From: Oscillospiraceae bacterium
GTDB lineage: Bacteria > Bacillota > Clostridia > Oscillospirales > Acutalibacteraceae
Reading direction: 5' to 3'
Assembly (NCBI GenBank): GCA_015065505.1
Contig: SVQE01000012.1
Coordinates: 1 to 46,000 of the forward strand
Length of the DNA stretch: 46,000 bases
Made by a program: the position numbers and the translations under genes. The notes beneath the pieces were generated by a model, which was not told where the DNA came from, did not search any database, and saw nothing but the letters and a program-made list of their open reading frames with translations. Below, one piece after another: positions 1 through 46,000 of this stretch (position 1 is its first letter; each line of letters opens with the position of its first letter).

Positions 1-53
1 ACAGTATTTGTGAAAAAGGGACGGGCAAAACCTTGCTTGGTTCGATTCCCTAA
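1..53 (+). CDS. possible 3' end of a gene cut by the window edge
   Basis: One plus-strand frame (codons starting at base 3) is open from the window edge and ends in TAA at 51-53, reading ...EKGTGKTLLGSIP. It could be the C-terminus of a gene lying mostly outside the window. The codons look like those of the neighbours, but with 16 residues no family can be named. Another frame stays open longer but runs into the intergenic repeat at 57-142, so I prefer this one. Low confidence. Confidence 0.25.
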   Translation, partial: SICEKGTGKTLLGSIP

Positions 54-56
54 TGC

Positions 57-142
57 CTACTCGCTGCGCTCAGACAAAATAAATTGACCGAACGAAGTGA
101 GATACATTGAACTCGCAACTAGCAGCTCGTGGCTTGAAACTC
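57..142 (-). repeat. intergenic heptamer-type repeat element
   Basis: The segment contains a tcgctgcgctcagacaa block, a gaccgaacgaagtgag block and then a run of degenerate 7-bp units (aactcgc, aactagc, agctcgt, ggcttga, aactcaa). The same unit types recur at 5958-5989, 12017-12052, 40873-40903, 42742-42773 and, in the other orientation, 44939-44975. Its right part overlaps the 3' end of the lipoprotein gene, so the last codons and stop of that gene are written in repeat sequence. Confidence 0.7.
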
Positions 143-595
143 AATAATAATATCTGCCTGCGGAATTTCAAGCGAAACGAGAGAATTATCCTTGCGCTGT
201 TTTAAGATGTATTTTCCGAGTGAACAGTTTCCCGTATATGTAAAATTACCGTCAATCAGCTGTGTTTTTGCATCCCCCAAGGAGGTGAAAACCTGATAGA
301 GAATAATTGCAGGATTTGTTTTATCGATATCCTTTATCAAAAAGGATTTTTCAAAGCTTTTTCTTTTAAGCGTTACTTCCCTGCCGTTGCAGGAAATAAC
401 AAGCCCCTTTGCTCTTGTTGAGGTTGGTGTTATATAAACTGTGTTGCCCTGCTTTTCAATATCGCAGGAATATGAAAAGTCCCCTGTTCTGTAAATGGCG
501 GAAATTTTGAAATCCTCATTTATAACAGGGGTGTATTTCTGTGTTGCACAAGCTGAAAACAACACAACAAGGAAAAACGGAAGTATTTTTTTCAT
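119..595 (-). CDS. small hypothetical lipoprotein
   Basis: This 158-residue protein begins MKKILPFFLVVLFSAC, a short signal peptide ending in a lipobox (FSAC), so it is expected to be lipid-anchored outside the membrane. I chose ATG at 595. A TTG five codons upstream is possible but puts non-signal residues before the lysines. No family is recognised for the mature part, which is mixed in composition with four further cysteines (SYSC, VISC, GNC, TSC). No clear Shine-Dalgarno precedes the start because a repeat element ends about 20 bases upstream. The last residues and the stop lie in another repeat, so the C-terminus may have been altered by a repeat insertion. It follows nnr on the same strand. 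Confidence 0.7.
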   Translation of the reverse strand: MKKILPFFLVVLFSACATQKYTPVINEDFKISAIYRTGDFSYSCDIEKQGNTVYITPTSTRAKGLVISCNGREVTLKRKSFEKSFLIKDIDKTNPAIILYQVFTSLGDAKTQLIDGNFTYTGNCSLGKYILKQRKDNSLVSLEIPQADIIIEFQATSC

Positions 596-613
596 ATGTA
601 CCAAATCCAATCA

Positions 614-823
614 GAATTACGAATTACGAATTACGAATTACGAATTTTGGTTTCTGCCGGTCAATAAGTTTTTGGTGTCGTTAATAAATGCATCTTTTCA
701 TTTTCGTTATCCAGTATGAATAAAAATGTAAACATCCGCTCATTTAGTGTTAGTGTGAACTTATTGTTCGAGCGTAGCGAGTAACATCAATTCGTAATTC
801 GTCATTTGTAATTCGTAATTATT
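614..823 (-). repeat. ~200-bp MITE-like element, copy 1
   Basis: The element is bounded by arrays of the heptamer ttacgaa and its complement: gaattac units at 614-645 and ttcgtaa units at 789-823, which together form terminal inverted repeats. The interior carries gccggtcaataagtttt, atttcattttcgtta-like and gaacttattgt blocks. The reverse complement of this interior matches 16100-16250 closely, so there are two copies of one element. Both copies point the same way relative to the flanking genes. The right edge coincides with the nnr stop codon (TAA at 821-819). No protein is encoded. Confidence 0.75.
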
Positions 824-2327
824 CAAAGTGGGACATTAAAGCGCCGAGCTGGTCTATCATATCACTAACAAGTATTCCTCTCCGGCTGAGCTTTTTTGCA
901 GCTTCGTCGCCGCATAAGCCGTGGATATAAACAGCGCATTTTGCAGCATCAAAGGCACTCATTCCCTGAGCGATAAACGCCCCTGCAATTCCGCTGAGCA
1001 TATCCCCCGTTCCTCCCATAGCCATTGAGGGATTCCCGGTTTGGTTCACAAACACCTTTTCTCCGTCCGTAACAATCGTGTTTGCACCCTTTAATACAAG
1101 AATAATTCTATTCTCCTTTGCAAATTCTTTTGCTGTTTTTATTCTGTTTTCCTGTATCTCGGCAGTTGGTTTTGATATCAGCCTTGCCATCTCAAGCGGA
1201 TGGGGCGTGAGAACAATCGGCGCTTTAACCTCCTTAAGAATAGATATGCGCCCATTTATGCAATTTATTCCGTCCGCATCAAGAATTATCGGAACATCTG
1301 CATTTTTTAAAACATATTCACAAAGCTTTTCAGTATCATCATTAACATCAATACCGCAGCCGAGAACTATGCTGTTTGCCCATTTAAGCTGATTTTCTGC
1401 CTCGCTGATTGCGCTCTTTGAGAAGGTTTTTTCTTCATTTTCATCACAGGGCGCAAAAAGGCACTGGGTTAAGTGAGCCGCAGCAAGAGGATATGCGGAT
1501 TTCGGAAGCATAAGCTTAACAAGCCCTGCACCGCTTCGCATTGCCGAAAGTGTTGCTATAACGCCTGCACCGAACATTTTATAGCTTGAGCAGATATTGA
1601 GTTGGTGACCGAAGGAGCCCTTGTTTGAGTTTTTATCCCTCGGAGCAAAGCATTTTTTAACATTCTCAAACTCAATAGTTTCGGGATAGCCTTCTTCATA
1701 GCAATCCTCGGGAATTCCGATATCAACAACCGAAATTTCGCCGCAGAATGCGTTTGCAGGCGGCTGAATATGCGCGTATTTAAGCGTTGAAATGGCAATG
1801 GTATAATCAGCCTTGACAGCGTTTTCACAAACCTTGCCCGTTGTTGCATCGCTTCCGCTCGGAGTGTCAACGGAAATAACCCTTGCTCCGCTTTCATTAA
1901 CCGCTTTAAACACCTTATCAAAAGGCGCTCTTGCTTCACCGTGAAAGCCTATGCCGAAAATGCAGTCAACAATAAAATCCGCATTGGCGCTGGTTTCTGT
2001 AAAGCTTTCAGCCTTTACTCCGCTGCTTTCAGCCTGCTGAAAATACATAAGCGGCTCTGCAATAGTCGGTGCTTTATCGCATAAAACAATTTTTGCATCA
2101 ACGCCATAGCACCAAAGAAGCCTTGCAATAACAAAGCCGTCGCCTGCATTTTTGCCGTTTCCGCAGAATACGGCAACCTTTGCGCTTTTTATTTCATTTT
2201 CATATTTCTTAATGATTTCATTATAACAGGCTGTACCTGCTTTAAGCATAAGCTCAGCCTCAGTGCTGTAAAGCTCAAAGCATTTACACTCAACCTTTTT
2301 AATTTCTTCTGCACTTAAAATCTTCAT
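819..2327 (-). CDS. nnr: bifunctional NAD(P)H-hydrate epimerase / ADP-dependent NAD(P)H-hydrate dehydratase
   Basis: This cytosolic metabolite-repair enzyme epimerises and dehydrates damaged NAD(P)HX back to NAD(P)H. The 502 residues contain both usual halves. The N-terminal YjeF-type epimerase has GNGKNAGDG at 56-64, FIVDCIFGIGFHG near 119-131 and SVDTPSG at 153-159. The C-terminal ribokinase-like dehydratase has DADGIN at 351-356, TPHPLEMARL at 375-384 and GGTGDMLSG at 439-447. The length matches the fused bacterial form and nothing seems missing. It follows mltG on the same strand across a repeat-bearing gap of about 65 bases. Its own stop codon is the first triplet of another repeat element. 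Confidence 0.95.
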   Translation of the reverse strand: MKILSAEEIKKVECKCFELYSTEAELMLKAGTACYNEIIKKYENEIKSAKVAVFCGNGKNAGDGFVIARLLWCYGVDAKIVLCDKAPTIAEPLMYFQQAESSGVKAESFTETSANADFIVDCIFGIGFHGEARAPFDKVFKAVNESGARVISVDTPSGSDATTGKVCENAVKADYTIAISTLKYAHIQPPANAFCGEISVVDIGIPEDCYEEGYPETIEFENVKKCFAPRDKNSNKGSFGHQLNICSSYKMFGAGVIATLSAMRSGAGLVKLMLPKSAYPLAAAHLTQCLFAPCDENEEKTFSKSAISEAENQLKWANSIVLGCGIDVNDDTEKLCEYVLKNADVPIILDADGINCINGRISILKEVKAPIVLTPHPLEMARLISKPTAEIQENRIKTAKEFAKENRIILVLKGANTIVTDGEKVFVNQTGNPSMAMGGTGDMLSGIAGAFIAQGMSAFDAAKCAVYIHGLCGDEAAKKLSRRGILVSDMIDQLGALMSHFE

Positions 2328-2332
2328 AAAAC

Positions 2333-2395
2333 TAAAATCAGGTGCGGGCAGAGCCCGCCATCAATTCGTCATTCGTAATTCGTAATTCGTAATTA
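2333..2395 (-). repeat. ttacgaa array plus GC hairpin cassette between mltG and nnr
   Basis: Read on the minus strand, the mltG stop TAA is followed directly by units ttacgaa, ttacgaa, ttacgaa, tgacgaa, then the hairpin gcgggctctgcccgc, then acctgatttta and the nnr start. The same order (heptamers, gggc..gccc hairpin, gattata-like tail, start codon) is seen at 14872-14912, 39877-39926 and, with different heptamers, 44053-44118. Confidence 0.75.
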
Positions 2396-3439
2396 TTTCC
2401 AGGGATACTTCTCCTGCAGCTTAACAAACTCATCATAGTCCTTTGCAAAGTGGAATTCCTTCTGCAAGTCTGAAAAGAAATACAGATAATCAGTATCAGG
2501 ATGGTTTACAACCGCATTGATTATTTCTTCACCCGGATTGGTTATGGGACCGCTCGGAAGTCCGTCACAGCGATAGGTGTAGTAGGAATCATAAACCTCC
2601 TGCGAGAAACCGTAATCATCCCTTAAATCCCTTGCATAGAAATATGTTACATCACTTTGAAGCTTTGCGCCCTTATCAAGACGGTTAATGAAAACCGAGG
2701 CGATATTCCCTGCCGATTCGGGACCGAAAGCCTCTTCCTGAACAACGCTTGCAAGGTTTATAAGCTCAAACATGGTTATATTGTTTTCCTCGCAGTATGC
2801 CGTCCATTTATCAGTTATTCTTAAATCAAACGCATTCAGCATCGCATCCGCAATTCCCTTTGCATCGGAATTCATTGCAAAATCATATGTTGCAGGGAAA
2901 AGGAAGCCCTCAAGCTGATATGCAATAAGCGGATTATCGGGAATATCCTTAAGGAAATCATAGTCAAAGCCCTCTTTTGATTTGCACACCTCAAGGAAAT
3001 CATCTGCCTTGCATATTCCGTTTTCCTCAAGCGTTTTTGCAATCTGCATAACATTATATCCCTCGGGAATTGCAACCTTAACGCTCTGATGCGATATATC
3101 GGGATTTTGCAGCTTCTCTGCAATTTCCTCGTAGCTCATATCCGCTGTTAAATTATATTCACCGTTGATATATGTAAAATCGGGATAATGCTTACTCATC
3201 CACGAGGTCCATACGGAATCAAATACGATAATCTTGTTATCATAGAGCTTTTTGCCGATTTCATATTCAAAGTCGCTTTTGGTGATAACAAGTGTATACT
3301 CGGTTTTTGCCTGCTTTTCTCCGTTAATATCATTTTTTACTATGGTGTATCCGTAGTATCCGACACCTGCAAGCACAGCAATAAGAATCACCACAAGAAC
3401 AGCAATAACGCCTTTGCTTCTTTTCTTTTCCTTTTTCAT
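2393..3439 (-). CDS. mltG: endolytic murein transglycosylase, MltG/YceG family
   Basis: MltG is a membrane-anchored lytic transglycosylase that cuts nascent glycan strands and is thought to set peptidoglycan chain length. The 348-residue protein has a basic start, one membrane helix at about 11-33, an extracytoplasmic LysM-like region and then the YceG fold. Visible motifs are EGFLFPATYDF at 177-187, ASVVQEEAFG at 230-239 with the likely catalytic Glu236, NRLDKGAKLQSDVTYFYA around 252-269, and GLPSGPITNPG at 293-303. Length is typical. A clear ribosome site (aaggagaattct on the minus strand) precedes the ATG at 3439. The stop TAA is immediately followed by the ttacgaa repeat. Confidence 0.95.
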   Translation of the reverse strand: MKKEKKRSKGVIAVLVVILIAVLAGVGYYGYTIVKNDINGEKQAKTEYTLVITKSDFEYEIGKKLYDNKIIVFDSVWTSWMSKHYPDFTYINGEYNLTADMSYEEIAEKLQNPDISHQSVKVAIPEGYNVMQIAKTLEENGICKADDFLEVCKSKEGFDYDFLKDIPDNPLIAYQLEGFLFPATYDFAMNSDAKGIADAMLNAFDLRITDKWTAYCEENNITMFELINLASVVQEEAFGPESAGNIASVFINRLDKGAKLQSDVTYFYARDLRDDYGFSQEVYDSYYTYRCDGLPSGPITNPGEEIINAVVNHPDTDYLYFFSDLQKEFHFAKDYDEFVKLQEKYPWK

Positions 3440-3550
3440 AGAATTCTCCTTCAGAATGAATTTATCTCTTTATCCATTTCTCATTCTATCATATAATAAT
3501 AAAAAATCAATAATTGACTTAGCTTAACATATCATTTATACTAACAAAGA

Positions 3551-3644
3551 GCGATATATTGCTTTGCAATGCGATATAATTTGCTATGCAAATTGCGATA
3601 TATTTCACATTGTGAAATGCGATATATTTTTGCACAGCAAAAAT
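3551..3644 (+). repeat. array of four gcgatatat units, each with its own hairpin
   Basis: Four direct units start with gcgatata and are followed by short palindromes that differ from unit to unit: ttgctttgcaa, atttgctatgcaaat, tttcacattgtgaaa and tttttgcacagcaaaaa. The boundary motif is conserved and the stem is kept while its sequence changes, which looks like compensatory change. The array lies directly upstream of the Shine-Dalgarno sequence of the P-loop protein gene at 3662, so it would be its 5' leader if the promoter is upstream. Confidence 0.75.
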
Positions 3645-3661
3645 GAGAAAGGAGGAAAGGT

Positions 3662-4393
3662 ATGCCGTATTATGATATTGCCGGCTTAAGAGTTGAAATA
3701 AAAAGATGCAGCGGAAGAACCGAAAAGCAGGCGCTTCCCTATCTTGCCGAAAACCAGAGCGACGAACTCAAAGCGGACATAATTGTTGATGTAAGCGATG
3801 AAAAAATCAACAAATATATTCAGGACCATCCCGAGCTCGGCTACGACGACTGGGCGTATATGCTGACGGGCTCTGCGTTTTACGCAGCACTGCTTAAATT
3901 TAACGGTATGCTTCTTCACTCCTCTTGCATTGTTGTTGACGGCGTTGCATATGCTTTTTCAGCAGACAGCGGAACGGGCAAATCAACCCACGCTAACCTT
4001 TGGCTGAAATACTTCGGCGAAAGGGCGCATATGCTCAACGACGATAAGCCTGCAATCCGCAAGATTGACGGAAAAATTTATGCCTGCGGAACGCCGTGGA
4101 GCGGAAAATACGATTATTCAAAGCCCGAAATTGCTCCGCTCGGCGGAATTTGCTTTATTGAAAGAAGCGAAACGAACTGGATTAAAAAGGCGGATACAAC
4201 CAAGGCGGTTTTCAATATCTTCTCGCAAACCGTAAGGAAGCTCGGCGAAACGGGAATGAACCTGCTTTTTGATGTTATTGAAGACATATTCAACAGCGTT
4301 CCTCTTTACGAAATGGGATGCAATATTTCAAAAGAAGCAGTTGAAACGGCAGTTTCCGCAATGCTTAAAACACCAGAGGTAACGGAAGAATGA
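3662..4393 (+). CDS. HPr kinase/PEPCK-like P-loop protein of unknown substrate
   Basis: The 243 residues include a nucleotide-binding loop ADSGTGKSTH at 101-110, NDDKP at 126-130 and a GTPWSGK segment around 140. This arrangement resembles the HPr kinase/phosphorylase and PEP-carboxykinase-type fold seen in many uncharacterised Clostridia proteins. It lacks the N-terminal domain of true HprK, so a role in HPr regulation is not implied. A protein or small-molecule kinase role is an inference. A very strong Shine-Dalgarno (gaaaggagg) precedes the ATG. The gene overlaps the next one by four bases (ATGA), so the two are translationally coupled. It sits behind the gcgatatat hairpin array. Confidence 0.7.
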   Translation: MPYYDIAGLRVEIKRCSGRTEKQALPYLAENQSDELKADIIVDVSDEKINKYIQDHPELGYDDWAYMLTGSAFYAALLKFNGMLLHSSCIVVDGVAYAFSADSGTGKSTHANLWLKYFGERAHMLNDDKPAIRKIDGKIYACGTPWSGKYDYSKPEIAPLGGICFIERSETNWIKKADTTKAVFNIFSQTVRKLGETGMNLLFDVIEDIFNSVPLYEMGCNISKEAVETAVSAMLKTPEVTEE

Positions 4394-5076
4394 AGAAAAA
4401 GCTTTTAATTGTTCTTGCGGCGCTTCTTCTTATATCCCTTGCTTTAGGATGTTCTGCACAAAAGTCCGATGAAAGCATAAAAACCGCAACGATTCTTTCA
4501 TCATCTGCCAAAGCCGAAAACAGCGCTGAAAAAAACAGCCTTTCAACTTCAAAGGCTGATACAAAAAGCACCTCAAAGACAGATAAAACAACAACTAAAG
4601 CCAATAAAACATCAAAGAATAAAACACAGAATTCCACCAAGGCATCAACAACAAAGAAGAACGAAACAACAACGCCTTCAAAAAAAGCCTCAACGAAAAA
4701 AGAAGAGGTTAAAAGCGTTTGCTATATTACAATCGAATGCAAAAGCATTCTTGATAATATGGATAAGCTTTCAGACGGCCACGAAAGCTTTGTGCCGTCA
4801 AACGGAATTATTCTCAAGAAAACCGAGTGCGAAATAAAAAAAGGAAGCACAGTATACGATATTCTTGAATATGCCTGCAGTAATAACGGCATTAAGCTCA
4901 CATCGCGTGACACGATATACGGAATTTATGTATCGGGGATAAATAACCTTGATGAATTTGACTGCGGCAGCGCAAGCGGCTGGGTATACACAGTCAATTC
5001 GCAATCCCCCACAAAAAGCTGTAATAAATACACTGTTTCAAACGGTGATGAAATAGTATTCAAATATGTTTGCTGA
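4390..5076 (+). CDS. DUF4430 domain lipoprotein with Ser/Thr/Lys-rich linker
   Basis: The 228-residue protein has a signal peptide with lipobox (SLALGC), a low-complexity Ser/Thr/Lys linker from about 25 to 110, and a C-terminal compact domain. The C-terminal domain resembles DUF4430, the transcobalamin-C-terminal-like fold, with GSTVYDIL, a GWVYTVNSQSP block and a final NGDEIVFKYVC. Such domains occur on Firmicutes surface proteins; the ligand is usually unknown. The linker would let the domain reach out through the cell wall. The start overlaps the stop of the P-loop protein gene, so the two are made together, but no shared pathway is evident. Confidence 0.75.
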   Translation: MKKKLLIVLAALLLISLALGCSAQKSDESIKTATILSSSAKAENSAEKNSLSTSKADTKSTSKTDKTTTKANKTSKNKTQNSTKASTTKKNETTTPSKKASTKKEEVKSVCYITIECKSILDNMDKLSDGHESFVPSNGIILKKTECEIKKGSTVYDILEYACSNNGIKLTSRDTIYGIYVSGINNLDEFDCGSASGWVYTVNSQSPTKSCNKYTVSNGDEIVFKYVC

Positions 5077-5103
5077 TGTGCAAAACATAAATCAATACTT
5101 CAC

Positions 5104-5466
5104 TTATAATACATTTGATAATGCTATTCTTTCATTTTCATAATAGATTTTCACAAGCGCTTTTGTTTTGGCAAGAGCGCTTTTTTTATCGTCCGTCATA
5201 TTAAGCGTGCGGATGCTTTCGGCAAGCTCATCAAGCCCGTCGTGTTCAGAAAATATAAACAGCACATCATTTCTTTTCAGCCAGTATTTCTGAAGCTCGG
5301 CTATTTTTTTATCGCTTTTTTCACTTTGCTCTGCGTTTTCATATTCCTGCGCCTGATTAATCATTGAAAGCATTTTATCACAGCTTTTGCAAACATAATT
5401 CTGCTCGAAAACGCAAAGCCCGATACATACAGCAATAAAAACAACCGCAATCCAAACTCTGTTCAC
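5104..5466 (-). CDS. DUF4363-type small membrane protein
   Basis: The preferred start is GTG at 5466, which gives 120 residues. A purine-rich site (aaggggaa) lies just upstream inside the end of the DUF421 gene, whose stop is at 5468. An in-frame ATG at 5493 would overlap that gene and adds a charged stretch before the membrane helix. The protein has one N-terminal helix (WIAVVFIAVCIGLCVF) followed by a helical, charged extracytoplasmic part containing YWLKRNDVLFIFSEH. That arrangement is typical of DUF4363 proteins, which are often encoded next to DUF421 genes in spore formers. Function is unknown. The gene is coupled to the DUF421 gene and lies opposite the germination operon. Confidence 0.75.
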   Translation of the reverse strand: MNRVWIAVVFIAVCIGLCVFEQNYVCKSCDKMLSMINQAQEYENAEQSEKSDKKIAELQKYWLKRNDVLFIFSEHDGLDELAESIRTLNMTDDKKSALAKTKALVKIYYENERIALSNVL

Positions 5467-5467
5467 A

Positions 5468-5917
5468 CTATTTCCCCTTCTTTTTCTGAACACTCAGCGA
5501 ACCGTTTGTTTCAACTATTGCATTTTCAACCTCATTTATATCAAAAACATCCTTCTGCCTTAAAGCATCGTTTAAATCATCAAGCGAAAATCTAAGGCGT
5601 TTCAGCTCCTGACGCCGAAGCTTGCCGTTTTTTATAACAAAAATCGGCTGTCCGTCTATCAGCTTATCAAAAGCAGGAAATTTTACGCATAGTGCCGATT
5701 CAATAACCTCAAGGGATACAAAAATGAGAATAGGAACAATCGAATAAGAAAGCGGAATTGAGCTTTCCTCAATAGGAATTGTTGCAACCGAGCTTATTAA
5801 AATTGTAATAACGAATTCGTGCGGATTGAGCTCGCCAATTTGCCTTTTGCCCATAATTCGCACAGATAAAACAACAAGCAGATAAATAATCACACTTCTG
5901 ATTAATATAATAGTCAT
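5468..5917 (-). CDS. DUF421 (YetF-family) membrane protein, short form
   Basis: The N-terminus has membrane helices and the family signature MGKRQIGELNPHEFV near residues 21-35, then a soluble part with DGQPIFVIKNGKL and LRFSLDDLNDALRQKDVFD. At 149 residues it is shorter than common YetF proteins (about 200-230) and seems to end after the first soluble subdomain (ETNGSLSVQKKKGK). DUF421 proteins in Bacillus and Clostridia have been linked to spore membrane properties, but the molecular role is unsettled. It is followed by the DUF4363 gene with essentially no gap and is divergent from gerA, which fits a spore-related role by inference. Confidence 0.85.
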   Translation of the reverse strand: MTIILIRSVIIYLLVVLSVRIMGKRQIGELNPHEFVITILISSVATIPIEESSIPLSYSIVPILIFVSLEVIESALCVKFPAFDKLIDGQPIFVIKNGKLRRQELKRLRFSLDDLNDALRQKDVFDINEVENAIVETNGSLSVQKKKGK

Positions 5918-5935
5918 ATTTTCCCTCTTTTATTG

Positions 5936-5989
5936 TCTGAGCGCAGCGAGTAACCGAAACTCGTAACTCGGGGCTCGGAACTCGAAACT
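5936..5989 (+). repeat. heptamer repeat between divergent DUF421 and gerA genes
   Basis: A tgagcgcagcgagtaac block is followed by 7-bp units aactcgt, aactcgg, ggctcgg, aactcga, aact. It is the same family as at 12017, 40873 and 42742 and lies in the divergent promoter region. Confidence 0.7.
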
Positions 5990-6041
5990 ATAATATGTGT
6001 ATATTATCCCCGAATTCTTCAATAATAATATCGGTGATTAG

Positions 6042-7502
6042 ATGAAATATCTGACAAAAAGCTATGAAATGAACCGCGATATTTTTAAAAGCGATTTCAG
6101 GGATTGCTCTGATTTTATGCTGCGTGAGGTTGTTATATCCGAGAGAAAAGCGTTTTTCTGCGCGTTTGACGGGCTTGTTGATTCAATTATGCTTTCGCAG
6201 ATGATAACAAATCCGATTTTATCCTCCGAAATAAAAACAATATCCCCTGCCGAGCATTTTCAGTTAATTAAGAAAAAAATTGTCGGCAGCGTTGAAATGA
6301 GCGAGGTTCAAACCTTTGAAGAATGCCGTTTTTATCTTATGAGCGGCTTTGTTCTTTTTTATCTTGACGGATGCCTTAACGCCCTTGTTATGGGCGCACA
6401 GGGCTGGAGCAAAAGAACAACCCAGGAGCCGACAAATGAAGCAATGGTTAAGGGCGCAAAGGAATGCTTTGTTGAAACGCTGAACGATAACAAAGCTCTG
6501 CTGAGAAAAAGGCTTAAAACAAATCATTTAAAGCTTAAACAGATAAAGCTCGGAACCTCGGTTTCAACAAGCGTTGTTCTTGCCTATATAGATGATAGGG
6601 TAAATATTGACTCTTTGAGCGAAATTGAAAACAGGATGAAAAACGCGGATTTAGACACTATTTCAGACTTCGGCTGCCTTGAGCCCTTCATCAATTCAGA
6701 TGTTAAATCCTTCTTTTCGGCAGTAGGGAATACAGAGCGCCCCGATGTGCTTGCATCAAAGCTGCTTGAAGGAAGAATCGGCATAATTATTGACGGAACG
6801 CCCTTTGTTATGTATACCCCCTATCTTTTCAGCGATAATTTTTCATCGCTTGATGATTACGATAATCCGCCGTTTTACGCCTCGTTTACAAGGCTTCTTA
6901 AATACCTTGCGTTCTTTGTTTCGGTTTTTCTTCCTGCAATGTATGTTGCCGTTGGCTCGTTTCATCAGGAAATGATTCCAACCCCTCTGCTTTACATTAT
7001 TGCAACAAGTGAAGCCTCAACACCCTTTCCCCTTGTTCTTGAAGCGGTTATTATTCACATTCTATACGAAATAATGAGGGAAGCGGGCTTGCGCCTTCCT
7101 CAGACTATCGGGCACGCCGTTTCGATAATAGGCGCTATTGTTATCGGCGAAGCGATGGTTTCGGCAGGAATTATAGGCGAGCCGATGCTCGTTGTTGTTG
7201 CGCTTACAGCCATTGCGTCCTATGTTGTTTATCCGCTTTATGAAAGCGTTGCCGTTTTGCGAATTCTTTTTATACTGCTTGCAGGAATAAGCGGAATGTA
7301 CGGGCTGATTATCGGCATAGGAACTCTCGGCGTTAATATATGCGCGCTGAATAATCTCGGCGTTCCCTACTCTGCGCCGATTACACCGCTGACGGCTGGC
7401 TCGCTCGGCGATACGCTTCTTCGTCAGAGCTGGAAAAAGCTTTCAAAACGCAAGGTTAGAATATATGATTTGGAGGGCTCGTCCGTTGAAAACAAACACT
7501 GA
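6042..7502 (+). CDS. gerA: spore germination receptor A subunit (GerA family)
   Basis: The A subunit of a Ger-type nutrient germinant receptor sits in the spore inner membrane and with the B and C subunits triggers germination. The 486 residues contain an N-terminal soluble domain (about 1-285, with CAFDGLVDSIMLSQM and TSVVLAYIDDRVN) and a C-terminal multi-helix domain starting FFVSVFLPAMYVAVGSFH. The near-terminal block APITPLTAGSLGDTLLR is a strong family mark. Length is typical. It leads a three-gene operon whose reading frames overlap. Expression in the forespore is expected from the family; I could not identify a convincing forespore sigma-factor site. Confidence 0.93.
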   Translation: MKYLTKSYEMNRDIFKSDFRDCSDFMLREVVISERKAFFCAFDGLVDSIMLSQMITNPILSSEIKTISPAEHFQLIKKKIVGSVEMSEVQTFEECRFYLMSGFVLFYLDGCLNALVMGAQGWSKRTTQEPTNEAMVKGAKECFVETLNDNKALLRKRLKTNHLKLKQIKLGTSVSTSVVLAYIDDRVNIDSLSEIENRMKNADLDTISDFGCLEPFINSDVKSFFSAVGNTERPDVLASKLLEGRIGIIIDGTPFVMYTPYLFSDNFSSLDDYDNPPFYASFTRLLKYLAFFVSVFLPAMYVAVGSFHQEMIPTPLLYIIATSEASTPFPLVLEAVIIHILYEIMREAGLRLPQTIGHAVSIIGAIVIGEAMVSAGIIGEPMLVVVALTAIASYVVYPLYESVAVLRILFILLAGISGMYGLIIGIGTLGVNICALNNLGVPYSAPITPLTAGSLGDTLLRQSWKKLSKRKVRIYDLEGSSVENKH

Positions 7503-8547
7503 AAGCATAGCTAAAAGAGGGGTTATTTCACCGTATCAGCTGTTTTTTATCTTTCTTGTTTCGCGTGCAGTTGTTGCGCTTACCTTCTTTCAGGCAATAC
7601 TGATTAACGGAATCTCGCCCGATACGCTTATCAGCGCCCTGCTTGCGCTTATAATCAACCTTCTTCTGTGCCTGCCCTCTTTTCTCTGCGTTAAACAAAA
7701 CAAAAATCCGCTTGATACAAAGGCAGGCAGGATTTTTTATCTTGTTTATTTCGTTTTCTATGCAGGAATAAACATAAGCCGTTTTGCTTTCTTTGCAAGT
7801 GACAAAACCTCGCACGGCGCATCGTCAATGCTCTTTGCCGTTTTAATGTGTGCAGCAGCCTGCTACGCAGCATATCTCGGCATTGAAGCGCTTGCACGCT
7901 TTTCGGTTTTATGCGCGGTGCTTTCAATTATTGTTCTGCTCTTAATTGTTGCACTGAATATCAAAAACTTTCATCTGATAAATTTTATGCCGTTTTATGC
8001 TCAGGAAAAAGCAAACATATTTAAAAACAGCATAGTTTTTTCTTCAAATTCAATCGAGCCTGCGCTGTTTATGGCGCTTAGTAAAAGATGCGGCAAAAAG
8101 CCTGCAAAGCCGTTGTTTTTCGGAATTATCGCTTCGTATGGTGCAATAGTAGTTATGCTTCTTTTCTGCATCGGCGTTCTCGGCAGAGCGGCTTCCTTGT
8201 TTTCATTTCCCGTTTACACGCTGTTTCAGATGACCGCATTTAAAAGCTTTTCAAGGCTTGATATTGTTTACACCGCTTTCGGCTTCTTTGCTCTTTTTGC
8301 AAAATGCGCGGTGCTGATATACTGCTCGGGGCAGTGCATTATCAAGCTTAACCCAAAGGGTAAAAGCATTCTGCTTTTTGCAGTTTCTTTAATTTCATCA
8401 ATAATGATTTACAGAAGGTTTTACAGCGAGATTTCAGGCTCTGCAAGGTTATTTTACGGTGCGGCGGCTCTTGCTTTTCTTGTAATTATTCCGCTTGGTT
8501 ACCTGATTTTTTCAAAAAGGAAGTATAAGAATGAAAGCAATTTTTAA
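7486..8547 (+). CDS. gerB: spore germination receptor B subunit (GerB family transporter-like)
   Basis: The B subunit is an integral membrane protein of the APC transporter superfamily and is thought to bind the germinant. I place the start at TTG 7486 (KTNTESIAKRGVISPYQL follows) because a ggagg site lies eight bases before it. An ATG at 7465 precedes that site and would be poorly initiated. The protein is 353 residues, about ten membrane helices and little else. The N-terminal ISPYQLFFIFLVSR is the characteristic opening of the family. It overlaps gerA by 17 bases and gerC by 17 bases. Confidence 0.9.
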   Translation: MKTNTESIAKRGVISPYQLFFIFLVSRAVVALTFFQAILINGISPDTLISALLALIINLLLCLPSFLCVKQNKNPLDTKAGRIFYLVYFVFYAGINISRFAFFASDKTSHGASSMLFAVLMCAAACYAAYLGIEALARFSVLCAVLSIIVLLLIVALNIKNFHLINFMPFYAQEKANIFKNSIVFSSNSIEPALFMALSKRCGKKPAKPLFFGIIASYGAIVVMLLFCIGVLGRAASLFSFPVYTLFQMTAFKSFSRLDIVYTAFGFFALFAKCAVLIYCSGQCIIKLNPKGKSILLFAVSLISSIMIYRRFYSEISGSARLFYGAAALAFLVIIPLGYLIFSKRKYKNESNF

Positions 8548-9652
8548 AACAGTTTTGAGCATTCTGATTATCTGCACATTTCTGAGTTCATGTGCAAAAA
8601 CCTCTAAGCGGATAAACGATTTAACCATAGTTCAGGCGCTTGCCGTGGACAGCAAGGACAGCGGTGTAAGCGCCTCGCTGCAATATCTCAATTTATTTGA
8701 AAACAGCGGCAGCTCGCAGGAAATCAACAAAAGCATTACCTCTGTTACAAAATCAGACGGCAAGAATATTTCCGACGCTGTTTTTAACGCATCAAAAACC
8801 GTTTCAAATGATATATTTTTCGGTCAGAACAAGCTGATTGTTTTCGGTTTTGACTATTCAAAAAATAACATTGATTCGGGGATTGAATATCTTCTCAAAA
8901 GCAATGAATCGCGCCCCGATGTAACGGTTGCAATCGGATATCCAAATGCGGAAGAAATAATCAAAAGCAAGGAAAAGGGCGCGCAGATTCCTGCACAGAA
9001 TATTTACAGCCTTATAAGGCTTGGCGACGAAAGCGGACACGCCATTGCCGTGACGGTTTGCGATTTGCTGAATTTATATAACGATGAAACCTCGGATATT
9101 TATATGCCCGTTCTCAGCACAGAAAAGGACAGCGTTAAATGCGAGGGAACGCTTGTTTTTTCACGCAATAAACCGTCCGTTTTTCTGAATGAAGATGAAA
9201 CGCTCGGGCTTTTGCTCGTTAAAAACCGCTTTGAAAGCGGAATAATAACCTTTGATACGGAAAAATCGGGTGAAGTTTCGGTTAAAATCAACTCTTCAAA
9301 AGCAAAAATAAAAGTTGAAAATATTGGCGGAAAAATCCGTTTTAATGTAAATATCAAAGCAAAATTCACAGTGAGTGAAACGGGAAGTACAATAAAGAAT
9401 CCGCTGACAGAGGTTGACTGCAATGCAATTCAGAAGGCGTGCGAAGAAAAGCTTGAAAAGCTTTGCGAAGCCTCTGTTAAAAAGTGTTTTGAGAATGAAA
9501 GCGACCCGTTTATGTGCGCAAGATATCTCTATATGGAGAATATGGAATTATATAACGATTTGAAGGATAACTGGCGTGAAAATCTTGAGCATATTCAGAT
9601 ATCCGTTAAAGCCAAAACAAAAATGCAAAGAGTTTTAAACAATGCATCATAA
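8531..9652 (+). CDS. gerC: spore germination receptor C subunit, Ger(x)C lipoprotein
   Basis: The 373-residue protein has a signal peptide with lipobox (FLSSC). It then shows the Ger(x)C pattern: INDLTIVQALAVDSKDSGV near the start, FFGQNKLIVFG around 100, and a long C-terminal domain ending in ENLEHIQISVKAKTKM. C subunits are lipid-anchored outside the spore inner membrane and complete the A-B-C receptor. The start overlaps the end of the B gene, so the operon is complete. Some strings such as CEGTLVFSRNKPSVFLNEDE also match the family's middle region. Confidence 0.92.
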   Translation: MKAIFKTVLSILIICTFLSSCAKTSKRINDLTIVQALAVDSKDSGVSASLQYLNLFENSGSSQEINKSITSVTKSDGKNISDAVFNASKTVSNDIFFGQNKLIVFGFDYSKNNIDSGIEYLLKSNESRPDVTVAIGYPNAEEIIKSKEKGAQIPAQNIYSLIRLGDESGHAIAVTVCDLLNLYNDETSDIYMPVLSTEKDSVKCEGTLVFSRNKPSVFLNEDETLGLLLVKNRFESGIITFDTEKSGEVSVKINSSKAKIKVENIGGKIRFNVNIKAKFTVSETGSTIKNPLTEVDCNAIQKACEEKLEKLCEASVKKCFENESDPFMCARYLYMENMELYNDLKDNWRENLEHIQISVKAKTKMQRVLNNAS

Positions 9653-9661
9653 ATATTTCGG

Positions 9662-9751
9662 CTACGACGATGCCGCCTGAAACACTGCAATAAGCGGAAT
9701 AAGCATTGTTGACAGAAACAATAAACAAAATAATACAACTGCTCTCTTCAT
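9662..9751 (-). CDS. possible 29-residue membrane peptide
   Basis: An ATG at 9751 opens a short frame reading MKRAVVLFCLLFLSTMLIPL then IAVFQAASS and stop. It is preceded by aaggtgaacaat, a fair ribosome site. The product would be a single hydrophobic helix. The start vaguely resembles the N-terminal membrane anchor of SpoIID-like proteins, so it may be a remnant of a longer gene rather than a functional peptide. It is divergent from citrate synthase and converges on gerC. Confidence 0.4.
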   Translation of the reverse strand: MKRAVVLFCLLFLSTMLIPLIAVFQAASS

Positions 9752-9761
9752 ATTGTTCACC

Positions 9762-9790
9762 TTGACATTATTTTAAATATTTTGTATAAT
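9762..9790 (+). promoter_or_regulatory. consensus housekeeping promoter of citrate synthase
   Basis: TTGACA at 9762-9767 and TATAAT at 9785-9790 are separated by 17 bases, a perfect sigma-A match. Transcription would start near 9797, about 40 bases before the citrate synthase ATG. Confidence 0.88.
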
Positions 9791-9835
9791 TACTATTCAA
9801 GTATACTTTAAATATATTTATGAAGGAGAAAAAAT

Positions 9836-11200
9836 ATGTCTTCTTACATTTCACCTATATCAATGGATGCTATATCCTCGCTTTGCAATGTTCTTGAAAA
9901 GAACAATGCCGTAAAGCCCATGGACTTTGAAAGATTCGAGGTTAAAAGAGGGCTCAGAAACAGCGACGGCACCGGCGTTATGGCAGGCTTAACACGCATC
10001 TGCTCTGTTGAGGGTTATTATATTCTTGACGGTGAGGTTATTCCCAAGGAAGGAAAGCTTTCATATCGCGGCTACGATATTAAGGATATTGTTAAAAACT
10101 GCGTTGAAGAAAACAGATACGGCTTTGAAGAGGTTGCATGGCTTCTTATTCTCGGTTCACTTCCAACCGAAAATCAGCTTGAATCTCTCAGAGAGGTTAT
10201 CGGCGAATGCAGAGTTCTTCCGTCATATTTCGTTGAGGATGTTATTATGAAGCATCCCTCAAAGGATATTATGAACAAAATGGCGCGCTGCGTTCTTGAT
10301 TTATATTCCTTTGATGAGGACCCCGACAACACCTCTGTTGCAAATGTTCTGCGTCAGTCGCTGCAGCTTCTTGCCCAGTTCCCCACCATTATGAACAATG
10401 CATATCAGGTTAAAAGAAGAGCGTTCTACAACAAATCAATGTATCTTCATCCGATTATCAAGGATATTTCAACTGCGGAATACATTCTCCGTCAGACAAG
10501 AGCCAATAAGGAATACACTCAGGAAGAGGCTCACCTTCTTGACATCGCATTAATGCTTCACGCAGACCACGGCGGAGGAAACAACTCAACCTTCTCTACA
10601 AGAGTTTTAACCTCAAGCGGAACAGACACCTATGCTGCCATTGCAGCAGGTCTCGGCTCACTTAAAGGACCGAAGCACGGCGGTGCAAACATCAAGGTTA
10701 AAAATCAGATGGATTACATACTTGAGCACTGCGCTCATCCCGAAAACGACGGCGAAATGCGCGATATTCTTGCAAAAATCCTCAAAGGCGAGGCATCCGA
10801 CGGCTCGGGACTTATCTACGGTATGGGTCACGCTGTTTACACAAAGTCCGACCCGAGAGCAGTTATTCTTAAAGAGAATGCAAAAGCTCTTGCAATCGAC
10901 CACGGCTTTGAAAAGGAATTCAATGTGCTTGAAAGCATTGAACGCCTTACTCCCGAGGTTTTTGCCGAGGTTAAGGGTGTTGAAAAAGCAATGTGTGCAA
11001 ATGTTGACTTATATTCAGGTCTTGTTTATCAGGTTCTCAGAATACCTCAGGACTTATACACTCCGCTTTTCGCAACTGCAAGAATTGCAGGCTGGAGCGC
11101 ACACCGTCTTGAAGAGATTACATCGGGCGGCAGAATTATGCGTCCTGCTTATAAGAGCGTTTCAAAACCAAGACAGTTTGTGCCGATGAATGAAAGATAA
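9836..11200 (+). CDS. gltA: citrate synthase (Si type)
   Basis: The enzyme condenses acetyl-CoA and oxaloacetate to citrate in the cytosol. Its 454 residues show the catalytic and binding blocks LMLHADHGGGNNSTFSTR, GPKHGGANIKVKNQM, GMGHAVYTKSDPRA and CANVDLYSG, followed by LFATARIAGWSAHRLEEI. The length matches the clostridial form with an N-terminal extension (here about 60 residues) before the LSYRGYDIKDI core. An aaggag ribosome site lies before the ATG. It is driven by a consensus promoter. In a fermentative clostridium it probably serves 2-oxoglutarate and glutamate synthesis; no aconitase or isocitrate dehydrogenase is in the window. Confidence 0.96.
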   Translation: MSSYISPISMDAISSLCNVLEKNNAVKPMDFERFEVKRGLRNSDGTGVMAGLTRICSVEGYYILDGEVIPKEGKLSYRGYDIKDIVKNCVEENRYGFEEVAWLLILGSLPTENQLESLREVIGECRVLPSYFVEDVIMKHPSKDIMNKMARCVLDLYSFDEDPDNTSVANVLRQSLQLLAQFPTIMNNAYQVKRRAFYNKSMYLHPIIKDISTAEYILRQTRANKEYTQEEAHLLDIALMLHADHGGGNNSTFSTRVLTSSGTDTYAAIAAGLGSLKGPKHGGANIKVKNQMDYILEHCAHPENDGEMRDILAKILKGEASDGSGLIYGMGHAVYTKSDPRAVILKENAKALAIDHGFEKEFNVLESIERLTPEVFAEVKGVEKAMCANVDLYSGLVYQVLRIPQDLYTPLFATARIAGWSAHRLEEITSGGRIMRPAYKSVSKPRQFVPMNER

Positions 11201-11994
11201 TGGAAAACAAAAGATATAAGCTCAGCTTTGTAATTTCTTTTATACTGCTTATTTCATCAATTATTCTTTACGGCGTTAAGCTTCGTTTCGGCCTTGAAAA
11301 CAGCTTTAACTATGTTATATACGGCTTTGTTTTCTTAATGCTCGGCATACTTGCTTACCAGAGCTTTAAAGAAGAAAGCTATCCGCCTGCATTTGAAATC
11401 AAAAAGAATAACGCAAATGCTTATTCTGCATTTCTTGCAGGAATTGGGTTTTTAATTGATTTTATCAGCAACGGCATAAGCGTTTATTTTACGCTGACTT
11501 CAAAGAGGATAATTCCTGCCGAGGTTGCAACGAAAGCGGCTGCCCTCGTTTTTGCGCTTTTATCCTCTCTTTATTTTATGACCGTTTTTCTGACATATAA
11601 GTATAATTCCTATGATTTCAGAAAGCTGAAATACCTGCACCTTGCACCGCTTTTATGGGCGCTGTCCGGTGCGGCGCTCACGGTTTTAAATGCAGTTGCC
11701 TTCAGGGAGGATATGTTTTCGGCAATCAAGGGGCTGACGCTGATTTTTGCAACTCTGTTTTTCTTTTCATTCATTCAGGAAACGGAAAGCAAGGGCTCGG
11801 CAAAAAAGGCGCTTGTGTTCTTTGTCGGCGCGTTTTCATATTTATGCCTGCTGCTTGTTGCAGTTAAATTCTTCGATTTAAGATACCGCAATGCAGTTCT
11901 TCTTCACGAGGATTCGGCATTTGCAGTAACCTCCCTGCTTCTGTTCACCTTTGCACACTATTTCAGAAACAATATATTATCACCAAGAATATAA
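11200..11994 (+). CDS. hypothetical multi-pass membrane protein
   Basis: The 264-residue protein has about seven or eight hydrophobic helices with short basic loops and no recognised family motif. The ATG overlaps the final base of the citrate synthase stop (taATG), so it is translationally coupled to that gene and shares its promoter. Nothing links it functionally to citrate synthesis beyond position. Confidence 0.75.
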   Translation: MENKRYKLSFVISFILLISSIILYGVKLRFGLENSFNYVIYGFVFLMLGILAYQSFKEESYPPAFEIKKNNANAYSAFLAGIGFLIDFISNGISVYFTLTSKRIIPAEVATKAAALVFALLSSLYFMTVFLTYKYNSYDFRKLKYLHLAPLLWALSGAALTVLNAVAFREDMFSAIKGLTLIFATLFFFSFIQETESKGSAKKALVFFVGAFSYLCLLLVAVKFFDLRYRNAVLLHEDSAFAVTSLLLFTFAHYFRNNILSPRI

Positions 11995-12016
11995 ATTGCC
12001 GTCTGCAAGATTCGAC

Positions 12017-12052
12017 AACTTGGAGCTCGGAACTTGCAGCTTGCAACTTTAA
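12017..12052 (+). repeat. heptamer repeat just before the AEC transporter start
   Basis: Units aacttgg, agctcgg, aacttgc, agcttgc, aacttta end six bases before the ATG at 12059, in the place a ribosome-binding site would occupy. Confidence 0.65.
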
Positions 12053-12058
12053 TCAGCT

Positions 12059-12997
12059 ATGCTCAACGATTTTCTTCAAAACCTGCAAACAGTATTTATT
12101 CAGGTACTCATATTATATCTCATCGCTTCCGTTGGTTTTGTTGCCGATAAAACAAAGATATTTGTTCAGGCAGACGGCAAGCGTCTTGTTGATTTGCTTT
12201 TTAATATGATTTTGCCGATTGCGGTTATAAATTCCTTTCTTTCAATGGAAAGAACAAAAGAGCATATAAGACTGCTGTTTTTTGCATTTCTGCTTGCCCT
12301 TTTAACGCATTTATTCGCTATCGGCTTATCCTCCTTAACCTTCAGAAAAAGGGATAAAAAGGAACGCGGAATATACCACTATGCAATAACCTTTTCAAAC
12401 GCGGCATTCTTTGCTCTTCCGCTTGCACAGAGCGTTGTCGGAAACGAAGGCGTTTTCTACGGCTCGTGCTATATTGCAATGTTCAATGTTTTTGCATTTA
12501 CATACGGAATTAATCAGATATCGGGCGGCAAGGCGAAAATCAATGCAAAAAAGCTTATTCTCAACCCCGGCTCAATCAGCGTTATAATAGGGCTTCCCCT
12601 GTTTCTTCTCGGCGTTCAGCTCCCCGATTTTCTATCGGACACAATGGGAAGAATTGCCGCTTGCAATTCGCCCATGGCAATGATTGTTTTCGGAACATTT
12701 TTTGCAAACTGCAAGTATAAAAACATATTCCTTAAAAAAGAAATATATCTTGTTTCCCTGCTTCGCTTAATAGTTATCCCCTGCTGTATGCTGTTTATAT
12801 TCAAGCTGCTTGGAGCTGAGGGAAATATGCTCAAAGCGCTTGTTATTTCAACCTCTGCGCCCGTTGCAACAAACACCGCAATGTACAGCGCAAAATACGA
12901 TAATGACACAGCGCTCAGCGCCGAAATAGTTGGTCAGACAAGCATAATTTCAATAATAACAATGCCCGTTATTGTTGCATTTGCTTCGATACTATAA
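12059..12997 (+). CDS. AEC (auxin efflux carrier) family transporter
   Basis: The 312-residue protein has about ten membrane helices in two repeated halves. Family traits include FVADKTKIF after the first helix, ITFSNAAFFALPLAQSVVG around 120-140, and STSAPVATNTAMYSAKYDND near 270-290. AEC proteins move organic acids such as malate, or amino acids, across the cell membrane; the substrate cannot be read from sequence. Placement two genes after citrate synthase makes an organic-acid substrate tempting but unproven. No clear Shine-Dalgarno precedes the start because a heptamer repeat occupies that spot. Confidence 0.88.
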   Translation: MLNDFLQNLQTVFIQVLILYLIASVGFVADKTKIFVQADGKRLVDLLFNMILPIAVINSFLSMERTKEHIRLLFFAFLLALLTHLFAIGLSSLTFRKRDKKERGIYHYAITFSNAAFFALPLAQSVVGNEGVFYGSCYIAMFNVFAFTYGINQISGGKAKINAKKLILNPGSISVIIGLPLFLLGVQLPDFLSDTMGRIAACNSPMAMIVFGTFFANCKYKNIFLKKEIYLVSLLRLIVIPCCMLFIFKLLGAEGNMLKALVISTSAPVATNTAMYSAKYDNDTALSAEIVGQTSIISIITMPVIVAFASIL

Positions 12998-13010
12998 TCT
13001 TAACCTATTC

Positions 13011-13180
13011 TTGCCTCCCTTGTGTAAAGGTACTCCCCGATTAACGGGGAGATGTCACGCAGTGACAGAGGGGAGCGTCTGCGCTAGCAAGGTGCCGAGC
13101 TTGCGAGGCGGAGGGATTGAAATGCAAGTATTAATTTTATTAATTGCTTAATCCCTCAGTCACTTCGTGGCAGCTCCCAC
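13011..13180. repeat. inverted-repeat element of the 'ttgcctccctt' family
   Basis: It starts with ttgcctcccttg, the same end as the element at 37167-37349. It contains cccc-gattaac-gggg hairpins and a pair of inverted arms: gggagatgtcacgcagtgac near 13047 matches, inverted, the gtcacttcgtggcagctccc near 13150. It has no terminal match at its right end, so it may be a decayed or different member. No coding capacity is evident. Confidence 0.6.
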
Positions 13181-13203
13181 GTCATAACATACTCCGTGAT
13201 TGA

Positions 13204-13229
13204 AATATATTGCTAATTAGCAATATATT
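13204..13229. repeat. 26-bp perfect palindrome
   Basis: Bases 13204-13229 read the same on both strands, with aatatattgc arms around ctaattag. The core (ttgc...gcaa next to atatat) recalls the units of the array at 3551-3644. Confidence 0.7.
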
Positions 13230-13258
13230 AATAATCACTCCGAATGTTCTTCCTTCCA

Positions 13259-13414
13259 GATGCGGTACAAGTATCCGCATCTGTATATAAATCAAAATGC
13301 AAAACATTTTGATTTGAGAGGAGAAACATATGAAGCGATTCATAGTATTTTGCTTGCAAAATACTTCAATCGCATAATATGTTTGGACGAAAGGGAGCCG
13401 AGATTATGTTTCTC
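13259..13414. repeat. cluster of nested hairpins upstream of darA
   Basis: The gap from 12998 to 13525 has no credible gene. Beyond the two repeats above, it holds a hairpin gatgcgg/ccgcatc at 13259-13281, a 9-bp stem atcaaaatg/cattttgat at 13291-13313, and an agtattttgc/gcaaaatact stem near 13344-13365. The last stem sits inside outer arms aacatat/atatgtt and gcgatt/aatcgc (13326-13384). A further gagaaacata/tatgtttctc pairing spans 13321-13414 and could compete. It could be a folded transcript or stacked palindromic repeats. Confidence 0.55.
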
Positions 13415-13461
13415 GCTGCACTCAATCAACTTAAATATTTTGTAAATTTTGCACCGCGTTA

Positions 13462-13491
13462 TTGAAAAGAAGATTTATTTTAATGTATAAT
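13462..13491 (+). promoter_or_regulatory. probable promoter of the darA operon
   Basis: TTGAAA at 13462-13467 and TATAAT at 13486-13491 are 18 bases apart, about 35 bases before the ATG. Confidence 0.65.
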
Positions 13492-13525
13492 TAAAAAGAT
13501 AAAATATTTAAAAAGATGTGATTAT

Positions 13526-13849
13526 ATGAAATTAGTAATAGCGATTATATCAAATTCAGATGCGGAAAAGGTTATGTCCGCAATTACTCAAAACGGTTAT
13601 TCTTCAACTAAAATATCAACAAGGGGTCAATTCCTTGTGGACGGTCACACAACGCTGCTTGTTGGCTGCGACGATGAAAAGGTTAAACCCCTGCTTGAAA
13701 TAATGAAAAACAGCGCAACAAAGCGTACTGTTGAATCAACAGGCGTTACAAGCACCATATCGGGTTCCCTGCTCAAGCAGGCTGTTGATGTTGAAAAATA
13801 CGGAATTGTTGCATTTGTTATCAATGTTGAGGAATTTTATAAGTTATAA
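13526..13849 (+). CDS. darA: cyclic-di-AMP receptor, DarA/PstA (YaaQ) family
   Basis: The 107-residue PII-like protein opens MKLVIAIISNSDAEKVMSAI and continues with GYSSTKISTRGQFLVDGHTT and LLVGCDDEKV, which matches the c-di-AMP-binding YaaQ/PstA family in sequence and length. It binds c-di-AMP as a trimer in the cytosol; the downstream target is unknown. It precedes holB by about 30 bases. In Bacillus subtilis yaaQ, yaaR, holB and ricT lie together; here yaaR is absent from the gap. Confidence 0.93.
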   Translation: MKLVIAIISNSDAEKVMSAITQNGYSSTKISTRGQFLVDGHTTLLVGCDDEKVKPLLEIMKNSATKRTVESTGVTSTISGSLLKQAVDVEKYGIVAFVINVEEFYKL

Positions 13850-13881
13850 GCACTATAAATAACTTAAATAAGCCTGAAATT

Positions 13882-14874
13882 ATGAGATTTGAAAGTTTTA
13901 TAGGAAATAAAAGGGTTAAAGAGCAGCTTTCAGTTTTGCTTGAATCAAACCGTTTTCCCCACGCATTAATTATTGAGGGTGAAGAGGGCTTGGGCAAAAG
14001 AACGCTTGCAAAGGAAATTGCGCTTTCGCTCATTTGCATAAGCGAGGAGGAGCGCCCGTGCAGAAAATGCGCTCAGTGCAAGAAGGTTCTAAAAAACGTT
14101 CATCCCGATGTCTGCATCTATAAGCCCGACGAAAGTAAAAAATCAAGGCCCTTTTCGGTTGACACCGTTCGTGATATAATCAACGACGCATCAATAAAAC
14201 CGAATGAGGCTCAGTTCAAGATTTATATACTTGAAGAATGCGAAAGGATGAATGCTTCTGCACAGAACGCGCTTCTTAAAATAATTGAAGAACCGCCTTC
14301 ATATGCAGTTTTCATTCTCTGCGCGTCGTCGAAAGCCGCAATGCTTCCAACTGTTCTTTCAAGAAGCGTTGTTGTTTCTCTTGAAGGAGTTGAAAACAGC
14401 GAGGGCGCAGAGTATATATGCGAAAAAAACAGCGATATTGATTATGAAAGCGCACTGCACGCAATATCTGTTTGCTCGGGAAATATCGGCAAGGCAATTC
14501 AGATGCTCGGCGACGGAAAGCTTGGCAAAATAATTGAAATATCAAACAGCGTTGCAAACGCTTTGATACAGGATAAGGAATACGAGCTGATTAAGGCACT
14601 TTCGGTTTTTGAAAAGGATAATCAGACAATGATTTCTTGCCTTGAATTTCTTAAATCAATATTCAGGGATGCGCTTCTTTATTCAAGCGGCGCGGATATG
14701 ATTTCAAATCAGAAAGAAACAGTTAAAAGGCTTGCACAGAATTTAACAACGGGCAAGCTGATTAAGCTTATAGGCGTTTGCGATGAAATTTCACTTTACG
14801 CAAACGGCAACGGAAATAATGCACTTCTGATAACAAAGCTGTGCTACGAACTAAGAAGAGCACAAAAAAGATAA
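13882..14874 (+). CDS. holB: DNA polymerase III delta prime subunit
   Basis: This clamp-loader subunit helps load the beta clamp at replication forks. The 330-residue protein shows FIGNKRVKEQLSVLL, HALIIEGEEGLGKRTLAKEI (P-loop, about 35-54), a zinc-type cysteine set CRKCAQCKKV with an upstream Cys, EECERMNASAQNALLKIIEE and PPSYAVFILCAS. These match HolB/DnaX-like AAA+ proteins. It is the second gene of the darA-holB-ricT operon. Its stop codon TAA is directly followed by ttacgaa repeat sequence. Confidence 0.94.
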   Translation: MRFESFIGNKRVKEQLSVLLESNRFPHALIIEGEEGLGKRTLAKEIALSLICISEEERPCRKCAQCKKVLKNVHPDVCIYKPDESKKSRPFSVDTVRDIINDASIKPNEAQFKIYILEECERMNASAQNALLKIIEEPPSYAVFILCASSKAAMLPTVLSRSVVVSLEGVENSEGAEYICEKNSDIDYESALHAISVCSGNIGKAIQMLGDGKLGKIIEISNSVANALIQDKEYELIKALSVFEKDNQTMISCLEFLKSIFRDALLYSSGADMISNQKETVKRLAQNLTTGKLIKLIGVCDEISLYANGNGNNALLITKLCYELRRAQKR

Positions 14875-14912
14875 TTACGAATTTCGGGAGGGCTTCGCCC
14901 ACACCCATTATA
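14872..14912 (+). repeat. ttacgaa plus GC hairpin cassette between holB and ricT
   Basis: The holB stop TAA runs straight into ttacgaa, then tttcggg, the hairpin gggcttcgccc, and acacccattatatct, ahead of the ricT ribosome site (aggaagg). It is a short copy of the cassette at 2333-2395 and 39877-39926, in the same orientation relative to transcription. Confidence 0.72.
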
Positions 14913-14932
14913 TCTCAGGAAGGAATTAACAT

Positions 14933-15760
14933 ATGGTTAATGTTGTTGGTGTTCGTTTTAAGGATACAGGCAAAACATATCACTTTGACCCTTGCGGCAT
15001 AGAAATACACACGGGAAGCAATGTTATAGTTGAAACATCAAGGGGTCTTGAATTCGGAAAAGCTGCAACAGGAATTATGCAGATACCCGATGATGAGGTT
15101 GTAACTCCTCTTAAGCCCATTAAAAGAATTGCAACCAAAGAGGATGTTCTTCAGCTTGAAAAGAACAAGGAGCTTGAAAAGCAGGCATATTCTATCTGCT
15201 TAAAAAAGATTGAAGCTCACAAGCTTGAAATGGATTTAACAGAGGCTGAATACACCTTCGACCGTTCAAAGATTATTTTCTACTTCACAGCGGACGGAAG
15301 AGTTGATTTCAGAGAACTTGTTAAAGACCTTGCAAATGAATTTCACACAAGAATTGAGCTGCGCCAGATTGGCGTAAGAGATGAAGCAAAGCTTCTCGGC
15401 GGTCTCGGAATCTGCGGCAGACCGTTTTGCTGTTCAACCTTCTTAAACGATTTTCATTCGGTTTCAATCAAGATGGCAAAGGTTCAGGGGCTTTCACTTT
15501 CCCCGGGAAAAATCAGCGGCTGCTGCGGAAGGCTTATGTGCTGCCTGCAGTATGAGCAGAATTCATATGAACATCTCAATAAGGTAACACCCGCTGTCGG
15601 AACAAGGGTTTCGTGCCGCAGCGGAAAAGGCGTTGTTGTTGACAGAGCTGTTCTCACAGGCACGCTTAAGGTTCAGCTTGACGATATGCCCGAAGGCGCT
15701 CCCATTGTTGTTAACAAGGATGATGTTAAGCCGATTAAAACAAATCCGAAAGAGGCTTAA
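14933..15760 (+). CDS. ricT: PSP1-domain protein RicT (YaaT)
   Basis: The 275-residue cytosolic protein belongs to the Y-complex (RicA, RicF, RicT), which in Bacillus binds iron-sulphur clusters and works with RNase Y on mRNA maturation and on sporulation control. The PSP1 core is clear: VGVRFKDTGKTYHFDP, IELRQIGVRDEAKLLGG, then the cysteine-rich LGICGRPFCCSTFL and ISGCCGRLMCCLQYEQ blocks that supply the cluster ligands. A good ribosome site (aggaagg) precedes ATG 14933. It ends the darA operon. Confidence 0.94.
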   Translation: MVNVVGVRFKDTGKTYHFDPCGIEIHTGSNVIVETSRGLEFGKAATGIMQIPDDEVVTPLKPIKRIATKEDVLQLEKNKELEKQAYSICLKKIEAHKLEMDLTEAEYTFDRSKIIFYFTADGRVDFRELVKDLANEFHTRIELRQIGVRDEAKLLGGLGICGRPFCCSTFLNDFHSVSIKMAKVQGLSLSPGKISGCCGRLMCCLQYEQNSYEHLNKVTPAVGTRVSCRSGKGVVVDRAVLTGTLKVQLDDMPEGAPIVVNKDDVKPIKTNPKEA

Positions 15761-15793
15761 TCTTAGTTAACTCAAAAATAATTCTTAAATGTA

Positions 15794-15822
15794 TTGCATT
15801 TTACTATATTATTTGATATATT
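15794..15822 (+). promoter_or_regulatory. probable promoter of the ferredoxin gene
   Basis: TTGCAT at 15794-15799 and TATATT at 15817-15822 with a 17-base spacer, about 34 bases before the ATG. Confidence 0.65.
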
Positions 15823-15855
15823 ATAGTCGAAATAATAATTATGGAGGTTATCGTT

Positions 15856-16026
15856 ATGGCATACAAGATTTCTGATGAATGCATTTCTTGCGGTGCTTGC
15901 GCAGGCGAATGCCCTGTTAGCGCAATCGCTGAAGGCGATGCAAAATATGAAATTGACGCTGATGCTTGCATCGAGTGCGGTGCTTGCGCAGACGCTTGCC
16001 CTGTTGGCGCTCCTGCTCAGGACTAA
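15856..16026 (+). CDS. 2[4Fe-4S] ferredoxin
   Basis: This 56-residue clostridial-type ferredoxin carries low-potential electrons between cytosolic redox enzymes. Both cluster motifs are intact: CISCGACAGECP and CIECGACADACP. The start is ATG 15856, with ggagg eight bases before it; an upstream in-frame ATG at 15841 precedes that site and is unlikely. It has its own promoter and a strong terminator, so it is monocistronic. Confidence 0.97.
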   Translation: MAYKISDECISCGACAGECPVSAIAEGDAKYEIDADACIECGACADACPVGAPAQD

Positions 16027-16039
16027 TTAAAATAAAATT

Positions 16040-16068
16040 ATCCGAGGCTGAATGCCTCGGATTTTTTT
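16040..16068 (+). terminator. rho-independent terminator after the ferredoxin
   Basis: Stem atccgaggc/gcctcggat with a five-base loop (tgaat) followed by a run of Ts. Confidence 0.92.
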
Positions 16069-16071
16069 ATT

Positions 16072-16260
16072 TAATTACGAATTACGAGTTACAAATTACG
16101 AATTTTGGTAACTCGCTGCGCTCGGACAATAAGTTCAGACTTATGTTAAATGAACGGATGTTTTCATTTTTAATTATTCCAAATAACGAAAATGAAAAGA
16201 ATGCATTTATAAACGACGCCCAAAACTTATTGACCGGCAGAAACCTCAATTCGTCATTCG
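16072..16260 (+). repeat. ~190-bp MITE-like element, copy 2
   Basis: It starts with ttacgaa-type heptamers, then ggtaactcgctgcgctcgga, gacaataagttc, a middle with gaacggatgttttcattttt and aaataacgaaaatgaaaag, and aaaacttattgaccggcag, ending in caattcgtcattcgtaat. This is the inverted counterpart of 614-823 over its whole length, with scattered differences and small gaps. Confidence 0.78.
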
Positions 16261-16416
16261 TAATCTCGACCAACGGTTCCCAAAATTTGTTTCGGCTTGG
16301 AGCGCCGACAAATTTTGACCGTTCGGCAGTTCTTTTTGTTCGCTTCATCTGCCACCGGCAGCGCTCACAAACGAACCGTCATTCGTAATTCGTAATTATG
16401 CAAGCAAAGCTTGCAT
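16261..16416. repeat. further palindromic repeats before sigK
   Basis: The remainder of the gene-free stretch 16069-16436 holds a stem caaaatttgt (16281-16290) / acaaattttg (16308-16317), gttcg/cgaac arms flanking a gccaccggc block, another ttcgtaa heptamer pair at about 16381-16397 and a small hairpin atgcaagc/gcttgcat at 16398-16416. Confidence 0.6.
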
Positions 16417-16436
16417 ATTATTTCTCGGTGATGAAA

Positions 16437-17120
16437 ATGTTTTCTGCAATTATTTCCTTTCTGAGTGCAAATATTATCTATTTTATACTGCACATTCAAA
16501 ACACCTCTTCTTTTCCGAAACCGCTTTCGCCGAAGGAAGAAAAGGAATATCTTAAAAGAAAGCAACAGGGGGATAAGCAGGCACGCGCGGTGCTTATTGA
16601 GCGCAATCTGCGCCTTGTGAGCCACATTGTTAAAAAGTATTATTCTAAAACAAACGACACCGATGATTTGATTTCAATAGGCACAATAGGACTTATAAAG
16701 GCTATAGATTCCTTCAGCGACGATAAGGGCACACGACTTGCAACCTACGCATCACGCTGCATTGAAAACGAAATACTTATGTATTTTCGTTCTCTTAAAA
16801 AGCAGGAGGGCGATATTTCGCTTAATGATGCGCTTGAAACCGATAAGGACGGCAATCCCCTCACCGTTGAGGAAACTGTTTCAGACAGTACAGATTTAGC
16901 TGAAAACACCGAGAAAAAAGCATACTGGGAAAAGGTTAAGAAATACATTATGGATATGGAGGACGACAGAGAAAAGGAAATTATCATCCTTCGTTACGGG
17001 CTTAATAATAAAAGACCTCTCACGCAGCGCGAGGTTGCCGAGAGGCTCAACATCAGCCGTTCATATGTTTCAAGAATTGAAAAGAAAGTGCTGTGTGATA
17101 TGAGGGAATATTTAAAATGA
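16437..17120 (+). CDS. sigK: sporulation sigma factor SigK
   Basis: SigK directs late mother-cell gene expression during sporulation. From ATG 16437 the protein is 227 residues. It begins with a hydrophobic pro-region-like stretch (MFSAIISFLSANIIYFILHI), followed by FPKPLSPKEEKEYL, NLRLVSHIVKKYY, DLISIGTIGLIKAI, YASRCIENEILM and the region 4 helix TQREVAERLNISRSYVSRIE. These closely follow SigK. I prefer 16437 because ggtgatg lies just upstream; ATG 16398 sits inside a repeat hairpin. The gene is uninterrupted, so no skin-type element is present. The hydrophobic start suggests it is made as pro-SigK needing cleavage. The stop codon lies inside a perfect hairpin. Confidence 0.92.
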   Translation: MFSAIISFLSANIIYFILHIQNTSSFPKPLSPKEEKEYLKRKQQGDKQARAVLIERNLRLVSHIVKKYYSKTNDTDDLISIGTIGLIKAIDSFSDDKGTRLATYASRCIENEILMYFRSLKKQEGDISLNDALETDKDGNPLTVEETVSDSTDLAENTEKKAYWEKVKKYIMDMEDDREKEIIILRYGLNNKRPLTQREVAERLNISRSYVSRIEKKVLCDMREYLK

Positions 17121-17147
17121 GATTTGCAGGGCAAATCTCATTTTAAT
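17114..17147 (+). terminator. hairpin overlapping the sigK stop codon
   Basis: A 14-bp perfect stem (aaaatgagatttgc / gcaaatctcatttt) with a three-base loop includes the TGA stop of sigK. The Ts at the end of the stem make it terminator-like. Compare the ylbJ-like gene hairpin at 27062-27085. Confidence 0.75.
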
Positions 17148-17149
17148 TA

Positions 17150-17255
17150 AAAGTTAAAAGTGAAAAATGAAGAGTGAAAAGTTTTAGTTACTCGGCGTTG
17201 AACGCCTCGGACAATAAACTAATTGACCGAACGAAATGAGAAACCTCAATTCTTC
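17150..17255. repeat. heptamer-type intergenic repeat between sigK and the amidase
   Basis: Degenerate units agtgaaa, aatgaag, agtgaaa, agtttta are followed by a ggcgttgaacgcc hairpin and a tcggacaataa / gaccgaacgaaatgag block like the one at 57-100. Confidence 0.6.
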
Positions 17256-17258
17256 ACT

Positions 17259-17293
17259 AAATAATGCTTTATCGCCACGATGAAGCATTATTT
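17259..17293 (-). terminator. hairpin at the end of the amidase gene
   Basis: Arms aaataatgctt and aagcattattt are perfect inverted repeats around a 13-base loop; the amidase stop codon (17288-17290) lies within one arm. Confidence 0.65.
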
Positions 17294-17770
17294 AACATTG
17301 CCACCAATAATATGAATACCCTTTGCTTCTTTATAATCATAAGTATTAATCGGGCGCATATATTCATCAACGCTGTGTGCTGCAACAAGGGGTATATCTG
17401 CATTAAAGCCAACAACTATTACAGTGTGGTATATTTCGGTTTCATTTTTCAAAACTATGAAATCACCGATTTCAAGCTGACTTATATTTCTTGCCGCTGC
17501 AAACGGTCCTTCCCCTGTATTATTCATCATAAAGCGATAAAAGTATTCGGCGGAGCTCCAGGCTGCAGCACGGTTATTAAGGGAAATATAATACCATCCC
17601 GTATCCTTTGTGAAATTCATAATCGGGCAGCCTTCTAAAAGGCATTGTGACGCAAAATTAGTGCAGTCGCCGCCGATTCCTTCAAAATCATAGTAATCGG
17701 GATTTCTGCCGAAAGCCCACCTTTTTGCATATTCAACCGCCTTTTTCCGATTATACTCAACAAAATTCAT
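17288..17770 (-). CDS. Amidase_6-type CHAP/NlpC-like amidase domain protein
   Basis: The 160 residues carry the hallmark YDFEGIGGDCTNFASQCLL (catalytic Cys in GDCTNFASQ at about 35-43), an opening YNRKKAVEYAKRWAFGRNP, and a later YHTVIVVG plus VAAHSVDEYMRP that should supply the His. The family is a papain-like putative cell-wall amidase of Firmicutes, often part of larger secreted proteins. Here it stands alone with no signal peptide, so it may act in the mother cell or be released on lysis. Downstream of GtrA on the same strand but separated by a hairpin; it converges on sigK. Confidence 0.88.
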   Translation of the reverse strand: MNFVEYNRKKAVEYAKRWAFGRNPDYYDFEGIGGDCTNFASQCLLEGCPIMNFTKDTGWYYISLNNRAAAWSSAEYFYRFMMNNTGEGPFAAARNISQLEIGDFIVLKNETEIYHTVIVVGFNADIPLVAAHSVDEYMRPINTYDYKEAKGIHIIGGNVK

Positions 17771-17818
17771 AAGCCATTCCCCACCATAATTATTATATTA
17801 ATTATAGCGGAAATAGTG

Positions 17819-17849
17819 AAAGCGCCCGAAGGAAACCTTCGGGCGCTTT
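17819..17849 (-). terminator. strong GC hairpin after the GtrA-like gene
   Basis: Stem aaagcgcccgaagg / ccttcgggcgcttt with a three-base loop sits between the GtrA-like and amidase genes and would end the leftward operon. The T run is short on the minus strand. Confidence 0.75.
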
Positions 17850-17870
17850 TTAATACATATTAGTTTTAAA

Positions 17871-18713
17871 TTATTCAGCTGCTGCTTCTTCAACAACCTC
17901 TTCAGCTTCTGCTTCAATTTCGCCCTTCTTCTCTTTGAATAAAACGAATTTTTCCATCGGGAAGAGAACAACCATCTGAACGAAGCCTGCTGCAAGACCG
18001 CCGATTGTTCTTGCTGCACCTCTTATAACTTCACTGTTGAAGCTGCCAAGCCATCCGTAAAGAACGCCCTGAAGCCATGTTGAGAAGAGAATAAGAGCAA
18101 TCATAAGAACAATATAGATTGCAAACATATATTTAGGTGCATTGGTTTTGAAGGTTGTTTTCATATTCTGAATGTAGCCATAGATATTTGCAATAAGGTT
18201 TGAAAGGAAGAATGGAAGAAGGTAGCCCCATGTAACCGTTCCTGCAACAATCGAACCGTTTTGAATATCAAAACCAAGAACATACTTGCTGATATCGCTA
18301 TAAGTTGTGAGCTGAGTTTTGAAGATTTTGAACTCTTCAACACCGATAATGCCCTTAACGCTGTCCCAGTTATCGCGAACTGCATTTAAACCGTCATAAT
18401 TGAAAACAGTTACGCATTTTCTGATTGCCTCGGTTGCGGCGTCTATCCACTCACCGATGGGTGTTGTGAATACGGAAGCGTCAAAAATTGTGTTCGGTTT
18501 AAAAATTGCTGCCAGAAAATCAGGAAGTCCAACCTTGAATACTTCCATATCAAAGATAAGCGGAAGAACATTTGCAAGAACTAACTGAATGATTGTTACA
18601 AGACCGCTGACAACCATAAACTTAATGAGCTGCCAAAGCGTTTTCATAAACGAGCCTTTACCCTCAGCGGCATTATCTATTCCGCCAAGCGATATTTTTT
18701 TCTTTTCTGCCAT
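17871..18713 (-). CDS. GtrA-like multi-pass membrane protein
   Basis: The 280-residue protein has a helix pair near the N-terminus (LWQLIKFMVVSGLVTIIQLV) and a C-terminal portion with YMFAIYIVLMIALILFSTW and FPMEKFVLFKEKKG. The spaced halves resemble GtrA-type proteins, which move lipid-linked sugars in surface polysaccharide synthesis. A long insertion (about 60-190) makes it roughly twice the usual length. It ends in an acidic alanine/glutamate tail. Third gene in the operon after the hydrolase and the metallophosphoesterase. Assignment is moderate because GtrA is a weakly conserved family. Confidence 0.6.
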   Translation of the reverse strand: MAEKKKISLGGIDNAAEGKGSFMKTLWQLIKFMVVSGLVTIIQLVLANVLPLIFDMEVFKVGLPDFLAAIFKPNTIFDASVFTTPIGEWIDAATEAIRKCVTVFNYDGLNAVRDNWDSVKGIIGVEEFKIFKTQLTTYSDISKYVLGFDIQNGSIVAGTVTWGYLLPFFLSNLIANIYGYIQNMKTTFKTNAPKYMFAIYIVLMIALILFSTWLQGVLYGWLGSFNSEVIRGAARTIGGLAAGFVQMVVLFPMEKFVLFKEKKGEIEAEAEEVVEEAAAE

Positions 18714-18786
18714 AAATTAAACTCCTTTTAATTAAAATTTTAACATAAACATTATATCAGCAATAAGCCTTTATTGCAATATTTTT

Positions 18787-20433
18787 TTAGAACAGACCGA
18801 TGAGAAGGATTATCAGCCAAACAATAAGAGCTATCAAACCTGCAATAATTGCAAGGAGAAGAAGCACAAGAAGAATTAAGCAAATAAGAATCAAAACGCC
18901 TTTTTTGCTCTTCTTAACAGGGTCAACAAACTCTTTTTCTTCAAACATCTCAGGCGGTGCAGGATTGTTTTCATCATAAATCGGATAAAGCGGAAGTGTT
19001 GCATTTGCATCGCAGTAGCCGCTGTTCCAGAGAAGCGGCTCAACAAGGCTTCTTACGCTTGTTGCACCCTTGAGGAACTTGCCGATTTTAAGATGAATAA
19101 CATTGAGGAAGGAATCAACAACATTAAGAAGTCCGCAGGTGAGCTTATATTCCCTTGTTTCGGGTCCGTAGGGCGAATCGCCGCAATAAAGATTGGTAAC
19201 AAGCTCAAGAATAAAGTCAACAACCTTGTTATCCTTAATATCCTCAATATCAGCCTTTTTAAGTCCGCTTTCCTTCTTGCAAAGCTTCCATACCTTTTTG
19301 AAGGTAAGCTTATTAAGGAATTTTCCGAGCGGTTTTAATATCGGCTTTAATTTCTTTGCCTTGTCAGGTCTGATTGAAAATGCGCCTGCCATTTCAGTAA
19401 AGCGGTCGTAATCATTTGCAAGCGCCTCAAGAACGCCGCCAATCATTCCGAAGAAGAAGCCCTTCATATATTCATCAAAGGGTTTGCCGCCCGTATCAAG
19501 TCCGGGAACCTCCTTGATAATGATTGTTTCAACATCAACCTTGCCGTTTTTCGGGTCGAGTATAATATTTCTCATTGCAGGCGGACAGCCAATCATAGCA
19601 CCGCAGGCAATATCATAGAATCTGTTGCCCTTTTCGGTTGTTATGTAGCTGATATCGTGAACATGGGTATGTCCCGAAAGCATAACATTAAGACCTGCAT
19701 CAGCAAAGATTTCTCTTGTTATTGCATGGTGCTTCTGCATATCGCCCGAGCCGATTATTGCATAAAACGGTGAGGGTGAAATCATGGGATGGTGAGTCAT
19801 AGCAATAACAAACTGGTCGTTTTTATGAGCATCCTCAAGCTGCTCCATAATCCACGCCATACAGTCGTCGCTGAAGCCAGAGCCTCCGTCCGGGTCAGGT
19901 TTAAGATTATAGTCATCGTTAAGTGCAAAGAGTCTGTAACCTGGTGCAAGCTGAACAACATAGCTCATTGACTGACGATGGTAAGAAATAGCCTCCGAGG
20001 GACCGAAATCATAGTACATATCCCAGAGGTCAGCTCTGTCCTTAACAGCGGGAACCTGAATTTCATTATCGCCGTCGTAGCCCTTTGTATAGCCCTCTCC
20101 CCTGTAGTCATGGGTTGCGGTTATAACATAAATTCTCTTGCCCCTCTTTTTGAGGTCGTAGAGCATTTCAATGAATTCCTCGTGTGAGGTTATCTCGCCG
20201 TCCTTCGTGGTATCGCCCGAAAGCACAATAATATCCGTTGAGGTATCCTCGCACAGAATATCAAAGCCTGCTTTGATTACCAAATCAGAATCCTTGATAA
20301 CCTTCTGGCTTTTCGATTCGGCATTTTCGTAAGCCTTACCCTCAGTTCCGTTTTTTCTTGAGTAATAATGCAAGTCCGTTATAAACTGTATTTTTAACGG
20401 CTCGTTATTACTTCCGAAGATTTTTTCAGCCAT
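18787..20433 (-). CDS. membrane-anchored metallophosphoesterase
   Basis: A calcineurin-like phosphoesterase domain fills about residues 12-290. The metal sites are FITDLHYYS, IIVLSGDTTKDG, VITATHDYRG (the family usually has GNHD; here ATHD), MTHHPMIS and LSGHTHVHD. A long C-terminal region of unknown type follows. The protein ends with 30 or so hydrophobic residues starting at KKGVLILICLILL, a C-terminal membrane anchor. There is no signal peptide, so the catalytic domain probably faces the cytosol unless topology is inverted. The 548-residue size is large for the family. It lies between the hydrolase and the GtrA-like gene with gaps of about 40-75 bases. Substrate unknown. Confidence 0.85.
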   Translation of the reverse strand: MAEKIFGSNNEPLKIQFITDLHYYSRKNGTEGKAYENAESKSQKVIKDSDLVIKAGFDILCEDTSTDIIVLSGDTTKDGEITSHEEFIEMLYDLKKRGKRIYVITATHDYRGEGYTKGYDGDNEIQVPAVKDRADLWDMYYDFGPSEAISYHRQSMSYVVQLAPGYRLFALNDDYNLKPDPDGGSGFSDDCMAWIMEQLEDAHKNDQFVIAMTHHPMISPSPFYAIIGSGDMQKHHAITREIFADAGLNVMLSGHTHVHDISYITTEKGNRFYDIACGAMIGCPPAMRNIILDPKNGKVDVETIIIKEVPGLDTGGKPFDEYMKGFFFGMIGGVLEALANDYDRFTEMAGAFSIRPDKAKKLKPILKPLGKFLNKLTFKKVWKLCKKESGLKKADIEDIKDNKVVDFILELVTNLYCGDSPYGPETREYKLTCGLLNVVDSFLNVIHLKIGKFLKGATSVRSLVEPLLWNSGYCDANATLPLYPIYDENNPAPPEMFEEKEFVDPVKKSKKGVLILICLILLVLLLLAIIAGLIALIVWLIILLIGLF

Positions 20434-20471
20434 AACAATTCCTCTTTCATTTTTTACATAAATTTTTACTG

Positions 20472-23135
20472 TTAGAATATTCTCAGAACTCCGCCTTTAA
20501 CATCGGAGTTGAAGGTGAATTCAAGGCAGCCGCCGTTTCTTCTGTTAAACGAAACGGGTTCGCCGTCTAAGAACGCCTGATATATTTCATCCTCTTTAAG
20601 AGTAACAATGATTGAATATCTGTCGCTGTTACCGAAATACTTGAATGAAATCTCGGCAGTTGTGTCGGTTGTTTTCTGATAATCCGTCCAAACATCAAAG
20701 CCGCTTGTAACTGTTTGCGGTTTATAGTATGCGTTAGCCCAGATGCATATGGGTGCCGAAAGACCGCCGAAGTTGTGGAACCAGCCTCCCCTTTGAGTAT
20801 CTATGCCGAAGCATTCAAAGGTGAAATATGAAAAATCGGTTTCCTTCTTCCATATTTCAAGCGCTCTGTGGGCAATTTCATAGGCAAAATCAACCTCGCC
20901 GTTATCAAGCATTGCCTTATATACAAACCACTGGTGGCTCATCCATACATTGCCGTTCCAATAGCCGTCCTGCATATAATACGAAGCGCTCATATCAACT
21001 GCGCTGATGCCCGATTTTGAAAACATTTCGGCAGGATTTTTAAGATGCTCAATAAGCCTCTGCCTGCGTTCCTCGGGTGCTGCGCCTGCAATAAGCGGAT
21101 ATATTCCGTCAAAGCCCTTGTTCCAGTTTTCGCCGTCCTTTGTTTTCATAATATACGGCTTTTCTTTATCATACATTGTGTAGCCGTAATAGCCCGATTC
21201 CTCGTCCCACGCAAGCTCGTTAAGCGCCTTAGTTGAACGCTCGATATCCTCATCAAATTCCTTGATATCCTCGGTTTTGCCGAGATATACCGCAGTCATT
21301 CTGAGGATTTTTGCAGCCCTTATAGCCTGAGAAGTTGAAATGCAGGGGCAGCTGTATTCCTCTGCTTTATTCCTTATCATTTCAAGCTGAACGGGGTTAT
21401 CATCCATTCCCGAGCTTGAATACCAGTAATCATATGTAGTTAAAAGTCCGTTGCCGAATTTTGCACAGGTTGAGCCGTTTGTTCTGCCCTGAATAAATTC
21501 GTAGTAGAGCTTCATTTTATCATAGAGATAAACAAGCTCGCTCTTATCGTTTGTTCTCTTTAAAAGCTCCTGATACTGCTCAAACTGGGTTGGAACAAGC
21601 GAACCGTGAAGCAGGAAGCAATAGTCGTTGTTATCCGAAGAATTCAGATACATATCAAGAACATATTTGCAAAGCTTGTTTGAGGTTTCAAGAAGTCCCA
21701 TTCCTATAAAGCCCGAATCCCAGGTATAGAAGGAATCCCAGCGCTTTCCGGGTGTGTGGTGAATAACATATTCACCGTAGCGGTAAACAGGATAAACAAC
21801 ATTCGTAAGAAGTGTTGCTTTTAAGATATTTGTTGAAAGCTTATATCTTTCGCCGCATCTGTTATAGTTAACATCCTGAGCATTTCTGTTTGCTTTGAAA
21901 TAGATGTATTCATATTCCTCTTCGCTCTTCGGGAACACATCGCCCTTTGCAATAACCGCATATTCAATATGGCTTGAATGAGGGTCAATGAATATTGATT
22001 TAATAAGCGTGTTCTGGAAGAAGCCCTGGTCGCTGTGCTTTCTTTCAAAAACCTTTGAGAAGGTTTCTGTTAAATCGTCATAAGTAACATCGCCGTTTGA
22101 AAGTCTGTTAATCAGCGCATCCTCAAGGCTGCCGCTGTTAAGCGTTCTGTGGCGTGTGTTTTTATTAAAGGTTAAAACAGTAAAATCGCAGTCGTCGTAA
22201 TCGTAGCTTAGCTTGGTTTTAAAGCCCCAGTCCTGCTTATCAACTGTGATTTCGGGAATAATATTATGCTGAGTGAGCTTTGCCGAAACCTCTTCGCCCT
22301 TTTCAACAACAGCAAGGAAATCAAGCTCTATTCCTCCCCTGCCCAGGCTGATGAATTCGGGGTTTTCAGTGAATTCAAAGTAACCGATTCTTAACTCATC
22401 GCTCGGTTCAAAATAATAGTTTTTACCGCAGCATTCAAACTCGGCAGCTGTTCCCGAGGTTGTTCGGTATCTTATTGCAAAAACAGGATTTTCAAATCCT
22501 TCAGCGCTGATTTTATAGCTTACGCTGTCGCCCTTTTCCTCACCGAAGGGCTTAAAAAATCTGTAGTGCACATGGTTGTTTTCAAAGCGGTCGCCAAGAC
22601 CCGAGCGTCCCCAGAAATCTCTGTCGCGGAAGGTGCCTTTAAAAAGTCCGTCGGGATTCTGCTCGTCCCACGGTCTTTTGTTTACATAGTTAAAGCTTTC
22701 GTAATCAACAGCGTTTATAACCTTTGATTTTTCGGGAAGAATAAGCTCTATATCTTTTGCGCTCGGAAATTCAAGTGATGAAAACAGATTAATAACAGCA
22801 TTCTGCTTTAAATCGGTGTTGTTATTAATACAGATTCTTGCAAGATATGATTCGTCGTCTATTTTAGAAAAAGAAACATCCGCATAAACCATATCCTTCC
22901 ACAAAAGCTCATATCTGTAGGAATAATAGCTGAAATCCTCGTTGCACTGCCACAAATGATATGCGGAAGGAACCGTTACATTGGGAACGGGAGTTGAGGA
23001 ATTCCAGAGTGTGGGATGTATTGTGAAATCAAAACGGGCACCCATATCGTGCAGGTTTTCGATTACTCTTGATAATCCCATATATTTCTTTGAATATGCG
23101 CCCCAAAGAGGCATTTTTTTATATGAATCTGCCAT
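20472..23135 (-). CDS. GH63/GH37-like (alpha/alpha)6-barrel glycoside hydrolase
   Basis: From ATG 23135 (ggag nine bases before it) the protein is 887 residues with no signal peptide, so it is cytosolic. The N-terminal half is a beta-rich domain; the C-terminal half shows the barrel typical of GH63/GH37: RWDSFYTWDSGFIGMGLLE, TYDYWYSSSGMDDNPVQ with Asp578/Asp579 as the likely acid, GYWNGNVWMSHQWFVYKAML and FTFECFGIDTQRGGWFHNFG with a likely catalytic Glu. Related enzymes cleave terminal alpha-glucose or alpha-mannose from oligosaccharides or glycerate conjugates. The substrate is open. It leads a three-gene minus-strand operon from a good promoter. Confidence 0.8.
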   Translation of the reverse strand: MADSYKKMPLWGAYSKKYMGLSRVIENLHDMGARFDFTIHPTLWNSSTPVPNVTVPSAYHLWQCNEDFSYYSYRYELLWKDMVYADVSFSKIDDESYLARICINNNTDLKQNAVINLFSSLEFPSAKDIELILPEKSKVINAVDYESFNYVNKRPWDEQNPDGLFKGTFRDRDFWGRSGLGDRFENNHVHYRFFKPFGEEKGDSVSYKISAEGFENPVFAIRYRTTSGTAAEFECCGKNYYFEPSDELRIGYFEFTENPEFISLGRGGIELDFLAVVEKGEEVSAKLTQHNIIPEITVDKQDWGFKTKLSYDYDDCDFTVLTFNKNTRHRTLNSGSLEDALINRLSNGDVTYDDLTETFSKVFERKHSDQGFFQNTLIKSIFIDPHSSHIEYAVIAKGDVFPKSEEEYEYIYFKANRNAQDVNYNRCGERYKLSTNILKATLLTNVVYPVYRYGEYVIHHTPGKRWDSFYTWDSGFIGMGLLETSNKLCKYVLDMYLNSSDNNDYCFLLHGSLVPTQFEQYQELLKRTNDKSELVYLYDKMKLYYEFIQGRTNGSTCAKFGNGLLTTYDYWYSSSGMDDNPVQLEMIRNKAEEYSCPCISTSQAIRAAKILRMTAVYLGKTEDIKEFDEDIERSTKALNELAWDEESGYYGYTMYDKEKPYIMKTKDGENWNKGFDGIYPLIAGAAPEERRQRLIEHLKNPAEMFSKSGISAVDMSASYYMQDGYWNGNVWMSHQWFVYKAMLDNGEVDFAYEIAHRALEIWKKETDFSYFTFECFGIDTQRGGWFHNFGGLSAPICIWANAYYKPQTVTSGFDVWTDYQKTTDTTAEISFKYFGNSDRYSIIVTLKEDEIYQAFLDGEPVSFNRRNGGCLEFTFNSDVKGGVLRIF

Positions 23136-23166
23136 AGTTTTTTCTCCAAAGAACCTTAATAATATC

Positions 23167-23195
23167 ATTATGTTAGAATAATGACTAAAAGTCAA
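23167..23195 (-). promoter_or_regulatory. promoter of the hydrolase operon
   Basis: On the minus strand TTGACT (23195-23190) and CATAAT (23172-23167) are 17 bases apart, about 30 bases before the ATG at 23135. Confidence 0.72.
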
Positions 23196-23250
23196 TATAA
23201 TATTTTTAAAAGTTTTATTAATAATTATATTTTACACTAATAATTATATA

Positions 23251-23279
23251 TTGACAAAAATCGTTTTATAAAGTAATAT
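23251..23279 (+). promoter_or_regulatory. promoter of the exopolysaccharide kinase operon
   Basis: TTGACA at 23251-23256 and TAATAT at 23274-23279 with a 17-base spacer. Transcription would begin near 23286, immediately before a folded leader. Confidence 0.78.
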
Positions 23280-23288
23280 ATTTTTTAG

Positions 23289-23330
23289 GGCAAAATGGGC
23301 ACTGCTAAATCTGTGCAATTTGATTTTGCC
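23289..23330 (+). promoter_or_regulatory. leader hairpin before the Wzz-like gene
   Basis: Outer arms ggcaaaa (23289-23295) and ttttgcc (23324-23330) enclose an inner gcac/gtgc stem. It would form the very start of the transcript. It matches no riboswitch I recognise. Confidence 0.45.
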
Positions 23331-23367
23331 GTGCAAAACATTATTTGAAAAAGGATGAATAATTGTT

Positions 23368-24186
23368 ATGAATATTGATGCTAATGTTCAAAAAATAATA
23401 TTTGCAGTACTCAGAAGATGGAAACTGCTGGTAGTATTTGCGCTTATAGGTGTGCTTATGGGTTATTTCTACACCTCCCATTTCACAACACTCACCTATT
23501 CATCGGATGTTAAGTTCCTTGCTTATGCTGTTGACGGAAATGATGACCTTGGTGAAATCAGTCCATCTTCATCAAGCGGAAACTCAAACGAGTATGTTCG
23601 AACCAGTAACACAAGTAAGATGAACTACGCTATGAAAATGCTTCCGACCTACGTTGAGGTTATGAACACCAACGAATTTATGACGAAGGTTACGAATGCG
23701 CTCAACAAGAATCTTAATTCAAACTACTCAGTAGGAACAATCAAGAATTCCATTGAAATCGAGCTTATTGAAGACACTGCAATTTTTGATATGAAGGTTA
23801 CAACAACAAATGCTGAGCTTTCATATAACATTGCAAAGCAGCTTGAAACCTCTGTTCCTCAGATGATGAAGCAAACAAACAATTCACTTGTTCATGCATC
23901 AGTTCAGGATAAGGCTGTTAAGGCAGCATCCGCAGGAAGCCTCGGATATCCCAAGAAATGTGCAATCGGTGCAGTTATAGGAATTGTTATTGCAGCTGCA
24001 TATGTTGTTCTCAGAACTCTGTTTGATGTCAGAATCAAATCGAGCGACGAGCTTTCAGATAAGTATAACATTCCCGTTCTCGGTTCAATCCCGAACTTCA
24101 GTTCAGGCTCAACTCCGAGAGCAAATGTTCAGCAGGCTCAGGCTTCCGCAGAACAGAAACCCCAGCAGAAAGGAGAGGATAAATAA
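23368..24186 (+). CDS. Wzz-type polysaccharide chain-length regulator / BY-kinase activator
   Basis: The 272-residue protein has two membrane helices, near 17-36 (LLVVFALIGVLMGYFYT) and near 197-216 (CAIGAVIGIVIAAAYVVL), with an external loop between them. After the second helix comes FDVRIKSSDELSDKYNIPVL, the standard cytosolic tail of CapA/YwqC/CpsC proteins that binds and activates the partner kinase. Its stop codon overlaps the kinase ATG. Together with the kinase and the PHP phosphatase it controls capsule or exopolysaccharide export; the glycosyltransferases are not in this window. Confidence 0.9.
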   Translation: MNIDANVQKIIFAVLRRWKLLVVFALIGVLMGYFYTSHFTTLTYSSDVKFLAYAVDGNDDLGEISPSSSSGNSNEYVRTSNTSKMNYAMKMLPTYVEVMNTNEFMTKVTNALNKNLNSNYSVGTIKNSIEIELIEDTAIFDMKVTTTNAELSYNIAKQLETSVPQMMKQTNNSLVHASVQDKAVKAASAGSLGYPKKCAIGAVIGIVIAAAYVVLRTLFDVRIKSSDELSDKYNIPVLGSIPNFSSGSTPRANVQQAQASAEQKPQQKGEDK

Positions 24187-25241
24187 TGGCAAGAAGAAGA
24201 TCAAGAGAAAGAACAACTTCCAATACTTCAAGAACACTTATTCAAAACCTTGACATTAATCCAACCCTTAAATTCCGAGTTGAAGAAGCTTATAAGGGAA
24301 TAAGAGCTAACATAATGTTTTCCATTATGAAAAAGGGCTGTAAAACCATTGTTGTAACCTCCTCCGTTGCAGGTGAAGGTAAAACAACTACCACAATCAA
24401 CCTTGCAATTACATTTGCACAGGCAGGTCAGAAGGTTCTTCTTATAGACGCCGACCTCAGAAAACCCAAGGTTCACCATTACTTCTCCGTTCCCAACGCT
24501 CCCGGTCTTACAAATTATCTCGGTTCGAGCGTTATTGATTCATCAAGCGAAAAGGTTGATTTATTCAAGGTTGTTCACCCGACAGAATTTGAAAACCTTT
24601 CAATTATCTGTTCGGGAACAATTCCTCCCAACCCTGCAGAGCTTTTAGGTTCTGAGCCGATGGCTGATTTCCTTTCGGAAATTTCAAACGATTTCGACTA
24701 TATTATTATCGATACCCCGCCCATCAATATCGTATCCGACGCACTTCCTCTTATCAGAGAGTCGGATGGTGTAGTTCTTGTTGTTAAATACAATCAGTCA
24801 ACACATCCCGATGTTGAAAGAGCGCTCGGAACACTTGAATTCATCGATGCAAAGATTATCGGTTTCATCGTTAACTATGTTGAATCTGCATCGGGCGGAA
24901 AATATAAGTACAACTACTATCGCCGTTATTACGGAAGATACGGCTACGGTTACGGCTATGGCTACGGTGGATATGGCGGATACGGTGGCTACGGCGGTTA
25001 CGGTGGCTATGGCGGTTACGGTGGCTACGGTGGCTACGGCGGTTACGGCGGCTACGGCGGCTATGGCGGTTACGCTTCAGCACCTCAGCCCAAACCGTCG
25101 CCTGCTTCAAGTGCTCCTAATTACGGCAGCTATGGCAGCTACGGAAGCTATGGCAGTTATGGCAGCTACGGAAACTATGGTAACTACGGTAACTATAGTT
25201 CAGGCGGTTCAAAGGGCAGCCAGTACGACCCGAGAAAGTAA
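24186..25241 (+). CDS. CpsD/CapB-type tyrosine kinase with giant Gly/Ser-Tyr tail
   Basis: The kinase core (about 25-235) has EEAYKGIRANIMFS, the Walker A VAGEGKTTTT at 61-70, LLIDADLRKP at 85-94 and IIIDTPP at 173-179, as in bacterial tyrosine kinases that autophosphorylate on C-terminal tyrosines. Such tails normally carry a handful of tyrosines. Here residues 240-351 hold 33: a basic YKYNYYRRYY part, four GY, twelve GGY (261-296), a Pro/Ser/Ala spacer (297-311), five GSY, three GNY and a Ser/Gly-rich end. Gly and Tyr codons vary between units, so the repeat is kept as protein and is not a fresh duplication. The tail looks like an aromatic low-complexity domain. Confidence 0.95.
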   Translation: MARRRSRERTTSNTSRTLIQNLDINPTLKFRVEEAYKGIRANIMFSIMKKGCKTIVVTSSVAGEGKTTTTINLAITFAQAGQKVLLIDADLRKPKVHHYFSVPNAPGLTNYLGSSVIDSSSEKVDLFKVVHPTEFENLSIICSGTIPPNPAELLGSEPMADFLSEISNDFDYIIIDTPPINIVSDALPLIRESDGVVLVVKYNQSTHPDVERALGTLEFIDAKIIGFIVNYVESASGGKYKYNYYRRYYGRYGYGYGYGYGGYGGYGGYGGYGGYGGYGGYGGYGGYGGYGGYGGYASAPQPKPSPASSAPNYGSYGSYGSYGSYGSYGNYGNYGNYSSGGSKGSQYDPRK

Positions 25242-25300
25242 TTAAACCGCTGTTTCATTTGTGCCGCTCACTCTGTGAGTAGAAAGGGCATTAATTAAAT

Positions 25301-26017
25301 ATGATTATTAACAATTTAATTGAGATGCATTCTCATATACTTCCGGGTATTGACGATGGTTCTCAGAATATTGAAACAAGCCTTAAAATGATTGAAAGGC
25401 TTAAGGAACAGGGTGCTGTTAAAATACTCCTTACTCCTCATTATTATTCCGACACCATTTCGCTCGACGACTTTCTCAGAAAAAGAGAAGCCTCGTATAA
25501 TGCGCTCATAAATGAAATTCCAAGCGGATATCCCGAGTTGATTCCTGCTGCTGAAGTATTTATAAGCCAATACCTGTTTAATAACAAAAGTATAAAAGAT
25601 CTATGCGTTGGCAATTCAAACTATGTTTTGATTGAGCATCCGTTCTCTGCAAGGTTTGACGATAAGGATTACGACAGATTACTTAATCTCTACTGCGACT
25701 ATAAGGTTAAACCGATTCTTGCTCATATTGAAAGATACAGAGCATTAATGGAAGATAAGTATAAGCTTTCGGATTTAATTGAAATGGGTTGCCTTCCGCA
25801 GGTAAATGTCAGCACCTTTGATATTGCGCCAAGGCGCGTTAAAAAGAAGCTGTTCAAATTAATGAATGAAGGGCAGATAGCTCTGCTTGGCTCTGACTGC
25901 CATAATCTTGATACTCGCGCACCCGAATACGAAGCAGGAATTAATGCAATTATTAGTGAATGCGGTATGGGCGCGGTTGATACGCTTATGAGAAATGCAG
26001 CTGCATTATTAAGTTAA
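25301..26017 (+). CDS. PHP-family protein-tyrosine phosphatase (CpsB/YwqE type)
   Basis: The 238-residue protein shows the PHP metal motifs MHSHILPGIDDG at 9-20, LLTPHYYSD, PAAEVFIS, PILAHIERY and GSDCHN. This is the manganese-dependent phosphatase that removes phosphates from the tail of the partner tyrosine kinase. It follows the kinase by about 60 bases and ends with a strong terminator, so the activator, kinase and phosphatase form a complete three-gene regulatory unit. The large number of tyrosines in the kinase tail would give this enzyme an unusually dense substrate. Confidence 0.94.
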   Translation: MIINNLIEMHSHILPGIDDGSQNIETSLKMIERLKEQGAVKILLTPHYYSDTISLDDFLRKREASYNALINEIPSGYPELIPAAEVFISQYLFNNKSIKDLCVGNSNYVLIEHPFSARFDDKDYDRLLNLYCDYKVKPILAHIERYRALMEDKYKLSDLIEMGCLPQVNVSTFDIAPRRVKKKLFKLMNEGQIALLGSDCHNLDTRAPEYEAGINAIISECGMGAVDTLMRNAAALLS

Positions 26018-26021
26018 AAGA

Positions 26022-26052
26022 TTCCCGAGACATTCAGTCTCGGGATTTTTTA
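26022..26052 (+). terminator. terminator of the kinase operon
   Basis: Stem ttcccgagac / gtctcgggat with a five-base loop (attca) followed by Ts. Confidence 0.9.
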
Positions 26053-26095
26053 TTATGTTATTCATAAAGGTAAATAATTCTTCATATTATTCTTT

Positions 26096-27064
26096 ATGAA
26101 AAAATTCAGCGAAAGTATTACTGCTCTGATGTGCTTTGGAGTAATTATATTATTAATAACCTTTTCAGCAAAAGCAAGAATCGGTGCTGTTGAGGGAATT
26201 AATCTTTGTGAAGGAATAATAATTCCCTCACTGCTTCCCGTTTTGATTTTAAGCAATACTGTTTTAATGCTAAAATCAAAAAGAGCAAAAACAAAGGCTG
26301 TATTATTGGGATTGATTGCAGGTTATCCCTCGGGTGCGATTCTCACAAAAGAGCTTTATAAAAACAAAATTATCAGTTCAAATGAAGCAAAAAGGATTAT
26401 GTGCTTTAATTTCTGCGGTGGTTTTGCTTTTATAATAAGCGCAGTCGGCAGTATTGTTTATAAAAACAAGGGCGCAGGAATTATCCTATATATAAGCTGT
26501 GTTTTATCATCGGTTATTATAGCGCTGATAACAAAACCTTTTTATAATAAAAGCAGCACAAAGCCTCTTGTGCAGGGAAGGGATTTTAACTCGGCACTGT
26601 GCAGAAGCGTTGAGCTTTCGGTTAAGAGCATTGCCGTTATGAGCGCATATATAATCCTTTTTTCCGCGCTTTTAAAGCTGTTTTATATTCCGGATTATAT
26701 TATTCCTCTGCTTGAGATAACAAACGGAATATGCAAAGCAAAGGTGCTGCCCTCACTGCCCTTTTGCGCTTTCTTTCTGAGCTTTGGCGGACTCTGCATT
26801 CATTTTCAGATACTTCCTTTTCTGAAAGAAATGAAAATAAACTATTTTTTCTTTCTTTTGTTCAGACTTCTATCGGCATCGCTGAGCTATTTAATATGCA
26901 AAATTATTATTCATTTTTCAGGTGATGCAATTATAGCATCTTCCTCACTTTCCCCCACCCTGCCGTTTGAACTCAGCAAGCTCGGGGGTGGACTTTCAAT
27001 GGTTATGATAATAGGCTGCGCCGCACTTGTTTTTGATTTGGAAAACAGGAAAATAAAAAATTGA
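26096..27064 (+). CDS. YlbJ-like sporulation membrane protein
   Basis: The 322-residue integral membrane protein shows IIIPSLLPVLILSNT, then GLIAGYPSGAILTKELY and a SSNEAKRIMCFNFCGGFAFI block. The GYPSGA sequence with a following Asn/Cys/Gly-rich segment is the nucleoside-gate-like pattern of YlbJ, a protein needed for spore formation in Bacillus. It is about 85 residues shorter than YlbJ and lacks its C-terminal part as far as I can judge. Its substrate is unknown. The stop codon TGA lies at the base of a hairpin. Confidence 0.8.
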   Translation: MKKFSESITALMCFGVIILLITFSAKARIGAVEGINLCEGIIIPSLLPVLILSNTVLMLKSKRAKTKAVLLGLIAGYPSGAILTKELYKNKIISSNEAKRIMCFNFCGGFAFIISAVGSIVYKNKGAGIILYISCVLSSVIIALITKPFYNKSSTKPLVQGRDFNSALCRSVELSVKSIAVMSAYIILFSALLKLFYIPDYIIPLLEITNGICKAKVLPSLPFCAFFLSFGGLCIHFQILPFLKEMKINYFFFLLFRLLSASLSYLICKIIIHFSGDAIIASSSLSPTLPFELSKLGGGLSMVMIIGCAALVFDLENRKIKN

Positions 27065-27085
27065 TTTGCGTTGCAAATCATTTTT
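27062..27085 (+). terminator. hairpin including the stop codon of the ylbJ-like gene
   Basis: Arms tgatttgc (27062-27069, containing the TGA stop) and gcaaatca (27073-27080), a three-base loop, then five Ts. It closely resembles the sigK terminator. The 27086-27140 sequence holds only a worn heptamer-like stretch. Confidence 0.75.
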
Positions 27086-27173
27086 CGTTGTACGTGAATC
27101 GTGGTTCGTTCTCGGGCTTGAAACTTAGACATCTATATGGTATTATTATCATATAATTTTTAAGGTGTTTGAT

Positions 27174-28112
27174 ATGAAAAAGCTTAGTAAATTAATCCTC
27201 AGCCTGATGGCTGTTTCTTTTATCTTTTCATCCTGCACAGGAAGCGGAACTGAGAAAACAACATCATCAGCAACAACCGCACCGGCAGCCGACTCAATCT
27301 TTTCAACAAATTCGGAAAGCAGAGAGGTTCAATACAACCTTTTTGACGAGGTTCCCGAATTTGATAATGAGCCATATGTTGTTATTAACAACAACATCCC
27401 CGACTTTGAAGACAGTGAGCTTACAACAACTTCCTATGAAACTTACGGCGATTTGGATTCTCTTGGAAGATGCACGGTATGCATTGCCTGCATCGGAGAG
27501 GATATAATGCCAACCGAAGAGCGCGGCTCAATCGGTGAAGCAAAGCCGACGGGATGGCATTCTGCTAAATATGAAAATGTTGATGGAAAATATCTTTATA
27601 ACCGCTGTCATTTAATCGGCTATCAGCTGACGGCTGAAAACGCAAATGAAAAGAATTTAATAACGGGAACGCGCTACCTCAATGTTCAGGGAATGCTACC
27701 CTTTGAAAACGAGGTTGACGATTATATTGAACAAACAGGCAACCACGTATTATATGAGGTAACACCGCAGTTCAAGGATAACGAATTAGTTGCGCGCGGC
27801 GTTCATATGCAGGCAAAAAGCGTTGAGGATAACGGCGAAGGCGTTTCGTTTAACATTTACTGCTATAATGCTCAGCCCGGAATTGAAATTGATTATGCAA
27901 CCGGCGACAGCAAGGCAATAAATCAAAGCGATAATTTCGATGACCAGAGCGATAAGCAAACATATATTATTAACATTAGTTCAAAGAAGTTCCACAAGCC
28001 CGGTTGCGAAGCCGTTAATAAAATGAGCGAGAAGAATAAAAAGACTTACACGGGAACCCGTGAAAATCTTATTAATAACGGTTATAACCCTTGCGGAATC
28101 TGCAAACCGTAA
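27174..28112 (+). CDS. secreted DNA/RNA non-specific endonuclease lipoprotein
   Basis: ATG 27174 has aaggtg seven bases upstream; a GTG at 27165 overlaps that site. The 312 residues begin with a lipoprotein signal (FSSC), then a Thr/Ser/Ala linker, and an EndA/NUC-type nuclease domain with WHSAKYENV, NRCHLIGYQL (catalytic His), NEKNLITGTRYLN and MLPFENEVDDY. A C-terminal domain with FHKPGC and NPCGICKP is a common Cys/His motif appended to such nucleases. The enzyme probably degrades external nucleic acids at the cell surface. It stands alone with a terminator after it. Confidence 0.9.
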   Translation: MKKLSKLILSLMAVSFIFSSCTGSGTEKTTSSATTAPAADSIFSTNSESREVQYNLFDEVPEFDNEPYVVINNNIPDFEDSELTTTSYETYGDLDSLGRCTVCIACIGEDIMPTEERGSIGEAKPTGWHSAKYENVDGKYLYNRCHLIGYQLTAENANEKNLITGTRYLNVQGMLPFENEVDDYIEQTGNHVLYEVTPQFKDNELVARGVHMQAKSVEDNGEGVSFNIYCYNAQPGIEIDYATGDSKAINQSDNFDDQSDKQTYIINISSKKFHKPGCEAVNKMSEKNKKTYTGTRENLINNGYNPCGICKP

Positions 28113-28125
28113 ATCATATAAATAT

Positions 28126-28157
28126 AAACGGACGGATATTATCCGCCCGTTTTTTTA
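28126..28157. terminator. terminator between the convergent nuclease and DUF4153/4173 genes
   Basis: Inverted arms aaacggacggat and atccgcccgttt (one mismatch) with a three-base loop and a run of seven Ts on the plus strand. Confidence 0.8.
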
Positions 28158-28181
28158 AGTTTAATGCTTTGAATATTAGTA

Positions 28182-30062
28182 TTAGTCAGCGTCGCCGTTG
28201 TACTGAAAATCATCGTAATAATTTCTGTTGTAATCGTTGCCGCCGTCAGAACGGTCTTCCTCATAATCATCTATGGAATAATAGCTTTTTGCAAATTCAT
28301 CCCTCTCAGATTGAGAAAGGTTTTTATAGTATTGCTTGATTGAGTTGAAAGCAATCTGCTTTGTTAGGTTATATGCTCTGAAATTTCTGCTTTCATCGCT
28401 TTGTATAACAGCGGTGTTCTTTTCATTCAAAAGCAAATCCTCGTTATCAATAATAATCATAGCAAGCTCATCCTTTGCTTCCTCGGCAATATTCTTATCA
28501 TCGCTTTCGGTTAAATCAATAAGATAAGGCACTGCGCTTTCGGAAAGATTTGCTATTGCTTCAACATCGAGGTCTTCAATTTTGCCCGAGTTATACGCAT
28601 TAATGTTATAATCGGCAATTCTTGTATCAATATCTGCAAAGGTTAAAGCAATAAATATTGCCGAGCAGATAATGATTACGGGTTTAATATAATTAACCTT
28701 CGGTGTGATGATGTGAAGAATAAAGAATGCAACAACCACAACCATCATAACCATAAAGGTTGAAACAAGAATTCTGTTAACTGAAAGTCCGTATATGCCG
28801 ATATTAACGCTCATCTTCTGCATTGCAATAACAATAAGCAAAATTGAGAACATCAATATGAATGATGATAGTGCTTTAATTAATGCGGGAATCTTTTTAT
28901 TCTTGCGTTCGCTTAGCATTATTACGCCCGAAATCAATGCAATATTTATAACGCTGATAATGAACATTTCGTAGAAGCCCCTTCTTGCAAAGGCGCTTGC
29001 AGTATGCTCATAGCCTTCTGGAAGAATTCCCCTGAAAACGCTGAATAAATAAGCAAGCTGTGACACAATGTAAATTAAATATGTTATAGAAATAACGCTC
29101 AAAAATGATGTTATTATAGTTGAAGGAACCTTTTTAGCTTCATTTCTGTAGCTTGCTTGCTTCTTATCCCTTCTGTTTCTTCTCTTTTCAAAGAGATAAG
29201 AATAAACAAACGGAAGCAGAATTGCGGCAAAGATAACCTCAACAATATAAGACCTAATATCAATGCCGATTGTTGAAATCAAGCCTTCGAATGCTGCATC
29301 ACCCTTCTTGAGAAGCGGAATAACAACAAGCAAAACAGGAATAGCAAGAAGAACGCCTATAAGCACACCGTGATTGATTTTGTTGCCTTTTTTCCTTGCC
29401 TTTGTTGCATTGTGAACCTTGCCGAAGTTTTCAAACGGAGCAACAATAACCGATGACGCAACATCGAAAATCAGCTTAAAGCTGCCCTGATGAGTTGAAA
29501 ATCCTTTACTGATTCCCAGACAGTAGATTGCATAGAGTGCAAATATAATTAAGACGGATAACGGCTTAATTATGCTGTTTGTGTAAAGCATACAGCCAAC
29601 GCTCAGTGCAACCGACATTGCGCCGCAGGTTATCGGGAAAAGCTTTTGCTCTGTTTTTTTATCGTAAATAAATAATGTTGAAATAATAAACTGTATTACA
29701 TATGAAATAGTGAAGCCGAGTGAAAATCCGTAGAAAACAGAAAAATCAAGGAATATAAACAAGCCTGCAAGAATTATGTATCTGAACACGCTTTCATAAT
29801 CACTCATAGCACTGTGAGTCGGTTTCAGCTGCGGCTGCTGAACAGGAGCATAGTAGCTCTGCTGCGGCTGCTGATAGTAGTAACCCTGCTGATAAACGGG
29901 CTGCTGCTGATAGTAATATCCGCCTTGCTGCGGCTGCTGATAATAATAGCCCTGAGGAGGAACATTCTGTCCTCTCGGAGGCACTGCTTGACCCTGGGGG
30001 CGGTTATAGGCGCCCTGCTGAGGCTGATTATTAGCATTTTGCTGATAAGGGTTTTGGTTCAT
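28182..30062 (-). CDS. DUF4153/DUF4173-like membrane protein with Gln/Tyr-rich N-terminus
   Basis: The first 80 or so residues are low complexity: Gln, Tyr, Pro, Asn and Gly dominate, with runs such as GYYYQQPQQ repeated. About a dozen membrane helices follow. AFARRGFYEMFIISVINI is typical of DUF4153/DUF4173 proteins, and the C-terminal part is acidic and soluble with a Tyr/Asp/Asn-rich end. Function of the family is unknown. The gene follows a DUF2975 gene and a small XRE regulator, starting two bases after the latter ends, which implies one operon under that regulator. Confidence 0.8.
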   Translation of the reverse strand: MNQNPYQQNANNQPQQGAYNRPQGQAVPPRGQNVPPQGYYYQQPQQGGYYYQQQPVYQQGYYYQQPQQSYYAPVQQPQLKPTHSAMSDYESVFRYIILAGLFIFLDFSVFYGFSLGFTISYVIQFIISTLFIYDKKTEQKLFPITCGAMSVALSVGCMLYTNSIIKPLSVLIIFALYAIYCLGISKGFSTHQGSFKLIFDVASSVIVAPFENFGKVHNATKARKKGNKINHGVLIGVLLAIPVLLVVIPLLKKGDAAFEGLISTIGIDIRSYIVEVIFAAILLPFVYSYLFEKRRNRRDKKQASYRNEAKKVPSTIITSFLSVISITYLIYIVSQLAYLFSVFRGILPEGYEHTASAFARRGFYEMFIISVINIALISGVIMLSERKNKKIPALIKALSSFILMFSILLIVIAMQKMSVNIGIYGLSVNRILVSTFMVMMVVVVAFFILHIITPKVNYIKPVIIICSAIFIALTFADIDTRIADYNINAYNSGKIEDLDVEAIANLSESAVPYLIDLTESDDKNIAEEAKDELAMIIIDNEDLLLNEKNTAVIQSDESRNFRAYNLTKQIAFNSIKQYYKNLSQSERDEFAKSYYSIDDYEEDRSDGGNDYNRNYYDDFQYNGDAD

Positions 30063-30064
30063 AA

Positions 30065-30268
30065 TTAATCCTCCTTATATTCTATAATGTCACAAACATC
30101 ACAATTAAGTTCTTTGCATATGGCTTCAAGGGTTGAAAACCTTATTGCCCTTGCTTTGCCTGTTTTCAGTATGGAAAGATTTGCCTGGGTTATTCCTATT
30201 CTGTTGGCAAGTTCGAGTGAGCTCATCTTTCGTTTTGCAAGCATAACATCCAAATTAATAACTATCAT
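30065..30268 (-). CDS. XRE-family helix-turn-helix regulator (YozG-like)
   Basis: The 67-residue protein is a single Cro/CI-type DNA-binding domain: KMSSLELANRIGITQANLSI with recognition helix around QANLSILKTGKA, then FSTLEAICKELNCDVCDII. It is the usual short partner of DUF2975 proteins. It starts directly after the DUF2975 stop codon and two bases before the next gene, so all three are co-transcribed. It probably regulates this operon in response to the membrane protein's state; that is inference. Confidence 0.93.
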   Translation of the reverse strand: MIVINLDVMLAKRKMSSLELANRIGITQANLSILKTGKARAIRFSTLEAICKELNCDVCDIIEYKED

Positions 30269-30739
30269 TTAAACCACCAGATCATTATCTTCCTTAATTT
30301 CGATTGCTTTTTTCATAACGTTACGCAAAACTCTGACAACCAGCGCAACAAATGCCTCACCCATTGAAAGCAGAATAACCGTTTCGATTGATTTATAAAT
30401 AATTGCAATAATAATATATGATATTAAGCCAACCGCAGAAGCATATAAACAGCAGGCTGTTACTATATTCATCAGCTTAACATTCCTTGAATCGAAAACA
30501 ATATCAGATAAAATATTGCCCATTATCTTATCAAGGCATATCAGCGCTATGTAGCCTGCAGGCACAACCGCGTAAAACGGAAATATCAGATATTTGCCGT
30601 GCCCTGCAATCATAACAAAGTGAAACGCGCTGCCCACGGGCACCTTCATCAGAAACGGAAATGCTATAACCGCCCCAAGCAGCAGCACATAGCATATTCT
30701 TACAATCACCTGGCACAATGCTGTTGTTTTTTGTTCCAT
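30269..30739 (-). CDS. DUF2975 family membrane protein
   Basis: ATG 30739 is preceded by gaggtg with a good spacing, giving 156 residues; an ATG 18 codons upstream lacks such a site. Four membrane helices and the segment DIVFDSRNVKLMNIVTACCL match DUF2975, a family found next to a YozG-type regulator. It is likely a membrane partner or sensor for the regulator that follows. First gene of the three-gene operon. Confidence 0.85.
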   Translation of the reverse strand: MEQKTTALCQVIVRICYVLLLGAVIAFPFLMKVPVGSAFHFVMIAGHGKYLIFPFYAVVPAGYIALICLDKIMGNILSDIVFDSRNVKLMNIVTACCLYASAVGLISYIIIAIIYKSIETVILLSMGEAFVALVVRVLRNVMKKAIEIKEDNDLVV

Positions 30740-30837
30740 ACTGCACCTCTTTTCAAAGCTGAAAACAAGCTTTTCTAAGTCCATATATAGCACTAAAATT
30801 ATCGTTTGTCAATAATTTTTTATCATAATTTTAAAAA

Positions 30838-31168
30838 AACACCGAATGCAGTGCATTCGGTGTTAGCGTGTCGAAAAACCTACAGAATACAATTTCGACA
30901 CGCTGGTAGGCTTTCGAAAAAGGAGCAGAATTTCGTTTTTTGTGAGCGGGAGCTGTACAAAGGTACCGCCCCCGAGCAAAAGGCGAAAAGCACCAAAAAT
31001 CCCGAAAACTCGATGTTTTCGGGATTTTTAATATAGATGTTTTTATAGGGTGCTACGCACGCGGGTCGTCGAGGGCGCCGACCCCTACAATTAATGTGTT
31101 TTTTTAACCTTTGGTGCGGTTATGCCCTTTTTCGACAGTCTGACACCGAATGCAGTGCATTCGGTGTT
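30838..31168. mobile_element. 331-bp MITE-like element with 40-bp inverted ends
   Basis: The two ends are inverted copies about 40 bases long: aacaccgaatgca, a variable centre base, tgcattcggtgt, then a few differing bases and tgtcgaaaaa. Each end itself contains a palindrome of two perfect 12-base arms. Inside are a strong hairpin aaatcccgaaaac/gttttcggga near 30995-31032 with a T run, and a gggtcg/cgaccc stem near 31062-31084. No protein coding capacity is credible. It occupies the gap between the DUF2975 operon and the GH13 gene. Confidence 0.72.
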
Positions 31169-31175
31169 TTATGTT

Positions 31176-33026
31176 TTATCTTGATAAAAGCGCATATCTG
31201 TATGGCGCAAGTGTTATTTTGCCGCCGCGAGAGCTTTCTCCGAATATTGCATATGAATTATCCCATTCATAGCCTATTTCAAGCTCCTGGCTTTCATCGT
31301 CAAGGTTTATTGCAATAAGAAGCTCGTTATTATTCCCTGCTCTTTTATATGCCGCTGTTTTATGCAAGCAGTAAACAGGAATAAAATCGCCTTCAATCAG
31401 CGCGCTGCAGCCCTTGCGGATTTCTCCGAGGCGTTTATACCATCTGTGCAGCTCTTCGTTGACATTATCCCAGCTCATACATGCTCTGTTGAAGGGGTCC
31501 TTCATACCCTGCATTCCGATTTCATCACCGTAGTAAATGGACGGAACACCCGGCAGAGTAAATTGCAGCAGAGAAGCAATTTTCATCATTGAAACGCCTT
31601 TGAAATAATCCTCTGCTTCAAGCTTGTTATGCTCTTTCTGCCAAACCCTGTCGTAGCCGTCGGGGTTTTCGCCGACTAATCGAGTTATTGCCCTTTCGGT
31701 GTCGTGAGTACCGATATGATTCATAAGAATATGAAGCGATTCCTTAGGATAGTTTTCGATAATGCTCATAACATCATCAAAAAATGCGCCTGCATTATGA
31801 AAACGAACAAATTTAAGAACCGCATCGGCAAAGGGATAGTTCATAACCGAATCAAGCTGCTTGCCGAGAAGATAACGCCTTCTTAAACCGTAGGCGGTCT
31901 TGTTTGTTGCATCCTCCCATACCTCACCGATAATAACGGCATCTTCGTTTTCAGCCTTAACGGCGTTTCGTAAATCATCAAGGAAGATATCGGGAAGCTC
32001 GTCGGCAACATCAAGGCGCCAGCCTCTTATTCCGCATTTCATCCACTTTCTTAAAATGCCGTTTTCGCCGCAGATATATTCTCTGTAGCTTTCGTTTTCC
32101 TCGATAATTTCGGGAAGAAGTCTTATTCCCCACCACGATTGATAGTTATCGGGATAATCAATGAATTTATACCACGAATAATACGGAGAGCTCATCGAAT
32201 TATAAGCGCCCACGCTGTCGTAGTTATTATACATATTAAAATACTTACTGTCGCAGCCAGTATGGCTGAAAACGCCGTCAAGAATTATTGAAATTCCTTT
32301 TTCCTTTGCTTTGCTGCAAAGTGATTTCAAATCCTTTTCATCACCGAGAAGGGGGTCAATTCTTTCGTAATCGGCAGTATCGTATCTGTGGTTTGAATTT
32401 GCTTCAAAAATCGGGTTCAGATATATGCAGGTAACTCCGAGCTCTTCAAGATAATCAAGCTTCTGCTCAATTCCCTTAAGGTCGCCGCCGAAATAATCGT
32501 TATTCCAGATGCCGTTCATCTGCTCTTCAGCCCAGAAAGGCTCGTCGCCCCATTTTCTCATAACTCTTGACGGACGATATCCCTCTTTCTTTTCGCCCGA
32601 TGAATAGAATCTGTCGGGAAAAATCTGATAGATAATTCCGCCCTTGAGCCACTCGGGAGTTTTATAGTCATCGTCATAAACGGTCTGCTGGAATTCGCCG
32701 CCCTCTATTGTTATATCACCAGTTCCGCTGCCCGAATTTGTTATGAAATTCTTGCCCCACGGGGTTTCAAGCTCAAAGTGATACCAATAAAGACCCGAAG
32801 TGGTTGCAGAGAAATGAACCTCCCAGTATTCGCAGTCATCCTCTGCCATACCTGCCCAGAACATATTATAATAAACTGTGCTTTCCCAATCCTTTGTAAC
32901 GCAAAGAAGCGCTCCGTTACAGTTGATGGAACGCGGAACGCATATTCTCAGCTTAACCTCCTCGCCAACCTTTATGGCGCGGATGGCTGATTTATATTCA
33001 GTTTTTCTTGAGTTAAAAACTTCCAT
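31176..33026 (-). CDS. GH13 alpha-glucan hydrolase (neopullulanase/maltodextrinase type)
   Basis: The 616-residue cytosolic enzyme has an N-terminal beta domain (about 1-110) and a GH13 barrel. The conserved regions are DGVFSHTG at 250-257, GWRLDVADE at 335-343 (nucleophile Asp339), GEVWED at 367-372 (acid/base Glu368) and GTHDTERA around 439-446 (Asp442). All catalytic residues are present. No signal peptide, so it acts on internal or imported maltodextrins. It follows glycogen phosphorylase on the same strand and would open branches or hydrolyse the limit products. There is no clear ribosome site; a repeat lies immediately before the start. Confidence 0.94.
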   Translation of the reverse strand: MEVFNSRKTEYKSAIRAIKVGEEVKLRICVPRSINCNGALLCVTKDWESTVYYNMFWAGMAEDDCEYWEVHFSATTSGLYWYHFELETPWGKNFITNSGSGTGDITIEGGEFQQTVYDDDYKTPEWLKGGIIYQIFPDRFYSSGEKKEGYRPSRVMRKWGDEPFWAEEQMNGIWNNDYFGGDLKGIEQKLDYLEELGVTCIYLNPIFEANSNHRYDTADYERIDPLLGDEKDLKSLCSKAKEKGISIILDGVFSHTGCDSKYFNMYNNYDSVGAYNSMSSPYYSWYKFIDYPDNYQSWWGIRLLPEIIEENESYREYICGENGILRKWMKCGIRGWRLDVADELPDIFLDDLRNAVKAENEDAVIIGEVWEDATNKTAYGLRRRYLLGKQLDSVMNYPFADAVLKFVRFHNAGAFFDDVMSIIENYPKESLHILMNHIGTHDTERAITRLVGENPDGYDRVWQKEHNKLEAEDYFKGVSMMKIASLLQFTLPGVPSIYYGDEIGMQGMKDPFNRACMSWDNVNEELHRWYKRLGEIRKGCSALIEGDFIPVYCLHKTAAYKRAGNNNELLIAINLDDESQELEIGYEWDNSYAIFGESSRGGKITLAPYRYALLSR

Positions 33027-33029
33027 ATT

Positions 33030-33092
33030 TCAGTAGGTAGTGGGTAGTGAATAGTGGATAGATAAGGGCGGGTATGGAAACCCGCCCTTACA
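33030..33092 (-). repeat. tagtggg heptamer run plus GC hairpin between glgP and GH13
   Basis: Plus-strand units gtagtgg, gtagtga, atagtgg, atag are followed by a hairpin taagggcgggt / acccgccctta. It is another heptamer-plus-hairpin combination, with a different repeat unit and the hairpin on the other side. Confidence 0.62.
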
Positions 33093-33115
33093 ATTATTAT
33101 TGTCTGAATCGGAGT

Positions 33116-35578
33116 TTATTTCTTCTTTGCGGTTTTCTTAACTGAACGCTTGGGTGCAGCCTTTACGGGAGCTTCTTCAAATGAAACGGGCTTTGTGTGC
33201 CAGATTCTGTTAGCATAGTCCATAATAGAACGGTCTGCGCTGAAGATTCCTGCGCCGCTGATATTCATAAGGCTCATCTTAGTGAACTTCTCTGTATCCT
33301 TGTAGGTTTCGCTTACAAGCTTCTGAGCCTTCTGATAGTCTGCAAAATCAGCAAGAGCCATATACGGGTCGTGATATTTAAGTGTGTTTGCAACATCATC
33401 AAAGTTTCTTCCGTAAACGCCTGAAGAAATGAAGTCTATTGCATTTCTGAGAACCTCATTGTTCTCATAATAGTGCATCGGATAATAGCCGATTCTCTTA
33501 AGGTCCTCAACCTCGGGTGTTTTCATACCGAAGATAAAGATGTTATCGCTGCCAACCTGCTCGTGAATTTCAACATTTGCACCGTCGAGAGTTCCGAGAG
33601 TAACAGCACCGTTGAGCATAAGCTTCATATTACCTGTTCCCGAAGCCTCTGTTCCTGCAAGAGAAATCTGCTCAGAAATATCTGCAGCAGGCATAAGAAG
33701 CTCTGCAAGAGTTACGCTGTAGTCCTCAATGAAAACAACCTTAAGCTTTTCGTTAACATCTGCATCATTATTGATGAGCTGTGAAAGAGAATCAATAAGC
33801 TGAATAAGAAGCTTTGCCATTCTGTAGCCCGGAGCAGCCTTTGCTGCAAAGATATATGTTTTCGGGAAATAATCTGCATTCGGGTTTTCCTTGAGCATCT
33901 GATACTCCGATATAATATTAAGAATATTCAGCTGCTGGCGCTTATATTCGTGAAGGCGCTTAACCTGAACATCAAAGATTGAATCGGGATTGATTTCAAC
34001 GCCCATTGTTTTCTTAACATATTTTGCAAAGCGAACCTTGTTTTCACGCTTGATAGCTGCAAATTCAGCAAGCACCTTTTTATCATTGATATAATCTCTG
34101 AGCTTAAGAAGCTCATCGGACTGAGTTATGAACTTGTCGCCGATAAGGGATGTGATATACTCGGTGAGCTTCGGGTTTGCCTGGCAAATCCATCTTCTGA
34201 ATGCAATACCGTTTGTAACATTGCAGAATTTTTCGGGAGTGAGCTTATAGAAATCGTTGAAAACAGTGTCTTTAAGGATTTCGCTGTGAAGAGCAGAAAC
34301 GCCGTTAACGCTGTGTGAGCCTGCAACGCAGAGGTTTGCCATACGAACAATGCCGTTTGAAACAATAGCCATTCTTTCAACTCTGTCTGCATCCCCTGTT
34401 GCGCTCCATACATATGCTCTGAAACGGTTATCAATTTCCTTTGTAATCTGATAAATACGGGGAAGAAGTCTTGAATAGAGCTCCTCGCTCCAGCACTCAA
34501 GCGCTTCCTTCATAACTGTATGGTTGGTGTATGCAATAGTTCTTGTTACGATTGACCATGCCTCGTCCCAGCCGTAGCCGCATTCATCAAGCATAATTCT
34601 CATAAGCTCGGGAATTGCCATAGTCGGATGTGTGTCGTTAATATGAATTGCGACCTTCTCGGGAAGATTATCGAGAGTGCCGTATTCTGTTAAATGACGC
34701 TGAATAATATCCTGAATTGATGCGGAAACAAGGAAATACTGCTGACGGAGTCTTAAGCTCTTTCCTTCTGGAGTTTCGTCTGCAGGATATAGAATCTTTG
34801 AAATTGCCTCAGCCATAGCGCTCTGTTCCATAGCCTTAACATACTGACCCTGATTAAACTTATCAAAGTCGAACGCAGGCTTCTTAGCAGCCCAGAGACG
34901 AAGCTTTGCAACGCCCTTGCCCTTACCTGAAACAAACATATCGTAAGGAACAGCAGTAACAACATTTGCATCAACATAATTAACATTGTGGTATTCGCCG
35001 TTCCAGCTTTCTTCGAGTCTGCCTTCAAAAACAACCTCTCTTGCTCTTTCGTTACGCGGAACAAGCCAAACCTCACCGCCTGGAAGCCAGATATCGGGAA
35101 GCTCTGTCTGCCAGCCGTCAACAAGCTTCTGCTTGAAAATACCTGCCTCATATCTAATGCAGTAGCCCATGGACTGGAAGCCGTTTGTTGCAAGTCCGTC
35201 AAGATAGCAGGCAGCAAGTCTGCCAAGACCGCCGTTACCGAGACCTGCATCTCTTTCCTGCTCATAGAGCTTTTCAAGCTTAACATCCATTGAGGCAAGT
35301 GCCTTTTCAACGGTTTCGGTTAAGCCGAGGTTATATAGATTGTTTTTGAGCGATCTGCCCATTAAGAATTCCATTGAAAGATAGTAGATTCTCTTTGAAT
35401 CCTGCTTCTTTGCGGTTTTATGGAATTCTGAATTCATTTCTGCGATTTTATCGCGAACAAGCATTGAAACAGCACTGTAGAACTGCATATCGGAAGCGTT
35501 TTCGGGTGAAACGCCATGATAATGCGAAAGCTTATCTACAATGTTTTTCTTAGCCTGTGAAACTGTTGTATTTTTCAT
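33116..35578 (-). CDS. glgP: glycogen/alpha-glucan phosphorylase
   Basis: The enzyme releases glucose-1-phosphate from glycogen or maltodextrin using phosphate and pyridoxal phosphate. The 820 residues show YLSMEFLMGRSLKNN, GLGNGGLGRLAACYLDGLA, RLHEYKRQQLN and the PLP site EASGTGNMKLMLNG with Lys652. The C-terminus carries an extra basic tail (APKRSVKKTAKKK), not normal for the family. It starts from a good promoter with a ggagg ribosome site. It is followed by the GH13 gene, so the pair forms a glycogen-use module, useful for fuelling sporulation or starvation. Confidence 0.96.
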   Translation of the reverse strand: MKNTTVSQAKKNIVDKLSHYHGVSPENASDMQFYSAVSMLVRDKIAEMNSEFHKTAKKQDSKRIYYLSMEFLMGRSLKNNLYNLGLTETVEKALASMDVKLEKLYEQERDAGLGNGGLGRLAACYLDGLATNGFQSMGYCIRYEAGIFKQKLVDGWQTELPDIWLPGGEVWLVPRNERAREVVFEGRLEESWNGEYHNVNYVDANVVTAVPYDMFVSGKGKGVAKLRLWAAKKPAFDFDKFNQGQYVKAMEQSAMAEAISKILYPADETPEGKSLRLRQQYFLVSASIQDIIQRHLTEYGTLDNLPEKVAIHINDTHPTMAIPELMRIMLDECGYGWDEAWSIVTRTIAYTNHTVMKEALECWSEELYSRLLPRIYQITKEIDNRFRAYVWSATGDADRVERMAIVSNGIVRMANLCVAGSHSVNGVSALHSEILKDTVFNDFYKLTPEKFCNVTNGIAFRRWICQANPKLTEYITSLIGDKFITQSDELLKLRDYINDKKVLAEFAAIKRENKVRFAKYVKKTMGVEINPDSIFDVQVKRLHEYKRQQLNILNIISEYQMLKENPNADYFPKTYIFAAKAAPGYRMAKLLIQLIDSLSQLINNDADVNEKLKVVFIEDYSVTLAELLMPAADISEQISLAGTEASGTGNMKLMLNGAVTLGTLDGANVEIHEQVGSDNIFIFGMKTPEVEDLKRIGYYPMHYYENNEVLRNAIDFISSGVYGRNFDDVANTLKYHDPYMALADFADYQKAQKLVSETYKDTEKFTKMSLMNISGAGIFSADRSIMDYANRIWHTKPVSFEEAPVKAAPKRSVKKTAKKK

Positions 35579-35632
35579 ACAAATCCTCCAAAAAAATTTG
35601 CTATAATATATAATTTAGTGACTGCGTTGTTC

Positions 35633-35661
35633 ATTATACACTAAAATTCATACAAAATCAA
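35633..35661 (-). promoter_or_regulatory. promoter of glgP
   Basis: On the minus strand TTGATT (35661-35656) and TATAAT (35638-35633) are 17 bases apart; the start codon lies about 55 bases downstream. Confidence 0.75.
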
Positions 35662-35715
35662 GGAATAATCAAAATTAGTTGATTATTTTATTGTTTTGCT
35701 TAATATGCCCCATTA

Positions 35716-37140
35716 TTAACGCTTTTTCTTCAAGAACTTTGTTAAAATAAGACCTGCAAGCTCTTTAATCGGCTTGATGTTAACAAGCACCATTGCAAGC
35801 ACAAGCGCTGCTTCAATGGCATACATAACCACGCCTGTTTTCATTATAAGCATAACCGCACACTGTGCAGCAAGAACAGCAAATTCTGCCGCAAGCAGCG
35901 GAGTGTTGAACTTAATTTTGATATATCTTCTTGTATTTAATCCTCTTGAAGCGAAAACAACAATGAACGAAATAACCGTTGCAACAGCAGCGCCCACTGC
36001 ACCAATTCTCGGAATAAGAATTAAGTTGAGCACAACATTTGTTGCCGCACCCGAAAGCGCCGTAACCATTGCCATAACGCTTTTCTTTTCAGCCATATAA
36101 ACTGAAGCAAGGAAATTAACAAGGCAGCTCATAGAGGTTGCCATAACAAGAATGGGAACATACTGCCACGAATCGTAGAACGCCTTTGAAACAAGGATTT
36201 TTGTGAAGAACTGGCACAGAAGAATAAGCATTGATGCCGCCGCAAATATTCCGCCCGAATAAACTCTGAAAACCTTTGTGAAAAAGTCTGCCTTATCTTC
36301 ACTTTCATATTCATCAACAGCCGAAAGCTGCCATGCATCAATGAATATTGAAGAAAACATTATTATGAAATTGGGGATTTTTGATGCCGCTGTGTAAAGT
36401 CCGTTTGCAGATGAATCAATGAATCCCGTTACCATATATCTATCCGAAACATTGATAACCCACCAGAGAATAATCGTAGGCATAAGCGGAACGGAGTATT
36501 TAAGCATATCGCGCTTAAGCTTTTTCTCGATTTTGCCGAAGGAAACATATCTCCAGAGCTTCTGGGTTATGAAGAAGAAAACAATGGAGCACGCATCGGA
36601 TGCGATAATTGCAACGATGTATCCCGTAACGCCCCACTTAAACGGACCGAGGAAGAGAATTGTAAAAAGCAGAGTTGTTGCAGTTGCAATAATTCCGTCT
36701 ATTGCAAAGGTTTTAACATGCCCCATACCTCGAACAAACTGCTGGCAGAGCTGCCTTGTTCCCGAAACGAGAACAAAAACATATATCAGAATAATATAGT
36801 CGCCGAGTTTGAAATCGTTAATTGTTATTTTGCTTAAAGGATATGCAAATAAAAGGAAAACTATGAAGCCCTGAATAGTTGTTCTCACACCGACGGTGAA
36901 AACGCCCCTCTTATCCGCAGCCTTATCAAGCGCAAAACGAAGCGCCGCGCTGTTTATCTGCAAAAACACAATCGGTATTAAAACATTTGCCGTTTGCTGA
37001 ACAAGGTCCGCCGCACCGTATTCCCCCGTTTGCATCATTCGGGTTACAAACGGCATAAGCAGGAAGCTCAGCACCTTTGATGAAAAGGTTCCGATTGCAA
37101 ATATTAATGTATTTGTCGCCAGTTTTTTATACTTATCCAT
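35716..37140 (-). CDS. polysaccharide flippase (Wzx/MATE-like, MOP superfamily)
   Basis: ATG 37140 has gaggtaatt just upstream; an ATG five codons earlier lacks it. The 474-residue protein has about 12-14 membrane helices, the N-terminal TLIFAIGTFSSKVLSFLLMP and TGEYGAADLVQQTANVLIPI, and WWVINVSDRYMVTGFID mid-protein. These are typical of lipid-linked oligosaccharide flippases. The substrate is probably a surface polysaccharide unit, which would fit with the kinase module 10 kb away, but no glycosyltransferases are adjacent. Confidence 0.9.
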   Translation of the reverse strand: MDKYKKLATNTLIFAIGTFSSKVLSFLLMPFVTRMMQTGEYGAADLVQQTANVLIPIVFLQINSAALRFALDKAADKRGVFTVGVRTTIQGFIVFLLFAYPLSKITINDFKLGDYIILIYVFVLVSGTRQLCQQFVRGMGHVKTFAIDGIIATATTLLFTILFLGPFKWGVTGYIVAIIASDACSIVFFFITQKLWRYVSFGKIEKKLKRDMLKYSVPLMPTIILWWVINVSDRYMVTGFIDSSANGLYTAASKIPNFIIMFSSIFIDAWQLSAVDEYESEDKADFFTKVFRVYSGGIFAAASMLILLCQFFTKILVSKAFYDSWQYVPILVMATSMSCLVNFLASVYMAEKKSVMAMVTALSGAATNVVLNLILIPRIGAVGAAVATVISFIVVFASRGLNTRRYIKIKFNTPLLAAEFAVLAAQCAVMLIMKTGVVMYAIEAALVLAMVLVNIKPIKELAGLILTKFLKKKR

Positions 37141-37166
37141 AATTACCTCAAACAATTATAACCGAT

Positions 37167-37349
37167 TTGCCTCCCTTGAAAAGGGAGGTGGCACGAAGTG
37201 ACGGAGGGATGGTCGTAGTCGGAGCGAAGCGACTGAATGCGTTTCGGTAACTCTTTCTTAGATTCAGACCGCGTTGCAGATAGGCGTTCTAAGAGGGAAT
37301 ACCCATCCCTCCACCGCAAGCGGTCCCCCTCCCTTTACAAGGGAGGCAA
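37167..37349. mobile_element. 183-bp MITE-like element with 22-bp inverted ends
   Basis: Left end ttgcctcccttgaaaaggga and right end tccctttacaagggaggcaa are inverted repeats with one mismatch over 22 bases. Internal blocks include gtggcacgaagtgacggagg and a ggagcgaagcgactg stretch. The same end motif starts the element at 13011. No coding capacity. It lies between the DUF5050-type gene and the flippase gene. Confidence 0.75.
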
Positions 37350-37378
37350 TAAGGTTTCTCGCTGCGCTCGGTCAATTA

Positions 37379-38626
37379 TTAATAAGACCATTTGCCGTTC
37401 TTAAACTTCATAACATTTGTTGATGAAGTTAGATTTGAACTTGCTCTGTAGTTCCATTCACCGATGATGAAATCGTATTCACCGCCGTGGAAGAAGGATA
37501 CTTCATCACTATTCTCAAGCTTATCGCTTTTGAGCATTGTTTTTTCAGCCTTGCTGTTCATATTATATTCTTTGAGAACAAGCTTATTATCCGCAAAATC
37601 GGCATAGAAAAGCTTGTTCTTATCAGCTGTCGGATAACCGATATTGCTCTGCGTTTTGACAAGCTCAAAGGTTTTCTGAGAGCCGAATTTCTGACGGATA
37701 ACGCTGTGACCTTCACCGCTTTCGGTATCTCTTTGATAATAGTAGAAATATCCGTTTTCCATAACAAAGCCCGTTTGCTCTCTGTAGGATATGCTGTCTC
37801 TGAAAAGCTTTGCATCCTCTTTACCTTCATTATCAACAGTTAAAAACTCAACCGAGCTTCCGTTATAAATCGTGAAGAAAACACGGTTCTTTGAAATACC
37901 GATAAACTGCATTTCGCTGTCCGCCGAGTTATAAAGCGTTGTTGGGATAAGTTCCTTTGCATCCATAATGCAAAGCTCGTTATCCTTTGTTATATAGTAA
38001 ACATTGCTGTCGTAAACAAAAACAAACTTAACATTTTCAGCAACTGTTTTCGGCTTTGCAGTTCCCTTCTGAAGCTTTTGAAGCTTAGCGGTGCTTTCAT
38101 CAACGAAATAGATGTAATCGCCTCTGAGGTTAATTGATGAAAGCGGATTTTCGCATTTATAATAGAGCGAATAGCTTTCGCTGCCGGGTGTTAAGCGGTA
38201 AATGCCCTTGCCGTCAACTATATGATATATGTATGTGTAGTCAGTTCCGACCTTACCGCCGTTTAAAAGATTGCCGACAAAGTTTCCCTGCTTTGAGGCA
38301 TCAAGCTTAAACTCGCTGTCCTCAAGATAATCGAGCATATCTGCTTTCGGCGTTTCTGCTGTTGTGGACTGAGCTGTTGTAAGCTCGGCAGAGGTCGTTT
38401 TCTCTTCATTTATAAGGCTTTGCACCTTTTCGGGAAGAAGTCGGGCTAAATCATAATCGGGAACAAGAATTTTAATAGTTCCGACGAAAGCACCCAAGCC
38501 GAGAACTATAAGCGCAACAATTAAAAGGATAACCTTCCCTGCGCTCATTTTTTTCTTTTTTCTTCTTTTATTCGATGACGCGGACTTTTTGCCCTGCTTT
38601 TCATCATCAAAATAATCTTTTTTCAT
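37379..38626 (-). CDS. membrane-anchored DUF5050-type beta-propeller-like protein
   Basis: The 415-residue protein has a very basic N-terminus (NKRRKKKKMS), one membrane helix (about 31-52), a Thr/Ser/Ala linker and then repeated beta strands with blocks such as GDYIYFVDEST, DSNVYYITKDNEL and KNRVFFTIYNGSS. Such repeats with YY/IYF patterns match DUF5050-like propellers outside the membrane. It overlaps proA by one base (taATG), so it is translated with the proline operon, though its role is unknown. Confidence 0.75.
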   Translation of the reverse strand: MKKDYFDDEKQGKKSASSNKRRKKKKMSAGKVILLIVALIVLGLGAFVGTIKILVPDYDLARLLPEKVQSLINEEKTTSAELTTAQSTTAETPKADMLDYLEDSEFKLDASKQGNFVGNLLNGGKVGTDYTYIYHIVDGKGIYRLTPGSESYSLYYKCENPLSSINLRGDYIYFVDESTAKLQKLQKGTAKPKTVAENVKFVFVYDSNVYYITKDNELCIMDAKELIPTTLYNSADSEMQFIGISKNRVFFTIYNGSSVEFLTVDNEGKEDAKLFRDSISYREQTGFVMENGYFYYYQRDTESGEGHSVIRQKFGSQKTFELVKTQSNIGYPTADKNKLFYADFADNKLVLKEYNMNSKAEKTMLKSDKLENSDEVSFFHGGEYDFIIGEWNYRASSNLTSSTNVMKFKNGKWSY

Positions 38627-39867
38627 TATCTTGTCTGTCCGTCTCCGTAAATCAGATATTTTGTTGAGGTTAACTGTTCTATTCCCATAGGTCCTCTTGC
38701 GTGGAGCTTCTGGGTTGAAATGCCTATTTCAGCGCCCAAGCCGAACTCACCGCCGTCGGTGAATCTTGTTGAAGCGTTAACATAAACTGAGGAAGAATCA
38801 ATGCATTTCATAAACTTTTCTGCATTTGCTTCATTTTCGGTGATAATAGCTTCGCTGTGACCCGTTGAATGAGCATTGATATGATTAATTGCTTCATCGA
38901 GGCTGTCAACGGTTTTAACGCTGATAATATAATCAAGATATTCGGTAAAGAAATCCTCTTCGGTTGCTTCGTTAATATCGGGGCAAACGGCTTTTGCTCT
39001 TTCATCGCCCCTGATTTCAACATTCTTTTCATCAAGCTTTGCCTTGATAACGGGAAGCGCCTTATCAATAACAGCGCTGTGGATAACAAGGCTTTCGCAA
39101 GCGTTGCATACGCTTATGCGCTGAGTTTTTGCGTTGAATATGATATTTGCCGCATTTTCAATATTTGCGCTTTCATCAACATAGATGTGGCAGTTGCCCG
39201 AGCCTGTTTCGATAACGGGAACCTTCGAGTTATCTACAACAGCCTTGATAAGTCCCTTGCCGCCGCGCGGAATAAGGCAATCGAGGTATTCCCTCATTGC
39301 CATCATTTCGTTTGCGGAAGAACGCGAGGTATCTTCAACAAGCTGGATAACCTCTTTCGGAAAGCCTGCTTTTTCAAGCGCTTCCTGCATAATAAGCGTT
39401 ATTTCAAGATTTGAATTAATCGCCTCTTTGCCGCCCCTGAGAATAACTGCATTTCCGCTTTTCAGGCAAAGCGCTGCAGCGTCGGCAGTAACATTCGGAC
39501 GAGCCTCATAAATAATACCGATAACGCCGAGCGGAACAGTTATCTTTTTGATTTTGAGTCCGTTTTCCTTTTCATATTCATAAACGGTTTTACCGCAGGG
39601 CTCGGGAAGAGCTGCAACCTGCTTAACGCCATCTGCAATACCCTGAATACGGCTCTCATCAAGCATAAGTCTGTCGAGCAGACCTGCACCGAGTCCGTTT
39701 GCCCTGCCGTTTTCAAGGTCTTTTTTATTTGCATCAATAATTCTTTGTGCATTATCGGTAAGCGCCTGAGCAATATATTCCAGCGCTCTGTTTTTATCTT
39801 CGCTGTTTACCTGAGCTAAAAAGCTCTGCGTATTTCTCGCGTTAATTCCCAATTCTCTTACTGTCAT
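38626..39867 (-). CDS. proA: gamma-glutamyl phosphate reductase
   Basis: The second step of proline synthesis reduces glutamyl-5-phosphate to glutamate semialdehyde. The 413-residue aldehyde dehydrogenase-like protein shows VPLGVIGIIYEARPNVTADA, LKSGNAVILRGGKEA, IPRGGKGLIKAV, the catalytic Cys in KTQRISVCNACESL and STRFTDGGEFGLGAEIGIST. Length is normal. It follows proB across a repeat cassette. proC, the third enzyme, is not in the window. Confidence 0.96.
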   Translation of the reverse strand: MTVRELGINARNTQSFLAQVNSEDKNRALEYIAQALTDNAQRIIDANKKDLENGRANGLGAGLLDRLMLDESRIQGIADGVKQVAALPEPCGKTVYEYEKENGLKIKKITVPLGVIGIIYEARPNVTADAAALCLKSGNAVILRGGKEAINSNLEITLIMQEALEKAGFPKEVIQLVEDTSRSSANEMMAMREYLDCLIPRGGKGLIKAVVDNSKVPVIETGSGNCHIYVDESANIENAANIIFNAKTQRISVCNACESLVIHSAVIDKALPVIKAKLDEKNVEIRGDERAKAVCPDINEATEEDFFTEYLDYIISVKTVDSLDEAINHINAHSTGHSEAIITENEANAEKFMKCIDSSSVYVNASTRFTDGGEFGLGAEIGISTQKLHARGPMGIEQLTSTKYLIYGDGQTR

Positions 39868-39876
39868 AATTTCACC

Positions 39877-39926
39877 TTATAATCGGGCATTGGCATAGCC
39901 CACCCGAAATTCGTAATTCGTAATTA
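39877..39926 (-). repeat. ttacgaa plus GC hairpin cassette between proB and proA
   Basis: Read on the minus strand, the proB stop TAA is directly followed by ttacgaa, ttacgaa, tttcggg, then tgggctatgccaatgcccga and ttataagg, which leads into the proA ribosome site and start. The order and orientation are the same as at 2333-2395 and 14872-14912. Confidence 0.75.
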
Positions 39927-40706
39927 ATTTGCTGCAACAAAATAAGTTCCTACGCTCTTTCCCTCAAGAATTTTATAAATTCTTGTCGGCTTTTCGCCGT
40001 TTGCTATAACAACGGGAACGCCTGCTTCGGTTGCAATTTTTGCAGCTTTAATCTTTGTTGCAAAGCCGCCCGTTCCTCTTGAACCTGCACCGCCTGCAAG
40101 GTTTTCAATTTCGGGTGTTATCTTTTCAACAAATTCAATAAGCTTTGCATCCTTGTTTTCACTCGGATTGCTGTCGTATAAGCCGTTTGTGTCTGTAAAC
40201 ATTATAAGCATATCGGCGTTTGTGAGTGCCGCAACAGTTGCGCTTAGGCAATCATTATCGCCGTTTATAAGCTCTTCAACCGAAACGCTGTCGTTTTCAT
40301 TAACAATCGGAATTGCGCCGTAATCAAGAAGCTGATTGAAGGTATCGAGCAGATGCTTTCGGCTTTCCTCGTTTTCAAGCACATCAAAGGTGAAAAGAAG
40401 CTGTGAAACAACAACATCGTATTCACCGAAAAGCTTATCATACATAAACATAAGCTCGCCCTGACCAACAGCCGCAAGCGCCTGAAGCTTTTCGGTTTCG
40501 CTTGGTCTTTCGTTTAAATTGAGCCTGCCCATACCTATTCCAACAGCACCCGAGGTAACAAGAATAACCTCGTGCCCCATATTATGAAGGTCGGCAAGAA
40601 CAGAAACAAGCTTAGCCATTCTTGCAATATTAACTTTACCCGTTTTATGCGTTAATGTTGATGTTCCAACCTTAACCACAAGCCGTTTTTTAGCATCATT
40701 TTCCAT
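39924..40706 (-). CDS. proB: glutamate 5-kinase, short form without PUA domain
   Basis: The enzyme phosphorylates glutamate to start proline synthesis. From ATG 40706 (ggag about 12 bases upstream) it has 260 residues, beginning MENDAKKRLVVKVGTSTLTH. Motifs include LVTSGAVGIGMGRL, AVGQGELMFMY, IVNENDSVSVEEL, GDNDCLSATVAAL and GSRGTGGFATKIKAAKIA. It lacks the C-terminal PUA domain of the Escherichia coli form, as many Firmicutes enzymes do. Feedback inhibition by proline is expected from the family. Its stop TAA begins the repeat cassette. Confidence 0.96.
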   Translation of the reverse strand: MENDAKKRLVVKVGTSTLTHKTGKVNIARMAKLVSVLADLHNMGHEVILVTSGAVGIGMGRLNLNERPSETEKLQALAAVGQGELMFMYDKLFGEYDVVVSQLLFTFDVLENEESRKHLLDTFNQLLDYGAIPIVNENDSVSVEELINGDNDCLSATVAALTNADMLIMFTDTNGLYDSNPSENKDAKLIEFVEKITPEIENLAGGAGSRGTGGFATKIKAAKIATEAGVPVVIANGEKPTRIYKILEGKSVGTYFVAAN

Positions 40707-40788
40707 ATGGCTATAATACTCCATTATAATAATTTTAAGTATTATAGCATAAGAAGAGTGTATATGCAATATAAAATATTTTAAGTTA

Positions 40789-40903
40789 CGAGTTGTCAGT
40801 ACCAAGTTCCGAGTTCAGGTTACTCGCTGCGCTCACACAATTAATTATTTAATCGGAGCAAAGCGACCCGACAACTCGGAGCTCGATTCCAGCACTTGAA
40901 ACT
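40789..40903 (+). repeat. heptamer repeats between proB and ypeB
   Basis: Two arrays flank a middle part. The first has tacgagt, tgtcagt, accaagt, tccgagt units, then a ttactcgctgcgctcacaca block and a cggagcaaagcgacccga block, then units aactcgg, agctcga and a worn remainder. The last two blocks recur at 42720-42773. Confidence 0.65.
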
Positions 40904-40961
40904 AATTTTTGAATATTCAAAAGTTTTCTGCACAAAACATAAAAAAACGGGGGGTATAAAA

Positions 40962-42290
40962 ATGTCAAGAAGAACCTATATCAGAATTGCATCGTATATT
41001 ATTGTTTCACTCAGCATACTGATTGCAACATCAATTATTAACACAAGGGATATGATAAGCTACCGCGATAAGCTTGAGGTTTCTTATCAGCAATCGCTCT
41101 GCGAGCTTAACGAATGCCTTGAAAATGTTAATACAGACCTTACAAAAAGCCTTTATTCAAATTCGTCGGGCGAAATATATGATATAAGCCGCGACTTATA
41201 CGCATCGTGTTCCGTTGCAAAAAATGCGCTCGGCAGACTGCCTGTTTCACAGTTAGAGCTTGCAAACACATATAAATTTCTAACTCAGGCAAGCGACTAC
41301 GCGCAATATATCGGCGCAAAGATTGAGGACGGCGAAATAATCAGCGAAAAGGAGCGCAACAACCTGCTGACGCTTCAGAAATACTCCGAGCAGTTTTACA
41401 CCGAATCAAGCGATATGGTAAGGATTGCACAGGCAGGCGGAAAAATTATAAACGGCGATATTAAAAGCACAGTTCAGCTGCCGAAAAGCGCGCTTTCCAA
41501 CAGCTTTTCAAGCAGTGCAAAAAGCTTTGAAAGCTTCCCCACCCTGCTCTATGACGGACCCTTTTCAGACCAGGTTCTGAACAAGAAATCCTCGCTGCTT
41601 GCTTCATCAAAAGAGCTTACTGAGGACGAGTGCAAAAGCATTGCGGCAGACTGCTTAGGCATCAGCGATAAGAGAGTAAGTTTTGACTCAGTTGATAAAT
41701 CAAAGCTTCCCTGCAACACCTTCAGGTCATCGCGCTACACAGTGTCTGTAACGCGTCAGGGCGGCTATATAAAATCAATTCTCTATTCGGGAAGCATTAA
41801 TTCTTCAAACATCAGCGAAGAGAATGCGGTTAATATTGCTTCAGAGTTTTTGAAGAATATCGGTTACAAAAATATGCAGGAAAACTATTATTCAACGCAA
41901 AACAACATCTGCACAATCAATTTTGTATATACCAAAAACGCAATAACCTACTATCCCGATTTAATTAAGTGCGGTGTTTCGCTGAGCGACGGAAAAATTG
42001 TTTCGCTTGATGCTTCAACCTATCTTACAAACCATATTGAAAGAAAGAAGTTTTCACCGAAAATAAGCGAAAATCAGGCATCTTCTCTGCTTTCACCTTA
42101 TCTGACGGTTAATTCCTCTAAAATATGCGTTATACCGAAGGAAAACGGAAAAGAAATCCGCTGCCGTGAATTCAACTGCACAAGCTCGCAGACAGGCGAA
42201 GACGCCCTGATTTATATCAACTGCAACACGGGCAAGGAAGAGGATATTCTGCTCTTGCTTTATACGGATAACGGAACAATGGTTAAATGA
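40962..42290 (+). CDS. ypeB: spore germination protein YpeB
   Basis: YpeB stabilises and localises the cortex-lytic enzyme SleB in the spore. ATG 40962 is preceded by cggggggtat; the upstream ATG at 40896 has no such site. The 442-residue protein has an N-terminal membrane helix (YIRIASYIIVSLSILIATSI), a helical region with TRDMISYRDKLEVSYQQS and ANTYKFLTQASDYAQYIG, and PepSY-like repeats in the C-terminal half (for example ENAVNIASEFLKNIGYKNMQ). sleB normally lies next to it but is not in this window. TGA stop begins a tgattt palindrome-like sequence. Confidence 0.9.
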   Translation: MSRRTYIRIASYIIVSLSILIATSIINTRDMISYRDKLEVSYQQSLCELNECLENVNTDLTKSLYSNSSGEIYDISRDLYASCSVAKNALGRLPVSQLELANTYKFLTQASDYAQYIGAKIEDGEIISEKERNNLLTLQKYSEQFYTESSDMVRIAQAGGKIINGDIKSTVQLPKSALSNSFSSSAKSFESFPTLLYDGPFSDQVLNKKSSLLASSKELTEDECKSIAADCLGISDKRVSFDSVDKSKLPCNTFRSSRYTVSVTRQGGYIKSILYSGSINSSNISEENAVNIASEFLKNIGYKNMQENYYSTQNNICTINFVYTKNAITYYPDLIKCGVSLSDGKIVSLDASTYLTNHIERKKFSPKISENQASSLLSPYLTVNSSKICVIPKENGKEIRCREFNCTSSQTGEDALIYINCNTGKEEDILLLLYTDNGTMVK

Positions 42291-42367
42291 TTTGCAAATA
42301 ATTATATGAATAAATCATTAATTTCGGTCAATAATATAATTGCCAAAAGGCAGAAAGGTGAAATAAT

Positions 42368-42655
42368 ATGAAAAAGTTTTTAGCACTTGCATTGTCGCTC
42401 ATTATCATATGTGCAGCCTTCACAGCTTGCGCAAACAACAAAAAAGATAACAGCGACCCGCTTTCAACCTCATCAACTGCTTCTACCTCAACAACAACCA
42501 AGATGGAAGAGGATATTTCAGACACAGGCGAAGAGATTAAAGACAGAGCAGATAAGGTTGGCGACGACATCGGCGAAGGCGTTGACAATGTTGCCGACGG
42601 TGTTGGCGACGCAGTGGACAATGCCGGCGACGCAGTTTCAGACGCAATGGATTAA
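42368..42655 (+). CDS. small acidic lipoprotein with repeated amphipathic helix
   Basis: The 95-residue protein has a lipoprotein signal (FTAC), a Ser/Thr-rich linker, and then an acidic tail with DIGEGVDNVADGVGDAVDNA repeats. In the tail, Val/Ile recur at three- and four-residue spacings with Asp/Glu/Gly between, so it may be an amphipathic helix. No family is recognised. A good site (agaaaggtg) lies before the ATG. It follows ypeB by about 80 bases and ends in a strong terminator; a spore-envelope role is possible but unproven. Confidence 0.78.
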   Translation: MKKFLALALSLIIICAAFTACANNKKDNSDPLSTSSTASTSTTTKMEEDISDTGEEIKDRADKVGDDIGEGVDNVADGVGDAVDNAGDAVSDAMD

Positions 42656-42679
42656 AAAAAGCCCTGACGGGCTTTTTTT
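42656..42679 (+). terminator. terminator after the small lipoprotein
   Basis: Arms aaaaaaagccc and gggcttttttt with a four-base loop. Confidence 0.93.
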
Positions 42680-42683
42680 AGTT

Positions 42684-42774
42684 CATAATGCATAAGGCAT
42701 AGTGCATAGTTAATAGAAAAATCGGAGCAAAGCGACCCGACAACTCGGAGCTCGGGGCTTGAAACTCGAAACTT
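42684..42774 (+). repeat. heptamer repeats before the pgk promoter
   Basis: Units gcataat, gcataag, gcatagt, gcatagt are followed by a cggagcaaagcgacccga block and the aactcgg, agctcgg, ggcttga, aactcga array. The pgk promoter follows immediately. Confidence 0.7.
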
Positions 42775-42787
42775 CAACATTTTTTGC

Positions 42788-42816
42788 TTGCAAATATTGC
42801 CAACATAGTATATAAT
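42788..42816 (+). promoter_or_regulatory. promoter of the pgk operon
   Basis: TTGCAA at 42788-42793 and TATAAT at 42811-42816 with a 17-base spacer, about 45 bases before the pgk start. Confidence 0.82.
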
Positions 42817-42861
42817 TGTTTAGAAAAAAATTAATATCTAAATTTAAAGAGAGGTATTTTT

Positions 42862-44055
42862 ATGGCACTCAACAAAAAAACAATCGAAGATATTGATGTA
42901 AAGGGCAAAAGAGTTCTTGCTCGCTGCGATTTCAATGTTCCGCTTAAAGACGGCGAAATCACCAACGATAAGAGAATTGTTGCAGCTCTTCCCACAATCA
43001 AATACTTAATGGAAAACGGAGCAAAGGTTATTCTTTGCTCACATCTCGGCAGACCTAAGGGAGAATACAAGCCCGAATTCAGCCTTGCTCCTGTAGCTAA
43101 AAAGCTTTCAGAGTATCTCGGCGTTGAAGTTAAGCTTGCTCAGGACCCCGAGGTTGTTGGCGAAAATGCAAAGGCTATCGCTGCTGAATTAAAAGACGGC
43201 GAGGTTATGCTTCTTGAAAACGTTCGCTACAGAAAAGAAGAAACAAAGAATGAAGAAAACTTCTCAAAGGAGCTTGCTTCACTTGCAGATGTTTTTGTTA
43301 ACGATGCATTTGGAACAGCACACAGAGCTCACTGCTCAACAACAGGTGTTGCTTCATATCTTCCCGCTGTTTGCGGATATCTTATTCAGAAGGAAATCGA
43401 ATTCATGGGCGGCGCTCTTGCTGATCCCAAGAGACCTCTTGTTGCAATTCTCGGCGGCGCTAAGGTTTCCGACAAAATCGGCGTTATCACAAATCTTATT
43501 GATAAGTGCGACACCATTATCATCGGCGGCGGTATGGCATACACATTTATGAAATACCTCGGTCACTCAATCGGCGATTCTCTTCTTGAGGCTGACTGGG
43601 TTGAAAAAGCAGGCGAAATGATGGCAGACGCTAAGGCAAAGGGCGTTAACTTCCTTATCCCCGTTGATAACAAGGTTGGTAAGGAATACGATGAAAACAC
43701 CGAAGCTATGATTGTTAATTCAGACGAAATTCCCGATGGCTGGATGGGTCTTGACATCGGTCCTGCATCACAGGAGCTTTTCGTAAACGCAATCAAGGGC
43801 GCAGGCACTGTTATCTGGAACGGACCTATGGGCGTTTCAGAGTGGAAGAACTTTGAAGCAGGAACAGTTGCAGTTGCAAACGCAGTTGCTGAAAGCGGAG
43901 CTATTTCAATCATCGGCGGCGGCGACTCTGTTGCAGCAGTAACAAAGCTCGGCTTTGCTGATAAGATGAGCCACATCTCAACAGGCGGCGGCGCATCACT
44001 TGAATTCCTTGAGGGCAAAACTCTTCCCGGAATTGACGCACTTCAGGATAAATAA
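42862..44055 (+). CDS. pgk: phosphoglycerate kinase
   Basis: This glycolytic enzyme makes ATP from 1,3-bisphosphoglycerate. The 397 residues show [53 protein letters not shown], the GGGMAYTF and [10 protein letters not shown] blocks and the late GGGDSVAAV. All are standard and the length is typical. gagagg ribosome site. It opens the pgk-tpiA-gpmI operon from a strong promoter; gapA, often first in such operons, is not adjacent. Confidence 0.98.
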
Positions 44056-44118
44056 AAATTAAGAATTAAGAGTGAAGAGTGAAGAATTGAGGGTGGGCTC
44101 TGCCCACACCCGATTATA
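44056..44118 (+). repeat. heptamer and hairpin cassette between pgk and tpiA
   Basis: Right after the pgk stop come units aattaag, aattaag, agtgaag, agtgaag, aattgag, then the hairpin gtgggctctgcccac and acccgattata, followed by the tpiA ribosome site. It shares its architecture and tail with the ttacgaa cassettes but uses other heptamers. Confidence 0.7.
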
Positions 44119-44137
44119 TTGATATGAGGTACATAAA

Positions 44138-44905
44138 ATGAACAAGAATTTAAGAAAAGCAGTTATTGCAGGTAACTGGAAAATGAACAAAACACCTGCT
44201 GAGACAACCGCTCTCATCAACGAAATGAAACCCCTTGTTGCAGATGCAGACTGTGATGTTGTTATCTGCGCTCCGTTTGTAGACCTTCAGGCAGCTCTTG
44301 ACGCAGCTGAGGGCTCAAACATCAAAATCGGCGCTGAAAACTGCCACTGGGCAGAAAGCGGTGCTTTCACAGGCGAGGTTTCAGCTCCCATGCTTAAGGC
44401 TATGGGTGTTCCCTATGTTATCATCGGTCACAGCGAAAGACGCCAGTATTTCGGTGAAACAGACGAAACAGTTAACAAAAGAGTTCGCGCAGCTCTTGAT
44501 AACGGACTTACCGTTATTCTTTGCGTTGGTGAAGTTCTTGAAGAAAGAGAACAGGGCGTAACTTTTGAAATCGTTGGAAAGCAGACAAAGGTTGCTCTTC
44601 AGGGCGTTACTGCTGACGAGCTTAAGAATGTTATTATTGCATACGAACCCGTTTGGGCTATCGGAACAGGCAAAACCGCAACTGCTGACCAGGCAGACGA
44701 GGTTAACGGCTACATCCGTGAGGTTATCGCAGGTCTTTACGGCAAAGAGGCTGCAGACGCATTCGTTGTTCAGTACGGCGGTTCTATGAATGCTAAAAAC
44801 GCAGACGAGCTTGTTGCTAAAGAGAATGTTGACGGCGGACTTATCGGCGGTGCTTCTCTTAAGGCAGAGGATTTCTCAATAATCGTTAAGGCAGCATCTA
44901 AATAA
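44138..44905 (+). CDS. tpiA: triosephosphate isomerase
   Basis: The enzyme interconverts dihydroxyacetone phosphate and glyceraldehyde-3-phosphate. The 255-residue barrel has GNWKMNKTPAET, IIGHSERRQYFGE (catalytic His), YEPVWAIGTGKTAT (catalytic Glu in AYEPVWAIG), VQYGGSM and DGGLIGGASL. Complete and typical. Start ATG 44138 with tgaggt upstream. Second gene of the operon; a terminator-like hairpin follows, which may set the ratio to gpmI. Confidence 0.98.
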   Translation: MNKNLRKAVIAGNWKMNKTPAETTALINEMKPLVADADCDVVICAPFVDLQAALDAAEGSNIKIGAENCHWAESGAFTGEVSAPMLKAMGVPYVIIGHSERRQYFGETDETVNKRVRAALDNGLTVILCVGEVLEEREQGVTFEIVGKQTKVALQGVTADELKNVIIAYEPVWAIGTGKTATADQADEVNGYIREVIAGLYGKEAADAFVVQYGGSMNAKNADELVAKENVDGGLIGGASLKAEDFSIIVKAASK

Positions 44906-44907
44906 GA

Positions 44908-44936
44908 AAAAAGGGGTTGCAGTGCAACCCTTTTTA
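44908..44936 (+). terminator. terminator-like hairpin after tpiA
   Basis: Stem aaaggggttgc / gcaaccctttt with a three-base loop and Ts. It may attenuate transcription into gpmI. Confidence 0.8.
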
Positions 44937-44938
44937 TT

Positions 44939-45000
44939 GAGTTTCGAGTTCCGAGCCCCGAGTTCCGAGTTATCGGTTTCTCGCTACGCTCGGTCAATAA
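44939..45000 (+). repeat. heptamer repeat between tpiA and gpmI
   Basis: Units gagtttc, gagttcc, gagcccc, gagttcc, gagttat are followed by tctcgctacgctcggtcaat. This is the opposite orientation of the aactcgg arrays. Confidence 0.7.
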
Positions 45001-45018
45001 AACAAAGAGGTCAATAAT

Positions 45019-46000
45019 ATGAAAAAAACTAATGTGCTTTGTATAATGGATGGATTCGGTCACAATCCTTCCGACTACGGCAATGCTATTGTTGCCGCAA
45101 AAAAGCCCAACCTTGATATGCTTATGGAAAAATACCCGTATACATATATAGGCGCTTCGGGAATGGATGTAGGTCTGCCCGACGGTCAGATGGGTAACTC
45201 AGAGGTCGGCCACACAAATATGGGTGCAGGAAGAGTTGTTTATCAGGAACTCACCCGTATAACAAAATCAATTCAGGACGGCGATTTCTTTGAAAACGAA
45301 GTTCTTGTTAACGCAATCAAAAAGAGCGTTGATGCAGGCACCTCGCTTCACCTTATGGGACTTATGAGCGACGGCGGCGTTCACTCCCACAACACCCACG
45401 CTTGGGCTATTGTTGAGCTTGCTAAAAGACTTGGTCAGAACAAGGTTTATCTTCACTGCATTATGGACGGAAGAGATGTTCCGCCTACCTCGGGCAAGGA
45501 TTTCGTTGCCGATGCCATTGAAGAAATGAACAAAATCGGCGTCGGCAAGGTTGCAACCGTTGTTGGCAGATACTATGCAATGGACAGAGACAGCAACTTC
45601 GACAGAGTTCAGAAGGCTTATAACGCGCTTGTTTTCGGCGAAGGCATTCAGAACACCGACCCCGTTGCAGCTATTGAAGAATCATACAACACAATCGACG
45701 GCGACGGAAAGAATTTAACGGACGAATTCATTATGCCAACAGTTTGTCTTGAAAATGAGGGCAGAATCGGCAAGGATGATTCAGTTATCTTCTTCAACTT
45801 CCGTCCCGACAGAGCAAGAGAAATCACAAGAACCTTTGTTGACAAGGATTTCAAGGGCTTTGACAGAGAATTCTTCAATCTTAACTATGTTTGCATGACT
45901 CAGTACGATGCAACAATGCCGAATGTTGAGGTTGCATTCAAACCCCAGTCATTAACAAACACCTTCGGCGAATATCTTGCTAAAAACGATATGACTCAGC
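45019..46000 (+). CDS. gpmI: 2,3-bisphosphoglycerate-independent phosphoglycerate mutase (5' part)
   Basis: The enzyme converts 3- to 2-phosphoglycerate using manganese. The open frame starts at ATG 45019 (gaggtc upstream), reads MKKTNVLCIMDGFGHNPSDY and remains open to the window end, giving 327 of about 510 residues. The catalytic serine motif QMGNSEVGHTNMGAGR, MSDGGVHSH and MDGRDVPPTSG are present, with GRYYAMDRD further on. The C-terminal metal site lies beyond the window. Third gene of the glycolytic operon. Confidence 0.96.
   Translation, partial: MKKTNVLCIMDGFGHNPSDYGNAIVAAKKPNLDMLMEKYPYTYIGASGMDVGLPDGQMGNSEVGHTNMGAGRVVYQELTRITKSIQDGDFFENEVLVNAIKKSVDAGTSLHLMGLMSDGGVHSHNTHAWAIVELAKRLGQNKVYLHCIMDGRDVPPTSGKDFVADAIEEMNKIGVGKVATVVGRYYAMDRDSNFDRVQKAYNALVFGEGIQNTDPVAAIEESYNTIDGDGKNLTDEFIMPTVCLENEGRIGKDDSVIFFNFRPDRAREITRTFVDKDFKGFDREFFNLNYVCMTQYDATMPNVEVAFKPQSLTNTFGEYLAKNDMTQ

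Follow-up and report, generated by a model that had tools for sequence, protein, structure and literature searches.

Why does a stand-alone bacterial tyrosine kinase end in a tail with 33 tyrosines, and is such a tail a new kind of appendage or a known one made larger? The kinase is encoded by the open reading frame at 24186-25241 (+ strand; 351 aa) of the window, by which we mean the whole 46,000-nucleotide stretch of gut bacterial DNA analyzed here. It is a BY-kinase of the CpsD/CapB type, and it lies between an adaptor gene and a phosphatase gene. The relevant features are:

23368..24186, + strand: Wzz/CapA-type membrane adaptor, 272 aa (TIGR01006, E 1e-18, 67.6 bits with a cut-off of 296; PF02706, 5e-5, just under its cut-off)
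24186..24902, + strand: BY-kinase core (TIGR01007, E 6.9e-57, above the curated cut-off; Walker A, A' and B present)
24903..24965, + strand: proximal basic tyrosine cluster YKYNYYRRYYGRYGYGYGYGY, residues 240-260 (from the sequence)
24966..25073, + strand: (GGY)12 array, residues 261-296 (from the sequence)
25074..25121, + strand: Pro/Ser/Ala spacer ASAPQPKPSPASSAPN, residues 297-312 (from the sequence)
25122..25196, + strand: Y(GSY)5(GNY)3 array, residues 313-337 (from the sequence)
25197..25241, + strand: C-terminal piece SSGGSKGSQYDPRK and stop codon (from the sequence)
25301..26017, + strand: CpsB/CapC-type PHP tyrosine phosphatase, 238 aa (PF19567, 5.4e-39, above cut-off)

Based on the results below, we conclude that the tail is real and clearly delimited, that among the kinases read it is extreme for its family, and that its tyrosines are under selection; in kind it is an enlarged version of a known domain.

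The body of the protein is a recognizable tyrosine autokinase. It scored 192.3 bits against TIGR01007 (polysaccharide biosynthesis tyrosine autokinase; cut-off 108.05) and contains SSVAGEGKTTTT, LLIDADLRKPK, and DYIIIDTPP, which we take to be the Walker A, A', and B motifs. Residues G65, K66, T67, D88, D90, and D176 were invariant across 28 orthologues, and the kinase can be aligned to the CapA/CapB chains. A search of PDB sequences returned 4jmp (8.9e-41), and Foldseek with the predicted model returned 4jmp (CapA2B2; E 1.6e-19) and Wzc 3la6 (3.2e-19). The AlphaFold2 model (28 orthologues) had a mean pLDDT of 63.2; the core was mostly confident, with most ten-residue blocks at 68-93 and a drop to 56 at residues 201-210. 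Residues 233-346, where pLDDT was below 50, are predicted to be disordered.

The tail is built from a small number of tyrosine-containing units. Residues 240-351 (24903-25238) make up 112 residues, among them 33 Tyr, 40 Gly, and 13 Ser, in 12 GGY, 5 GSY, and 3 GNY units; GY occurs 16 times in total, four of them outside GGY. These are exactly the counts given in a preliminary description of this DNA (33 Tyr, four GY, twelve GGY, five GSY, three GNY), which had called the protein a CpsD-like kinase with an exceptional number of tyrosines, as the TIGR01007 match and the tyrosine count both bear out. The C-terminal tyrosine cluster is a putative site of autophosphorylation. Read in the other register, G[GSN]Y is YG[GSN], of which there are 20 tandem units in residues 240-351, and we therefore classify the tail as a YGX domain that has grown rather than as a novel type of appendage. 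Counted from the end of the core, as in the comparisons below, the tail is 121 aa long with 34 Tyr, 24 YG[GSNTAY] units, and two acidic residues. A search of the proteins of the same genome with the tail as query found, at the sensitivity of that search, only the kinase itself and no other GGY-rich protein. In the open-licence literature we found nothing on YGX repeat kinases or on tandem-repeat tyrosine clusters in BY-kinases.

Within the [Eubacterium] coprostanoligenes genus, the same gene has tails of very different lengths. Of 80 genomes of this genus (the window's own included), 72 had a match at E<=1e-20 and 60 had an orthologue, defined as at least 63% identical. The genus takes in [Eubacterium] coprostanoligenes ATCC 51222 (L092; core 74% identical) and assemblies named for goat, sheep, deer, and rabbit samples, among others. 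We read 62 rows of orthologues, of which two came from other genera, and removed L009, L045, and L061 (frame changes), L014 (fusion), and L065 (contig end), leaving 57 clean tails (55 from the genus, with L158 and L102 from outside). These were 21-141 aa long (median 56) with 7-38 Tyr (median 15), and the number of tyrosines followed tail length (r=0.96) at a density of 0.20-0.38. Over 922 intervals, the spacing from one tyrosine to the next was 3 in 488 cases and 2 in 298. No clean row had a tail without tyrosine, and the first 30 tail residues held 5-12 Tyr in every one. At the short end, 8 of the 57 rows had tails of 21-30 aa with 7-9 Tyr, and the five of these that were checked all lie within the same trio of adaptor, kinase, and CpsB genes. 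A conserved C-terminal docking motif was considered and rejected; Y[DEN]P[RK] ends only 20 of the 57 clean tails.

Tail length has moved more than once and is still changing. In a tree that omitted L057 (a clean tail, with its start cut) and L065, tails of at least 100 aa formed one supported clade of 11 rows (96/92), including the frame-changed L009 and the fused L014. The eight rows with tails below 35 aa fell in another part of the tree, intermixed with tails of 42-63 aa, and length has therefore moved in both directions or repeatedly. Close relatives with cores 94-96% identical had tails of 121, 129, and 141 aa, compared with 121 aa in the window's kinase, so length is still changing. The tail of a paralogue, kinase B, was 24-33 aa in all nine genus genomes in which it was read; eight of the nine also carry the gene for the long-tail kinase, the exception being G041. 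Elsewhere in the genus, L072 (G058:C1:198000-213000) has three further, distant BY-kinase copies within 15 kb, in frames of 431-511 aa; two of the three copies end in tyrosine-containing tails.

The array might have been made by short-read assembly of a repeat, which we regard as very improbable. The assemblies are metagenomic, three relatives (L009, L045, L061) have a frame change within the array, and L014/L080 is joined to an unrelated frame. Against this, clean tails of at least 100 aa recur in nine assemblies besides the window's own, and E. coprostanoligenes ATCC 51222, by its genome record, also has a long tail (80 aa with 23 Tyr). We therefore rejected assembly as the cause of the tail. 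Chance is excluded as well, by the recurrence of the reading frame and its Tyr/Gly-rich tail over the 57 clean rows (own included). In the three frame-changed relatives, the proper frame continues after the change, in a different reading frame, to the usual end, which could be assembly error or phase variation. In L014/L080 (G043, contig C76), the GGY array of the kinase continues into a second, unrelated protein that is rich in Gly and includes a TPR-like stretch; Pfam matches only the kinase part, and the CpsB gene of G043 begins at base 2 of another contig. This fusion probably reflects misassembly across a Gly/Tyr repeat common to the two sequences.

Tyrosine-rich tails are found well beyond the genus, mostly in shorter form. 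Our comparison set contained 60 Bacillota kinases, with searches of the family, the order, and the phylum supplying 20 apiece, chosen by hand down the listed E-value rankings and not by length, with frames longer than 400 aa left out; five of these kinases (G230, G311, G404, G487, G516) had been picked earlier as long frames, so that any bias would be toward long tails. The median tail was 32.5 aa (16-98) with a median of 8 Tyr (2-18), and none of the 60 had a tail of at least 100 aa or at least 19 Tyr. Three or more consecutive YG. units were present in 2, 4, and 0 of the 20 kinases from the family, order, and phylum, respectively, and a YYYY run in 2, 0, and 14. Targeted searches for long frames in the family found two enlarged tails: one of (GGGY)n, 134 aa with 31 Tyr, in L188 (G330; core 38% identical), and one of GGY and GY, 104 aa with 21 Tyr, in L163. 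The G330 kinase (L208, 6356-7498, - strand) likewise belongs to a trio of adaptor, kinase, and CpsB genes, with dnaA/dnaN and further housekeeping genes close by. Two other kinases of L188's genus, matched by genus and not as orthologues, had tails of 24 aa with 5 Tyr (L227) and 41 aa with 12 Tyr (L192). Other units seen in distant kinases were (GRY)n (L190, L193) and GKYY (L199). Twenty long frames were picked among the matches listed from 291 genomes of the class, and L289, mis-cut by the profile, was left out; among these matches, the longest tail was 157 aa with 22 Tyr, and the remaining 18 were 43-129 aa with 4-18 Tyr, many with a charged, tyrosine-poor end. Clostridia thus commonly have Tyr/Gly tails, and among the kinases read those of the window's clade are the extreme in tyrosine number. 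The preliminary description had set the tail against the short tyrosine clusters of known BY-kinases, but the tail has a precedent: it expands the YGX unit already known, in a genus where lengths form a continuum (21-141 aa), and other members of the order and class also have tails rich in Tyr and Gly.

The tyrosines of the tails are maintained by selection on the protein. Transitions in a TAY codon give His at the first base and Cys at the second, and are silent at the third. Across the 57 clean tails there are 991 Tyr and 12 His, and Cys is absent; because the rows share ancestry, these counts do not represent independent events. Among tyrosine neighbors at a spacing of 3, the third base differed in 123 of 302 pairs. 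Third bases have changed while tyrosine has been kept, from which it follows that tyrosine is held by selection on the protein. The earlier claims of unlike synonymous codons between units (TAC 21 and TAT 12; GGC 22, GGT 13, and GGA 5 in the window's tail) and of selection on the protein are both confirmed. Tails used 675 TAC and 316 TAT, compared with 99 TAC and 211 TAT in the cores. The 30 other genes of the window used 381 TAT and 186 TAC overall, but 3 TAT and 27 TAC ahead of GGN; this context preference explains the TAC bias of the tails, which we rejected as a sign of special translation.

Recent duplication has contributed to some tails without marking most. The longest exact repeat in the window's array was 7 codons, compared with a mean of 5.5 in synonymous shuffles (p=0.18), and lag tests were not significant; recent slippage was rejected as the whole cause. 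Among the 41 tails tested, all 50 aa or longer, six (L010, L057, L022, L038, L035, and L047) exceeded synonymous shuffles in long exact repeats at p<=0.05, where about 2 are expected by chance. The preliminary description had named tailless relatives and a codon pattern of recent slippage as evidence that would speak against its reading, and each was found in part. Eight rows have tails of only 21-30 aa, and every clean row retains tyrosine; six tails have the repeat excess, and the window's own does not.

The chief rival to the multisite autophosphorylation that we favor below is tolerated drift of the repeat. On that account, the proximal tyrosine cluster works by itself, slippage lengthens and shortens a slack distal YGX array, and selection removes only frameshifts, stops, and harmful substitutions; we consider both parts of this possible but doubtful. 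It would fit the eight tails of 21-30 aa (the five checked lie in the same trio), the tails of 121, 129, and 141 aa on cores 94-96% identical, the repeat excess in 6 of 41 tails, and the 5-12 Tyr held within the first 30 residues of all 57 clean tails. However, it is tyrosine specifically that is retained against His and Cys, and 35 of the 41 arrays have no excess of exact repeats. The constancy of kinase B at 24-33 aa in the nine genomes read and the enlarged tails of other units in distant kinases also argue against it.

The kinase is one of a trio of genes that is kept across the genus. The kinase ATG overlaps the stop codon of the adaptor gene (TAATG), and translation of the two is therefore probably coupled. 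The kinase and phosphatase had been placed in one operon, and we found them adjacent with the adaptor as well, the TIGR01006, TIGR01007, and PF19567 matches lying side by side. At 34 named loci of the genus, queried with the window's own proteins only, an adaptor homologue was present in 33 of 34 and CpsB in 32 of 34, the gaps being contig ends or a chimeric contig. Upstream of the trio, 22 of the 34 loci have a divergent gene for a GH63/trehalase-like glycoside hydrolase, which elsewhere is absent or past the contig. CpsB was found in 66 of the 80 genus genomes, as a single copy in 59 of those 66. In G041 (L202, C3:60000-72000), CpsB is kept, and the long-tail kinase and its adaptor were not detected around it. 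L204 is uninformative on neighborhood, as its CpsB begins at base 120 of the contig.

The neighbors of the trio do not point to polysaccharide export, which the preliminary description had suggested. In the window, no polysaccharide-synthesis gene adjoins the trio, which is flanked by the glycoside hydrolase gene and, downstream, by a YlbJ-like gene and a DNA/RNA endonuclease gene. The closest polysaccharide-type matches in the window were a flippase-like protein (35716-37155, 10 kb away) and a GtrA-like protein (17871-18713, below cut-off). Contig C78 does carry an EPS-type cluster, that of kinase B, in which no CpsB was found; the short-tailed kinase there (252-aa ORF) has its own adaptor and adjoins a sugar transferase and a glycosyltransferase (by reading), followed by glycosyltransferases and a Wzx-like protein (Pfam). 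The window's CpsB gene (25301..26017) is the sole PF19567 match in its assembly, which is 89% complete, and we think it plausible that CpsB serves both kinases. We do not claim a general link between a long tail and a free-standing trio: only two loci, the window and L208, were read with Pfam, and our EPS-gene detector (six query proteins) was too insensitive, with up- and downstream labels unreliable for overlapping stop-to-stop frames. In the open-licence literature we found nothing on exopolysaccharide and tyrosine kinase in Eubacterium coprostanoligenes. A few kb from the kinase gene, at 28182-30062 (- strand), the window encodes a DUF4153 membrane protein with a Gln/Pro/Tyr-rich N-terminus (about 14 Tyr in its first 75 residues, by eye), which could be a substrate or partner of the kinase.

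We think, with slightly better than even confidence, that the tail serves the kinase for multisite autophosphorylation, as a YGX domain whose usual few tyrosines have increased to 33, with CpsB as its reset. By analogy with Wzc and CapB, the tail would be phosphorylated in trans by neighboring subunits of an adaptor-kinase ring and dephosphorylated by CpsB, and the decisive quantity would be the extent of phosphorylation and no single site. More copies of a nearly site-independent acceptor could then give a higher maximum charge and a response that is more graded or more thresholded. If the acceptor is nearly independent of site, copy number would be free to drift while selection preserves the identity of tyrosine. 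All 57 clean tails have the proximal basic cluster, which is likely the core substrate, and the distal array may be an amplifier of variable size. This reading draws support from the family and fold of the kinase, the tracking of tyrosine number with length, the retention of tyrosine, the conservation of the trio, the enlargement of other units in distant kinases, and the short tail of paralogue B. The five checked short tails (21-30 aa, 7-9 Tyr) are in the same trio, so a large array is not needed for the basic function, whatever that may be. Two further points count against this reading: in Wzc, phosphorylation reaches into the neighbor's active site over a short tail, and perhaps not all 33 sites would be within such reach; and the window's trio is without an adjoining polysaccharide-synthesis gene.

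The composition of the tail would also fit a different role, compatible with multisite autophosphorylation, in which the bare YGX array would associate with itself through tyrosine (and the proximal Arg and Lys) as a condensate or gel, clustering membrane complexes. Autophosphorylation would dissolve the assembly and CpsB would restore it. We consider clustering and its reversal alike to be unlikely. Consistent with them are the 33 Tyr in 112 residues with Gly/Ser spacers, the two acidic residues in the 121-aa tail, its predicted disorder, and the kinase and phosphatase in one gene cluster; there is also a precedent in ALIX, whose condensates, as passages of PMC10348681 describe, are dissolved by Src and reformed with PTP1B. 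However, the eukaryotic precedents are different proteins, and the continuum down to 7-9 Tyr would confine any condensate role to part of the genus. Titles and abstracts of the open-licence literature yielded no work tying BY-kinases or Wzc to phase separation or condensates. Combining the two roles, the tail could be a bacterial counterpart of the polymerase CTD, both substrate and multivalent scaffold: without phosphate it would condense the adaptor-kinase complexes, and once phosphorylated it would disperse them. Its repeat number would have been tuned by evolution, with separate enlargements in two or more genera of the family, on each occasion within a free-standing trio untied to one polysaccharide cluster. 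We offer this as speculation with a low probability.

Whichever role applies, one genus carries this gene in versions ranging from 7 to 38 tyrosines at near-equal density, a natural dose series for the number of phosphate sites. The series bears on why BY-kinases need many phosphorylatable tyrosines, with extent and not site decisive, and it opens the role of tyrosine number, whether in disassembly of the ring or in self-association, to direct tests. It also adds a bacterial case of a low-complexity array joined to the enzyme that modifies that array.

One of the closest known systems is CpsD; it belongs to a capsule cluster, and CpsB is its partner phosphatase. Like CpsD, the window's kinase is a stand-alone Firmicute BY-kinase with a membrane modulator, YGX tyrosine acceptors at the extreme C-terminus, and a CpsB phosphatase. 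Unlike CpsD, it has about 20 YG[GSN] units instead of four, and its trio adjoins no capsule cluster. The (YGX)4 domain of pneumococcal CpsD is named in the title of Morona 2003, cited in PMC4574921, and passages of the latter describe three phosphorylated tyrosines. The separate adaptor and kinase chains resemble CapA/CapB of Staphylococcus aureus, the best PDB match in both sequence and fold, whose tyrosine-rich tail (PMC8285477) is shorter than that of the window's kinase. Wzc of E. coli shares the kinase fold and a tyrosine-rich tail in which the extent of phosphorylation matters, but has adaptor and kinase in one chain and a short tail. According to passages of PMC8285477 and PMC11986026, that tail is about 15-17 residues long, phosphorylation begins near the C-terminal end and proceeds sequentially, species with 3, 4, or 5 phosphates are seen, the extent of phosphorylation and not the individual tyrosine matters, and phosphorylation converts octamers to monomers. 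By analogy, 33 near-equivalent sites are what such a rule would allow to grow. The RNA polymerase II CTD and the FUS-type [G/S]Y[G/S] domains are tandem phosphoacceptor units of low complexity whose copy number varies among species. The window's tail would resemble them in working only, as they are unrelated and are served by other kinases, and condensation of the tail is hypothetical.
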